DNA of 48,152 bases from a virus. Of the stretch, positions 1 to 48,152 are shown one piece after another. The stretch is taken from IMG/VR virus record IMGVR_UViG_3300017770_000026, positions 1 through 48,152 of that record; one strand, 5' to 3'. The notes beneath the pieces were generated by a model. That model ran no database searches and was not told where the DNA came from. It worked only from the letters and a program-made list of their open reading frames with translations. Position numbers and translations under genes: made by a program. Position 1 is the stretch's first letter. Each line of letters opens with the position of its first letter.

Positions 1-1
1 A

Positions 2-997
2 AATAAAAATAACCCACGAGCCTACAAAGACAATGGCTTAAAGGTGCATATGACAAACATATGTTCAGAGATTACATTACACACAGACGAGAACCATAGC
101 TTTGTATGTTGCTTGTCGTCATTAAATTTAGCTAAATATGATGAATGGAAAGGAACAAACCTTATATATCACGCTACGTGGTTTCTTGATGGCGTTATGG
201 AGGAATTTATTCAAAGAGCAAAAGGACTTAGAGGTTTTGAAAATGCCATTCGTTCTGCTAGTAAAGGACGAGCGCTTGGATTGGGTGTACTCGGATGGCA
301 CACGTATCTCCAGGAAAAGGCTATACCTTTTGAAGGTCTGCTTGCTCAGTTTGAAACTAGGAAAATATTTTCGCAAATTAAAATCGAAAGCGAGCGGGCT
401 AGTAGAGATCTTGCTGAGGTTTATGGTGAGCCTTTGTGGTGCGTTGGCACTGGCATGCGTAATACTCACTTGCGCGCTATTGCTCCCACTGTTAGTAATT
501 CAAAGCTTAGCGGGAACATTTCGCCGGGAATAGAACCTTGGGCTGCTAATGTATTTACAGAGCAGTCTGCTAAAGGTACGTTTATACGTAAAAATCCTAC
601 ACTTTTAAAATTACTTAGAAAACTTAAAATAAATAACAATGAAACATGGGATAAAATTCTGGCAGATGGTGGTAGTGTTCAAGGTCTATCTGAGCTTGAC
701 GGGGTTGTGGTTGGACCACACGATGTACCGGCTAAGGACGTTTTTAAAACGTTTAAAGAGATCAATCAGCTCGAACTAGTAAATCAAGCTGGTATACGAC
801 AGCAGTATATAGATCAGTCTGTTAGTTTGAACCTAGCGTTTCCTAGTGTAGCAACGCCTAAATGGATTAATCAAGTTCATATGGCTGCTTGGAAAAACGG
901 TATTAAAACTTTGTATTATACTAGAACTGAATCAGTGCTAAGAGGTGACATAGCACAACAAGCAATGAGTGAAGATTGTATTGCTTGTGACGGGTAA
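2..997 (+). CDS. nrdA: Ribonucleoside-diphosphate reductase large subunit, C-terminal part (partial)
   Basis: Class I ribonucleotide reductase alpha subunit, which reduces ribonucleotides to deoxyribonucleotides for phage DNA synthesis. The frame is open from base 2 with no start codon, so the gene continues left of the window and the GTG at 44 is not the true start. Active-site block Asn-Ile-Cys-Ser-Glu-Ile lies at 56-73, matching E. coli N437, C439 and E441. The radical-transfer Tyr-Tyr pair is at 914-919 (E. coli Y730/Y731). The C-terminal redox pair is Cys-x-x-Cys at 977-988, a shorter spacing than the E. coli C-x4-C tail. It is on the + strand, convergent with the late operon. The beta subunit is not in the window. 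Family assignment is firm; the class Ia label is inferred. Confidence 0.95.
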   Translation, partial: NKNNPRAYKDNGLKVHMTNICSEITLHTDENHSFVCCLSSLNLAKYDEWKGTNLIYHATWFLDGVMEEFIQRAKGLRGFENAIRSASKGRALGLGVLGWHTYLQEKAIPFEGLLAQFETRKIFSQIKIESERASRDLAEVYGEPLWCVGTGMRNTHLRAIAPTVSNSKLSGNISPGIEPWAANVFTEQSAKGTFIRKNPTLLKLLRKLKINNNETWDKILADGGSVQGLSELDGVVVGPHDVPAKDVFKTFKEINQLELVNQAGIRQQYIDQSVSLNLAFPSVATPKWINQVHMAAWKNGIKTLYYTRTESVLRGDIAQQAMSEDCIACDG

Positions 998-1001
998 CAA
1001 T

Positions 1002-1021
1002 AAAGGGGCTAGCGCCCCTTT
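1002..1021 (+). terminator. Intrinsic terminator between convergent units
   Basis: A perfect 8 bp stem (AAAGGGGC with GCCCCTTT) closes a TAGC loop five bases after the reductase stop codon, and the T-run continues to 1025. It lies between the + strand reductase and the end of the minus-strand late operon at 1024. Because the stem is A-rich on one side and T-rich on the other, it could also stop transcription arriving on the minus strand. Confidence 0.85.
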
Positions 1022-1023
1022 TT

Positions 1024-1485
1024 TTATATTACTTTGTATTTTGTTTTACCGTTTTCTTTATAAGCTTTTAAACATCTGTTCCTATTGTCTTCGTCGTTAA
1101 CATAAGACACATGGATCCAGTTAGGGTTAGTATCTGTACCAAATTCCCATATAAGCTGGTCAAAGTTTAGGTTTTCTTTTATCCATTGATACATCTCTGC
1201 ATTGCTCTTATGTCCATAGACATCATCTAAGTCCATTGCTTGACCTTTACAATGCTGAGAAGTTTTCGATCCTCCTATAGCTTCATTTAAAGCTGCTGAT
1301 CTGAAAAACGACGTAACCTTAATCGCACCACCAGCCCATTTACGTAGTGGCTCAAATATTTTTCTAGCCGTTAAACCCATTGTTTCTACTTGAACAGGAT
1401 TAGGCGTGTTATCTATATTTCTACGTTTAGCTGTACTAGAGTGTATAGCCTCTGCATATGTTATATGATCACTTATTTTTTCCAT
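1024..1485 (-). CDS. M15-family peptidase (probable endolysin)
   Basis: 153-residue peptidase of the M15A / VanY-like type, expected to cleave peptide bonds in peptidoglycan and act as the lysis enzyme. The zinc-site signature S-x-H-x-x-G-x-A-x-D is at residues 76-85 (His78 and Asp85 as ligands), and the third ligand is His125 in a Trp-Ile-His-Val motif. There is no signal peptide, so it would need the holin or another export route. It is the last gene of the minus-strand operon and starts in a TAATG overlap with the gene before it. A role in virion-associated wall degradation cannot be excluded, but its position beside small membrane proteins favours lysis. Confidence 0.9.
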   Translation of the reverse strand: MEKISDHITYAEAIHSSTAKRRNIDNTPNPVQVETMGLTARKIFEPLRKWAGGAIKVTSFFRSAALNEAIGGSKTSQHCKGQAMDLDDVYGHKSNAEMYQWIKENLNFDQLIWEFGTDTNPNWIHVSYVNDEDNRNRCLKAYKENGKTKYKVI

Positions 1486-1715
1486 TACTTTTTCTTTCTA
1501 CCTTTTCTAGCTTCACCTTTCACAGCATCATCTATATCTCCTAGCTGATTACCAACTTCTTTAATAGCACTAGCTACATCTGCTAGCTCTTGAGCTGTAA
1601 GCTTGTATCTTTTTTTAATTTCTTGTACTGTAACTATTGCTTTTTCGTCTATAGTGGTTTTGCTCCATAAAGCGTTCCACATATCTTTCCAATATTGTTT
1701 AGTTAATTTCCACAT
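1485..1715 (-). CDS. Hypothetical small protein
   Basis: 76 residues, not recognised. The N-terminus is rich in Trp and Tyr (about residues 2-18), the middle is helical with an Ala/Glu/Leu pattern, and the C-terminus ends in a basic Arg/Lys tail. No convincing membrane segment is visible. It overlaps the start of the M15 peptidase gene by one base (TAATG) and follows the thioredoxin-like gene by three bases, so it is co-translated with the lysis/envelope group. An accessory role in lysis is possible from position only. Confidence 0.75.
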   Translation of the reverse strand: MWKLTKQYWKDMWNALWSKTTIDEKAIVTVQEIKKRYKLTAQELADVASAIKEVGNQLGDIDDAVKGEARKGRKKK

Positions 1716-1718
1716 AAT

Positions 1719-2141
1719 TTAAAATTTATCTGCCGTGTTTATTTCATTTATAGTCTCTTGTATTTCTGGTAGATCTGTTGGCAGCATTAAATCTAAACCA
1801 GCTTTAAAAACTTTTTCTTTAACACCGTTTTTAAATATTAACAGCGTAGGTGCCATACGTATTCTGTATTTCTTTTTTGCTATAGGTGCTTTAGCTATAT
1901 CTACTCTATAGTATGTGGCGTTTTTAATCTTGTTCCACTCTGCAAAACAGTTTTCTTTATTAAAATCAGCCCAAAACTCTACAACTATTGTTTCAAAGTT
2001 GTTTTCACCAAATGAAGATACTTGTGCTATTTTAGCTTCAAAGTCTTTGTCGTCGATCCAATATTTTTCAGGGACGCTAACTTGCGCTTGTAGATTAAAT
2101 GTTAATGCTATTAGAATTAATTTAATTGTTTTCATAATCAA
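1719..2141 (-). CDS. Secreted thioredoxin-fold protein lacking the CxxC motif
   Basis: 140 residues with an N-terminal hydrophobic signal peptide (about residues 4-20, ending in an Ala-Gln step). The rest follows a thioredoxin pattern: a beta strand leading into Trp-Ala-Asp (57-59), then a helix, and a Met-Ala-Pro-Thr stretch where Pro98 is the expected cis-proline, followed by a Leu-Leu-Ile-Phe strand and Asn-Gly. Where thioredoxins have Cys-x-x-Cys there is only one cysteine, Cys65. It is therefore unlikely to be a dithiol oxidoreductase and more likely a binding or single-cysteine protein in the periplasm. The start overlaps the stop of the upstream gene (ATGA); a second Met at residue 3 could also serve. 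Confidence 0.75.
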   Translation of the reverse strand: MIMKTIKLILIALTFNLQAQVSVPEKYWIDDKDFEAKIAQVSSFGENNFETIVVEFWADFNKENCFAEWNKIKNATYYRVDIAKAPIAKKKYRIRMAPTLLIFKNGVKEKVFKAGLDLMLPTDLPEIQETINEINTADKF

Positions 2142-2431
2142 TTGTCTTTTTGAATCTCGTAGATTCTTTCGTCTAATTTATCTAATTTTTCTAGTATCAT
2201 TTCAACATCATCTTGAGTGTCCATTATTGTTTGACGTATAAGCTCATCTTTCAAGTCATACTCTACTCTATCAATAACAGGCTCAGGCATTTCCATAGCT
2301 AAAGCTATATCTGCTTTTAGTGTAAAATAAGTCGTGGCCAAACCAATAACAAAACTTATTATTAATCCTATTGTTTTTAAGTCTAAAACTACTTTTGTGT
2401 CTTCTCCTATTTGTGGTGGTGTTTTAGCCAT
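2138..2431 (-). CDS. Small single-pass membrane protein
   Basis: 97 residues, unrecognised family. One strong transmembrane segment lies at about residues 17-38 (Lys-Thr-Ile-Gly-Leu through Tyr-Phe-Thr). It is followed by an acidic, heptad-like helical region rich in Glu, Asp and Leu to the C-terminus. This resembles small phage inner-membrane proteins of lysis cassettes (spanin- or antiholin-like), but no defining motif is present. It is joined to its neighbours on both sides by overlapping stop and start codons, between an outer-membrane-like protein and the secreted thioredoxin-like protein, which supports an envelope role. Confidence 0.75.
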   Translation of the reverse strand: MAKTPPQIGEDTKVVLDLKTIGLIISFVIGLATTYFTLKADIALAMEMPEPVIDRVEYDLKDELIRQTIMDTQDDVEMILEKLDKLDERIYEIQKDN

Positions 2432-3615
2432 TATTTCAGTGTTATGTTTATTCCAAAGTTAATGTTAAATATTTCACGATCCCAAAACTTTACGTATTCG
2501 GCTTCAGCAAACAAACCTATTGTTTTCCATATTTTCCAGCCAAACATAATACCGCCTTGCATATCTTGCCACTGTTGGTGCTTTGAGTCTTCTATAAGAC
2601 CGCCTTTGCCCCAGTTGTTTCTATTTAAGTAGCTAAAGTCAACATCGCCTTTCAAGTACTTATGATAACCTAATATTAAATTACCATACATATGCATCCA
2701 AAAGTTATTTTGATAGTGGTAAAAGTCAAAACCTATGATAGGTGCTATTTCACCAAAAGCATCTAATAAATCCCACTGCTCATTGTTATAACGTAGCATT
2801 AAATCACCAAAGACTGTATTTCTAAACTCAAGATCACTGTCTGCAACTCTGTTACCATCTGGATCAATCCAATACCAGTCATATCTTTCATTACCAAACT
2901 CATCTTCTTCAGTGAAATATATATCATCATATCCATATAAAAACCCTAGCTCATACCAGTAGTTTGCAGGAAATTCTTCACCGTTTATTACTTCAGTTTC
3001 ATTAAGCCATATTTCTATAGGGTTATAACCAAAAGCTTGCTCATGTGTTCTATATATTGCACCGGCAGATATACTAAACTTATCACCTATCGGCGCTCTA
3101 AGCCTTACTTCAGCTGACTGGTATTTAAAACCTACGTTTCCAGCCTGTCTTTGCTCAGCTTTTATAATATGATATGTACCTGTATGACGTATAAAATATC
3201 TTGAGTTTTCAAACTCATCACCACGCTGGCGTTCTTTTTCATAGTGAAATAAATACTCTAAACCTTGTACAGCCGCAGTAGGTGCAGATAAAGCTATATT
3301 GTTTTCTGTGCCGTTGTAAAAGTTTGGTTTGTTTTCATAGCCAAATCTAGCAAGTTTACGCACGCCAAAACCTATTCTATAATCATTTGGAAAATAATCA
3401 GTAGCATCTACGACCTGTGGCACATCATATAAATTACCATCTTCGGGTGGCCTTACAAAATAATCTTTGCGAGGTGTTTCAAATGAGTTTGAAGTATTAC
3501 CAGCAGCATACACACTAGAATACTTAAATACATTGTCATATATTTTTTTAAAAAGCTGCGCGTCTGCATTTATGCTATACACACAAGCTAGCAATACTAG
3601 CAATAGTTTTCTCAT
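2431..3615 (-). CDS. Secreted, outer-membrane beta-barrel-like protein
   Basis: 394 residues with a clear signal peptide (hydrophobic residues 4-19, probable cleavage after Ala-Asp-Ala). The mature part alternates aromatic and polar residues and is rich in Tyr, Trp, Phe and Gly, as in outer-membrane beta barrels. The last stretch, from about residue 370 to the end, is a typical amphipathic closing strand. It sits at the end of the structural operon among envelope and lysis genes. Possible roles are altering the host surface (superinfection exclusion) or helping outer-membrane disruption; both are inference. I do not recognise the family by name. Confidence 0.7.
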   Translation of the reverse strand: MRKLLLVLLACVYSINADAQLFKKIYDNVFKYSSVYAAGNTSNSFETPRKDYFVRPPEDGNLYDVPQVVDATDYFPNDYRIGFGVRKLARFGYENKPNFYNGTENNIALSAPTAAVQGLEYLFHYEKERQRGDEFENSRYFIRHTGTYHIIKAEQRQAGNVGFKYQSAEVRLRAPIGDKFSISAGAIYRTHEQAFGYNPIEIWLNETEVINGEEFPANYWYELGFLYGYDDIYFTEEDEFGNERYDWYWIDPDGNRVADSDLEFRNTVFGDLMLRYNNEQWDLLDAFGEIAPIIGFDFYHYQNNFWMHMYGNLILGYHKYLKGDVDFSYLNRNNWGKGGLIEDSKHQQWQDMQGGIMFGWKIWKTIGLFAEAEYVKFWDREIFNINFGINITLK

Positions 3616-3625
3616 GTTTATTGTT

Positions 3626-3880
3626 TTATGATACGTTACTACTTGAACTTCTACGTCTGCCCATGCCTACTTTTCTTTTAGCTCGCACAACTTTAGCTTT
3701 TTCAGCCTTAGTCATTTGACTCCAGGTTTTAGGCGACTTGCTACTCACCTTACGAGAAGGTCTACAAACTTTTGTACGTTTGTTTTTAGCAGATCCGCAA
3801 ACATTGCCTTTTTCATCTGTCCACTTTTCTTTAAACCAACGTTTAAGTGATAAACCTGCTTTTGTTTTACGAACAGCCAT
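3626..3880 (-). CDS. Small basic protein, DUF5872-like
   Basis: 84 residues, strongly basic. An N-terminal Leu-Lys-Arg-Trp-Phe-Lys-Glu-Lys-Trp block, a Cys-Gly / Cys-Arg-Pro-Ser pair in the middle, and a Pro-Lys-Thr-Trp-Ser motif are the pattern I recall for DUF5872, a family seen in marine phages and algal giant viruses. The C-terminus is an Arg/Ser tail. The function is unknown; charge and context suggest a nucleic-acid-binding or virion protein. It follows another basic small gene in a TAATG overlap, directly downstream of the 2587-residue virion protein gene. Confidence 0.7.
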   Translation of the reverse strand: MAVRKTKAGLSLKRWFKEKWTDEKGNVCGSAKNKRTKVCRPSRKVSSKSPKTWSQMTKAEKAKVVRAKRKVGMGRRRSSSSNVS

Positions 3881-4014
3881 TATTTCTTTTTACTTTTATT
3901 GCCCCAGTTTTTAGCACCAACCTTACGGCATTTAGCTATAGCACCACTAGCGTAAGCTGATGGAAACACTTTATATCTTTTTTTAACTTTGTGGTAACAT
4001 GCATCTTTTGGCAT
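3880..4014 (-). CDS. 44-residue basic protein
   Basis: Short gene: ATG at 4014, stop at 3880-3882. The product begins Met-Pro-Lys-Asp-Ala-Cys-Tyr-His-Lys-Val, continues with a Tyr-Lys-Val-Phe-Pro-Ser-Ala-Tyr-Ala-Ser-Gly-Ala block, a Lys-Cys-Arg motif and ends in Lys-rich sequence. This is a pattern I recall from small proteins of cyanophages and other marine phages. It has two cysteines. Its stop overlaps the next start (TAATG) and its start is six bases after the giant virion gene, so it belongs to the same operon. Coding status is supported by the tight packing and the familiar sequence; function unknown. Confidence 0.7.
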   Translation of the reverse strand: MPKDACYHKVKKRYKVFPSAYASGAIAKCRKVGAKNWGNKSKKK

Positions 4015-4020
4015 AATATT

Positions 4021-7000
4021 TTATTTTAAAGGTTGTGTTTTAAATTTTCTTGTTCTAAATCCACCAGTAGCTTTTTTCTTTTGTTTTTCATCTTTAATAC
4101 CAAGCTGCCAGTCTTGCCAACCAAGCCCCATGCCTATTCGCTGCCAGTACTCATTGTCTTGATCTAAGGCGCCTTGCATATTGTCTAGCTTAATTAAAAG
4201 TCTGTCTAACGGTAAGTTTGTAAGTCCTTCTGTAACTCTAGCAGCACCTCTAATAGCTGGGTTATCTAAACTAACACCTTTTTCTAACGCAGCATCAGTA
4301 GTTGTAAAGCTAAATGATTTTAACCCACCAGCAACTTTTCTATATTTAGACCCAAGCGGTGGAGCTATATTTAATAACTGTATTGCAGCTTTTTCAAACT
4401 CTGGTTTTTTCTTTTGCTTTTCAGTATATATCTTAATAGCAGCGTCTTTGACAGCAGCAAAAACAGCAGGTCCAACGCCCATACCTCTAAGAACTGAATT
4501 AGCCATACCATTGGCTAAGTTTATAGATTTTTCTTCTGTAACTTCAAGATCATCGTCAAAAGCAGTAGCAAAAACCGCTTGCTGTAAAGTGTTAAACATT
4601 ACGTTTTGTGCAAAAGTATAGTAAACTATCTTAGATATATTAGTCTTTGCATCTCCTCGGCCATTTTTAAGGTCTAGAGCAGCTTTTTTTATTATTCTAG
4701 CATACTGAGCAGGTGTATTGGCAAAAGCGAGCACGTGTCTACCTAAACCACTAGCTTGTTCTTGGCTAATTTTATCTGGTCTACTAGACTGCTGAGACTC
4801 TTCTGATATTTCTCTAAAGTCTTGAAAAGCTTTTCTTTCAGCTTGTTCTTTTGTATAAATTTTATTACCATCAACATCAGTTTCTTTTTCGTATGTTTTT
4901 ATTCTATTACGATAAAATGTAGATCCACCAGCTGATATAGCAAAACTATCAGCTATTTGCGTAGGAGTAAAACCAAGCTCTAAAAGTCTGGCTGTAACAC
5001 CTGATATGCCACCTTTTCTAGCAGCAGCAGAAATATCAGCTTCAACAACGTTTATTCTAAGCCCAGATCTTCTATCTTTTAAAAAGTCTGAGTTATATAG
5101 TTTTGAAAAATCTTTCCAGTATTGTTTTTGATTAGCAAAAGCTTTACCCGCTGCAAAAATATTATTATCACCAAAATTTACAAAGTTAAGTGATGATATT
5201 GTTTGTAGCACAGCAGATCTACTATTTAAAAACATTATAGAACCAGTAGCTTGAGCAATAAAGTCTGTAAATTTACTTGTTATTGTATCACCTGAAAAAA
5301 CTCTGTTTCTACCGGTTTTCATACGTGTAAGCATATTTTTCATTGCATCAACATATGGTTTACCGTAAGCAGCTTGAAGCTTGTTTAAGTTTTCTGCAGA
5401 AAATATAACGTCTACATTGTTTTGCCAGGCTTCTAAGTACTTAGATCTTTTAGTAGTATTAAGCCCTTGCAATATATCAGTTCCTATACTACCGCTTAGC
5501 CAATTATTGCTAGGTTTAATATAACCATCTCCTTTATTTATATTTATAAGTTGATTACCAAAAGTTATAAGCTCTTTATTTTCTTTAACATGCAATAATA
5601 ACTTTTTAAGTTGACTTTCAGATAAACCTGGTATTTCCATACCTTGCTTGGTCCACACGTAAGCTCTAACAGCTTGCTCTGTAGTAAAGCCAGTTTCACC
5701 AACTTTTCTTTTTAGTGGCGGAGTTTTTAATAAACCTTTAACACCTCTTTCACCTGGAACTCTTAAATTACGAACTAAAAACTTATAATCATTTAATAAA
5801 GATATTCTATCAGCACTTATATTAGCCATAGCTTTAGCAAAAGGATCTAATAAGTTTCTTTTGTAAAACGCCATATCAGCGTCACCTTGTCTACCTTTGC
5901 CTAGTGTTTTGTAAAGTAAACCTACAAAATCTTCTGCTTTTGGTCTTATAAATATGTCAAAACGACCTTTACCAGCACCTTCCATTATAGCTTCAGTTTC
6001 TGAAACTACACGTTCAGCTGATATTTTACTTTTAGTAGATCTTTCAATTATTTTATTAAAGTTTTTATTGATATCGTTTAATACTTCAACTGTATTTGTT
6101 TTTTTAGCTTCTTGTATTTGTTTAGACGCTAGTGTTTGAGATTTAATAGACTCTAGAGTTGTTTTAATTGTTTTAGGATTACTAAGATTTACTCCAGAGT
6201 TTAAGTCAGATTTAATAAGTCTAGGAAAAGCTCTAGTAGAAAGTTTATAAATACCCGTGCCTGTACCTTTCTTTTTTATTTGCTGCCTGTCAAATCTAAT
6301 CTCAAGCATAGCCTCACCTTGAAGCTCAGGCATGTTAGGAACATTTAATGGATTTTTACCCATGTAAAAAACACCTTTTTTATTTAAATCAATATAAAAA
6401 ACACCTTTTTTATTATAAAGAGAACTTATTATATCAGCAGTAGTGCTTATGTTTATATTAGTAGCAGCCTGTAAGCCTTTGTCTTTAAGATGTGTAAAAA
6501 CTTGTTCGTTAGCTTGCAAAAATCCGTCAACTATTTCTGCTTTAAAACCATTTTCTTTAGCAAATTTTAAACCTTCTTTGTTAAAATCTTCTATAGCTTT
6601 TTTATATTCCGGAGAACTTAATTGTTTTTTAACCTCAGATTTAAGCTCGCTTTCAACTAAGTTGTTTTTAATCATTTCTTGCTGAACAACAAGTTTTTGT
6701 TTTTCGTTAAGATTTCTATAGTCTTGTAAATAACTAGGCTTATTTGCCATTTCATTTTTAAATAATCTTCTAGCAATTACATCTGCCATGCCGGTATTTT
6801 CAAAAGCTTTAGTATTAAACATACTAACAGCTTCTAAGGCATCTGTAGTAAACTGTATATCTCCTTCTATATTTTTTATGGTAAAGCTGCTCATTTGGGC
6901 GCTATCGTTAAGCTTAAGCTCTATGTTCATTTCTACAGCTTCTTTTCCTTCACCAAATTTTATAGTTAAATCACCAGCGCCCTTATTACTGTAACCACCT

Positions 7001-10000
7001 CTAGCTTCAACAGTAACGCCTTTTATACCTGCTGCTTTTATAACTTTTTGAGTAAACTTTTCATATTTTATACCACCATCAGATTTAACTGCTAAATCTT
7101 GAAGCACTCCTACTTGCCATAAGTTTGAGTCAAAATACCTTTGCAAGGCACTTCTTACTTCAGCGTTTTTAACTTTATTTAAAGCAGTACTAGAATCACC
7201 TTTTATATAACCCTGTAAAACGTTATTAAAATCTTTGTCAACTCTTTTACCGCCAACAACAGCTTGAATTCTTTTTACTTCAGCGGTTCCAAGCCTGTCT
7301 ATTGCTGTTTTTACATTTTCAGATATTTTAGGGGAAGCCATGGTAACAGGTTTACCGGCTGCTAAATCAGCTAATAGTTGCTCGTTTTTATCAAAACCAC
7401 CTTGCTCTTTAACAACTTTATCTCTGTAGTATTTATTAGATATAGATCCGCTGATCATATCTATAAAACCTTTTAAATTTTGACCAATAGGTTTGTTGTA
7501 TATGTTGGCTTCTCCTTTTTTAGTAACTCCAAAGTTTTCTCTTATAAAAGACTTGTGAAGCTCCGGCGTAATATTTAAAAGCTCTGGTTTTAATTCTCTA
7601 ACTTCAACTTGAGAAGTTTGACCTTTAGACCTAACGCCTGTTTTATTCATAAATAAATTCAGCATGTTGTTTTTAATACCAGTAGCAATACCGTAAGTAT
7701 CTCTAGAAACATCTATTTTTTTAGCTACAGTTTCTCCAGGAGGTACAAGCTCTGCAACTTCACTAGAAACATTTTTAGGATTAATTATTTTCATTAACCT
7801 TTTAAACTTAGAGTAATCTTGTATTACATCTTGTATTTTTCTAGCCTCAGATCCAAAACCTTCAGAAGTTAAATTAGCAGAAACCCTTACTAGTTTACCT
7901 TTACTGTCTCTAACAGGCCTACCGTCTTTGTCGTGTTTTATATCAGTTGCTTTCTGTGGATCAATACCAAAAAACTCTTTAGCCACTCTACCACCTATTT
8001 GCTCTTTAATACCTCTGTAAGTTTTAGTAGTAACTTCTTCTAAAGTTGTTACTTTATCTAAATTTAACACTTCTGTTTGTACTCTTTCTTGCTTAACAGT
8101 ACCATCTGGATTTTTAGTTTCTACAACTTCAAATCCTTTAGTGCCTAGCTCTTTTACAGGATCAATTACTTTTTTTACAGCCTCTTCTTGTATTTTATTA
8201 TTAGCATCTATGCTTTCTGTAATTTCAGCATCAACAGTTTTACCCGCGGCGTCAGATAGTTCTTTAGTAAACTCTTTAGCTACTTTTCCTTCTAATATAC
8301 CTGGTATTCTTTTAGGTAAATTGTCATATAAATATTTATTAAACTGAACGCCTGAGCTTAGTTGATACGTGTTCATTAAGTTACTTAATTCAATATTTAA
8401 ATCAGCTTTAAAATCTTCTCTAGTGTAAGCTTGTTCTTCCACTGATTTATAGTATCTATTAGCTAAAACATCTATATACTTTTCATAGTAAGGTGCTACT
8501 TTTCTGTAATCTTCTGTTTTTAAAGATCTTCTTTGTGCAAGTTCTGCAGGAGTTATATTTCCTTCATTTTTTTTAAAATCTAACTCTTCTATTTTAATTA
8601 AATTTTCAGGCTTTCTACTTGTAAATATTTTTTGTATTTCGTTAGAGTTTTTCTTTAAAGCTTCTAGCTGCGTACTAGCTTTTACAGTAGCTTCTTCGCT
8701 ACTTATCTCTTTTGCAGAATTAGCAAGATCTTTTAGTTTTATACCATCTATAATTATTTCTTCAAAAGCTTTAAATTTATTTTTAATAGCGGCACTTGAT
8801 CCACCTTCAGCAACTTTATTTACACTATATAAAAATTCTAAAAGCTCTGCTCCAGTTTTAAAATTCTTTTTATTAGTATAATCTAATCCTACTCTATTAG
8901 CTATATTCAAAGTAGATCTTTTTAAGTTATTAATAAGACCTTTTTCTAGTAATAATTCTCTATATTTAGGTTGAGATAAAAACTCAACAACGTTCATAAC
9001 GTATTCCTCAGGTGTTGTAGCAGGTTTTTCTTTATAAGCTTCTTTTATAGCTTGCTCAAAACTTAAACCTGTTTTTTCACCTATATTAAAAGTTCTATCT
9101 TTTAAAGCGTTATTAACATCTTCTTGTATTCTTTCTTTAAAAATACTAGCAGCTTTTGTGTTACTATTAAAAGCAGCTTTCATAAACACATGACCAACCT
9201 CTTGAGCTAAAACACCTGGCTTATATTGATTTATATCTACTCTAATAGTTCTATTTACAGGATCGAACTCAGCTTTATTGCCTTCAGATAAACCGCCTTG
9301 TTGTATATTTAGCTTTAAGTTTTTCATAACTCCGGCTTCCATCAAATTGTCAAAAGACTTGCTTATTCTTCGCTCTGCCGCTGCTACATTTGCTTCGTAC
9401 TTGTTTATAAATCTTTGAGCTTCCTTTATATCACCACGCGTTGATTCTGGATTTTGTATTATTTTTCTCAAAGCATTAACTTGCTGTTGTTGCTCTCCAA
9501 TATTTAAATCATTAAAAGGTTTATCGGCGTAAGATAAATCTCTTTGTAAATCCTGTGCTAAAGCCATTTTTTTATTAAGCTCAGCGCCTTTATACTCTCC
9601 AGCTATAATATTAGACTCAATTTTTTCAAGAAGTTGTCTTCTTCTTCTTATGCTATAAAAGTCTTTTGCTTTAGCTCTTTGCGCTCCTAGCAAACCAAAA
9701 ACAACACCATCAACTAACATTTGTTCTGTAGCTTCGTCCATGTCGCCATAGAGCTCATGCATTGACTTTTTAAAGTCTTTGCTACCTATTAAATCTTCAA
9801 ATAGAGCTTCTGTTATTTTAGCAGTCTCAGCACCACCTACACCACCTATAGCACCACCAGCATATTTTTCTAAAACATTGTTAACAACAGCGGCTTTGCC
9901 TGTAAATTTAGGTATGAACTTACCAGCTAATTTACCACCTAAGAAAAATCCAGCACCACCTAAAGTTTTAGCTTCACCTGCTGTTACGGCTTCAAATTTA

Positions 10001-11784
10001 GCTTCTTCCAATAAAGCTCCAAAAACGTTGGCCATTAACTTGTCTCTTCTTGAAGCTACTGTTTGTGCCGTAGATAAAAGCTTTCCGCCTTTTATTGCTC
10101 CTGATCCAGATTTTGCTAATTCAGCTATATACCTAGTAATTCCAGCAGCTCCAGCTACTTTATTAGCAACAGCAAATTTAGCAAGCTCAGGTACAAAATA
10201 ACCCACGCCTTCAGTAACTTTCATACCAAAACCTCTTTCAAAGTTTTCTTCTTGCTCTTTAGTAAGTTCTATATTAGCGTTGCTAAAAAGAGTTTGTAAT
10301 TGATCAAGTTCTTTACGCTTTGTTGTACCTATTTTAGATATTGCATCTTCACCAAAAGTTGCTTCTAAGACAGTTTCTCCAAATCTTTCTACATAGTCAC
10401 TAGCTTTTATTTTTATTGAAGCAGGATCAACGTTAAGCATGTAAGAACTTGTTAAAGCTTCTTTTTGTAAACCTAATTGTAGTCTTTCTTTTGCTATTGA
10501 CTTAAGTTCATCACCAAGCACAGGCACAATACCGCCTTCTGGATTATATATAGAACTTTGTAATAACTCTTTTTGATCTTGATAGTTTAATAAATCTTGA
10601 TATCTAACATCTTTAAATACGCCGTCTTGCGCTTTATAACCTATTTGACCTAAAGCAACAGCAAAAGTACCATCAGTTGGTTTTAAATCTATGGTTTTTA
10701 ATAAATCTTTTTGAATATCTCTAGAATCTAAGTTATGTCTAAAAAACTCTCTTTCTAAAAGCTCTAAACTAAGTGAGTTATATTCTTGTTCTAATCTTTC
10801 AACTTCTTCTTTTTGGTCGTTAACATCAGAAGACTCAACAGCTCCTGTTAAATCTAACTTAGCACCTGTTGTCGGATCAAATAAATACGAGTATTGTTTT
10901 AAATTTTCACCATATTTAGTTTGTTGCATTTTTTCAAAAGCATCATTTATTAAAGGTTTTAACCTTATTAAATTATTTTGAGCAGCTTTTGCGTCTCCGT
11001 ATTTTAATTGTTTTTGATATTTTCTAGCTTCCTGTATTAATAAAGCATATGCTTTTTGATCTTTATTTAAATCTTGCGCAAAGTCTTCAAAACCTTGATC
11101 TATTGTTGGTTGATATATACCTTCTTCTCTAGCAATATTTACTTGTTTATTTTTTTCTGCATTAGAAGAATCTTTTTCTTTTTTTATTACTTTGCTAAGT
11201 TCTTTTTCTAATATATTATCTATAGTAAAATCAAACGGCAAATCTTGTAATGCATAAACGTCTCTGTAGTTTTCTTTTACTTTTTTTATAAGCTCATCTT
11301 CAACTCCGTTATTAATAAGATCTTGAATAGTTTTTCCTTCAACACCTAATCTATATATGCCATCATTAGCTAAAACACCTTTTACAGTTGATCTAAAATT
11401 TTGTATTAAAGGTTTTTGTTTGTCAATCTGTTTTATTTTAATCTCAGGTTTTGGAACTTCAGTTCTAGATTCTATACTTTTAATATCAGCAACTTGTTGC
11501 TCAGAAGCAGGCTTTCTTTTTATTTTTTCATCTATATCATTTAATAGAGAATCCAAAGAAGTATCTACCTGCGGTAATTCCGTATCTTCTGGTGCTGCAA
11601 TTTCCGACGGCGCATCCGCACCCGCTACACCGTCTGTTGTCTTTACTGGTGGATCAATATTATCTTCTTGTTCACCATTTACAAGAGTTACTTTTTTATC
11701 TTTAAAATCGTTTAAAAAGTCAGCTTCACGTGCTTCAGAAACGTTGTAAAGTTGTCCTTCTATTTCGTATTGCTTAACAGCCAT
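4021..11784 (-). CDS. Giant internal virion / polyvalent protein
   Basis: 2587 residues, the largest product in the window. It is probably packaged in the capsid and delivered with the DNA, as large polyvalent proteins are. The N-terminal ~600 residues are charged and helical. Gly/Ala-rich hydrophobic segments around residues 510-680 could interact with membranes. A zincin-like helix at 861-865 reads Gln-Glu-Val-Gly-His, so the first His of HExxH is replaced by Gln. A stretch with Glu1593, Asp1605 and Glu1622-x-Lys1624 fits the PD-(D/E)xK nuclease spacing. The C-terminal third is helical and mixed. I see no DxDxD-type RNA polymerase motif. Its position after the tail-tip and internal proteins supports a virion role; the domain calls are inference. 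Confidence 0.8.
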   Translation of the reverse strand: MAVKQYEIEGQLYNVSEAREADFLNDFKDKKVTLVNGEQEDNIDPPVKTTDGVAGADAPSEIAAPEDTELPQVDTSLDSLLNDIDEKIKRKPASEQQVADIKSIESRTEVPKPEIKIKQIDKQKPLIQNFRSTVKGVLANDGIYRLGVEGKTIQDLINNGVEDELIKKVKENYRDVYALQDLPFDFTIDNILEKELSKVIKKEKDSSNAEKNKQVNIAREEGIYQPTIDQGFEDFAQDLNKDQKAYALLIQEARKYQKQLKYGDAKAAQNNLIRLKPLINDAFEKMQQTKYGENLKQYSYLFDPTTGAKLDLTGAVESSDVNDQKEEVERLEQEYNSLSLELLEREFFRHNLDSRDIQKDLLKTIDLKPTDGTFAVALGQIGYKAQDGVFKDVRYQDLLNYQDQKELLQSSIYNPEGGIVPVLGDELKSIAKERLQLGLQKEALTSSYMLNVDPASIKIKASDYVERFGETVLEATFGEDAISKIGTTKRKELDQLQTLFSNANIELTKEQEENFERGFGMKVTEGVGYFVPELAKFAVANKVAGAAGITRYIAELAKSGSGAIKGGKLLSTAQTVASRRDKLMANVFGALLEEAKFEAVTAGEAKTLGGAGFFLGGKLAGKFIPKFTGKAAVVNNVLEKYAGGAIGGVGGAETAKITEALFEDLIGSKDFKKSMHELYGDMDEATEQMLVDGVVFGLLGAQRAKAKDFYSIRRRRQLLEKIESNIIAGEYKGAELNKKMALAQDLQRDLSYADKPFNDLNIGEQQQQVNALRKIIQNPESTRGDIKEAQRFINKYEANVAAAERRISKSFDNLMEAGVMKNLKLNIQQGGLSEGNKAEFDPVNRTIRVDINQYKPGVLAQEVGHVFMKAAFNSNTKAASIFKERIQEDVNNALKDRTFNIGEKTGLSFEQAIKEAYKEKPATTPEEYVMNVVEFLSQPKYRELLLEKGLINNLKRSTLNIANRVGLDYTNKKNFKTGAELLEFLYSVNKVAEGGSSAAIKNKFKAFEEIIIDGIKLKDLANSAKEISSEEATVKASTQLEALKKNSNEIQKIFTSRKPENLIKIEELDFKKNEGNITPAELAQRRSLKTEDYRKVAPYYEKYIDVLANRYYKSVEEQAYTREDFKADLNIELSNLMNTYQLSSGVQFNKYLYDNLPKRIPGILEGKVAKEFTKELSDAAGKTVDAEITESIDANNKIQEEAVKKVIDPVKELGTKGFEVVETKNPDGTVKQERVQTEVLNLDKVTTLEEVTTKTYRGIKEQIGGRVAKEFFGIDPQKATDIKHDKDGRPVRDSKGKLVRVSANLTSEGFGSEARKIQDVIQDYSKFKRLMKIINPKNVSSEVAELVPPGETVAKKIDVSRDTYGIATGIKNNMLNLFMNKTGVRSKGQTSQVEVRELKPELLNITPELHKSFIRENFGVTKKGEANIYNKPIGQNLKGFIDMISGSISNKYYRDKVVKEQGGFDKNEQLLADLAAGKPVTMASPKISENVKTAIDRLGTAEVKRIQAVVGGKRVDKDFNNVLQGYIKGDSSTALNKVKNAEVRSALQRYFDSNLWQVGVLQDLAVKSDGGIKYEKFTQKVIKAAGIKGVTVEARGGYSNKGAGDLTIKFGEGKEAVEMNIELKLNDSAQMSSFTIKNIEGDIQFTTDALEAVSMFNTKAFENTGMADVIARRLFKNEMANKPSYLQDYRNLNEKQKLVVQQEMIKNNLVESELKSEVKKQLSSPEYKKAIEDFNKEGLKFAKENGFKAEIVDGFLQANEQVFTHLKDKGLQAATNINISTTADIISSLYNKKGVFYIDLNKKGVFYMGKNPLNVPNMPELQGEAMLEIRFDRQQIKKKGTGTGIYKLSTRAFPRLIKSDLNSGVNLSNPKTIKTTLESIKSQTLASKQIQEAKKTNTVEVLNDINKNFNKIIERSTKSKISAERVVSETEAIMEGAGKGRFDIFIRPKAEDFVGLLYKTLGKGRQGDADMAFYKRNLLDPFAKAMANISADRISLLNDYKFLVRNLRVPGERGVKGLLKTPPLKRKVGETGFTTEQAVRAYVWTKQGMEIPGLSESQLKKLLLHVKENKELITFGNQLININKGDGYIKPSNNWLSGSIGTDILQGLNTTKRSKYLEAWQNNVDVIFSAENLNKLQAAYGKPYVDAMKNMLTRMKTGRNRVFSGDTITSKFTDFIAQATGSIMFLNSRSAVLQTISSLNFVNFGDNNIFAAGKAFANQKQYWKDFSKLYNSDFLKDRRSGLRINVVEADISAAARKGGISGVTARLLELGFTPTQIADSFAISAGGSTFYRNRIKTYEKETDVDGNKIYTKEQAERKAFQDFREISEESQQSSRPDKISQEQASGLGRHVLAFANTPAQYARIIKKAALDLKNGRGDAKTNISKIVYYTFAQNVMFNTLQQAVFATAFDDDLEVTEEKSINLANGMANSVLRGMGVGPAVFAAVKDAAIKIYTEKQKKKPEFEKAAIQLLNIAPPLGSKYRKVAGGLKSFSFTTTDAALEKGVSLDNPAIRGAARVTEGLTNLPLDRLLIKLDNMQGALDQDNEYWQRIGMGLGWQDWQLGIKDEKQKKKATGGFRTRKFKTQPLK

Positions 11785-11796
11785 TTAATTTAATTT

Positions 11797-13797
11797 TTAG
11801 TTATAATCGTTGTTTGCTAATTGCTTTTTAACTTCTGACAAGTATTGTAATCTTTTTTCTCCTGTAATGCCAGCCGCATCAAGAGCTATGCTAAATGCGC
11901 CAGTTGGACTATATCCAAAGTCAACACCTTTTAAGTCGTTACCTTTTATATTCCATATAACTGGCTCAACTAATTTACCTCCTACTTTTTCAGAAAATTG
12001 ATTTATTTTGTCTTTCCAAAGCTTGTCAATTTCTTCTGTTTCTAGTTCAGAATTAGACTCGTAAAAAGCTTGCTTTGCTTGATCTTTATCTAAAAATCTA
12101 GAGCCAGACTCTGGAGACGCTATAGTGTTTAGGTTTCTAATATAATCTTCTCTTTGAGTGTCAGTTGAAGCAAACCACTGTTTTTGATTCATTATGTTTG
12201 CTCTATTTAAAGTACCATCTGTAGCTCTTATACCCATTTGAGTTAAAAACTGTCCAGCACCTTCACCTATTCTCAAAGCAGTTAAATCTGGTCTAGTAGT
12301 TAACTTCTTATCAACATCCTTTGCGTATGTAGTAACAGCAACTCCATTTCCGTCATCATGATAACCATCACTACCATATAAAATCTTGTATTGATCTTCA
12401 ACATATTCTTTAGATATAAAAGACCTAACGCTTTGAGGTATGTCACCACCTATTATTCCGTTTTCACCAACTTTATTTAATAAGTTTAAGTCGTAATCTA
12501 CACCGCCTAAAGTAATTTTTGGATTATTATATTCTACTCTTACAACTTGACCTTCTTTGTTTTTAATTTCTTTTTTTTCACCATACTTAGCAAGTAGACG
12601 ATTACTTAAAGGACTACCTTCTACTATTTTATTATCACCTTCGCCGAATACAGCGTCTAAAACAACCGCGTTTTTGTTATCAGCATACTTTACTTGTCCT
12701 AAAATTTCTCTAGCAGCTGCAGCGGCTTTAACATCAATTTGAGCGTAACCTTTTGCGTTTAATATTTTAGTGTCTGTATCACTTGTAACAACTTTATTAG
12801 TACTAGTGTTTAAATAGCCTATAGATGTATCATCTTCAAAAAAATCGCCATCTGCACTTAAATTAAGTTTTAATCCGTTAATTTCTTCTATAGCTGAATC
12901 AAGATTTAATCCTATATTAGCTTTTGGAGGAGTATACTTTAAATTAAAATCAGCAACATCTTTAAAGTTTTCTGTTGGTATAAAAACTAAACTAGACTGT
13001 AAGTTAGCTTTTAAGTTCTTAGTACCTATTAGTGATTTTTCTATTTCAGAAGTTAAACCTTTTTGACTTTCAGCAAACTTTTGCGAAACACCTAAAGGCT
13101 TTTTAGTTTCAAAACTTGTTTTAAAAGGATCTAAAGTTAAGCCTTGTTTTGTTATTTCTTTAAGTTCTTCACTTGTAGCTTTATATTGTTTTTTAACATT
13201 AGGCACTTTTACAAACAAACCACCAACTTCGTTGCCTAGATCGTCTTGGCCTATGCCAACGTTTGCTCTACCACTTTTTAAAGCTTCCTGTACTTGTATT
13301 GGGTGTAAGCTTACTTTATCGCCTGAAATAGTGGTGCTTTCAATAGGTTGTCCTAACCTGTTGTAGTTAGAAATGCTAAATTTATCAGCAAACTCTTCTA
13401 GCATAATAGTAGCTCCTTTACTTGCTTCTAAATAATGATTTACAACTTTTTGACCTTCATTTATTTTATCTTTAGCGTTAGGATCATTTACATTTACTGT
13501 GTATTTTTTACGCAATATTTTAAGTTGTTCTGCTGTATTAGTATTAAGCGTATTAACAGCTGACTGTGGAACATTAAATTCAACACCTTGTTCTCTTTCT
13601 ATTTTAGACTCTGGTGTTTCTAGTGTTACAAACTTGTCTTCTTCTTTTTCAGGCATTTGAAAAGTACTTTCAAAACCTCTTTGAAAAGCACCATAATCTA
13701 CTATACCTTCTACAGGTGCCTCATAGCTACCTGCTACCGTTCTAGTTGGCACTCGCTGAGTAGCGGTTCTTTGTATTCCTGTTGTTTGTTGTGACAT
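11797..13797 (-). CDS. Probable internal virion (cargo) protein
   Basis: 666 residues, not recognised as a named family. The N-terminal ~25 residues are Thr/Gln/Arg-rich and look disordered. The rest is a mixed-charge, Lys/Asn-rich sequence without signal peptide or membrane segments, and without catalytic motifs I can identify. It sits between the Gly-rich 212-residue protein and the 2587-residue polyvalent protein, the region where podoviruses encode proteins ejected with the genome. It is separated by 12 and 16 bases from its neighbours, within one minus-strand operon. Function is inferred from position only. Confidence 0.65.
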   Translation of the reverse strand: MSQQTTGIQRTATQRVPTRTVAGSYEAPVEGIVDYGAFQRGFESTFQMPEKEEDKFVTLETPESKIEREQGVEFNVPQSAVNTLNTNTAEQLKILRKKYTVNVNDPNAKDKINEGQKVVNHYLEASKGATIMLEEFADKFSISNYNRLGQPIESTTISGDKVSLHPIQVQEALKSGRANVGIGQDDLGNEVGGLFVKVPNVKKQYKATSEELKEITKQGLTLDPFKTSFETKKPLGVSQKFAESQKGLTSEIEKSLIGTKNLKANLQSSLVFIPTENFKDVADFNLKYTPPKANIGLNLDSAIEEINGLKLNLSADGDFFEDDTSIGYLNTSTNKVVTSDTDTKILNAKGYAQIDVKAAAAAREILGQVKYADNKNAVVLDAVFGEGDNKIVEGSPLSNRLLAKYGEKKEIKNKEGQVVRVEYNNPKITLGGVDYDLNLLNKVGENGIIGGDIPQSVRSFISKEYVEDQYKILYGSDGYHDDGNGVAVTTYAKDVDKKLTTRPDLTALRIGEGAGQFLTQMGIRATDGTLNRANIMNQKQWFASTDTQREDYIRNLNTIASPESGSRFLDKDQAKQAFYESNSELETEEIDKLWKDKINQFSEKVGGKLVEPVIWNIKGNDLKGVDFGYSPTGAFSIALDAAGITGEKRLQYLSEVKKQLANNDYN

Positions 13798-13813
13798 ATT
13801 ATTTAATTTATAC

Positions 13814-14452
13814 TTATTTTCCAGTTATAAAATTTTTACCTCCTAATACATTTCCAAAGCCTGTTCCTACAGCTCCAAGCGCAGATCCGATGCCACTTAG
13901 CATTTGACCTTCAGCGGCTGCCGCCTGTTGCGACGCAGCACCTGCTAATGCAGATAATCTATTTAACTGTTGCATTTCTCTACGCTCCGTAGCTCCAAAA
14001 ACAAACTGTTCGCCTTTTACTTTAGCATCAACCAATTGTCTTTCTAGCTGAGCTTGTCCTTGAGCTCTTAATCTTTCGTTTTGAGCTTCTTGTTGTTGTA
14101 TGCTAGCTGATATACCTTGTTTGCTACTTAAAGCCGCTTGAGCAAGAGCAGTTGCACCGCCGGCACCAGAACCTGTTGCTCTTAAAGTGTCTAGCGTACT
14201 AGCTAGTGAAAGATCTGTTTGTTGTGCTTGCATTTCAGCTGCTTGTGTAGCGACAGTTAAATTAGCAAAAGGATTACTAAGCATACCTTCAACACCAGCG
14301 AAAGGATTTATAATCTCTTGTCTTTCACCTTCAAGCTTTGTAATTTGTTTCATTAAAGCTTTTTGCCGTCTTCTAGCTCTGCGTCTTGCTCTACCGCCTG
14401 ATAGTGCTCCAAAAACGCCTGATGCAATACCTCCTATTACTCCTATTGCCAT
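13814..14452 (-). CDS. Internal virion protein, Gly/Ala-rich with amphipathic ends
   Basis: 212 residues. It opens with a Gly/Ala/Ile-rich hydrophobic segment (residues 2-19) followed at once by a dense Arg cluster (21-29). A long Gln/Ala-rich helical middle follows (about 70-175), and a second Gly/Ala-rich hydrophobic segment lies near the C-terminus (about 183-205). This layout resembles the small internal core proteins of podoviruses, comparable to T7 gp14, that insert into the host envelope during DNA ejection. No sequence motif proves it. Its place directly upstream of the two large putative cargo genes agrees with that role. Confidence 0.6.
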   Translation of the reverse strand: MAIGVIGGIASGVFGALSGGRARRRARRRQKALMKQITKLEGERQEIINPFAGVEGMLSNPFANLTVATQAAEMQAQQTDLSLASTLDTLRATGSGAGGATALAQAALSSKQGISASIQQQEAQNERLRAQGQAQLERQLVDAKVKGEQFVFGATERREMQQLNRLSALAGAASQQAAAAEGQMLSGIGSALGAVGTGFGNVLGGKNFITGK

Positions 14453-14491
14453 AATTTATTAATATAAAGATTGTTCGTAATTAAAACCTAC

Positions 14492-16258
14492 TCAAAATAA
14501 TTCAGCATGCTTTTTTCTATTTGATGTTTTATCGTTGTTAACTGGTTGATGCTCTAGTGTTGTTTCTGCAAAGAAACCTTTTACACCTGTTGTTGTGAGA
14601 GAGCTAATACCAGTTATAGTGCTAGTGTCATTAATAATAACGTTAGCATAGTACTTTTTTTCTAGCGGTGTAAAACCAGCAAAACTAGTTACACCAAATT
14701 GATCAAAGTATCTACCTGTAATATTTCCAGGTATTGGATACGCGTTATAGTTGTTATTGTCATCAGCGGGTGAAAACATATCTATAACCTTCCAGTTGTT
14801 TGTACCTTCGTAGTTTATTGTTTTGTAGTGTTTGACTAGTGAAGGGTTTTGGTTACTTATAACTGTAACCGTACTTGGCTGAAACTGCTCGTAAAAAGTA
14901 TTTTTATCTTCATTAGAATAATGCTTGTATAAGTCAGCGCCGTTCCAAGTGTAAAAATTACTAGCTACACTTCCGCCAAAACGAGGGTTATATGTTAAAA
15001 ACGAAGTCCAGCCATTTACCTTGTCGTCAAAAGCTAAAGTCTTAAATTTTGTTAAAGGATTTACAGGTTCTGTTAAAAAATCTTGTGTTGGCACAAAAGT
15101 TAAGGCGTCATTAGCAGATACAGCGGTATTTTTAGAAACAGTAACTATATTATTTCTAACAGCAGTAACTACAACTGTTTTGTTTTTTATTTCTTCTGTC
15201 TCTAAGGCCATACCTACTAATATCTTACTATTAGAAGATTTTAGTTTTATTTCTTTGTTTCTAGAAGTTTCAGCAACAACGCCTGTAGTTTTCACGCTAA
15301 ACGTTTGCTTGTTTTGCTGTACTGGTCTATTTAACTCTAGACTCAATATAAAGCTTTTAGCGTGTAAATCGTACATGCCATAAATTCTACTAGATATCTG
15401 TAGATTTTCTCTAAAAAAGCTTTTCATACCGTAAGACGATATCTCTGTTAAACCGTCTCTAGATAGCCTTAAAACAGCCGCTCTGTCTTTGTCTACAAAG
15501 TATTTTCTAAATCCATAAACAGCAAAGCTTTCTGGATTTTTACCAATACCATACTCACCTAAATACGGTGACACTTGGCCTATAACTACTTTAGCTGTAG
15601 TTGAAAGGCTAGATCCTTCAGCTGTAAATATAGCGTCTTTATCTATAAGTGCGTTATGTACTTTATTTTCTTGAAATATAAGTAAGTTTGTGTCTTCTGC
15701 GTAAAGCTTTTGTATTGATCCATACACAGAGTCTACTGCTTTAGTTATACTTTCACCTATAGAGAACTGATTAGTGTCATTAACGCCTGTTCTAGAGTTA
15801 TATATACCAGAATATATCATAGCATTTTTTCTATGATTTCTATTGTATTTTTTATCGACAGCATAAGCTTTAACGCCAAAGTCTACTGTTTTTTCGTTAA
15901 AACCACCTTTAACTCTAGACTCTTCTATATGCCACTCTTTATTAGCTGCAAAAGAAGTTGAAGGGTAAGGTGTTGGGTTTGAAAACGTTAATGTTACACC
16001 TTTTTCTAGCTTTTGAGCTTTACTAAGTGTTAAAGTAGTACCGCTTACGGTGCAAGTAATTTTCTCAGTTATGCCAGGCCCATGAACAGTCATGCCATCT
16101 ACTATATTACTATTAGCCTGTGTTATTATAACAGTAGTACTAGCAACTATAATATCATCATCATCCACTTGAACAGAAGCAACTTCAGCAGTTGTAACAG
16201 TAGGCTCTTCCCTTAGTATGAAAGTGTTAAAATATTTTATTTTTAATGTTAAAGGCAT
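14492..16258 (-). CDS. Tail tip (muzzle-like) protein, second component
   Basis: 588 residues, beta-rich, with no signal peptide. Residues about 225-330 contain a propeller-like stretch with Gly-Glu-Tyr-Gly-Ile-Gly-Lys, Phe-Arg-Lys-Tyr-Phe and Ala-Ala-Val-Leu-Arg-Leu-Ser. I recall this pattern from tail tubular/stabilisation proteins of marine podoviruses. It follows the 1598-residue tail protein after a 41-base gap. It may be the second half of an assembly that is one polypeptide in relatives: its N-terminus begins directly in beta-strand-like sequence without a leader region. It is expected to form part of the distal tail tube. Confidence 0.6.
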   Translation of the reverse strand: MPLTLKIKYFNTFILREEPTVTTAEVASVQVDDDDIIVASTTVIITQANSNIVDGMTVHGPGITEKITCTVSGTTLTLSKAQKLEKGVTLTFSNPTPYPSTSFAANKEWHIEESRVKGGFNEKTVDFGVKAYAVDKKYNRNHRKNAMIYSGIYNSRTGVNDTNQFSIGESITKAVDSVYGSIQKLYAEDTNLLIFQENKVHNALIDKDAIFTAEGSSLSTTAKVVIGQVSPYLGEYGIGKNPESFAVYGFRKYFVDKDRAAVLRLSRDGLTEISSYGMKSFFRENLQISSRIYGMYDLHAKSFILSLELNRPVQQNKQTFSVKTTGVVAETSRNKEIKLKSSNSKILVGMALETEEIKNKTVVVTAVRNNIVTVSKNTAVSANDALTFVPTQDFLTEPVNPLTKFKTLAFDDKVNGWTSFLTYNPRFGGSVASNFYTWNGADLYKHYSNEDKNTFYEQFQPSTVTVISNQNPSLVKHYKTINYEGTNNWKVIDMFSPADDNNNYNAYPIPGNITGRYFDQFGVTSFAGFTPLEKKYYANVIINDTSTITGISSLTTTGVKGFFAETTLEHQPVNNDKTSNRKKHAELF

Positions 16259-16299
16259 TTACTTATATATTACTTGTTATGTTATATTTTTACTCTTAG

Positions 16300-19200
16300 T
16301 TACGAGTTAGGAGCTCTACATAAAAACACTCTACCCATATTTAAAGTATCTACATAAAAAGCACCAAAAGAAGTACCTACTTGTATTTCATATAAAATAT
16401 TATATGTAATACCTCCTAAAAGAACAGTGTCGTGAGCTTTATACAATAAATTTTTAGGCTCGTTGTACTCTCCTTGTCTTTCGCTTGGAATAGCAATACC
16501 AGCGCTTTCGTTTTCACCATCTCCATACACTTTAAAGTAACCTTGTTGATCTGGGGTGTTGCCATAAGGGTAAAATCCTGATGGATCATTTCTGTTCCAC
16601 AGCTCTTGAGAAGGATCTATTTCTGAAATAAACGTAGGTAAATAATTGCGGTTATTTGAAAGATCATTATCTTCGGCATTGTTTCCAACTCCATTTACAA
16701 TATCTCCATCAATGTCTGAAGCTAGACCAACTTTACTCATAGTGCCGCCGCTCTGACTTACAAGCTCGTGGGATTTGTGTACATCTGTAGCATATATATA
16801 TCCTCCAGGATGTTTTAAATCTAAATCAGTAGTTGATGAGGCTAGCCAGTGGTTCTGATAAACTCTAATTCCACCACTACTAAATACGGTTCCTCCTACA
16901 GAGTCTGTGTAGCCAGTAACTGGTTGTTGAGGCAGTATGTATTTAATTATTTTAGGCACTTCATTATCAACTCTTAACGCGTAAGCAACTTTTCTTCTAT
17001 AATATGACGGGTTTTGAGGTGAGTATTGACTATTGCGATAAATGCTAGCTTCTGACCATAAAAATATACCTATATTTTCTACAGGTATTTCTGACATTCC
17101 ACCTTGTATTTGCTCTGCAGTTAAATTATTTGACCAGTAGTTATTAAAAATACCAGTAGTATAATTACTATCTCGTTCAAATAATACATCACTTCCTGAT
17201 CTATCAAAAACATCTACACTAACATTATTTACATCTGTAAAAGTGCTACTAGATGATTCAAGTTCATTACCAGGTTCTATAACAATAAGCCCGTCATTTA
17301 CAATTAAAGATAATTCATGAACAAAAGAAAGTCCACCAACTTGAGCTCCACTTGAACTAGAAGATATAAGTCCAAAATCAGTAGAGTCAATAACTTCTAC
17401 CTGCAGATCAGCCGCAAAATTACCACTATGTAACTCTGTTAAAGATATATCACCAGTAGCATTGTCTATAAGCACTTCAGGTCTTACGTTGCCATCGGTA
17501 TCAAACAATACTCTTTGCCTTGGAACAATAATGCCACTTCCTGGCGGAACTATTTCAAGTTGATTTGTAGTTGAGTTGCCATTTACATCAAAGCCCATTG
17601 TGATATCACTAGTAAAATCATCACCTATGCTTGCATCTTGATAAAACAAACCTAGCTGGTCACTAGGATCTCCAGCTGAACTACCGTTTGTTGCGCTGAA
17701 TTCAAAAACAACCGCACCGGCCTCAGCTCCAATTGTTGTAAAGTTGCTTGGCGTTGCTGAAGTGTTTGGCGCTATGTTTTCAAGAGATATACTGGCTTGT
17801 AATGTTTCAACTTCACCGTCATTATTTGTAACTTCTATTAAAAAGTCGTAGCCAATAGGATAATTGTTAGGAAAATAAACAAAGTTACCAGTACCAAGTT
17901 TTGGTTTTATTTTAAACTTATTATCGTTTTGATCTAATATTATAACAAATCTGTCTACTTCTACTGGCTGTATTGGCGTGCCGTTAGCATTAATCATGCG
18001 TCCTTGTTGAGAAACAATTCTACAAAAAGTAGATATGTTATCAGAATCTACTTCAGGATTTATCTGACTAGGACTAGTTCCAGCTGTTAATTCGTTTTCA
18101 AATTGATCTAATAGTTGTATTGTTGCAACTTTTTCATTATTCCAGCTTCCGTTGTCATCAAAATAACTTACACTTTCATCAAAGTTTACATCTATTAAGT
18201 TTAAACTTTTTACAGTACTAGGAAAAGAAAGCGCTTCGTTTAGCTCGTGTACAAGACCTGCTGTTGATGTTTCGTAATATATATCTAAAACAGACTCAAA
18301 AGGTTTTGTTTCAAATACAGATATTCTATCTTGAGAGCCGTATTTATAACTAAATACTTTAATATCTACGTTGGCTCCTATATCTTTACCGTCTTCATCA
18401 TCTCCTAATTTTTTTATAGCACCATCACATTCTATAGTTACAATATCACTAGCTATTGTAACTTTAATAATTTTAACTAAATCTTTATTTTCACCTTTTA
18501 AATAATCACCAACAGGAAAAGCATTTGCGTATACAGGAATTCTAGAAGCAAAAAGAGTATCTTCAAAAACCAAACTTTTACCTCTGTTTTTTAACTTTAT
18601 ATTTCCGAAAGTAAGTTGACTATCAGAGGTCGTATCTGTAGTAATAATAGTTCTAGTAGTACCAACAAAACCAGAATCTACAGAAGCACCGATAAAATTA
18701 TTATCATCACCGTAAGGCAGTTGAGCCATTAGGGTGTTTTTATTTGATTCATAAACAAAATCAAAAACATTTTCGTTATCGTTTTTAAGACCTTGCTCTT
18801 TAGCTGTACCTATACTTATAACGTCTAGTAAATCAGCATCACTTTGTTCTGATAAAGCTTTGTCTGTTTTAACCGGTACAACTTTCGGATATACTCTGTT
18901 TTTACTAGTACTCAAGCCTTGTTCTTGTGTATTAGTAAATTCTATATCTCTAGTAATTTTATTTATACTATCAGATGATACTGGTATATATGTTTTGTTT
19001 TCGTCTTGGTCATTATCAAAGCTAATAGCACCTGGAGTGTATACGTTGTAATACTCTTGTTCTGTTTGTTTTACTACGACTCTGTAAGAATACCAGCCAT
19101 GCGGAGTTAAATTATATTTAAAAAATCCGTAAGTATCAAGATCATTAAAAACAGGAGAGGCTGGGTCTCCTGTGTAGTTTTTGTATAATAGCGAGGCAGG

Positions 19201-21096
19201 TCCTTCTGTGTACAAGCTTAAGTTGCCGTCAGTAGAGTCTATGACTAATATTTTAACAAAATCAGTGTCTTGACCTTTTAAATAATCACCAACTTGAAAT
19301 AAATCTGTTTGAGAAAAGTTTTCAATAAATAATTTAAACATACCAGATAAATCGCCACTAGTAATAACAGTTTGAAAAGGAGTTACAACCGAAGTTGTTG
19401 TAGTTTGGTTAATGCCTATAATAGTGCTTTTAGCATAAGCGTTAGGTATTTCTTCGTTAAAAGTTACTGTAAGAGCATCACCACAGTAGTTTTCATCTCC
19501 AGGAGAAACTTCAGGCGTAACAACACCATCGTCGTCCCAAGAGCTACTATTAAAGTTTTGATCTTTAGCTGAAATATTTATAGAACTAACACCAGATGCT
19601 GATGTTATAACAGGGGACTGTCTACCAAATTTATCAGACAACACAACACCTATTTCATAAGTTCTTCTTTGTTTTACAGAGTGGAATGGATATTCCTTGT
19701 GTAAGTAATAATTGTTAAAGTCAGCATTACCAAAAGAAGCCTCTGTGTCAAACTTTGCGCTTGTGCCTACGGCGAAGTTTATTCCAGGCGCTTTTTGCCC
19801 TGCTTGAGTAGGTAGTTTTCTTTGCTCTACATAGTTACCATAAACAACTCTATTAGATATTATTTCTTGAGCCTTAGCGCTTAAAGGTACATTGTCGTAA
19901 ACCCTAGTTAATTGATCTTGAGGAAGTGTTTTGTATGGAAGTGTCGACTTGTATTTAAATTGATAAACACCGTTTACACTATCTGTATCGTCAATATCTT
20001 TTAATTCTACCGCTCTTATTAAGTTGTTATCTGATTCTTTGTATAATATTTCTATAGCTACTATATCTAAATCAGTTTTAATTTTTTTAGAAGGTAGTAC
20101 AATATTTAAATTAACAGCCGTAACGTCATTAACCATACCATCAGCAATACCACTAGTATCTTGAAAATATACTTCACCTTTTTTAAATACTTTTTGAAGT
20201 TGAGTTATATTGTAACTAGTTGTTTTAGATATAAAACATATTTGTGTGAAAGGTGCTATTGTAGAATATTCACCGTCAATAAATTTATATCTATATGAAA
20301 ATCTAACAAATTTTTCTCTTAAAAAATCTTCAGGAAAATTGTTTTGAGAGCTAAGCTCCATTGAAGCAGTAGGAGGTACATTTGTAACGTTTCCAAGGTC
20401 GTCTGTAGTTGTTGCCTGTGGATTACCGTTCAAAGTAGTTGTATTATAGTCTAACAATAGCGGAGGCATAAAAGGAGCAAACTTAGCTACACTTATTTTG
20501 TCTTCTTTGTTGTAGTGCCCTGGTATATTTTGAAATATATTAGGAGGGTTATCGGCAGCTATAGAAACATTTATTTTTCTAGGCTGGTTTAAGCCGTCTG
20601 TAAAAAACAATAAATCTTCTAGTAAATTAACACCTGTTATTAAGTGTGTTTTACTGAAGTTTAAAAACAAGCCTTGAGCTAGTAAGACAACCTGAGGAAA
20701 CGAAGTACCATCTGCTTTTGTTGTCATAAATATACCACAAAACAAATTATCTCCGGTTCGTAAAGCAAATTGTTCTGCTGTTTCAGGGCCTAGAACACCA
20801 CCAACAAGACCAGTGTCTTCAGGATTTGGGCAGGTATAGTTTGTGACAAAATAAAATATTTTATTATTTTTTTCGTCAAAAAAGCAACCTATGTTTTCTA
20901 AATCACTGTATTTATCAAGTATTGAATTAGCAATTTTTGTATTACCAAGGATGTTTTGTATTGATCCTACGTCTGAGCCTTCTGAAGTTGTGACTTGTAT
21001 GTTTTGCGCGCTGCGGTACTCTCCATTAGGTAAAATTCTATCATCAATGTCTTGATTCATTTTACCTTGAAGAAACGTCTTTTTATCTTCAGCCAT
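16300..21096 (-). CDS. Large tail stabilisation / muzzle-like protein
   Basis: 1598 residues, beta-rich and Asp/Asn/Ser/Thr-rich. The N-terminal ~30 residues contain Asp-Asp-Arg-Ile-Leu-Pro-Asn-Gly-Glu-Tyr-Arg followed by Ala-Gln-Asn-Ile-Gln-Val. This is the start I associate with podovirus tail tubular B / crAss-like muzzle proteins, whose role is to close the tail tube before DNA ejection. The middle and C-terminal regions look like repeated beta domains, probably surface-exposed. It lies immediately after the ring protein gene (3 bases). Alternative: a tail fibre or adhesin. The position next to connector genes favours the tube. Confidence 0.7.
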   Translation of the reverse strand: MAEDKKTFLQGKMNQDIDDRILPNGEYRSAQNIQVTTSEGSDVGSIQNILGNTKIANSILDKYSDLENIGCFFDEKNNKIFYFVTNYTCPNPEDTGLVGGVLGPETAEQFALRTGDNLFCGIFMTTKADGTSFPQVVLLAQGLFLNFSKTHLITGVNLLEDLLFFTDGLNQPRKINVSIAADNPPNIFQNIPGHYNKEDKISVAKFAPFMPPLLLDYNTTTLNGNPQATTTDDLGNVTNVPPTASMELSSQNNFPEDFLREKFVRFSYRYKFIDGEYSTIAPFTQICFISKTTSYNITQLQKVFKKGEVYFQDTSGIADGMVNDVTAVNLNIVLPSKKIKTDLDIVAIEILYKESDNNLIRAVELKDIDDTDSVNGVYQFKYKSTLPYKTLPQDQLTRVYDNVPLSAKAQEIISNRVVYGNYVEQRKLPTQAGQKAPGINFAVGTSAKFDTEASFGNADFNNYYLHKEYPFHSVKQRRTYEIGVVLSDKFGRQSPVITSASGVSSINISAKDQNFNSSSWDDDGVVTPEVSPGDENYCGDALTVTFNEEIPNAYAKSTIIGINQTTTTSVVTPFQTVITSGDLSGMFKLFIENFSQTDLFQVGDYLKGQDTDFVKILVIDSTDGNLSLYTEGPASLLYKNYTGDPASPVFNDLDTYGFFKYNLTPHGWYSYRVVVKQTEQEYYNVYTPGAISFDNDQDENKTYIPVSSDSINKITRDIEFTNTQEQGLSTSKNRVYPKVVPVKTDKALSEQSDADLLDVISIGTAKEQGLKNDNENVFDFVYESNKNTLMAQLPYGDDNNFIGASVDSGFVGTTRTIITTDTTSDSQLTFGNIKLKNRGKSLVFEDTLFASRIPVYANAFPVGDYLKGENKDLVKIIKVTIASDIVTIECDGAIKKLGDDEDGKDIGANVDIKVFSYKYGSQDRISVFETKPFESVLDIYYETSTAGLVHELNEALSFPSTVKSLNLIDVNFDESVSYFDDNGSWNNEKVATIQLLDQFENELTAGTSPSQINPEVDSDNISTFCRIVSQQGRMINANGTPIQPVEVDRFVIILDQNDNKFKIKPKLGTGNFVYFPNNYPIGYDFLIEVTNNDGEVETLQASISLENIAPNTSATPSNFTTIGAEAGAVVFEFSATNGSSAGDPSDQLGLFYQDASIGDDFTSDITMGFDVNGNSTTNQLEIVPPGSGIIVPRQRVLFDTDGNVRPEVLIDNATGDISLTELHSGNFAADLQVEVIDSTDFGLISSSSSGAQVGGLSFVHELSLIVNDGLIVIEPGNELESSSSTFTDVNNVSVDVFDRSGSDVLFERDSNYTTGIFNNYWSNNLTAEQIQGGMSEIPVENIGIFLWSEASIYRNSQYSPQNPSYYRRKVAYALRVDNEVPKIIKYILPQQPVTGYTDSVGGTVFSSGGIRVYQNHWLASSTTDLDLKHPGGYIYATDVHKSHELVSQSGGTMSKVGLASDIDGDIVNGVGNNAEDNDLSNNRNYLPTFISEIDPSQELWNRNDPSGFYPYGNTPDQQGYFKVYGDGENESAGIAIPSERQGEYNEPKNLLYKAHDTVLLGGITYNILYEIQVGTSFGAFYVDTLNMGRVFLCRAPNS

Positions 21097-21099
21097 GTA

Positions 21100-22206
21100 C
21101 TAGTGTTTAATTTGTTTCGATTTATTTCTCATAACCTGTGTAAGCTCTGAGAGTTTTAGGTTAGATAACCTGATCTTAGCGTTTCTAAGCGCTGCTCTGC
21201 GTTCTTTTTTATATCTTTGTACTATATACTCAGATATGTTTCTTTTAACTGCTAGAACGTTATATGCGATATGCTTGTATAAAGCTTCTTCAGCAAGTTT
21301 GTTTACTTTCATTTCAGCATCAGTACCTAAACCGTCTGAAATATACTCGAGTACAATTAACTTGCCTGATAAGTCACTACTAAAACTAAAGCTACCAGTT
21401 CTTTCATTTATTGTAAAAAATCCGTTTACTTGTGTAGTTTCTGGCGTAGCACCGTATCTTTGTCCGTAATCACTTCTTAAGTAGTCAGATGTAGTTAAAT
21501 ACAAGCTGTCTTCAGACGATAAATCACCTGATATGTTTTTAGGGTCAAATGCTTTCCATCGTTCTTCTGTAACAGAGCTACCTTCAACAGCATTACCATC
21601 GGCATCAAATACATAGTTGTAGTTTTCATCTTGAAGCATTGGCTCTGTTGGATTTGTAGTAAGTGAAGTCGGGTATATAATTCTACGAACGCCTGAGCTA
21701 TCTATGTAACACACTTTAACGTAGTTAACATAGTCTTGAGGCATTGGCATAGACAATGATGGTCCTAGTTCAATTTCTTGTGACTTGACAGTCTTAAGCA
21801 CGTCATAGCTAAATTCTTGTAAACCTCGTTTAGCGTGAAATATTACATCTGACTTAGCCACGTGATCTATTAGTTTACCATCACCTACATAAGCTATCAT
21901 AAAGTTATCTACAATATCTTTAATAGAAGTATATTGATATGTGCCAAAAGTATTATCTAGCAACTTAACCTCAACAACAACATCTTCGTTTGTTTCAAGC
22001 AAGTTTTGCGCAGTACCTGAAAAAGTAATTGTAGCTCCAGATATAGTAAACTCAAAAGTCTCTGCATTATTTAAAAAAGCTCTTACTTGGTTATTAGTAG
22101 GTAATGTTTCAAATGTTAATGTAAAAGAAAAAGCATTTCCGTCTCCAATAAAAGTTTGAGATCCATTGTAATAGTTTTCTTCTGTAACTGTTCCTAATAA
22201 ACTCAT
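21100..22206 (-). CDS. Tail ring / tubular A-like protein
   Basis: 368 residues. The N-terminal ~115 residues form a beta domain. From about 116 there is an Ile-Lys-Asp-Ile-Val-Asp-Asn-Phe motif, a His-Ala-Lys-Arg-Gly-Leu-Gln-Glu-Phe helix and a Met-Pro-Gln-Asp-Tyr-Val-Asn-Tyr-Val-Lys strand. I recognise these from ring/connector proteins of crAss-like and marine podoviruses. The C-terminus is helical and basic (about 310-368). The product should form a ring below the portal that joins the head to the tail tip. It is packed between the adaptor-like protein (1-base gap) and the large muzzle-like gene (3-base gap). Confidence 0.7.
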   Translation of the reverse strand: MSLLGTVTEENYYNGSQTFIGDGNAFSFTLTFETLPTNNQVRAFLNNAETFEFTISGATITFSGTAQNLLETNEDVVVEVKLLDNTFGTYQYTSIKDIVDNFMIAYVGDGKLIDHVAKSDVIFHAKRGLQEFSYDVLKTVKSQEIELGPSLSMPMPQDYVNYVKVCYIDSSGVRRIIYPTSLTTNPTEPMLQDENYNYVFDADGNAVEGSSVTEERWKAFDPKNISGDLSSEDSLYLTTSDYLRSDYGQRYGATPETTQVNGFFTINERTGSFSFSSDLSGKLIVLEYISDGLGTDAEMKVNKLAEEALYKHIAYNVLAVKRNISEYIVQRYKKERRAALRNAKIRLSNLKLSELTQVMRNKSKQIKH

Positions 22207-22207
22207 A

Positions 22208-22966
22208 TTATTGTTCTTGTTGTGTTATTGATTGCTCTTCTTGCTGTGTAGCTTGTATTACAAGTGGATCTTTCACTGTAACACCAAAGTATTTAAGTAT
22301 ACCTAATATTAAATCTGGTTCATCCGAAGAGTGTATTCTAAAATTACTACTGCTGACTTCGTCATAAGTGTAAATAGGAGTACCAAAGCTTGTTGTATCA
22401 ACAGTTGAAACCCAATTTGGATCTCTAGGTTTAGCTATATAATATAAATCTACTTTATTTATAGTGTTTGGAAACACATATAATAAGTCTGCAGAATAAT
22501 AATATACTGGGAAAGTTGTTGATGGAGCCGTTAGTTTTGAAGAAAATAAAAACGGTATTTTAGATTTTTCTATACGCTCTATGTCTGTAAACTCTCCGTT
22601 TACTTTTAAACTTAAAGTCGCATATATATTATTTAAAGCTTGTGTTGCTGTACTTCCAGATATAGGTGTAGAATATCCTGGTGTTTCAAAATAAGTGTTT
22701 GTAGAATCTATTGTAAGAGTTGTAACATCACAAAGAGCATCAATTTTGTCCATAATTTTTCTAGGTATATCACCCGCTCCTTGAGCACCTCTTCCACTTG
22801 TTTGTTTAGCTACAGCTCTGTTGTATTCGTAAAACGCTCTATCAAGTAACTCTAGTTGTACAACTTTAGCTATTTTATTAAAGTTGTCTGGCGTCATATA
22901 GCCGCTACCTTTTTTGTTTAGTATAGATAATACTGTAGTATATACTTTATTTACGTCAATCGCCAT
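22208..22966 (-). CDS. Head-tail adaptor-like protein
   Basis: 252 residues. It begins with a helical region (Val-Tyr-Thr-Thr-Val-Leu-Ser-Ile-Leu, then a Pro-Asp-Asn-Phe-Asn-Lys motif and a Leu-Leu-Asp-Arg-Ala-Phe-Tyr-Glu-Tyr-Asn helix). A beta-rich middle follows, and a Gln-rich tail at the C-terminus. This resembles the adaptor protein that docks under the portal in podoviruses; the assignment rests on gene order and general make-up rather than on a diagnostic motif. It is followed after one base by the ring protein gene and preceded by a hairpin separating it from the gene at 23033. Confidence 0.55.
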   Translation of the reverse strand: MAIDVNKVYTTVLSILNKKGSGYMTPDNFNKIAKVVQLELLDRAFYEYNRAVAKQTSGRGAQGAGDIPRKIMDKIDALCDVTTLTIDSTNTYFETPGYSTPISGSTATQALNNIYATLSLKVNGEFTDIERIEKSKIPFLFSSKLTAPSTTFPVYYYSADLLYVFPNTINKVDLYYIAKPRDPNWVSTVDTTSFGTPIYTYDEVSSSNFRIHSSDEPDLILGILKYFGVTVKDPLVIQATQQEEQSITQQEQ

Positions 22967-22987
22967 ATTTTTATTTTTATTATAGTA

Positions 22988-23015
22988 GTATAGCCACCAT
23001 TATAGATGGCTACAC
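22988..23015 (-). terminator. Hairpin (terminator or processing site) after the 271-residue gene
   Basis: On the minus strand an 11 bp stem (GTGTAGCCATC with GGTGGCTATAC, two G-T wobbles) closes a 6-base TATAAT loop. It begins 18 bases past the end of the gene at 23033 and is followed by an AT-rich stretch with only short T-runs. It could be a weak terminator or an mRNA processing/stability hairpin that sets different expression of the adaptor and tail genes. Confidence 0.55.
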
Positions 23016-23032
23016 CACTTATAATAGTTACG

Positions 23033-23848
23033 CTATTTTAGCTTTTTTTCTATTGATTTGAAAATTTCTACTCCTTCGTCTGTTTTCAAGAAAGCAGCAA
23101 AAGCAGAGTATGGATTTTCATCAAAAGGCACGGTCATTAATTTTCTATCATTTGAACCCCATGCAAAAGTTCTTTGATCTTGTGATAACTTAATAATACC
23201 CATCTCAGCAGCTTTAATTGCTAAGTTTCTAAGTACTACGTTTTCATCGTTTACTAAGTCCAAAAATAATATTGGATTATTTCTAGCAAACATATATAAG
23301 TCTCTCTTAAGCTCAGCAGAACTCATTTTATCTACAGCAGAGCCTAGTTCAACTCTAAGTATTGCTTCTGCTTGATCAACTTCTATAGACATAGCTGTAT
23401 TTAAAGCTTCCATTTCAGTTTCAATGCTTACTAAATCGTCTTTAGCTTCAGCAACCTGATCTTGTTCTTTATATACATAATCTTTTCTAGGGTGATATAA
23501 ACTTAAAAGCTTTTGTAAAGGTTGATTTGTTTTTGGAACATAAAGACCTCCATTTTCAAATATAATATGACCAAGTATTGCTTTGTTATCTTGTTCGTCT
23601 ACAAAGCAAGATTTTTGATTACTTGCATATCTTATTTCTCTGTTATAACCTTTTTCTTCATCAAACCATAACAATGGTTTTCTAGGTGTAGATTTTGATG
23701 CTAAAACATAAGTTAAAGGATCTCCTCTGCCTACTAAAAAGTATCTTCTATCTTTAATTTCCCAATTTGTTTTTGATGGTGCAGTTTTAACTGCTACCGG
23801 TTGAGGTGCAACCTCAATATTTTCTACTGCTTTAGCTTTTTTAGCCAT
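23033..23848 (-). CDS. Structural-module protein of unknown function
   Basis: 271 residues, no family recognised with certainty. The N-terminus is Ala/Val/Pro-rich and probably flexible (1-30). A beta-rich domain follows (30-115), then acidic helices (120-185) and an Ala/Leu-rich helical C-terminal half with Asn-Pro-Ile-Leu-Phe-Leu and Ala-Phe-Ala-Ala-Phe-Leu motifs. No membrane or signal segments are present. It is the first gene after a strong terminator and one copy of the repeated palindrome, so it probably starts its own transcription unit, and it ends before a hairpin. Its place between capsid and adaptor genes suggests a head-completion or connector role. Confidence 0.6.
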   Translation of the reverse strand: MAKKAKAVENIEVAPQPVAVKTAPSKTNWEIKDRRYFLVGRGDPLTYVLASKSTPRKPLLWFDEEKGYNREIRYASNQKSCFVDEQDNKAILGHIIFENGGLYVPKTNQPLQKLLSLYHPRKDYVYKEQDQVAEAKDDLVSIETEMEALNTAMSIEVDQAEAILRVELGSAVDKMSSAELKRDLYMFARNNPILFLDLVNDENVVLRNLAIKAAEMGIIKLSQDQRTFAWGSNDRKLMTVPFDENPYSAFAAFLKTDEGVEIFKSIEKKLK

Positions 23849-23879
23849 AATATAATATAATTAAATAGTTTGTAAAGTA

Positions 23880-23921
23880 TGACAATAGCTTATGTATATA
23901 GTTAGTAATAGGCTAATGTCA
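23880..23921. promoter_or_regulatory. Palindromic element, copy A
   Basis: Imperfect inverted repeat of 42 bp with ends TGACAATAGC and GGCTAATGTCA and a TATA-rich centre. Two further copies lie at 44532 and 45209 in the same orientation. This copy sits between the terminator behind the capsid genes and the 271-residue gene whose start is at 23848. Read on the minus strand it offers GTGACA and TATATA with 16 bases between them, so it could be a promoter, an operator, or both. Confidence 0.65.
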
Positions 23922-23929
23922 CGTTAAAT

Positions 23930-23964
23930 AAACCTAAGGGCGCCGTAAAGACGCCCGTAAGTTT
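23930..23964 (-). terminator. Intrinsic terminator behind the capsid genes
   Basis: On the minus strand a 13 bp stem with one mismatch (core GGGCG / CGCCC, extended by AAACTTA / TAGGTTT) closes a 9-base loop and is followed by TATTTAA. It lies just after the stop of the small head protein gene (23981) and would end the packaging/head transcript, allowing the highly expressed capsid genes to be separated from the tail genes. Confidence 0.75.
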
Positions 23965-23980
23965 AAATTTTAGTACAGCA

Positions 23981-24385
23981 TTATGCAAATGCAGCACCGA
24001 TTGCAATTGTTGAAACTGCACTAATCTCAGGTGTAATGTATGATGTACCTGTTGAGATGTCGTCAGCAACAACTATGAAGTCAGCATCTGCTGAGTCTTC
24101 TCTAAAAGAAGAAGCATTACCAAAAGCTTTTATTAAACCTTTCATAGCAGCTTTGTGAGTATTAACGGAACCAAGAGTTAAAACAACTTTATCGCTGTTT
24201 GTAAAATCTTGTCCGTCAGTTACACCACCAGCAACTCTGATTTGAGGTATAAAAAACAATGTTAATGTGTCATCTGCAGTTGGATGCATACCAAGAAAGC
24301 TAGACAATGGGAAACAAGCTGATTGAGCTGAATCATCGTCATCGCCAATAGTGGCTTGTGTTCTGAAATATAAGTATTTTTCCAT
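23981..24385 (-). CDS. Minor head / decoration protein candidate
   Basis: 134 residues, acidic, beta-rich and without cysteine-based or catalytic motifs. An Asp-Asp-Asp-Asp run is at about residues 15-18. The remainder alternates short hydrophobic strands with Thr/Ser/Asp. It directly follows the major capsid gene (26 bases) and is followed by a strong terminator, the usual position for a capsid decoration or head-stabilising protein expressed at capsid level. The family is not recognised, so the role is inferred from location and composition. Confidence 0.6.
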   Translation of the reverse strand: MEKYLYFRTQATIGDDDDSAQSACFPLSSFLGMHPTADDTLTLFFIPQIRVAGGVTDGQDFTNSDKVVLTLGSVNTHKAAMKGLIKAFGNASSFREDSADADFIVVADDISTGTSYITPEISAVSTIAIGAAFA

Positions 24386-24411
24386 TTCTGTTTAGTTTTT
24401 AAAGGTTAATA

Positions 24412-25842
24412 TTATGATTCTTTTAATAATACAAAGTTATTAGCTCCTTGAACTACTAAACATCTTTCAGACAAATAGTGTACTTCCATAATGTCATCTC
24501 CTGTGTAAGAAGCAGATCCAACAGAACCAGTTACCCAAGATTTCATTCTTCGGTCGTCAGTTTGTGAAGTTCTATATCTTACGTGTAAGAAAGGACGATT
24601 CATGTTTTTACCTAATGACTGATCGTATACAGTTGAAGTTCCAGCAGGAATTAAAATTCCAGAGATATCTCCAAATCCGCCACGAGCAGCAGCATCGTTT
24701 AAGTATTTCCAGTCTGACTTGTAGAAATCATAAGATCCTCTACGGAAAGCAGAAAAACCTAAGTTTAACGCCATGTCAGCATCATTTTGGAAAACGCCAA
24801 AAGAAGCACCGCCATTGTAGTTGGCATTTAATCCAGCTACCATGTCATCAATAGTAAGAGCTAATTCACGATTAACATATAACATGTTTTCTTCAATAGC
24901 ACCTTGCTTATCTAGATTTTTCAACAAGTTGTCAAAATCATTAAGTGAAGCTAAATCTTCGTATATGTTACCTCTTGAAGTTACAGCTGCAAAAAGACCT
25001 TCAGATCCATTTACATCAGTAACGTGATCAGCAACACCAGAAGATGCTTCTGTCAACTCAGCTTCAATCATCATAGTTTCTAAGTAATCCTCGAAACGTA
25101 AACGAGTCTCGCCAGCGGCTTTTAAGTACCAAGAATAGCCAGTTTGTCCAGCTTCGTCAGTAGTTTCAACCCACCCGATTTGAGCAGTATCAGAACCATC
25201 AATTTTAAAGTGATCTTTAATAATCAAAGGTCTGTTGCTAAATTGAGTAAATGAAGGCTTAAGCTCACCTGCCATAGAAGCAGAACCTTTAGCAAATTCA
25301 GAACCATAAACAAATACGTTTATTTTATCAGCATCAGCAAAAGTAACTTCACCAGAGTTAAGCTCGTCTTGAGTGTAAGGCTTAAGTGTAAATGTTTGTA
25401 AACTTACAGCAGAAACGTAGCACTTAAGAGTTTTAAGACCAGTAGCGTTATCAGTTACAATAACAGTATTACCTATTCTTAAAGAGTTGTTTAAAGCACT
25501 TCCTAAAGTACAAAGACCAGAAGAAGCAGTAGTTACAACTACAGTAGAGTTAGCAGTTACGTCATCATTTTTGTAAGCGATGTGTAGTCTATTTTGCTCA
25601 GACCAAATTACTTGATCAGAACTCATAGGCATTTCAGCGCCTACCATTTGTAAAAATCCTCCGATTGTACGGTTTCCGTAGCGCTCTACTTCTTGCTCGT
25701 ACAACTCAGGTAGATATTGTTGTGCCCATCCAGCTGTGCCACTTGACGTAAAGTCAATGTAGTTTTGATCACTAACTGTAAGACTTGGTGAAGGAGTTAG
25801 CGAGTATGAACCAGCTAATCCTAAAGATGTGTTAAATCCCAT
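24412..25842 (-). CDS. Major capsid protein
   Basis: 476 residues. Identification rests on size, position after portal and scaffold genes, and HK97-fold-like features. There is an N-terminal arm with Tyr-Leu-Pro-Glu-Leu-Tyr-Glu-Gln-Glu-Val-Glu-Arg-Tyr-Gly-Asn-Arg and an insertion domain rich in Val/Thr (about 95-175). A long helical stretch lies around 240-270 (Phe-Glu-Asp-Tyr-Leu-Glu-Thr-Met-Met-Ile-Glu-Ala-Glu-Leu), and the C-terminal beta region ends near a Leu-Leu-Lys-Glu-Ser tail. It would form the icosahedral shell. Sequence in this gene is visibly less AT-rich than its neighbours, as expected for a strongly expressed gene. The start follows an A-rich leader without Shine-Dalgarno. Confidence 0.85.
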   Translation of the reverse strand: MGFNTSLGLAGSYSLTPSPSLTVSDQNYIDFTSSGTAGWAQQYLPELYEQEVERYGNRTIGGFLQMVGAEMPMSSDQVIWSEQNRLHIAYKNDDVTANSTVVVTTASSGLCTLGSALNNSLRIGNTVIVTDNATGLKTLKCYVSAVSLQTFTLKPYTQDELNSGEVTFADADKINVFVYGSEFAKGSASMAGELKPSFTQFSNRPLIIKDHFKIDGSDTAQIGWVETTDEAGQTGYSWYLKAAGETRLRFEDYLETMMIEAELTEASSGVADHVTDVNGSEGLFAAVTSRGNIYEDLASLNDFDNLLKNLDKQGAIEENMLYVNRELALTIDDMVAGLNANYNGGASFGVFQNDADMALNLGFSAFRRGSYDFYKSDWKYLNDAAARGGFGDISGILIPAGTSTVYDQSLGKNMNRPFLHVRYRTSQTDDRRMKSWVTGSVGSASYTGDDIMEVHYLSERCLVVQGANNFVLLKES

Positions 25843-25865
25843 TTTTTAGTTTTTTTAAGTTGTTT

Positions 25866-27041
25866 TTATTTTTTTCTAATTTTAAATTTCAACCTTGAAC
25901 TATCTTCACCACCTAATACTTTAACTTTCATGCCACTTGCGTCTACAACTGGTTTAACAGTTCTAGGGCCCATGTCAATGTTTTTTGACTTGATGGCAGT
26001 ATTTTTTATAGCATCAGCTCTACCTTGCTCGTAGAAATGCGATACAATTTTATCGATATTTCTACCTGCAAATAAAGCTTTGTGATAACCTGCAGCGTCT
26101 TTCATCATATCGTTTTCGTCGAGGAACTCCCTCACAAAATTAGATATGTCGCTTTGGTAATCCTTAGTAGCAGCGGCATCTTTTACATTATACCTATATT
26201 TCTTGTCTCCAACTTTAAAATCAAAACCTTTGAAATTTTCGTTAAAAACATTATTGGTACTTTGCTCAAATTGCTTGTACTGCTTCTGCTGGACTTCACT
26301 AGCGGCAGATTGTTTCTGGTTGTACTCGTTATAAAAGTTAATAGCATCTTGCTGGTCTTTAGACAACTTAGAACCCAACTTGACTTCCTTGTAGTATTCG
26401 TCTTTCATTCCATTAAGAAACTTCTTAGCTTTCGCAACTTCTTCTTTCAAAGCCAACTTCTTTTTTCTAATATCGCGCTGTTCATCTAAATCTTCGTCAA
26501 ATGAAAAGCTGTCTTCAATTAAAAAATCAATCTCGCTATTATCTAAGTGAGACTTGGTTGACTTATAATATTCTTTTAATAGTGTGTTATTATCTACATT
26601 AGAGTAATCAGCATTTAGCCTTACATACTCTTCAATAGTACCACCCGTGTCTTCCATAAACTTTACCAAACTTTCAATATTTTCTGGTAGTTTTACTTCT
26701 GGTTGAGGTGTAATTTCTTCTTTAGTAACTTCTTGTGTTACTTCAGCGACAGGCTGTTCTGGTTCGTTGGTTACTTCTTGTAAGACCTCTTCGACGATCT
26801 CTTCTTTTTGCTCAGTGACTGGCTCTTGCGTTTCTTGTGCTTGCACCCGCACTTCTTCTTTAGCATCTGTCTTTTCGTTTTTGTTTTGAAACTTTTTTAG
26901 TTTTCCTAGGTCTAATTTAATAGTACCATCTTCTTTAACTTCTTTATATGAAGTATCTTCTTGAGGTGTTTCTTCTACAGCTTTAGTTTGTTGAACTGTT
27001 TCTTCTACTACCTCTTCTATAGGTTGTGTTTGTTCTGACAT
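25866..27041 (-). CDS. Putative scaffold / head assembly protein
   Basis: 391 residues. The first ~115 residues are extremely acidic with repeated Glu/Gln/Val/Thr blocks and look disordered. A helical, Lys/Glu-rich middle follows (about 150-260) and a basic C-terminus, with Lys/Arg dominating the last 20 residues. An acidic disordered front plus helices and a basic tail between portal and major capsid genes is typical of capsid scaffold proteins. No protease motif is evident here or next to it. The call is by position and composition. Confidence 0.65.
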   Translation of the reverse strand: MSEQTQPIEEVVEETVQQTKAVEETPQEDTSYKEVKEDGTIKLDLGKLKKFQNKNEKTDAKEEVRVQAQETQEPVTEQKEEIVEEVLQEVTNEPEQPVAEVTQEVTKEEITPQPEVKLPENIESLVKFMEDTGGTIEEYVRLNADYSNVDNNTLLKEYYKSTKSHLDNSEIDFLIEDSFSFDEDLDEQRDIRKKKLALKEEVAKAKKFLNGMKDEYYKEVKLGSKLSKDQQDAINFYNEYNQKQSAASEVQQKQYKQFEQSTNNVFNENFKGFDFKVGDKKYRYNVKDAAATKDYQSDISNFVREFLDENDMMKDAAGYHKALFAGRNIDKIVSHFYEQGRADAIKNTAIKSKNIDMGPRTVKPVVDASGMKVKVLGGEDSSRLKFKIRKK

Positions 27042-27072
27042 GATAAAATATTATATAATTGTTTGTTTATTT

Positions 27073-29493
27073 TCAACGCGGCTCGAACTGTTCAAGTCCA
27101 AATCCACCTAATGTATCTTGTCCTGCGGACTCAAAGCTTTTTGGCGGTGCGTTGTTTTTTCTTTGATCTATAAGCTCACTTTGTTGTGATGCTTGTATCT
27201 TAGTTCTTTCGTCTTTACGATCTTCTTTAAACTTATCTTTTTCTTTTACAACAGCAAGTTGTGCTTCTTGTAATTGTTTGTTTATTTCAAACTCGTACTG
27301 CATTAACTCTTTTTTAATTGCAGCTTCTCGTTCCATTTTAGCTATTTCAAGCTGTGACTTCATTTGCTCTAACTGAGCTTTTGATTCTGTAAGAGCCTGT
27401 TGCTTTTGCATATCTGCTTGTGCAGCTGCTTGCGCGGCTTGAGCGTTTGCTTGACTCTGAGCTTGAATATTTTGTTGTTGTATCTGTTGATCTTGATCTT
27501 GTTTCTTTTTTCTACGTATTTTAAGCAGCTGATTAGCTAACTTAATATTACGTACTTCTCTAATATCAATAGCATCTTCTAAAAATATTTGACCAGACTG
27601 TAAAGCAACTTGAATATTATTTTCTAGTTTAGCTTTTTCTTCTTCATCTGGTGCAAGCTCTAAAAATATACCAAAATCGTGCAAGTGTAAGTTAGCCATT
27701 TCTTCTAATGTAGAAACATTAAACTTACCTAGCGTTTTAATAAATGATTCTTTAGTTGGTGAATATTCTATAACATCAGACACTCGCATTGCAATACACT
27801 CTGCCATTGTTAGGGTTATATACAAGCTTGATTGCAATAGGTGCCTTGTTGCTGTGTTAGAATTTGCTGCAGCTAATTTTTGCAGCCCTACTAAAGCATT
27901 TTTATCTGGTACGCTTCCGTCTCTAGCTTCGTTCAAGCCAGTAACATCGCGCATCATTTGTAAGTAATAATTGTAGGTGCTTATAAGTGCACTGATCTTA
28001 TTATTACCTCCATTTGAATTAAGTTCCGTAATAGGTAATCGACCACGATTCATATCGCCGTCTTGTGTCATAGATCTACCAATTACACTACCAGTTTGAA
28101 AGTACATATTAAGTGCTTCTTGTGGGTTGTAATTAGTACCGTTACCTAAATCTATTTCAGCTAAAGCATCAGCATCTAAGTAAACACCATCGGGCACTAC
28201 TCTAGATAATACTTGCTGTAGCTTTAAGTGCGTAAGCTGAATCATATCAGCAAAGTTAGTCATACGGCTTACTAAACTTTCAATACGACCTTCGTACATA
28301 CGTGGCGCACAGATAGCATAGCTCATTTGAGCTTTAGTTGTATCTGCCTTTGGTCTGATCATATTCTTTTTAAGCTCCCATTTTAAAAGCTCTTTACTGC
28401 CAATTACTTTAGCGCCTTCGTAAATAACTTCAATAGCTCTGTCTATTTTTTCAAAGTCATCAGACGCAGGCGGATTAAACGTATCGTTTTTTTCTATAGC
28501 TTTACTGCCGCCTGTAGCAGTCTTTTTAATTTTGTGAACTTGATTAGCATATGTTTTATACTCAAAGTATAACACTGTCGCTGTATTATCCTCGTCAGCT
28601 TTAGAGTTGTAAGCAGTATTACTATAAGAAGAGTTGTAGCCTTTATAAGACTCTAACTGATCATCAGTAAGATCTGGAAACTCTTTTTTAAGCTCATTTA
28701 AATAAACCTCTTTTACTTCACCCACATAATATATATCATCAAAGTAAGGTGAATCTGTGTTAGAATAAACTAAATCAGCTGGATCTACATATTCTACTTT
28801 AATGCCTTCTGCCTTGTTAAAAGAACTTTTAGCAGCACCGATACCAATAACAGTTAAATCGTTATTAATTCTTCTAGATATAAGCTCGTATTTGTTTTTA
28901 TCAAAAATACTATTAATAGCTTCTTCTTCTGCTATTTCTACAGACTGTTTATAATCAAGCTGCATGTGTAGCTCTAATTCTTCCGTAGACTCAGGTAGTT
29001 TGCTTTGATCAGTTTGATATATATCTATACCTAATTGTCCAGCTACAGCGTCGTTAAAAGGTTTAGCCTGCATATCTTCAGCTATCTTAGTAACATAGTC
29101 AGTACGTTCTTTTATTGAAGCTGGATCTTGCGAATAAGCTTTAATGTCGTAAGACCTGTCTGCCATACCGTTAACAACAATGTCAACAAACTTAGGTATA
29201 ATAGGTACTGGTTTCCAGTCTAAGTTTAAATAAGACAAATCACCGTTAATAGATAATTCATCTTTATATTTTCTAACAGACTGTTCTCCTCTAGCGTATA
29301 GTCTTAATGAGTGAAATGATTGTCTTGACGTTGAATATCTTCCTGATCCGTTTTTACCGTCATAACCATCTTTAGTATTGAACCACTCATGCTCTATAGC
29401 TCTACCAACCTTAGCGCCGTACTCTGCACTCATCTTTTCTAAATCACTAACCGCTTGGCTGGGAAAAGAACTCTTTATAGCTTTATTAATCAT
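27073..29493 (-). CDS. Portal protein
   Basis: 806 residues, the size expected for crAss-like and related podovirus portals. It forms the dodecameric DNA channel at one capsid vertex. Visible features are an N-terminal Trp-Phe-Asn-Thr-Lys-Asp motif and a Leu-Arg-Leu-Tyr-Ala-Arg-Gly-Glu-Gln helix. Also visible are Pro-Ile-Ile-Pro-Lys-Phe-Val-Asp-Ile-Val-Val-Asn-Gly (around 97-109) and a Val-Glu-Tyr-Val-Asp-Pro-Ala-Asp wing strand. From about 660 to the end there is a long Gln/Ala/Lys-rich coiled coil, matching the barrel and tail region of long portals. It follows the TerL gene by four bases. Confidence 0.88.
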   Translation of the reverse strand: MINKAIKSSFPSQAVSDLEKMSAEYGAKVGRAIEHEWFNTKDGYDGKNGSGRYSTSRQSFHSLRLYARGEQSVRKYKDELSINGDLSYLNLDWKPVPIIPKFVDIVVNGMADRSYDIKAYSQDPASIKERTDYVTKIAEDMQAKPFNDAVAGQLGIDIYQTDQSKLPESTEELELHMQLDYKQSVEIAEEEAINSIFDKNKYELISRRINNDLTVIGIGAAKSSFNKAEGIKVEYVDPADLVYSNTDSPYFDDIYYVGEVKEVYLNELKKEFPDLTDDQLESYKGYNSSYSNTAYNSKADEDNTATVLYFEYKTYANQVHKIKKTATGGSKAIEKNDTFNPPASDDFEKIDRAIEVIYEGAKVIGSKELLKWELKKNMIRPKADTTKAQMSYAICAPRMYEGRIESLVSRMTNFADMIQLTHLKLQQVLSRVVPDGVYLDADALAEIDLGNGTNYNPQEALNMYFQTGSVIGRSMTQDGDMNRGRLPITELNSNGGNNKISALISTYNYYLQMMRDVTGLNEARDGSVPDKNALVGLQKLAAANSNTATRHLLQSSLYITLTMAECIAMRVSDVIEYSPTKESFIKTLGKFNVSTLEEMANLHLHDFGIFLELAPDEEEKAKLENNIQVALQSGQIFLEDAIDIREVRNIKLANQLLKIRRKKKQDQDQQIQQQNIQAQSQANAQAAQAAAQADMQKQQALTESKAQLEQMKSQLEIAKMEREAAIKKELMQYEFEINKQLQEAQLAVVKEKDKFKEDRKDERTKIQASQQSELIDQRKNNAPPKSFESAGQDTLGGFGLEQFEPR

Positions 29494-29497
29494 TTAT

Positions 29498-31708
29498 TTA
29501 AATTATTTTTGATCTTGATCCTTTGTTGTCGTACCTTTTTATTCCAAGGTTTATACTTTTAATTTGTCGTTCTTGAACTGGTGTATAAAGGTTTTTATTG
29601 CAAGCCATTATAGCAAGTCCAGAGCTTATAGAAGCATCAAACTTAGTTCGGTTATTTATATCAAACCTAGCCCAGTCTTCTAGCGTTCTGTTGAAATACA
29701 TATCGCCACACCCTTCGTTATTAAACCCTACATATTTTTCTATATAAGATTCTATAGCAGCAGCGTGTGACTGCTTCATATCTTGTGAAGAGTTAGGTAT
29801 ACCACCTATTTCTTTTTCTGTTACAGATAACTTACTGTAAACTTTATCAGGCCTGTTCATTGAAAAGCCTCTATAACCTCTTCTTTTAAAATGGTATAAT
29901 AGTCTTGGTTTATTATTTTCTGCTAGTATTGGCATGCCGTAAAAAACACAGGCCATAAGTACATCTTCAAAAAATATCTCAGCTGTTTGTGGCCGAGCAA
30001 CATACTCTAAAAAAAAGCTATTAGCAGGCGCTTCTTCCATTGAATATTTTGTAAGTCCGTGCAACGCTCCGTTAGATCCTATGCCATCGACTGTACCTGA
30101 TATATCGTAACTATCGCAACCAAACGCTCCAACGTGTTCGTTACCAGGAAACTTAATACCATTTTTAAGTCTTATTCTGTTTTGCATTTCTAGCTTTGGC
30201 ACCCAACTAACTTTAAATCTTCCGTTTTTATTAGGCATAAATTCTACAGTACTATCTTTAATACCGTTTTTCCATTGAAACGAACCTAATGTTACAAGCG
30301 ATGACTTAGTTATATCGTCGTTGTAATCTATTTGTTCGTATATTTTAGTTAGATTAAAAAGCGATTGTTTTGCTTCGTCTCTAAATGCATGACTTTCTGT
30401 TCGAGGAAACTGTCTGTAAAATTCGTTTAAACCGTCTTGATCGTTTTTTAAACCTTCTACTTCGTTTTCCCAATACTCTATTACTCCCTGTTCGATCTTG
30501 TCGCCAACTGCATCGAGTACCGTTTTGTTCGGAGTATCGAAGACAGGTGCTCCATACATATCAATATATCCTTCGTAGTTCCATTCCATAGGTATGAACA
30601 AAGAATATAATCCTGAGCTAGTCTGTCCATTGCGGTTTCTTTGTGTAATATCTGAGTCATAATAAAGCTTTTTAAAATTGTCTCCACCTTTATCTAATGA
30701 GTTGCTTGTTGAACCCATCATACACTTTCCAATAATCCTACTACCTAATCGTAAACAGGTTTTCGTAACCCTCCAGTTGTTGAGGATGTTCGTCGGCTTT
30801 TCCCATTTACCGCTCTCGTCGTGGACGAGTAGTTTGAGTTTCTCACCGTCGTACGAGTTGTCACCGGTGTTCTTCCAGTCGATCGTGGTGTCAAGACCGT
30901 CGAGCTCTCTAAGCGATTCGTTTGTCTCGAGCTTCTTACGGGTGTACTTTGTCGCGGGTACGCGATACGCGAGCTCTGTCTTTGGTCTGTCCATACCGTC
31001 CTGTATCGGCTTGAAAAAGAAGGGGTAATTAACCGATATTGGTACCACCTTGTCTGTAAACATCTTCTTCGCATCTGGTCCACTCTTAGATAGTATTCCA
31101 TATCTAGAGTCAGAGGATATGGTTGCCAAGTTAACCACCTCGCCTGATGCCATAAATGAGAATCCAGATCGTCTATTCTTAAGGTAGCACAATCCATAAC
31201 AACGGGCATCGGCCTTACAAGCCTCCCAGAATATATAGAATAATCTGTTTGACTCGCGAAAGTCTGGTTGACCGACATCAATTTTACTCCACTGCAGGTA
31301 CATATAGTGAGTACCAGTAAGGTAAGTAGCAACATCTTTATTGTAAAACCAAAAACCCTTCTCTCTGTAAGTAAATTCATTATCGATGTAGTCATACCAT
31401 TGTTCTTTAAATTCTTCAGGATATTCTTCCCAATCAAATACAGATTTTATTCTTTGAAGATCTTTAGGATATTCGGTATGTTGCCAAGCGTTAGATTTAA
31501 ATTTTTTTACATCTACAGGTTTTGGTAAAGCTATTTTTAAATTTTGTATTTCATATACTTCACCTATCTCACCTGTTTTAGATATAACAACCATATCGTA
31601 TTCTTTGTTATATCCGTACTCCCACTTCTTGTATCTATTTTTATTTTTTAATACCTTAGCTTTTACGTGGTCTTTTAGTATTTTTACCAGAGTTTGTTTG
31701 TAACTCAT
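29498..31708 (-). CDS. terL: Terminase large subunit
   Basis: 736 residues; ATP-driven DNA packaging motor and nuclease. The N-terminal part carries the phage-typical Tyr-Leu-Thr-Gly-Thr-His-Tyr-Met-Tyr-Leu-Gln-Trp block. A P-loop-like Asn-Arg-Arg-Ser-Gly-Phe-Ser lies at 178-184; it lacks the usual Gly-Lys-Ser/Thr. The Walker B segment Leu-Leu-Val-His-Asp-Glu-Ser has Asp297 and Glu298. The RNase H-like nuclease half starts around Phe-Gly-Cys-Asp-Ser-Tyr-Asp with Asp532. Start overlaps the stop of the gene before it (ATGA). A block at about 30745-31330 within the ATPase domain has much higher GC and different codon use from the rest, suggesting recombination. Confidence 0.93.
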   Translation of the reverse strand: MSYKQTLVKILKDHVKAKVLKNKNRYKKWEYGYNKEYDMVVISKTGEIGEVYEIQNLKIALPKPVDVKKFKSNAWQHTEYPKDLQRIKSVFDWEEYPEEFKEQWYDYIDNEFTYREKGFWFYNKDVATYLTGTHYMYLQWSKIDVGQPDFRESNRLFYIFWEACKADARCYGLCYLKNRRSGFSFMASGEVVNLATISSDSRYGILSKSGPDAKKMFTDKVVPISVNYPFFFKPIQDGMDRPKTELAYRVPATKYTRKKLETNESLRELDGLDTTIDWKNTGDNSYDGEKLKLLVHDESGKWEKPTNILNNWRVTKTCLRLGSRIIGKCMMGSTSNSLDKGGDNFKKLYYDSDITQRNRNGQTSSGLYSLFIPMEWNYEGYIDMYGAPVFDTPNKTVLDAVGDKIEQGVIEYWENEVEGLKNDQDGLNEFYRQFPRTESHAFRDEAKQSLFNLTKIYEQIDYNDDITKSSLVTLGSFQWKNGIKDSTVEFMPNKNGRFKVSWVPKLEMQNRIRLKNGIKFPGNEHVGAFGCDSYDISGTVDGIGSNGALHGLTKYSMEEAPANSFFLEYVARPQTAEIFFEDVLMACVFYGMPILAENNKPRLLYHFKRRGYRGFSMNRPDKVYSKLSVTEKEIGGIPNSSQDMKQSHAAAIESYIEKYVGFNNEGCGDMYFNRTLEDWARFDINNRTKFDASISSGLAIMACNKNLYTPVQERQIKSINLGIKRYDNKGSRSKII

Positions 31709-31980
31709 GTTGACCTACCCTCAGCAAAGCCTTTAAAAGTTTTTTCTTTAGTTTCTTTTTTAGGCTTTTCGTTTAACATTTCCTCTTCAAGCTGTATTCT
31801 AGTCAGTATTTCAAACGCATCGAATATAGCTAGCTTCTTAGTAGCTGCAGCATTTTTAAGTCTGTCAGCTGTTATGTCGTCTCCTGAATCTACAATAGGT
31901 TCCTTAGCTACCTTAATAAGTTCGTCCACAGCCTTTTGCCCAGCTTGGATTATATTCAACTTCGTCTCCTTTGTATTCAT
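31705..31980 (-). CDS. Possible small terminase subunit
   Basis: 91 residues from the ATG at 31980. An upstream in-frame ATG at 32028 exists, but I prefer the internal one because the residues from it onward look like folded helical protein. The sequence is helical with Asn-Ile-Ile-Gln-Ala-Gly-Gln-Lys-Ala-Val-Asp-Glu-Leu-Ile, an acidic Asp-Ser-Gly-Asp-Asp loop, an Ala-Ala-Ala-Thr-Lys-Lys helix and a basic C-terminus. It lies directly before TerL and overlaps it by an ATGA, which is the usual place of TerS; no clear helix-turn-helix is visible. It also overlaps the end of the upstream gene by 68 bases. Confidence 0.6.
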   Translation of the reverse strand: MNTKETKLNIIQAGQKAVDELIKVAKEPIVDSGDDITADRLKNAAATKKLAIFDAFEILTRIQLEEEMLNEKPKKETKEKTFKGFAEGRST

Positions 31981-32536
31981 ATTTAATTGTAATATCATTA
32001 GTGCGCATGCGATATAATCTGTTCTCATCTATGATAAACTCATATTCGCTGCTAGGGCTGAATCCAACTAGATCCCCCTCGTGTATTTTAAACGCTTCTA
32101 GCGAGCTATTACCGTATTTTAGTATACCAATACGTTTTTGCTCTTTTTCATCGCTTATAATTTGTTTTTCTTTTCTAAGTATTGGCTTTACAAAACAAAA
32201 ATTACCAGGTGCTTTCCACTGGTCGTTGTGCTTGTATAGAAATATTTGATCGTAATAACAAAAGTACATATCTTCTTTAAAATATGAGCTACTGTTTTTC
32301 TCATTACCTCTTACGTCGTAAAACCTTCTAAACACGTTATGATGAACTATAACCTCGTCTCCAATGCTTAAATCTGTGTCGCCTATTAAAGGTACTGACA
32401 TTACAATACCTACGCGGTTAACAAACTTATGATCGTCCATTGTTGTGTTGATGATTAGTTTTTTATCACCAACTTCTACTTCATTTGTATACCTACCGTT
32501 CTTTGGTTGTATAATGAAGCTATATAAACTTTGCAT
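31913..32536 (-). CDS. Conserved-looking protein with two GroES-like barrel segments
   Basis: 207 residues. Two segments look alike in type: about 40-70 (Val-Gly-Ile-Val-Met-Ser-Val-Pro, then Ile-Gly-Asp-Glu-Val-Ile-Val-His-His) and about 136-190 (Ile-Gly-Ile-Leu-Lys-Tyr-Gly, then Glu-Gly-Asp-Leu-Val-Gly-Phe, and a Leu-Tyr-Arg-Met strand). A turn of the type Gly-Asp-x-Val followed by a His-rich or Phe strand is what GroES-like barrels show. A co-chaperonin role beside the phage GroEL/GroES pair 5 kb upstream is therefore possible, but this is an inference from pattern only. It overlaps both neighbours. Confidence 0.55.
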   Translation of the reverse strand: MQSLYSFIIQPKNGRYTNEVEVGDKKLIINTTMDDHKFVNRVGIVMSVPLIGDTDLSIGDEVIVHHNVFRRFYDVRGNEKNSSSYFKEDMYFCYYDQIFLYKHNDQWKAPGNFCFVKPILRKEKQIISDEKEQKRIGILKYGNSSLEAFKIHEGDLVGFSPSSEYEFIIDENRLYRMRTNDITIKYEYKGDEVEYNPSWAKGCGRTY

Positions 32537-32763
32537 TAGTACTCTAAATTATATTCAATTGATATAGCCATATTAGAATTAAACTTTTTCCAAGGTATGA
32601 CTTCATTGTTTTTTTCGATGTATATATTATATGATCCGTCTTTTTGATCGTGCAATATATCAGATATGCAATGACCTCCGTAAACCTGCTGGCCTACGGA
32701 GTAATGCATTGCTTCGTTTTTATAATCAGTGCCAATACTTATTTTTCTAATCAGCTTGGCCAT
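32536..32763 (-). CDS. Hypothetical small protein
   Basis: 75 residues, no membrane segment. The centre has a Tyr-Gly-Gly-His-Cys-Ile-Ser-Asp-Ile-Leu-His-Asp motif and a Val-Ile-Pro-Trp-Lys-Lys-Phe-Asn block. I have a sense of seeing these in uncultured marine phage genomes, without a known function. It overlaps the preceding gene by 17 bases and its stop overlaps the next start (TAATG), so it is firmly part of the operon upstream of the terminase. Confidence 0.7.
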   Translation of the reverse strand: MAKLIRKISIGTDYKNEAMHYSVGQQVYGGHCISDILHDQKDGSYNIYIEKNNEVIPWKKFNSNMAISIEYNLEY

Positions 32764-32995
32764 CTTCTTCTACGATTTCTTCGTAAGATCCGTCTTCAAG
32801 ATTTACTGTAATCTTTCCGTACTTTTCTTCTAACTCTTCATTAAGTTTCTTTGACTCACCAACAACTTCTGCAAAAGCATGAAGTAGCTCGTGTTTTTGA
32901 GCTTCAATAGCCCCTATGTCAGACAACAGTCTAGCCTTAGCACCTTGCTGGGCTTTTAATTGTTCTAACTCTTTTTCTTCAATTTTAGCACTCAT
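32747..32995 (-). CDS. Small coiled-coil protein
   Basis: 82 residues, Glu/Leu/Ala/Lys-rich with a continuous heptad-like pattern over residues 3-60 (Glu-Lys-Glu-Leu-Glu-Gln-Leu, then Ile-Glu-Ala-Gln-Lys-His-Glu-Leu-Leu). The C-terminus is acidic (Glu-Glu-Asp-Gly-Gln-Ala-Asp). It is likely to be a dimeric helical protein. Family and function are not recognised. It is the first gene after a 57-base AT-rich gap behind the holin-like gene and overlaps the next gene. Confidence 0.65.
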   Translation of the reverse strand: MSAKIEEKELEQLKAQQGAKARLLSDIGAIEAQKHELLHAFAEVVGESKKLNEELEEKYGKITVNLEDGSYEEIVEEDGQAD

Positions 32996-33052
32996 TTTTA
33001 TTTGATTTAATTATTATTTAATTTACTATATACTAATCACTTATAATAAGGT

Positions 33053-33517
33053 TTATTTACCTTTAAACAAGCTTGTGGCTTTCTCTGTTGTGCGTCCACC
33101 GAAGTAAGCCAGAACAACTGCCATCATTACTTTTTCAAAAGTATCGTTCCATAACGCGTTTATTTGAAAAGGCACACTCTCAACACTATCTAGTATTCCA
33201 GCTAAAGAAAATATAGTAATACACCATACTAAAACTAGTGGGCGTACATTTTTAGAAAGCCAAGAATCAGACATTGAGTCTGCTTGCCAGCGAGTTGTTA
33301 TAGCTTCTATTTCTTTATTTTGTTGCTCGTATATAAGCTGTTGTAGTTTTATTTTATCTTCTACACTTACGTCAGCTTTTGTTATTTCAGCAATTGCTTC
33401 TTTAGGTGACATAACACCTTGTAGAACATTACCAAGAGCCGGATTAATTACACTAGCAGCTCCCATTAAAAGCTTACCGACAGTAGTGTCTTTAAATTTC
33501 TTTTTTGGTTTACTCAT
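33053..33517 (-). CDS. Holin-like protein (GTA/3TM holin type)
   Basis: About 154 residues. It has the arrangement of the three-helix holin family of gene-transfer-agent type. An N-terminal weakly hydrophobic helix comes first, then a charged helix with Lys-Glu-Ile-Glu and Arg-Trp-Gln-Ala-Asp. Asp-Ser-Trp-Leu-Ser-Lys-Asn-Val-Arg-Pro-Leu-Val-Leu leads into a membrane segment (about 92-110), and a last one lies before Tyr-Phe-Gly-Gly-Arg-Thr-Thr-Glu-Lys. It would form the inner-membrane holes for lysis. I chose the ATG at 33517 because it makes the TAATG overlap seen at many junctions here; the ATG at 33523 is the alternative. The endolysin gene is about 32 kb away. Confidence 0.8.
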   Translation of the reverse strand: MSKPKKKFKDTTVGKLLMGAASVINPALGNVLQGVMSPKEAIAEITKADVSVEDKIKLQQLIYEQQNKEIEAITTRWQADSMSDSWLSKNVRPLVLVWCITIFSLAGILDSVESVPFQINALWNDTFEKVMMAVVLAYFGGRTTEKATSLFKGK

Positions 33518-33789
33518 TACCATTTAACTTTATTAGCCCAGTAAGCTGCACTTAGTTTACCTTTAGCTATGTTTTTTCTATGTCTAGCTTTAAAGCTTTT
33601 GCGTCTTGCTTTTTGTTTTGCTGACTCACCTTTTTTAGGCTTACCAGCTGTTGTAACGCCTTGCTGGCCAAATCTAATAATTTTTTCTATACCACCAGAG
33701 CAAGCCTTTACTACGTGGGACTTAGTTCTATGTTTAGGTGTTCTTCTAGGCTTATTACAAGCCATTTTACTTTTGTTAAGTTTAGCCAT
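33517..33789 (-). CDS. Small basic protein, DUF6321-like
   Basis: 90 residues, strongly Lys/Arg-rich with two cysteines. The order Ala-Cys-Asn-Lys-Pro-Arg-Arg-Thr-Pro, Lys-Ser-His-Val-Val-Lys-Ala-Cys, Ile-Ile-Arg-Phe-Gly-Gln-Gly-Val with one extra Gln, Ala-Arg-Arg-Lys-Ser-Phe-Lys-Ala-Arg-His and a final Ala-Tyr-Trp-Ala-Asn-Lys-Val-Lys-Trp is one I recall from marine phages and large algal viruses (DUF6321). Function unknown; a nucleic-acid-binding virion protein is plausible. It sits between a small acidic protein and the holin-like gene, and its stop overlaps the holin start. Confidence 0.75.
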   Translation of the reverse strand: MAKLNKSKMACNKPRRTPKHRTKSHVVKACSGGIEKIIRFGQQGVTTAGKPKKGESAKQKARRKSFKARHRKNIAKGKLSAAYWANKVKW

Positions 33790-33790
33790 T

Positions 33791-34156
33791 TTATAAGAAT
33801 TTATTTTCTTGGTATTTTATACCAAAAAAGCTATGTACACCTTCGTCTTGTATTTCTATAGCTTTTTGTTTCCAACCATCAGGGTGATCTGCTTTAACAA
33901 TACCTCCGTTTTCATCAACAGTATCTTTTAAATCCCACATAACATCTAGGTGGTATTTTTCACTAAAAACTGGTGATTTAATTTCATCACCAGCTTCATT
34001 ATACTCTCCTTTTTCTAAAACAATATTACCTAGCTTAACTATAGAGTGGCTGTGTGTTGCAAATTTATTTCCTTCTTCATCTATAAAAATGCCAAGAGAC
34101 TCAATTTTACCTAAAGCCTCAGCTTTGTTTTCAAACTGATATTTTCCAATTTTCAT
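33791..34156 (-). CDS. Hypothetical protein
   Basis: 121 residues from the ATG at 34156, directly after the stop of the spike gene at 34159. A longer reading from 34219 is possible but would overlap the spike gene for 60 bases and adds a sequence unlike the rest. The protein is acidic, mixed alpha/beta, with Tyr-His-Leu-Asp-Val-Met-Trp-Asp-Leu and Asp-His-Pro-Asp-Gly-Trp-Lys motifs near its C-terminal half. No family is recognised. Position after a receptor-binding-type gene could suggest a spike chaperone, but nothing in the sequence proves it. Confidence 0.6.
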   Translation of the reverse strand: MKIGKYQFENKAEALGKIESLGIFIDEEGNKFATHSHSIVKLGNIVLEKGEYNEAGDEIKSPVFSEKYHLDVMWDLKDTVDENGGIVKADHPDGWKQKAIEIQDEGVHSFFGIKYQENKFL

Positions 34157-34158
34157 AA

Positions 34159-35901
34159 TTATGTTGTTAGAGCTGTTAGTTGCGCGTCTGTTAAGGCTTC
34201 TTTGTATACTGCAACGCATTTGATTTTGCCAAAAAATTTACTTGTGCCGTTAAATCCGTTATCAAATTGCAAGCTTGACAAGTCTGGAATTGTCACACTT
34301 GTATCTGTTGCTTCTTCACTTCCGTTTATATATAAGCTAAGGTCGTTTAATTTGTGTTTTATAGCAATTTTGTTAAACGCGGTAAGATCTGTAACAGTTG
34401 GTAGCGCTATATGATTTGGAATAGCGTTGCCATTGTTTACTGAACTTATAATTTGATTTTCCGTAGAACTAGTGCTAATAACTATTCTCTCTGTTTGAGA
34501 GTTGTCAGACAGTGAAATATTCATTGTGCCTGGAGTTTTTGTAAGAGCCGCAAGCTCTACGTAAAATACTCCTTCTCCCCCACTACCACCATTCATTAAA
34601 TCGCTTGAACCCGAATTGTTGCAAACGTCTTCGTTTCTTGTTACGGTGCTTCCACTTGTTGGTATGTATGAAGTTGCATAGTTTTGCGCTGCACTTGCTT
34701 CACATTGTAAACCAAAAAGATAAAGTCCGTTAGTTCCGTCGCGTGTCACATTACCACTATTATCTAAAGATGCTAATCTAATTCTTATAGCGCCTGTTAG
34801 GTCTGTTGTTGTTTTAAAAGTAATTTGACATCTATACCAACCATTTCCGTAATCTTCTATTTTTGCAGTATGATTACTATTTATAGTTCCCAAAGTTCCA
34901 TTTGATATATTAAACCAACTAGTACCACTTCCAGAACTATCAAAATTTATATTTTGCAAACACAAAAAATTACTAGTCAAAGCTTTTTTTGCAAATATTG
35001 ACAATGTATTAAAGTCATTTGATGTTACATTTGTCGAATTAATATTAATTTGTGAATTATTACTTCCGCCAAGGTTGTCATCTTTTAAAAGCCAAGCGTT
35101 ATTTGTGCCGTCTGGTGATATAGCTTGTTGTGAAGTTAAAACTGCTTTTACTAAACTAGGATCACTACTTGAATTAAATACATCTCCTTGTGTAAAGTCG
35201 TTAGAATATGTAGCAGTGTTGGTTGATTGTGGTTCGAGCAAAAGATGCCCTGTTCCACCTAAATAATCTATTCTTGGCAAGTTAGTGTCTGTAACATCTT
35301 CTATAAGTCCTTGTTCGTTTACTCGTGTGGCAATTGTGCTTCTTGTAAAGTCAAAGCTGCCATTTTTTACAGCAGTTCCGCTTGTTGGTATGTAAGACGT
35401 TGCTTTACTGCCTCTTTCTGCTTGTGCGCCAAAAACAATAACCTCACTTAAAGAAGAACTGCCTCTAAAATCAACGGCATAAAAATTAGCCACTCCAGTA
35501 GAGTTTGAAGAATTTACTTCAAATCTTTGCCAATCTTCTGTAAGTGTAAAAAGATTATTTGTGTTTGAATTATGACTTAATAAATTGACCGTACCGGTTC
35601 CGCTTACTGTTTTAGCAAAAATTGACCTTGTTGTTGTAGTGGTCATTCCCGCACTATCATATAAATAAGGTTGTGAACTTCCGGTTTTTGTTAATTTGTA
35701 AGCGTTGCTAGTTCCATCTGGTGCTAAAAAGCCGCTTTGTATTGATATATCACTTCCCCCACTCCATTGACTAAAATCTTCGGAATAGTCTAATAAATTT
35801 TCTCCACTAGCTGGTTTAACACTATTTAAAAGCCCATTGTCATAAGCTGTCGGTGTTAGTAATATACTTGCTTTTTCTAATAAATCAGTTAAGTTGCTCA
35901 T
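34159..35901 (-). CDS. Tail spike / head fibre with carbohydrate-binding-like domains
   Basis: 580 residues. The protein has two similar beta-sandwich-like domains. One runs from about residue 33 (Gly-Glu-Asn-Leu-Leu-Asp-Tyr-Ser-Glu-Asp-Phe-Ser-Gln-Trp) to about 175; the other begins near 225 (Leu-Leu-Leu-Glu-Pro-Gln-Ser-Thr-Asn) and ends near 410. Each ends with Ala-Thr-Ser-Tyr-Ile-Pro-Thr-Ser-Gly. The C-terminal ~150 residues look like a LamG/concanavalin-type jelly roll (Leu-Tyr-Ile-Asn-Gly-Ser and Ala-Val-Tyr-Lys-Glu-Ala-Leu-Thr). It is therefore likely to bind surface glycans. The short 54-residue gene upstream overlaps its start. Confidence 0.75.
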   Translation of the reverse strand: MSNLTDLLEKASILLTPTAYDNGLLNSVKPASGENLLDYSEDFSQWSGGSDISIQSGFLAPDGTSNAYKLTKTGSSQPYLYDSAGMTTTTTRSIFAKTVSGTGTVNLLSHNSNTNNLFTLTEDWQRFEVNSSNSTGVANFYAVDFRGSSSLSEVIVFGAQAERGSKATSYIPTSGTAVKNGSFDFTRSTIATRVNEQGLIEDVTDTNLPRIDYLGGTGHLLLEPQSTNTATYSNDFTQGDVFNSSSDPSLVKAVLTSQQAISPDGTNNAWLLKDDNLGGSNNSQININSTNVTSNDFNTLSIFAKKALTSNFLCLQNINFDSSGSGTSWFNISNGTLGTINSNHTAKIEDYGNGWYRCQITFKTTTDLTGAIRIRLASLDNSGNVTRDGTNGLYLFGLQCEASAAQNYATSYIPTSGSTVTRNEDVCNNSGSSDLMNGGSGGEGVFYVELAALTKTPGTMNISLSDNSQTERIVISTSSTENQIISSVNNGNAIPNHIALPTVTDLTAFNKIAIKHKLNDLSLYINGSEEATDTSVTIPDLSSLQFDNGFNGTSKFFGKIKCVAVYKEALTDAQLTALTT

Positions 35902-36065
35902 TATGAAATTTTTTGTAAATCAGTTAACTTATCAGTAGTAAAAGCTACATTTTCAAAATTTGTAGATCTTAGCTGAAGTTCATTTAGTAAATTCCTTACC
36001 TCAGTTCCAACCGCACTACGCGATGAGTTATTAACTAAACTTGTTTTAATATTTAATAATGACAT
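35901..36065 (-). CDS. 54-residue protein before the spike gene
   Basis: ATG at 36065, stop at 35901-35903 overlapping the spike start in a TAATG. The product is a short, mostly helical polypeptide with Leu-Leu-Asn-Ile-Lys-Thr-Ser-Leu-Val near the front and a Thr-Glu-Val-Arg-Asn-Leu-Leu-Asn-Glu-Leu helix. No family is recognised. The tight coupling suggests it is made in step with the spike, perhaps as a small assembly partner. It is preceded by a gap of 36 bases containing a perfect AT palindrome (36077-36092). Confidence 0.6.
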   Translation of the reverse strand: MSLLNIKTSLVNNSSRSAVGTEVRNLLNELQLRSTNFENVAFTTDKLTDLQKIS

Positions 36066-36101
36066 ACTATTTATTTAATTTATTAATAAATTATTTTAAC
36101 C

Positions 36102-36707
36102 TTAGTATAGTGCTATAATGTCGTCTGCAGTAGTTCCAAGTGCAAAAACTCGATCTACCTGTATAGGTAAAAAAGTTCCAGATGGTACATTTTGAAACAA
36201 TACAGCTCTGTATATTTCATATGCTTCATTTCCGTCAGGAAAAACATCTGAAGCCGAGTTAGCAACATCTACTAAACTAAGCGTAGTAAGACTATCAATA
36301 CCGGCTATAAAAGCAGCCGTGTTATCTGCGATGTTTACAGCTATGTCTCTTTTTTGAATATGAGTACCGCTTGAATTTTTAAATGCCACAAAATCAGCTG
36401 ATGAGTCTACAAGTTTATTAGCTGTATTGCCATCTGCCGCGCCTGTTGCTACTGGATTTGATTGACCCGACAACAACACACAAAGATCGCCAGCTGTTCC
36501 AACGTATAATCCAGCTTTGTTATGAGCATGAACACCTGTTAGATCACCTAAATGCCTTATGTTATGTGTAAAATTAATTGCAGCACTACCTTTAGTACTT
36601 GCGTCTTTAAGTACTACAGCCTTATCAACAGTTTCAACACCTTGTTTCTCCCTGTAGTTAGAGCCTGATTTAAAAGCGTCATTTGGTATAATATCTCCGT
36701 ATGCCAT
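36102..36707 (-). CDS. Putative minor structural protein
   Basis: 201 residues, Ala/Gly/Asp/Thr-rich and beta-like, without catalytic motifs. The middle has a Leu-Tyr-Val-Gly-Thr-Ala-Gly-Asp-Leu-Cys-Val-Leu-Leu-Ser-Gly strand pair. The C-terminus has Phe-Gln-Asn-Val-Pro-Ser-Gly-Thr-Phe-Leu-Pro-Ile-Gln-Val-Asp-Arg-Val. This pattern, GTAGDL then GTFLP-V-RV, is one I associate with small head- or spike-base proteins of tailed phages. It lies upstream of the spike gene, consistent with a base or decoration protein that anchors it. Confidence 0.65.
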   Translation of the reverse strand: MAYGDIIPNDAFKSGSNYREKQGVETVDKAVVLKDASTKGSAAINFTHNIRHLGDLTGVHAHNKAGLYVGTAGDLCVLLSGQSNPVATGAADGNTANKLVDSSADFVAFKNSSGTHIQKRDIAVNIADNTAAFIAGIDSLTTLSLVDVANSASDVFPDGNEAYEIYRAVLFQNVPSGTFLPIQVDRVFALGTTADDIIALY

Positions 36708-36719
36708 TTTGTTTTTATT

Positions 36720-37166
36720 TTATCTAGTTTTATCTTTATTAATTAGTTCTATTGCTTTTTTCATTACTTTGTCAGTGTAAGTTTTACCTTGCATGATTAC
36801 GTTTCTTTGTTTACTTGTAGGTAAGTCTTCTTGACCTAGTAATATTCTATATATTTTGTTTATTAAAAGCTTGCACTTAACCGAAGTTTTGTACAAGCTG
36901 TATTTTTGTGTTGTATTATTTCTGTGTCTCCACACTGTTATCCAACCTTCTCTTACAAGTCTTTGCCATCTTCTTTTGTCCCAAGAATATGTATAAGTAC
37001 CGTTTAAAAAGTCTTGACGTGTGAATAAATCCATACAGTCAAAATAAATTAAAAGCTCTAGATCAGCATCGTTTAGGTTGTTGTTTTTACAAGCCCATTT
37101 TCTTACGATGCGATAATGCTTAAATAAGCCAATGTCTTTAATATCTTTGGCCTCTAGCTTTCTCAT
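36720..37166 (-). CDS. Winged-helix-like DNA-binding protein
   Basis: 148 residues, basic. The N-terminal half has a His-Tyr-Arg-Ile-Val-Arg-Lys-Trp-Ala helix, then Asn-Asp-Ala-Asp-Leu-Glu-Leu-Leu-Ile-Tyr and Trp-Asp-Lys-Arg-Arg-Trp-Gln-Arg-Leu. A beta wing-like turn Gly-Trp-Ile-Thr-Val-Trp-Arg-His-Arg-Asn-Asn-Thr-Thr-Gln follows. This layout fits a MarR-type winged helix. The protein follows GroES in an ATGA overlap and lies in the late operon, so it may act as a late regulator or as a virion DNA-binding protein. The fold is inferred; I recall similar phage proteins without a proven function. Confidence 0.65.
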   Translation of the reverse strand: MRKLEAKDIKDIGLFKHYRIVRKWACKNNNLNDADLELLIYFDCMDLFTRQDFLNGTYTYSWDKRRWQRLVREGWITVWRHRNNTTQKYSLYKTSVKCKLLINKIYRILLGQEDLPTSKQRNVIMQGKTYTDKVMKKAIELINKDKTR

Positions 37167-37423
37167 AGAACTATAACGACATCTTGCTGCTTTATAACTA
37201 ATAGAACTTCTTCGTCTATTTCTATATTAAATCCAGCATGCTTGTCATAATATATAGTATCACCTGCTTTAACTCCGTTTACCAGATCTCCAGCAGATTT
37301 AATAATACCTTTGCGGTATCTTATGTCTTCTTTAATCTTATCAGTCAAGAGTAGCCCACCTTTTGTTTTAGTAGGCTTTTCCTTGATTTCTTCTATTACT
37401 AAAAATATACCTATAGCTTTCAT
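37163..37423 (-). CDS. groES: GroES co-chaperonin
   Basis: 86 residues, slightly shorter than bacterial GroES (about 97). It forms the lid of the chaperonin cage. The mobile loop that binds GroEL is visible at about 16-34 with the Gly-Gly-Leu-Leu-Leu-Thr core at 22-27. The later Gly-Asp-Thr-Ile-Tyr-Tyr-Asp-Lys-His-Ala-Gly strand is the usual GroES signature. It follows groEL with a TAATG overlap; in bacteria the order is usually groES first, so the order here is reversed. Expected to work with the phage GroEL on virion proteins. Confidence 0.9.
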   Translation of the reverse strand: MKAIGIFLVIEEIKEKPTKTKGGLLLTDKIKEDIRYRKGIIKSAGDLVNGVKAGDTIYYDKHAGFNIEIDEEVLLVIKQQDVVIVL

Positions 37424-38964
37424 TACTCTCTCATGTTATTAATTACACAATCAGTCGAGAGTATCGTAGTTGCTACAGATACTGCGTTTTTTAATGCAGT
37501 TTTAGTAACCAATACTGGATCTATAATACCAGCTTTAATCATACTAACTGGTTTTCCTGTAACTACGTTTATACCCCAGCCTTTTTTACCTGTAAGTATA
37601 TCTGTGTCTAAACCAGCATTGTTTAGTATTGTTTTATAAGGCGATTTAATTGCCTCTATAAATATTTTTTCACCTTCAGTTTTACCGCTTAGCTTTTCCG
37701 CGGCATTAAGTAAAGCTATACCACCACCAGGCACTATACCTTCTTTTACTGCTGCTTTAGTAGCGTGGATCGCATCATCAACACGATCTTTCTTTTCTTT
37801 TAGTTCTACATCAGAGTTAGCACCTACAGTTATAACCGCTACGTTTCCTGATAATACGCCTAAGCGCTCTTGTAGTTTCTCGGTCTTTAAACTGGGTGTA
37901 TCGCTATTGAGTTGATCCTCTATAGCTTTAATTCTTTCTTTTGCAGCCTCCGGTATGCTTTTTACTTTTAAAACTGTAGACTTATTGTCTGATACAGCTT
38001 TTTCACACTCACCTAACACATCAGGAGTTATAAGATCTATATCATCTCCAAACTCTTCGTTAATGTGAGTAGCGCCAGTTACTGCAGCAATATCATCTAA
38101 AAAGTCTTTTTTCCAGAAGTTAAATCCTGGAGGCGCGACTACATTAGCTTTTATATTGCCTTTAATTTTATTCATAACTAAAGCACTCATCGGCTGTTTT
38201 TCAAGCTCACCGATTATAAGTATGCTTCTGTTATTTTGAACGGCATATTCTAATACTGTTTGTATTTTTCTTACCGTTGTTATCGGTGATGACACCAATA
38301 GTACTAGAGGTTTTTCTAGTGTTACATTTTGTTTAGTTACGTCTGTTACAAAGTTTGGATTAGCAAACCCTTGATTTATCTGAGAACCAGATACAACTTC
38401 AACACTTGTTTCTTCAGCGCCGTCTGAGTTCATAAAAACAGTACCGTTTTTACCTACTTTTTTAAACGCTTCACCTATAATAGAACCAAGCTCTGTATCA
38501 TTGTTAGATGATATTGTAGCTACTTGGTCAATCATATCGCCCTCAACCGGTATAGATACTTTATCTAAGTACTCTACAGTTTTTTCGTATGATTTGTTTA
38601 TATCGTTTTTAATGTCTCTTAGAGAGCTTTCATAGCCTTTTGCTTGTTCTAGTATTGAGTGAGCTAATACTGTAGCGGTAGTTGTACCGTCACCAGCCTC
38701 GCTTACTGTTTTTCTAGCTGCTTCTTTTATTAAGGTTGCACCTATGTTTTCTACTGGATCGTGCAAGTTAACTGAGTTAGCAACAGTTACACCATCTTTA
38801 GTTATCATAGGTCTTCCCATGAAGTCTTCTAAGATTACACATTTACCGCTAGCTCCTAATGTAGAGCTAACGGCTTGTGTCAATTTGGTAATACCAGCGA
38901 ACACTTTATCTTGAGCATCACTGCCAAAGTTTAAGTGCTTCACTATTTCTTGTGAGTTTTGCAT
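37423..38964 (-). CDS. groEL: GroEL chaperonin
   Basis: 513 residues, compared with about 545 in bacteria. ATP-dependent folding chamber subunit. The ATP-binding signature Gly-Asp-Gly-Thr-Thr-Thr is at 91-96 (Asp92), preceded by Thr-Lys-Asp-Gly-Val-Thr-Val at 55-61. The intermediate-domain block Asp-Asp-Ala-Ile-His-Ala-Thr-Lys-Ala-Ala-Val and the following Gly-Ile-Val-Pro-Gly-Gly-Gly are both present. The Gly-Gly-Met repeat tail of bacterial GroEL is missing; the protein stops soon after the last equatorial helix. It is located in the late operon, so it is made together with virion proteins, probably to fold capsid or tail components. Confidence 0.95.
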   Translation of the reverse strand: MQNSQEIVKHLNFGSDAQDKVFAGITKLTQAVSSTLGASGKCVILEDFMGRPMITKDGVTVANSVNLHDPVENIGATLIKEAARKTVSEAGDGTTTATVLAHSILEQAKGYESSLRDIKNDINKSYEKTVEYLDKVSIPVEGDMIDQVATISSNNDTELGSIIGEAFKKVGKNGTVFMNSDGAEETSVEVVSGSQINQGFANPNFVTDVTKQNVTLEKPLVLLVSSPITTVRKIQTVLEYAVQNNRSILIIGELEKQPMSALVMNKIKGNIKANVVAPPGFNFWKKDFLDDIAAVTGATHINEEFGDDIDLITPDVLGECEKAVSDNKSTVLKVKSIPEAAKERIKAIEDQLNSDTPSLKTEKLQERLGVLSGNVAVITVGANSDVELKEKKDRVDDAIHATKAAVKEGIVPGGGIALLNAAEKLSGKTEGEKIFIEAIKSPYKTILNNAGLDTDILTGKKGWGINVVTGKPVSMIKAGIIDPVLVTKTALKNAVSVATTILSTDCVINNMRE

Positions 38965-38992
38965 TATATTAAATTAGATTAAATTGAAATTA

Positions 38993-39280
38993 CTACTTAA
39001 ATGTTTTAACTACTTTTGGGCCTTTTAAATAGTCGAGCTTTTTTGTGTAATGCTCAACTGAACTGTCAATTGCTTGCTCAGCGCCTTCAATAGTTTCTCG
39101 ACGAGTAACGTCGATCCAAGTCTCTTTATTAGGGTCTTGGTACTCGGTTTGATAAAATCCATTAGGTAGCTGCACTATACGCCAACTGGCTTTATTAGAT
39201 ACATGCTCCCATAATTGTTTGGTTTCATCGGATATTTGTGGTTGACTACTCCACGATTGAGTCTGATAATAAAACGTCAT
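38993..39280 (-). CDS. Hypothetical protein
   Basis: 95 residues, hydrophilic. It has a Trp-Glu-His-Val-Ser-Asn-Lys helix, a Trp-Arg-Ile-Val-Gln-Leu-Pro-Asn-Gly-Phe-Tyr-Gln-Thr-Glu-Tyr strand turn and a helical C-terminus rich in Lys. The composition suggests a small folded alpha/beta protein. No family recognised. It lies 28 bases before groEL and after a 50-base AT-rich gap, in the same operon direction. Confidence 0.65.
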   Translation of the reverse strand: MTFYYQTQSWSSQPQISDETKQLWEHVSNKASWRIVQLPNGFYQTEYQDPNKETWIDVTRRETIEGAEQAIDSSVEHYTKKLDYLKGPKVVKTFK

Positions 39281-39330
39281 AGTTTTTGGTTTAATTGTTA
39301 TTATTTGGTTTGCACTTTCCCGTGCCGGGT

Positions 39331-39630
39331 TTATTTTTTGGCTTTATGCTTTTTTCTTATAGCTTCTTTACCTCTTTTAGCTATTGCAGCTTGTTGAGGT
39401 TTACCAGCAACTTTAGCTCGTTGCTCTAATACGGTTAGTATTTGTATTTTTCTAGCAAATGGTTTTTTAATTCTTTTTACTTTAGCTACTGTAGCTCTAG
39501 CGTCTGCGGGTGTTTTGAATTTAATACTTACTGTATCTTTTGGGTTTTCATCAGTATATAAACGTCTTCCGCTGCCTTTTGGTTTTTTACCAGTACCTTT
39601 TTTAGGATCTGGTTTCTTTTTTCTAGGCAT
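39331..39630 (-). CDS. Small basic protein, DUF5824-like
   Basis: 99 residues, about one third Lys/Arg. The N-terminal tail is Lys/Pro/Gly-rich. The core Gly-Ser-Gly-Arg-Arg-Leu-Tyr-Thr-Asp-Glu-Asn-Pro-Lys-Asp-Thr-Val followed by a Phe-Ala-Arg-Lys-Ile-Gln-Ile-Leu-Thr-Val helix is a pattern I recall as DUF5824 from marine viruses. Role unknown; probably binds nucleic acid or is packed into the virion. Its ATG overlaps the stop of the small gene at 39630, and a 4 bp hairpin follows its stop codon. Confidence 0.7.
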   Translation of the reverse strand: MPRKKKPDPKKGTGKKPKGSGRRLYTDENPKDTVSIKFKTPADARATVAKVKRIKKPFARKIQILTVLEQRAKVAGKPQQAAIAKRGKEAIRKKHKAKK

Positions 39631-39779
39631 TACTTTTTGTGCAGTTTCTGCATTGGAAAGTTAAAAGACTGACTAGCTCCTTTATGTGGCTTATATCCTC
39701 CAGCGGGATTTTTCATTAACTTAGGCACACCTTTACCAGACTTCATCCAGTGATAACCTTTTGGTGCTTTTACTTTCAT
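39630..39779 (-). CDS. 49-residue basic protein
   Basis: ATG at 39779, stop at 39630-39632, overlapping the next start (TAATG). The product is Lys/Gly/Pro-rich with Lys-Gly-Tyr-His-Trp-Met-Lys, Leu-Met-Lys-Asn-Pro-Ala-Gly-Gly-Tyr and a Pro-His-Lys-Gly-Ala-Ser motif. I recall similar short proteins from marine phage genomes. The tight overlap on both sides and the recognisable pattern support a real gene. Function unknown; it is part of the basic-protein cluster. Confidence 0.65.
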   Translation of the reverse strand: MKVKAPKGYHWMKSGKGVPKLMKNPAGGYKPHKGASQSFNFPMQKLHKK

Positions 39780-39780
39780 A

Positions 39781-39951
39781 TTACTTTTTTTTATGCATGT
39801 TAATAAACCAGTTAGCTAGCTGCTTGTCTCTAGACGTAGCTGTTTTTCTAGCTTTAAGTTTTCTAGCTTTAGCTATAGTTACATCTCCGCCATATAACTT
39901 ACTTATTCTAGCTTTTAAAACACCTCTATATGTTTTACCTGGCTTTTTCAT
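39781..39951 (-). CDS. 56-residue basic protein
   Basis: ATG at 39951, stop at 39781-39783, one base before the next start. The product is Lys/Arg-rich and helical: Lys-Thr-Tyr-Arg-Gly-Val-Leu-Lys-Ala-Arg, then Thr-Ile-Ala-Lys-Ala-Arg-Lys-Leu-Lys-Ala-Arg-Lys and a C-terminal Leu-Ala-Asn-Trp-Phe-Ile helix. No family recognised. Coding status rests on its exact fit between two genes and its similarity in character to the neighbouring basic proteins. Confidence 0.6.
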   Translation of the reverse strand: MKKPGKTYRGVLKARISKLYGGDVTIAKARKLKARKTATSRDKQLANWFINMHKKK

Positions 39952-39957
39952 TATTTA

Positions 39958-40293
39958 TTATTCTCTTCTACGTGGTATAAAGCGCCCGTATGAAACAAGA
40001 TCATCAACGACAATTTTTTCTAGCGTCGCTGTTTTACCTTCAGTAAAAGGATCTAAAATATTAATAACTTGTAAACTAGATAAACGAACTCCTACTTGTG
40101 TTCGTGCCACTTTTATTAATTTGCTAACAGTTAGTTTATTAGGATGTGCATTATTTATTGCTAAAATAAGCGCGTCAGGAATTAATCTATCATTTATTCT
40201 TTTAAACTCAGCCGCTTTGTTTTTTACTAACTTTTGAAACTTAGATATTTTCTTTTTTTTAAGTCGCGTAATTCTACGTTGCTCTATACTCAT
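39958..40293 (-). CDS. Basic hypothetical protein
   Basis: 111 residues. The first ~40 residues are Lys/Arg-rich and helical; the middle is a more ordinary folded helical region (Ile-Pro-Asp-Ala-Leu-Ile-Leu-Ala-Ile-Asn-Asn-Ala, then Leu-Thr-Val-Ser-Lys-Leu-Ile-Lys-Val-Ala) and the last residues are Arg-rich. This could be a DNA-binding domain with a basic arm, but no named motif is present. Its start overlaps the stop of the gene at 40293 (TAATG). Confidence 0.65.
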   Translation of the reverse strand: MSIEQRRITRLKKKKISKFQKLVKNKAAEFKRINDRLIPDALILAINNAHPNKLTVSKLIKVARTQVGVRLSSLQVINILDPFTEGKTATLEKIVVDDLVSYGRFIPRRRE

Positions 40294-40541
40294 TATTTTT
40301 TCTTTTTAGTACCCAATCTTTTATTTACTATATTTCTAGTTGTAATCATTTTACGGGCATAGCTAGGCCTTTTGTTTCTATTAAAAACAATTTGCTGATT
40401 TAAGCTACCAATAATAGCCCGCTTGTTACCACGCCTAGATTTAATAAGCCAAGTAGCAAGCGCTGCTGGTTTTAAATCTTTAAATTTACCTTTAGCATCT
40501 GCATACTTAGAATCTTTCCAAGTAGGTCTTTTAGCTGGCAT
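40293..40541 (-). CDS. Basic hypothetical protein
   Basis: 82 residues, Lys/Arg-rich. The central Leu-Lys-Pro-Ala-Ala-Leu-Ala-Thr-Trp-Leu-Ile-Lys-Ser-Arg motif, followed by Leu-Asn-Gln-Gln-Ile-Val-Phe-Asn-Arg and Pro-Ser-Tyr-Ala-Arg-Lys-Met, resembles a small protein family I recall from marine viruses. Function unknown. It is coupled by TAATG overlaps to the EF-hand protein before it and to the basic protein after it. Confidence 0.65.
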   Translation of the reverse strand: MPAKRPTWKDSKYADAKGKFKDLKPAALATWLIKSRRGNKRAIIGSLNQQIVFNRNKRPSYARKMITTRNIVNKRLGTKKKK

Positions 40542-40807
40542 TATTTTTTATTTTTGTACATTTTAGCTTTACCGTGATCCATTTTAGGCTTATCACTACC
40601 GTACATCATTGGCTTACTGCTATTGTAATCCATAGCCTTGGCCATTTCTTGAGCCATTTTTGGAAAATTGCTACTGTCTACCATTTTAGGCATAGCCATT
40701 TTAGCTCGTAGCGCAGAAAGATCTTTTCCGTCTATTATTCCGTCTTTATTCATATCTATTTTTTTCTGATTGCCCGTTAACAAAGGCTTATTGTGTGTTC
40801 CTGGCAT
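40541..40807 (-). CDS. Small protein with one EF-hand / dockerin-like calcium loop
   Basis: 88 residues. Residues 18-29 match a 12-residue EF-hand loop: Asp at 1, Asn at 3, Asp at 5, Gly at 6, Ile at 7 or 8, Asp at 9 and an acidic residue at 12. It is followed by Leu-Ser-Ala-Leu-Arg, the start of a dockerin-type helix. The rest is Met/Lys/Asp-rich. It may bind calcium and stabilise a virion complex in seawater. There is no signal peptide. It follows the zincin-like gene by four bases. Confidence 0.65.
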   Translation of the reverse strand: MPGTHNKPLLTGNQKKIDMNKDGIIDGKDLSALRAKMAMPKMVDSSNFPKMAQEMAKAMDYNSSKPMMYGSDKPKMDHGKAKMYKNKK

Positions 40808-40811
40808 AATA

Positions 40812-41186
40812 TTATTTTTTACGTTTATATATTTCTTTTAGTTTTTGTTCTACTGATTTTTCCCAAGGAAGATCTCTTCTTCTAGTATCAATATGCTTCA
40901 TGGGTATTGTTACCATTTTTTTACTACCTTTAGGTTTGTATTGATACTTGTTCATATCAAACTTCAATACACCATCACGTATTTGCTGCAAGTGTAATCG
41001 CTCATGCATTACAGCTTTAGCTTTTTGTCTAGCGCTAAGATTTTTATTAATCTCTATAACACCGTTCATATCAATAGTGCCCCAAACATTTTTAGGTAGC
41101 TTTTTCTCGAAAACTATAGACTTTTGCTCAGAGTGCTCAGCGTTAAAGCCAAGCACTTCTGGTATAGTTTTCATTTTAAAAGCCAT
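40812..41186 (-). CDS. Zincin-like small protein with HExxH motif
   Basis: 124 residues. A helix carrying Val-Met-His-Glu-Arg-Leu-His (HExxH, His61-Glu62-His65) is followed by Leu-Gln-Gln-Ile-Arg-Asp-Gly, and near the C-terminus by Asp-Leu-Pro-Trp-Glu-Lys-Ser. This matches a phage family I recall with His-Glu-x-x-His and a later Leu-Pro-Trp-Glu block, of putative metalloprotease type. The substrate is unknown; processing of virion proteins is conceivable. The gene starts seven bases after the large fibre gene. Confidence 0.7.
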   Translation of the reverse strand: MAFKMKTIPEVLGFNAEHSEQKSIVFEKKLPKNVWGTIDMNGVIEINKNLSARQKAKAVMHERLHLQQIRDGVLKFDMNKYQYKPKGSKKMVTIPMKHIDTRRRDLPWEKSVEQKLKEIYKRKK

Positions 41187-41193
41187 AATTTAA

Positions 41194-44100
41194 TTATGAA
41201 AATGGTGTAGCAGGAGCTCCAGTACACAGCAATGTACCTTCAACATGCCATTTATCTGCGGCTATGTTTGTAACCGTTACTTTACTACCGGCTCTACCTG
41301 TTGTAGTACCATTAAATGTTATTTGATGAAATTCATCAGCAACTTGAGTTGCAAAAGAAGCATTGGCATCAGAAGTATCTGTATCTACAGTAAGTACAGA
41401 TCCAATTAAGTCTTCGTTTGTAGAATCAGCGCATTGTATTCTTTTAGTACCAGCAGTATCATCTAATACTATAAAGTGAAAATATACTCCAGTTAAATCA
41501 CCACCACCAGAATCTGGTAAAGTAAACGTAGCAGCTGTGTCGGTAAATACAAAAGTTTCACCTGAGTCGTTAGCCGTTAGTGATGTATCACCAGTTATAG
41601 CTGTTAAAGGAGTTCTAAGACCAAAAATCTTTGCATTAACCGTAGAGGTATTACCAATTACAGTTGAATTAGCACCAAGGCCTGCGCCTGAAGAACCTAT
41701 AACTATTTCATTGTCCGTGGTAGCAGAACTTTTCTCTGCATTATAACCAATTACAATGTTACTATCACCGGTTGTGTTTGTATTACCAGCTAGCATTCCT
41801 AAGAATACATTGTGATAACCTTCTGTGTTACTAAGACCAGCTTGAGAACCTACGGCAACGTTTTTAGCAAGAGACGATGCGCTTGCAACTTGAGCAACAA
41901 GAGCATTGTGACCTACAGCTACACTTTCTTGCCCAGTTACATCTGCATGTAAAGCTTGGTAACCTATAGCAGTGTTTTTAGAAGCTGAGGTGCCATCTTT
42001 TCCAGCTTGATAACCTACTATTGTATTAAGTGTTCCAGTATTAATAGACTCACCGGCCTCGTGGCCAACTGCTACAGATCCAGGATATTGAGCTGTTAAA
42101 GATTTTAACGCATCATATCCTATAGCTACTGTTTGGTTTGTAAGCTCTGCTGATTCTAAAGCATTGTAACCTAAAGCTACATTTTGTCCTCCACCCGTTA
42201 AAGCAGAACCACTATCATATCCAAGAAGAGTATTAAAACCTCCACCTTGTAAAGATGTACCGGAATTAGATCCTACGGCAGTATTACCATCACCACCAGT
42301 TAAAGAGTCTAAAGCAGATTCTCCAAGGCCAACATTATGTAAAGCACTTGCAGAAGGAGCTGTTAAATGCCCTACTAATAAATTACCATCTCCACTGACA
42401 AAGCTTACGCCGCCAGCTGCGGAGCTCCACTCTAGTACATTACCAGAGGAAGGTACTTGTAATACTTGATTAGCAGTACCAATAGCTGTTGGTAATTCAA
42501 AGTACGTACTTCCTGAGGTATCACCAATTTTTAAGCTGCTTTGTATATACGCGTCTTTAAACGAATAAGCTTGAGACCCTAAGTCTACGCCGTTATCATC
42601 GCCTGGATGTATCGCAGTAACATCAGCATTACCAATAACAACTACGTTATCTGCATGGCCAGCAGCTCCGTTACCAATTACTGTTTGATTAGCTGCACCA
42701 ACAGCTGAAAAAGCCGTATTATATCCTAAAGCTGTATTTCCAGATCCAGTTGTAAGTGAATCACCCGCTAAACCACCTATAATAGTGTTTTGCACTCCTG
42801 TACTAACTTGTATGCCTGAACCATCGCCAACAGCAACGTTATAAGTATTTGTAGCACCACTAGGCTCTTGATTTTGTAAAGAACCAGTACCTACTGCTAC
42901 AGCTCTACTACCGTCTACATTAACTGAAAGAGCGTCTTGACCTATAGCTATATTTCTAGCACCAATAGTGTTAGAAGCTAAAGAACCAGCTCCAAGAGCA
43001 ACGTTTAGTGATCCTGTTGTATTTGCCGTCCCAGCTTGATAACCTACAAAAGCATTGCTGTTTCCTGTAGTAGTTAGCTTTCCAGCACCACTACCAATAG
43101 CAACGTTGTAAGCGGTCGAATCATTAAAAGTAAATAATGCTTGATAACCTATAGCTACAGAATCAGAACCTAAGACATTTGTCTTCATTGCTTCTGTACC
43201 AATAGCAGTGTTGTTAGCTCCTGTAGTAGTAGCTTTACCTGCTAGTGCTCCAACAAAAGTGTTATTGCTAGCTGAAGTTACTTCTTTACCAGCTTCTGAT
43301 CCTATATAAGTACCTTTATCTCCTGTTGTTGCTTTTTCGCCAGAGCTACTACCTACGGCTGTATTGTGATCTGGTATATTGCCTCCATTTTCACTAAGAG
43401 AAGACAATGCTTGATAACCTAAAGCAGTGTTGTAGCTACCTGTGGTATTACTATTTAAAGCAGCGTAACCAAAAGCTGCACTATTTACACCTGTTGTTAA
43501 AGCCCCACCAGCTTGCCAGCCTACAAAAGTAGCTTTTGTTGCAGCTGTTGTTATAGAAGATCCTGCTTGATGACCTATGGCTACATTTGTTGAAGATGTG
43601 GTTAAAAGCCCAAGAGCATCTCGTCCTATAGCTATGTTTTGATCACCTGTTGTTATAGCGTCTAAAGCCAAAGCTCCAACTGCAATATTGTTTTCAGCAG
43701 AGCTAAACCCTACGTTGCCACTAGGGTCATGTCCAATGTACAAAGAATTATCAACAACTTTTACATCGGATATATCATTTAAACTTAATTGGTCCCAAAC
43801 CGGGGTTACGCCATCGCCTGAAGACTGTAAGTAGTAACCTGCTGTTCCAGCTGAGCCATCGAAGTTTATTTCACCAGTTACGTTTACGTCAACCAATGTT
43901 GTTACGCCTGTAACTCCTAATGTTCCGCCTACTGTTGCATTACCAGTTATAGTAGCATTGCTACTCGCCGATATTGTTGTAAAAGATCCTGCAGATGCAG
44001 ACGATCCTCCAATAACAGTACCGTCTATTGTACCGCCGTTTACATCTATAGTTGCGAAAACTGTTGTAGGTGATATAGCTGTTGCTAAGTACGTCTGTAG

Positions 44101-44205
44101 CGCACTCATTGAAAACTGCTTTGTTGTACCGTCAGCTTCTCTACCTAACACAAACTCAGTTCCGTCGATGCTACTGTCAATTGTATATGTACTTATTCTT
44201 GCCAT
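41194..44205 (-). CDS. Large fibre with YadA-head-like repeats
   Basis: 1003 residues. After an N-terminal virion-attachment region (about 1-150), the protein carries a long array of ~14-16-residue repeats of the type Asn-x-Ala-Ile-Gly-Tyr-x-Ala-Leu/Gly and Val-Ala-Val-Gly, running from about 160 to 530 and again from about 615 to 845. These are the left-handed beta-roll repeats of trimeric adhesin heads. The last ~130 residues form a non-repeat beta domain that may bind the receptor. No S74 chaperone domain is seen. It is the second gene of the late operon and is likely a tail or head fibre. Confidence 0.85.
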   Translation of the reverse strand: MARISTYTIDSSIDGTEFVLGREADGTTKQFSMSALQTYLATAISPTTVFATIDVNGGTIDGTVIGGSSASAGSFTTISASSNATITGNATVGGTLGVTGVTTLVDVNVTGEINFDGSAGTAGYYLQSSGDGVTPVWDQLSLNDISDVKVVDNSLYIGHDPSGNVGFSSAENNIAVGALALDAITTGDQNIAIGRDALGLLTTSSTNVAIGHQAGSSITTAATKATFVGWQAGGALTTGVNSAAFGYAALNSNTTGSYNTALGYQALSSLSENGGNIPDHNTAVGSSSGEKATTGDKGTYIGSEAGKEVTSASNNTFVGALAGKATTTGANNTAIGTEAMKTNVLGSDSVAIGYQALFTFNDSTAYNVAIGSGAGKLTTTGNSNAFVGYQAGTANTTGSLNVALGAGSLASNTIGARNIAIGQDALSVNVDGSRAVAVGTGSLQNQEPSGATNTYNVAVGDGSGIQVSTGVQNTIIGGLAGDSLTTGSGNTALGYNTAFSAVGAANQTVIGNGAAGHADNVVVIGNADVTAIHPGDDNGVDLGSQAYSFKDAYIQSSLKIGDTSGSTYFELPTAIGTANQVLQVPSSGNVLEWSSAAGGVSFVSGDGNLLVGHLTAPSASALHNVGLGESALDSLTGGDGNTAVGSNSGTSLQGGGFNTLLGYDSGSALTGGGQNVALGYNALESAELTNQTVAIGYDALKSLTAQYPGSVAVGHEAGESINTGTLNTIVGYQAGKDGTSASKNTAIGYQALHADVTGQESVAVGHNALVAQVASASSLAKNVAVGSQAGLSNTEGYHNVFLGMLAGNTNTTGDSNIVIGYNAEKSSATTDNEIVIGSSGAGLGANSTVIGNTSTVNAKIFGLRTPLTAITGDTSLTANDSGETFVFTDTAATFTLPDSGGGDLTGVYFHFIVLDDTAGTKRIQCADSTNEDLIGSVLTVDTDTSDANASFATQVADEFHQITFNGTTTGRAGSKVTVTNIAADKWHVEGTLLCTGAPATPFS

Positions 44206-44214
44206 TATATGTTT

Positions 44215-44454
44215 TTATTTGCAATTATTTTTTTTAGTTCCTTTTCCGTGACCACCTCGATTAGCTTTTACGGACACAAACTTCTTTTTGGTGTGGTCAT
44301 AGTCCTTGCCCTTAATATTTTTACCGTCTTTTTTAGCCTTACGGCGTTTTCTCTGGTTCTCTGCACGCATTTTCTCACGGCGTCTTGTATTAGCTGCTGC
44401 TAGATCGCGTTTTTTCTTCGCAAGTTTAGCTCTGACTGATAGTTTTTGTGCCAT
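44215..44454 (-). CDS. First late gene, small basic protein
   Basis: 79 residues with a very high Lys/Arg content. The N-terminal half is a continuous basic helix (Ala-Lys-Lys-Lys-Arg-Asp-Leu then many Arg). The second half has a Gly-Lys-Asp-Tyr-Asp-His motif and Val-Ser-Val-Lys-Ala-Asn-Arg-Gly-Gly. I recall this pattern from marine phages. It is the first gene of the minus-strand operon, 78 bases from palindrome copy B, and lacks a Shine-Dalgarno. It probably binds nucleic acid, as part of the virion or as a late regulator. Confidence 0.7.
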   Translation of the reverse strand: MAQKLSVRAKLAKKKRDLAAANTRRREKMRAENQRKRRKAKKDGKNIKGKDYDHTKKKFVSVKANRGGHGKGTKKNNCK

Positions 44455-44531
44455 AATGCGTCTTTTTGTTTATATTCCTATTAATCACATAGTTATTTTA
44501 AGTTTTAAGGTACTCATATTAACCTATAGTG

Positions 44532-44574
44532 TGACAATTGCCCCTTACTAGTATATTTTAACAGGCTAATGTCA
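44532..44574. promoter_or_regulatory. Palindromic element, copy B
   Basis: 43 bp imperfect inverted repeat with left end TGACAATTGCCCC and right end ACAGGCTAATGTCA. It lies upstream of the first late gene (minus strand) and of the early genes (+ strand), so it could control both. On the + strand GTGACA and TATTTT are 17 bases apart. Confidence 0.65.
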
Positions 44575-44761
44575 TAGTTTTTAAAAATATTGTTATAAAT
44601 AGGGGGTAAAAGTGCTATGCCTTAACCTATTGACTACCAGCCGGTTACGTAAACGCCTTTTTTAGCCCCATGGCCCCCCTTATTTTTAGATTTTGCTGCA
44701 TAATTTTTACCTTTTGGCCCCCGGGCTAGGCCCCCAGCCTGCCCCTATATACTAACTACTG

Positions 44762-44796
44762 CACAAACTTAATACGTAGCGACTTAGATAATATAA
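44762..44796 (+). promoter_or_regulatory. Bipartite promoter-like motif P1
   Basis: CACAAACTTAATACG, 9 bases, AGATAATATAA; 33 bases before the ATG at 44830. One of five copies with identical internal spacing; the GATAAT core resembles a -10 box. Confidence 0.7.
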
Positions 44797-44829
44797 ATGT
44801 AAATAACTAATAAAATAAAACTTAATACC

Positions 44830-44910
44830 ATGAGAAAATTTATACACAATATTGTTCTAACAATTTCAGAAATCAAAGTTGGAAATATGTATGATGCTTT
44901 CACAAAGTAA
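44830..44910 (+). CDS. 26-residue microprotein (paralogue of 45734)
   Basis: ATG at 44830, stop at 44908. The product begins Met-Arg-Lys-Phe-Ile-His-Asn-Ile-Val, which matches the start of the gene at 45734 in eight of nine residues. Its 3' end runs into promoter-like motif P2. The conserved start and placement behind P1 argue that it is translated. It may be a leader peptide or a small early protein; function unknown. Confidence 0.5.
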   Translation: MRKFIHNIVLTISEIKVGNMYDAFTK

Positions 44911-44935
44911 ATACGAAGTAATAAAGATAATATAA
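44901..44935 (+). promoter_or_regulatory. Bipartite promoter-like motif P2
   Basis: CACAAAGTAAATACG, 9 bases, AGATAATATAA; overlaps the last codons of the 26-residue gene and lies 30 bases before the ATG at 44966. Confidence 0.7.
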
Positions 44936-44965
44936 TAAAATAATAATAACTTAATAATTAATACT

Positions 44966-45193
44966 ATGCAAAATTTAAAATCAAAAAGATTCGTTATCAG
45001 AAAATCTTTAATCGGAAAAAATCAAATCATTGAAGTAACATTTAAAAGTGGAAAAACTTTTACATATAATCATGATAAAGTATATGACATAATGAAAAGT
45101 AAACTAGAAACAATGAACTGTTTTGAAAAATACAAATCATATACTTCAAGCACTTCAGTGCCAGTAATACTACGCGACAAAGAAGTCGTTTAG
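44966..45193 (+). CDS. 75-residue early protein, paralogue 1
   Basis: 75 residues, near-identical in layout to the protein at 45421: Ser-Lys-Arg-Phe-Val, Lys-Ser-Leu-Ile-Gly-Lys-Asn-Gln, then Tyr-Asn-His-Asp-Lys-Val-Tyr-Asp-Ile-Met-Lys-Ser-Lys-Leu-Glu, and a Lys-Ser-Tyr-Thr-Ser-Ser-Thr-Ser motif near the C-terminus. It is a small alpha/beta protein, basic, with one cysteine. Family not recognised. Behind promoter-like motif P2 and just before palindrome copy C. Conservation between the two copies, mostly in amino acids with many synonymous differences, is good evidence that it is translated. Confidence 0.8.
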   Translation: MQNLKSKRFVIRKSLIGKNQIIEVTFKSGKTFTYNHDKVYDIMKSKLETMNCFEKYKSYTSSTSVPVILRDKEVV

Positions 45194-45208
45194 TATTTAC
45201 TAAAAGTG

Positions 45209-45252
45209 TGACAATAGCCTGCTACTATTATATACTTAGTAGGCTTATGTCA
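45209..45252. promoter_or_regulatory. Palindromic element, copy C
   Basis: 44 bp imperfect inverted repeat with ends TGACAATAGCCTG and GTAGGCTTATGTCA; with flanks it reads GTGACA to TGTCAC (45208-45253). It starts 15 bases after the stop of the first 75-residue gene and is followed by AGTTTTAAA, so on the + strand it could also act as a terminator-like hairpin. GTGACA and TATACT are 17 bases apart on the + strand. Confidence 0.65.
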
Positions 45253-45265
45253 CAGTTTTAAAGCC

Positions 45266-45332
45266 TGACTTTGAAATAGAGTCGGAAGAGTAGACTCCGC
45301 CCTACGCGGAAGTCAAAGCACGCGCTTGCGTG
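45266..45332 (+). ncRNA. Multi-hairpin structured RNA candidate
   Basis: An outer 6 bp stem (TGACTT 45266-45271 with AAGTCA 45310-45315) encloses two hairpins: GAGTC/GACTC with a 9-base loop and CCGC/GCGG with a CCTAC loop. A third hairpin follows directly, CACGC/GCGTG with a GCTT loop (45319-45332). The block is GC-rich in an AT-rich surrounding and has no open reading frame of note. It lies between palindrome copy C and motif P3, so it could be a small RNA or the structured end of a transcript. Confidence 0.45.
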
Positions 45333-45343
45333 TATAGCACTCG

Positions 45344-45378
45344 CACAAATTAAATACGGTCGCTTACAGATAATATAA
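45344..45378 (+). promoter_or_regulatory. Bipartite promoter-like motif P3
   Basis: CACAAATTAAATACG, 9 bases, AGATAATATAA; 42 bases before the ATG at 45421. Confidence 0.7.
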
Positions 45379-45420
45379 ATGTAACTAAAAAATAATAATA
45401 ATAACTTAAAAATAATAACT

Positions 45421-45648
45421 ATGCAAAATTTAATTTCAAAGCGCTTCGTAGTAAGAAAGTCGCTAATCGGTAAAAATCAAGTAATTGAAGTCACTTTCAA
45501 AAACGGTAAACAAGTAAAGTACAATCACGATAAAGTGTATGATATAATGAAAAGCAAGCTCGAGTCAATGCCTTGCTTCGAAAAGTACAAAAGTTACACA
45601 AGTAGCACTTCATTACCTGTAATATTGAGAGATAAAGTAATACTTTAA
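45421..45648 (+). CDS. 75-residue early protein, paralogue 2
   Basis: 75 residues, same length as the protein at 44966 and differing at roughly one residue in six, mostly conservative (Ile/Val, Lys/Thr/Val). The DNA differs more than the protein and is visibly less AT-rich, which indicates selection on the protein. Behind motif P3; followed by a hairpin at 45663. A small alpha/beta protein of unknown family. Two maintained copies suggest a dosage need or slightly different targets, for example early host takeover; that is speculation. Confidence 0.8.
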   Translation: MQNLISKRFVVRKSLIGKNQVIEVTFKNGKQVKYNHDKVYDIMKSKLESMPCFEKYKSYTSSTSLPVILRDKVIL

Positions 45649-45662
45649 GCACTTGTACACAT

Positions 45663-45692
45663 AGAGTGGTAGTGCAATACACCACCGCTCTT
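45663..45692 (+). terminator. Possible terminator after the second 75-residue gene
   Basis: A hairpin with AGA and GTGGT pairing to ACCAC and TCT, interrupted by a 3-base CGC bulge, with a 10-base loop, followed by TTTT. It lies 14 bases after the stop at 45648. The bulge makes it weaker than the terminator at 1002. Confidence 0.4.
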
Positions 45693-45733
45693 TTACACAC
45701 TAAAACAAATATACACCTTTAAAACTAATTAAA

Positions 45734-45844
45734 ATGAGAAAATTCATTCACACTATTGTATTCAAAATCAAGAACTTAAAGCTTTCTGACTTCAAAATTC
45801 AAGTAGAGCTAGGTAGTGCACCTGACGAGACTACTTGGAGGTAA
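45734..45844 (+). CDS. 36-residue microprotein (paralogue of 44830)
   Basis: ATG at 45734, stop at 45842. It begins Met-Arg-Lys-Phe-Ile-His-Thr-Ile-Val and continues with a Lys/Leu/Phe-rich amphipathic stretch and an acidic end (Pro-Asp-Glu-Thr-Thr-Trp-Arg). The shared start with the 26-residue gene is the evidence for translation. No copy of the bipartite motif lies directly upstream, so it is probably read through from P3. Its stop is followed at once by P4. Confidence 0.5.
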   Translation: MRKFIHTIVFKIKNLKLSDFKIQVELGSAPDETTWR

Positions 45845-45879
45845 CACAAATTTAATACGAAAATAGTAAGATAATATAA
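45845..45879 (+). promoter_or_regulatory. Bipartite promoter-like motif P4
   Basis: CACAAATTTAATACG, 9 bases, AGATAATATAA; 28 bases before the ATG at 45908. Confidence 0.7.
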
Positions 45880-45907
45880 TAAAATAATAACTAATAAATT
45901 AATAACT

Positions 45908-46102
45908 ATGCAACTAAACTTATCACAAATAGAAAATATGGAGTTCGAAGGAGTAGACTTCTCTGACTATCCAGACTTCGTAGACGCTTTCTTAGTATCA
46001 GCAGATATAGATGGCAGAGAACTAACAGAAGAAGAGGTAGATTACCTCAACGATGAACACTACGAATTTGTAAACGAGTCAGTATTCAGCTCAATATTCT
46101 AA
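45908..46102 (+). CDS. Small acidic early protein
   Basis: 64 residues, highly acidic. The order Leu-Ser-Gln-Ile-Glu-Asn, Phe-Glu-Gly-Val-Asp-Phe-Ser-Asp-Tyr-Pro-Asp-Phe-Val-Asp-Ala-Phe, Asp-Gly-Arg-Glu-Leu-Thr-Glu-Glu-Glu resembles a small protein I recall from many phages, often next to early genes. Function unknown; its charge would suit a DNA-mimic or binding protein, which is speculation. It is behind motif P4 and before the tRNA-like element. Confidence 0.75.
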   Translation: MQLNLSQIENMEFEGVDFSDYPDFVDAFLVSADIDGRELTEEEVDYLNDEHYEFVNESVFSSIF

Positions 46103-46107
46103 AAACC

Positions 46108-46222
46108 GGAGTGAATGGCTCGGCAGTAAATCGTGGCGTACTTAATATAGATGAAAGACTCTATAGCGCTAGTAGGTAAATCGCGCACGTGTGTGAGGGA
46201 AGTTCGATTCTTCCACACTCCA
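46108..46222 (+). ncRNA. tRNA-like RNA of unusual length
   Basis: The 3' part is tRNA-like: a T arm with 5 bp stem GGAAG/CTTCC and loop TTCGATT (46198-46214), then an acceptor strand ACACTCC and discriminator A (46222). The 5' strand GGAGTGA at 46108 pairs with six of seven acceptor bases. Between them are a weak D-like 3 bp hairpin, a 6 bp hairpin with 8-base loop (46146-46165) and a GCGC/GCGC hairpin with 13-base loop (46166-46186). This resembles a tRNA with a long variable arm, but 115 bases is too long and I cannot assign an anticodon. CCA is not encoded. Confidence 0.45.
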
Positions 46223-46238
46223 CTAATATTAAATAACT

Positions 46239-46463
46239 ATGAGAATAATTAAACACTTCAATCCACACTTTCCAGATAAAGATATCTACAAGTGTACTAT
46301 AGACAATATCACCCAATATGGTGACTTACAAACTGTCACTGAATTTAGAGATGACAGGCTAAATAACTCTGATTACTACAAAGAGTTACAACAACTTCAT
46401 GATGAAGGGTGTAGACAATACTACAAATCTAAATCAACATTTAACAACTATACAGGTGACTAA
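46239..46463 (+). CDS. Small hypothetical protein
   Basis: 74 residues, no family recognised. His/Asp/Tyr-rich, hydrophilic, with a beta-like front (Ile-Ile-Lys-His-Phe-Asn-Pro-His-Phe) and a helix Tyr-Tyr-Lys-Glu-Leu-Gln-Gln-Leu-His-Asp-Glu-Gly. It starts 17 bases after the tRNA-like element and is followed by the next gene with one base between stop and ATG. Confidence 0.6.
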   Translation: MRIIKHFNPHFPDKDIYKCTIDNITQYGDLQTVTEFRDDRLNNSDYYKELQQLHDEGCRQYYKSKSTFNNYTGD

Positions 46464-46464
46464 T

Positions 46465-46632
46465 ATGAAATATATAACAATACTAGATTTCTCAATGGGA
46501 CATGTGCACCAATATGAAATACAAGAAGACCAATATGAATCAACAGAAAGCTTAGAATCATTCATATGTGACAAGGGTTTTAACCTTGGTAACATTGAGT
46601 GGATGAGTCACTATGATAAAAAAATATATTAA
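46465..46632 (+). CDS. Small acidic hypothetical protein
   Basis: 55 residues from the ATG at 46465, one base after the previous stop. Earlier in-frame starts would overlap the previous gene and are less likely. The product starts with a beta-like Lys-Tyr-Ile-Thr-Ile-Leu-Asp-Phe and is Glu/Ser/Tyr-rich after that, with a Tyr-Glu-Ile-Gln-Glu-Asp motif. No family recognised. Confidence 0.6.
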   Translation: MKYITILDFSMGHVHQYEIQEDQYESTESLESFICDKGFNLGNIEWMSHYDKKIY

Positions 46633-46634
46633 CT

Positions 46635-46775
46635 ATGCAATTTATACAAATAACTAACAATAAAGAGATAGATATGACTTCTCTTATACTTAAACAAATA
46701 CAAGGTGAAATCACAAGAGATGAAGTCTTACAAGTAATTAATGATAATATAGTAAAAAATTCAGATGAGATATAA
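46635..46775 (+). CDS. 46-residue hypothetical protein
   Basis: ATG at 46635, two bases after the previous stop; stop at 46773. The product is helical and mixed in charge (Leu-Ile-Leu-Lys-Gln-Ile-Gln-Gly-Glu-Ile, then Val-Leu-Gln-Val-Ile-Asn-Asp-Asn-Ile). It overlaps the next gene by 11 bases. Coding status rests on the exact packing between neighbouring small genes. Confidence 0.5.
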   Translation: MQFIQITNNKEIDMTSLILKQIQGEITRDEVLQVINDNIVKNSDEI

Positions 46776-46917
46776 TATAATATGGAATAGCAGCGGTGGA
46801 CAGTACCCAGACTTTGAGGTGGTAGATACAGCGGACAATAGAATTGAAGCAATAAGACTAGTTAAAGAATACCAACTAGCTTTTAAATCTAATAAAATAA
46901 CATTCAAAAGAATATGA
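46765..46917 (+). CDS. 50-residue hypothetical protein
   Basis: ATG at 46765 inside the end of the previous gene; TGA at 46915 overlapping the next ATG (ATGA). The product has Ile-Ile-Trp-Asn-Ser-Ser-Gly-Gly-Gln-Tyr-Pro-Asp-Phe-Glu-Val-Val and a helix Arg-Ile-Glu-Ala-Ile-Arg-Leu-Val-Lys-Glu-Tyr-Gln. It looks like a small beta-alpha folded unit. No family recognised. Confidence 0.55.
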   Translation: MRYNIIWNSSGGQYPDFEVVDTADNRIEAIRLVKEYQLAFKSNKITFKRI

Positions 46918-47153
46918 AGAAAAATATAATTAAAACCATAATAATAGTAGGTGCATGCGCTACTTCCTACACAGTAAGTAATAATATAGCACAAGAGATC
47001 GCTGCATCATCATTCGAAGCAGGTAAAGAAGCTAAGTACAATGAGATCAAGCAAAGAGCTGAAGACATTAATCAGTATGGCGAAGGTTATTTCACATCAC
47101 AAGATGTTGAAGAGATCTTAGAAGGTTACTATGACGACGAAGAAGGTCTCTAA
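46914..47153 (+). CDS. Small membrane-anchored or secreted acidic protein
   Basis: 79 residues. The first 26 residues have the form of a signal anchor: Met-Lys-Lys-Asn, then Ile-Ile-Lys-Thr-Ile-Ile-Ile-Val-Gly-Ala-Cys-Ala-Thr. The cysteine at 15 could also be a lipobox-like position, but the surrounding residues are not typical. The remainder is acidic and helical, ending Asp-Asp-Glu-Glu. Its ATG overlaps the previous stop. A role at the host inner membrane is likely; the family is not recognised. Confidence 0.65.
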   Translation: MKKNIIKTIIIVGACATSYTVSNNIAQEIAASSFEAGKEAKYNEIKQRAEDINQYGEGYFTSQDVEEILEGYYDDEEGL

Positions 47154-47324
47154 ATGCAAGTAATGATAGTCAATGGTACAAGATACCTTATCAACACATC
47201 GACGCCTGATGGCGGGGATTCTGCCTGCGAGTACATATTAAAGTATTATGACCTCAATGCGATCATAGAATTTGATAGTGCAAAAGCAGATGATTACAAA
47301 CAAAATACAATAACTATTGGATAA
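47154..47324 (+). CDS. 56-residue hypothetical protein
   Basis: ATG at 47154 directly after the previous stop; TAA at 47322. The product begins with a beta-like Met-Gln-Val-Met-Ile-Val-Asn-Gly-Thr-Arg-Tyr-Leu-Ile and has a Ser-Ala-Cys-Glu-Tyr-Ile-Leu-Lys-Tyr-Tyr helix. Its last codons coincide with promoter-like motif P5. No family recognised. Confidence 0.55.
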   Translation: MQVMIVNGTRYLINTSTPDGGDSACEYILKYYDLNAIIEFDSAKADDYKQNTITIG

Positions 47325-47329
47325 TATAA
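47295..47329 (+). promoter_or_regulatory. Bipartite promoter-like motif P5 (diverged)
   Basis: TACAAACAAAATACA, 9 bases, GGATAATATAA. It matches the other four copies at most positions and keeps exactly the same spacing; 11 bases before the ATG at 47341. Being inside the end of a coding region, it is less certain. Confidence 0.5.
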
Positions 47330-47340
47330 TAAACAAAACT

Positions 47341-47517
47341 ATGCAACAAATAAAATTCTTATCAAACAATCAAATATTACTTAATAACCAACTTTATCAA
47401 GGTTATAATATCGGCGAGTTACCAAACACCTTTGGTTTTATATACAATGAAGACAAAGATCAAGACGGTATTAGCGAATGGTTTAACTACAAAGGTCTTA
47501 CTTATGTCGCCAAGTAA
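47341..47517 (+). CDS. 58-residue hypothetical protein
   Basis: Start at the ATG at 47341; a TTG eight codons earlier is in frame but lies in motif P5. The product is Asn/Gln-rich in front and has a Tyr-Asn-Glu-Asp-Lys-Asp-Gln-Asp-Gly-Ile-Ser-Glu stretch that resembles a calcium-binding turn, then Trp-Phe-Asn-Tyr-Lys-Gly. No family recognised. Confidence 0.55.
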   Translation: MQQIKFLSNNQILLNNQLYQGYNIGELPNTFGFIYNEDKDQDGISEWFNYKGLTYVAK

Positions 47518-47518
47518 T

Positions 47519-47755
47519 ATGAAAGAGCTGCTAATCTATGCAGAGCAGCAGAAGAAACTACGTGCAAGCGAGCATAGGCGTAAGCACGCACATGACGGGT
47601 TATGCAGTGGACTTACAGATGTCGAGTACAATCGAGTTGTAACTAGACAGAAATCTACCTTTTCAAAAGCTAGAAAGTTCACTCACAACCGTATGTGGCG
47701 AGATAATACAAAGAAATTTACAGTAGAACAACTTAAATTAATTAAAACACTATGA
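47519..47755 (+). CDS. Small basic hypothetical protein
   Basis: 78 residues from the ATG at 47519, one base after the previous stop; an ATG at 47504 is the alternative and overlaps that gene. Arg/Lys/His-rich: Lys-Leu-Arg-Ala-Ser-Glu-His-Arg-Arg-Lys-His, then Ser-Lys-Ala-Arg-Lys-Phe-Thr-His-Asn-Arg. Probably binds nucleic acid. Its stop overlaps the next ATG (ATGA). Confidence 0.6.
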   Translation: MKELLIYAEQQKKLRASEHRRKHAHDGLCSGLTDVEYNRVVTRQKSTFSKARKFTHNRMWRDNTKKFTVEQLKLIKTL

Positions 47756-48152
47756 CAAATTATCAAAAAGAGCAATTACTGCTCGAAGAAATGTATGTAA
47801 AACGTCTACTTATAGACTATGGAATCAGAGAAGTAACAACACAGCGGCAAGCTAAAAATGGTACTCGTGAGTTTGAGTTTCCTGTGCCTGCATATACTAA
47901 AAAAAGACTTAAATGGTATAAAAGTAAAAACTATAGTATAAAAGATTTATCTAGACTACGTATCGCTTGTTTCAAATCAGGTTATGTACGTAAGCAGAAT
48001 GGTCAATGCAGAGCATATCAACTAAATCCCACATACGAGCAAAATTATAGATGCGTATGGCAGAGACAAAATGGTGAGTTGTATATATCAAAAGGTATGA
48101 CTAAAGCTCGCGCACTTATATATTCACCAATAACAAGATTAAACTTTATGTT
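47752..48152 (+). CDS. Hypothetical protein (partial, runs off the window)
   Basis: ATG at 47752 in an ATGA overlap; the frame stays open for 133 codons to the window edge. Basic and aromatic: Leu-Leu-Leu-Glu-Glu-Met-Tyr-Val-Lys-Arg-Leu, Phe-Glu-Phe-Pro-Val-Pro-Ala-Tyr, Arg-Leu-Lys-Trp-Tyr-Lys-Ser-Lys-Asn-Tyr-Ser and Leu-Ser-Arg-Leu-Arg-Ile-Ala-Cys-Phe-Lys. The tone is that of a nucleic-acid-binding protein, possibly with a winged-helix-like part. Family not recognised; the C-terminus is missing. Confidence 0.7.
   Translation, partial: MTNYQKEQLLLEEMYVKRLLIDYGIREVTTQRQAKNGTREFEFPVPAYTKKRLKWYKSKNYSIKDLSRLRIACFKSGYVRKQNGQCRAYQLNPTYEQNYRCVWQRQNGELYISKGMTKARALIYSPITRLNFM

Follow-up and report, generated by a model that had tools for sequence, protein, structure and literature searches.

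A three-part, strand-specific motif before small genes of uncultivated marine Bacteroidota phages is probably a promoter for a phage-encoded sigma factor

The motif tACAAAnTAAATACGA-N8-nGATAATA is strand-specific, conserved and rigid in its geometry, and is common to a clade of uncultivated podoviruses of Bacteroidota with genomes of 60-71 kb, where it recurs about 6-7 times per genome, lies before genes and co-occurs with a gene for a sigma-70-family protein. To judge from its sequence and position, it is almost certainly a promoter confined to this large group of marine phages, and we think it likely that it is a phage-specific promoter of the sigma-70 type, read by the host core RNA polymerase together with the phage-encoded sigma. 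A literature search found no paper describing the motif.

Results

The window analysed here is a virus record of 48,152 bases (IMG/VR IMGVR_UViG_3300017770_000026). Its left edge is the end of a ribonucleotide reductase gene, by similarity to the genes of records G019 and G003, and its right edge falls 3.4 kb past the first motif copy, and the genome is therefore incomplete. The late block, with portal, TerL, GroEL and virion proteins, runs on the minus strand from about 44.4 kb leftwards; to the right of this strand divergence lie small plus-strand genes and the five motif copies (Table 1). In copies 1-4, CACAAA-n-(T/A)(T/A)AATACG is followed by 9 bases and then by the 11-mer AGATAATATAA, which is identical in all four, and copy 5 reads TACAAACAAAATACA-N9-GGATAATATAA at the same spacing. 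From the end of the block to the ATG there are 33, 30, 42, 28 and 11 bases in copies 1-5. The copies, their fixed spacing and distances of 11-42 bases to the ATG had been claimed in an earlier sequence-only reading of the window and were borne out: when 3 mismatches were allowed, the core pattern gave 6 matches, i.e. the five plus-strand copies and one poor minus-strand match at 36715, against 0.59 expected and a maximum of 4 in 100 dinucleotide shuffles, bearing in mind that the consensus is A/T-rich and that single weak matches mean little. The fifth copy had been taken as a diverged one with the spacing kept. The spacing holds, but the copy is not a decayed site: the upstream ORF runs into it, with its stop TAA inside GGATAA, and the form and flanks of the copy recur in another phage, L324.

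Table 1. Motif copies and adjoining genes in the window
Feature	Coordinates	Strand	Remarks
Putative promoter copy 1	44762..44796	+	ACAAA 44763-44767; AATACG 44771-44776; GATAATA 44787-44793; predicted +1 = G 44799
26-aa ORF after copy 1	44830..44910	+	stop codon inside copy 2 (sequence)
Putative promoter copy 2	44901..44935	+	predicted +1 = A 44938
75-aa gene after copy 2	44966..45193	+	paralogue of 45421-45648; no Pfam family above cut-off
Putative promoter copy 3	45344..45378	+	predicted +1 = G 45381
75-aa gene after copy 3	45421..45648	+	no Pfam family
Putative promoter copy 4	45845..45879	+	predicted +1 = A 45882
64-aa acidic protein gene after copy 4	45908..46102	+	no Pfam family
Putative promoter copy 5, variant	47295..47329	+	overlaps end of ORF 47154-47324; predicted +1 = A 47332
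58-aa gene after copy 5	47341..47517	+	no Pfam family

The TerL of the window phage is 65% identical to that of MW202828, 45% to those of the Flavobacterium elemo phages, 41% to that of Maribacter phage Panino and 31-38% to those of Cellulophaga phi13:2/phi38:1 and Tenacibaculum Gundel, its nearest TerL relatives being elemo, Pachyviridae and Pervagoviridae phages. A TerL relative was present in 39 of 42 records. The full motif had no exact match in 84,980 prokaryote species genomes (257 Gb), so the search for hosts in the genome collection was done through TerL instead. Most of the TerL-bearing phage contigs found there are binned with Bacteroidota MAGs (some contigs are obviously mis-binned), and this placement, together with the TerL relatives, suggests that the hosts of the motif phages are probably Bacteroidota. 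Our first idea, a promoter for a Crassvirales virion RNA polymerase, was abandoned, as the window phage is not one of the Crassvirales: the window proteins do not contain the DFDxD motif of that giant polymerase, and the TerL has a remote match only to that of the crAss-like phi14:2.

The exact 26-base pattern was found in at least 119 IMG/VR stretches. When up to 2 mismatches were allowed it was present in 36 of the 39 records searched (all but MW202828, phi14:2 and elemo), typically with 4-9 copies per record and nearly all of them on one strand, and a reversed-pattern control had almost no matches in these records. An ORF starting with ATG lies within 170 bases of 305 of the 320 distinct copies, and 16 of the 320 fall inside a same-strand ORF of at least 60 aa, compared to 46% of random positions. 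At the loci found by the sigma protein, 390 copies share the strand of the sigma gene and 12 do not, which excludes the scatter in all directions that the sequence-only reading had named as evidence against its proposal. That proposal, a phage-specific promoter-type element before small plus-strand genes, is thereby supported, as it is by the absence of the motif from the species genomes.

The sigma gene is present in 24 motif contigs, where it lies in the plus-strand block, 5.4-10.9 kb downstream of the first motif copy; among motif contigs without it, those measured end 0.5-5.7 kb after the first copy. The window also ends before its own sigma gene would be reached, so for this phage a sigma is presumed. 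No sigma was found in seven relatives (MW202828, phi14:2, elemo, Panino, phi13:2, phi38:1 and Gundel), and the three of them that were searched for the motif at up to 2 mismatches, MW202828, phi14:2 and elemo, have zero copies. Partial region-4-like matches in elemo and Gundel sit in other proteins. In the reciprocal direction, the best 80 of at least 534 sigma-bearing loci in IMG/VR were fetched with a sigma alignment, a procedure that favours close sigma relatives. There are at least 8 kb upstream in 43 of the 80, and 42 of these 43 carry the motif on the sigma strand, which agrees with the phage-encoded factor that had been suggested from the window. The one exception, L332, has five variant copies in which AATACGA is degraded while ACAA, GATAATA and the +1 purine are kept, ACAA and GATAATA being one base closer than in the standard motif. 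Since this co-occurrence sets one clade against outgroups, shared ancestry could yield it without function; within a single clade it is thus a matter of linkage and not of causation.

The consensus was built on 351 copies at loci that had been located through the sigma protein and not through the motif. Conservation is seen at ACAAA (75-95%), a T at -30, AATACGA (91-100%) and GATAATA (97-100%), where the percentages for AATACG and GATAAT are partly forced because copies were chosen with no more than 1 mismatch over these two; this selection does not touch ACAAA, the +1 purine, or the A that follows AATACG and the one that follows GATAAT. The base before GATAATA varies between A and G, and the sequence after it is A/T-rich. 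The spacer had been described as fixed at 9 bases; fixed it is, but its first base is A in 91% of the 351 copies, so that the true variable gap is 8 bases. From the left block to GATAATA there is one single spacing in 82 of 82 cases, and the offset between ACAAA and GATAATA is 24 in 244 copies, with no more than 9 copies at any other true spacing (the offset-20 matches examined are ACAAACAAA, i.e. the same copies counted twice).

At 12 bases beyond the G of GATAAT there is a purine in 98% of the copies, and in 273 of the 278 whose ATG lies elsewhere. With this purine set as +1, ACAAA occupies -36 to -32, AATACGA -28 to -22 and GATAAT -12 to -7, the first and last of these being the normal contact positions of sigma regions 4 and 2. 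The layout is that of a sigma-70-type promoter, in which a purine start follows the -10 element by about 7 bases and the -35 element lies 16-19 bases upstream, and the predicted start is 3 bases after AGATAATATAA, which corrects the 5-10 bases proposed at first. The position of AATACGA, outside the usual base contacts of sigma, is a point against this reading.

In 62 of 340 copies the A of the start codon coincides with +1, with no more than 15 at any other column, and the ATG lies ahead of the predicted +1 in 11 of the 340. Rough clustering placed the 62 in about 24 gene families. In the motif-found set the ATG is at +1 in 48 of 305 copies, including those of a primase/helicase and a thymidylate-synthase-like gene, so the share of copies with the start codon at +1 is 16-18%. 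Unrelated genes share an ATG edge at a single column; the best explanation is that transcription starts there, and hence many of these messages seem to begin at the start codon, as leaderless mRNAs. The leaderless share in F. psychrophilum is 5.5% of mRNAs (PMC9723704), and leaderless starts at the share seen here would be an unusual link between promoter position and translation in hosts that lack Shine-Dalgarno sequences.

Each of the five long relatives fetched (68-71 kb) encodes a sigma-70-family protein of 250-252 aa. In Pfam the protein of G003 matches sigma region 2 (1.7e-5) and region 4 (3.6e-7), both over the cut-off, and the assignment to the family by these two domains agrees with the matches to phrog_351 (1.4e-21) and to NCBIfam TIGR02937 (59.9 bits, cut-off 42.9). 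Its AlphaFold model has a pLDDT of 79, and all the Foldseek matches listed are sigma factors or initiation complexes, with sigma-A chains at about 1e-6; a different arrangement of the domains keeps the whole-chain TM low. Region 2.4 reads KRI[KR]GxIRR, with an invariant G and R in place of Q437 and T440 of RpoD, and it is plausible that the arginine faces and contacts the G at -12. In L307 and L358 the start of the sigma gene is itself at the +1 of a motif copy.

Discussion

From the sequences we infer a pathway in which the phage sigma (about 251 aa, regions 2 and 4) joins the host core RNA polymerase and takes it to the motif, early or in the middle of infection. Region 2 would recognise GATAAT and region 4 ACAAA, and AATACGA would be contacted by an extra sigma surface or by a phage co-activator. 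RNA would start at the +1 purine defined above; in about one-sixth of the copies this base is also the first of the start codon, and the mRNA would then be leaderless. Many single promoters would thus drive a block of small takeover-type genes beside the late/early divergence, and transcription would run on into the ligase, Erf, recombination, exonuclease, helicase and sigma genes. The sigma gene itself would be transcribed by this read-through or directly, in two phages from the +1 of its own motif, as positive feedback. If the sigma comes from motif promoters, something else must start the cascade; the first sigma might enter with the virion, or come from read-through that begins at a host promoter not recognised here. 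Host-type sites of the form TTG-N17-21-TAnnTTTG show no excess in the phages.

The motif could also be a set of early promoters read by the unmodified host holoenzyme, with sigma-A or an alternative host sigma, while the phage sigma is kept for late genes. Genes beside a divergence are usually immediate-early, T4-like phages carry strong consensus promoters on their early genes, and the phage sigma itself needs some route of expression. However, the flavobacterial sigma-A box, TAnnTTTG at -12 to -5 (PMC9723704), is missing from the motif, and the consensus of the 351 copies matches neither this -7 box nor the TTG -33 box, as had already been noted for the window. Moreover, the full motif has no match in the species genomes, and related phages of the same phylum are without the sigma and, where searched, without the motif. 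Since the boxes differ and related phages do without the motif, host sigma-A alone is an unlikely reader, and we regard the host-holoenzyme explanation as a whole as improbable. The sigma could still serve late genes through a motif missed here. A home-made EM search of the upstream regions on the late strand gave no clear signal above shuffles and so offered the sigma no other job, but this negative is weak because the same method recovered the known plus-strand motif in 3 of 6 sets.

A phage activator of the T4 MotA kind might bind AATACGA/ACAAA and recruit a holoenzyme that reads GATAAT. The conserved upstream block spans 16 bases at rigid spacing and, as in T4 middle (MotA/AsiA) promoters, a conserved box between -35 and -20 accompanies a -10 element; there is also a 204-207 aa protein encoded close upstream of the sigma gene in 5 of 5 long relatives, with a helix-turn-helix match in G003. 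On the other hand, T4 does not make a sigma for middle transcription, the phage sigma already accounts for the -10 and -35 positions, and L332 drops AATACGA yet keeps ACAA and GATAATA. In place of the sigma such an activator is very unlikely; in addition to it, as a reader of the AATACGA block, it is possible.

AATACGA is also identical over seven bases to -16 to -10 of the T7 promoter and at the matching distance from a G, so that the G of GATAAT could be the +1 of a phage single-subunit RNA polymerase. This T7-like reading of AATACGA...AG was rejected, and we give it hardly any weight: no such polymerase was found, PF00940 being detected in the positive controls T7 and N4 but in none of the 5 long relatives nor in the wider set, and the 2587-aa giant virion protein having no match to any polymerase family. 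In addition, the apparent start lies 12 bases further on, there would be no explanation for the sharp edge of purines and ATGs at column 28, and AATACGA is lost in L332 with the rest kept. That the many bipartite copies, with their fixed internal spacing, are operators or elements of replication or processing is scarcely credible given their strict strand bias, their position before genes, the purine and ATG at a fixed distance and the non-palindromic halves.

If the phage sigma does read the motif, there would be a rule of transcription control that holds in hundreds of uncultivated phages whose hosts are abundant marine Bacteroidota. With one sigma family paired to one sharply defined promoter, start points and operons become predictable in every such genome, and such a pair, by avoiding the odd sigma-A of the Bacteroidota, could also be used for orthogonal expression in these hosts. 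A further suggestion, which we hold tentatively and at somewhat less than even chance, is that these promoters form a three-part class, where the rigid -28 to -22 block is read besides -35 and -10 by a divergent sigma (or a sigma with a phage helix-turn-helix partner), and where leaderless mRNA, at one-sixth of the promoters, is a systematic strategy of a major uncultivated marine phage clade.

Among known promoters, those of Bacteroidota sigma-A would share the presumed host transcription machinery with the motif, but differ in both the -10 and -35 sequences. Sigma-28 (FliA) promoters read TAAAGTTT-n11-GCCGATAA, with GCCGATAA as the -10 element (PMC2859248). The motif resembles them in the GATAA at -10, and the phage protein resembles FliA in the region 2.4 G that replaces Q437 of RpoD (RIRGA / KRIKGA); unlike FliA promoters, the motif has ACAAA as its -35 at a longer spacing, no GCC before GATAA, and the additional AATACGA. 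The phage protein scores 46.4 bits against the FliA/sigma-28 model, where the curated cut-off is 189.6, and so falls outside that group.

Phage-encoded sigma factors with cognate promoters are known from B. subtilis phage SPO1 (gp28/gp34) and from T4 (gp55). As in those systems, a phage sigma would here redirect the host RNA polymerase to promoters found only in the phage, and it would do so in Bacteroidota hosts, at a rigid three-part promoter of a different sequence and with frequent leaderless starts. Unlike the promoters of SPO1 and of T4 gp55, those proposed here stand in a block of small genes and not before the late genes.

Other features of the window and its relatives

Immediately 5' of the start codon of the gene adjoining the capsid gene lies a conserved sequence, AACTATTTAATTATATTATATTATG, which is also present in the orthologous gaps of three related phage records (G017, G019 and G024). 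It is possibly a late promoter; no copies were seen at other late genes. A sequence related to the stronger of two hairpins in the window, GTGACATTAGCC...GTCATAC, is found 5' of the gene that ends at 23848 on the - strand. Folding of the stronger hairpin region (45200-45265) gave -27.1 kcal/mol, with a z of -6.0, and the two hairpins and the related sequence may be terminators or a regulator site.

Features of the window and of one relative
Feature	Record	Position	Strand
Virion-type protein, 2587 aa	window	4021-11784	-
AACTATTTAATTATATTATATTATG	window	23849-23871	
Hairpin TGTGACAATAGCC...GGCTTATGTCACAGTTTT, weaker second copy	window	44531-44582	
75-aa paralogue	window	44966-45193	
Hairpin TGTGACAATAGCC...GGCTTATGTCACAGTTTT	window	45206-45258	
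75-aa paralogue	window	45421-45648	
Higher-GC segment resembling a tRNA 3' half, AGTTCGATTCTTCCACACTCCA at its end	window	46103-46222	
Relative of the 75-aa paralogues	G003	56546-56776	

The 75-aa paralogues lie side by side, each with one copy of the predicted promoter, and their relative in G003, a sigma-encoding phage, likewise follows a motif copy. The segment at 46103-46222 resembles a tRNA 3' half, but ARAGORN found zero tRNAs over the window. In other phages, tRNA-like ends lie directly 5' of several motif copies.

The giant protein matched no family in Pfam or PHROG, and several relatives encode giant proteins of 2592-3710 aa at the corresponding position. Another related record, G013 (129537 bases), carries two TerL genes, two sigma genes and 17 motif copies, and is probably one assembly joining two related phage genomes.
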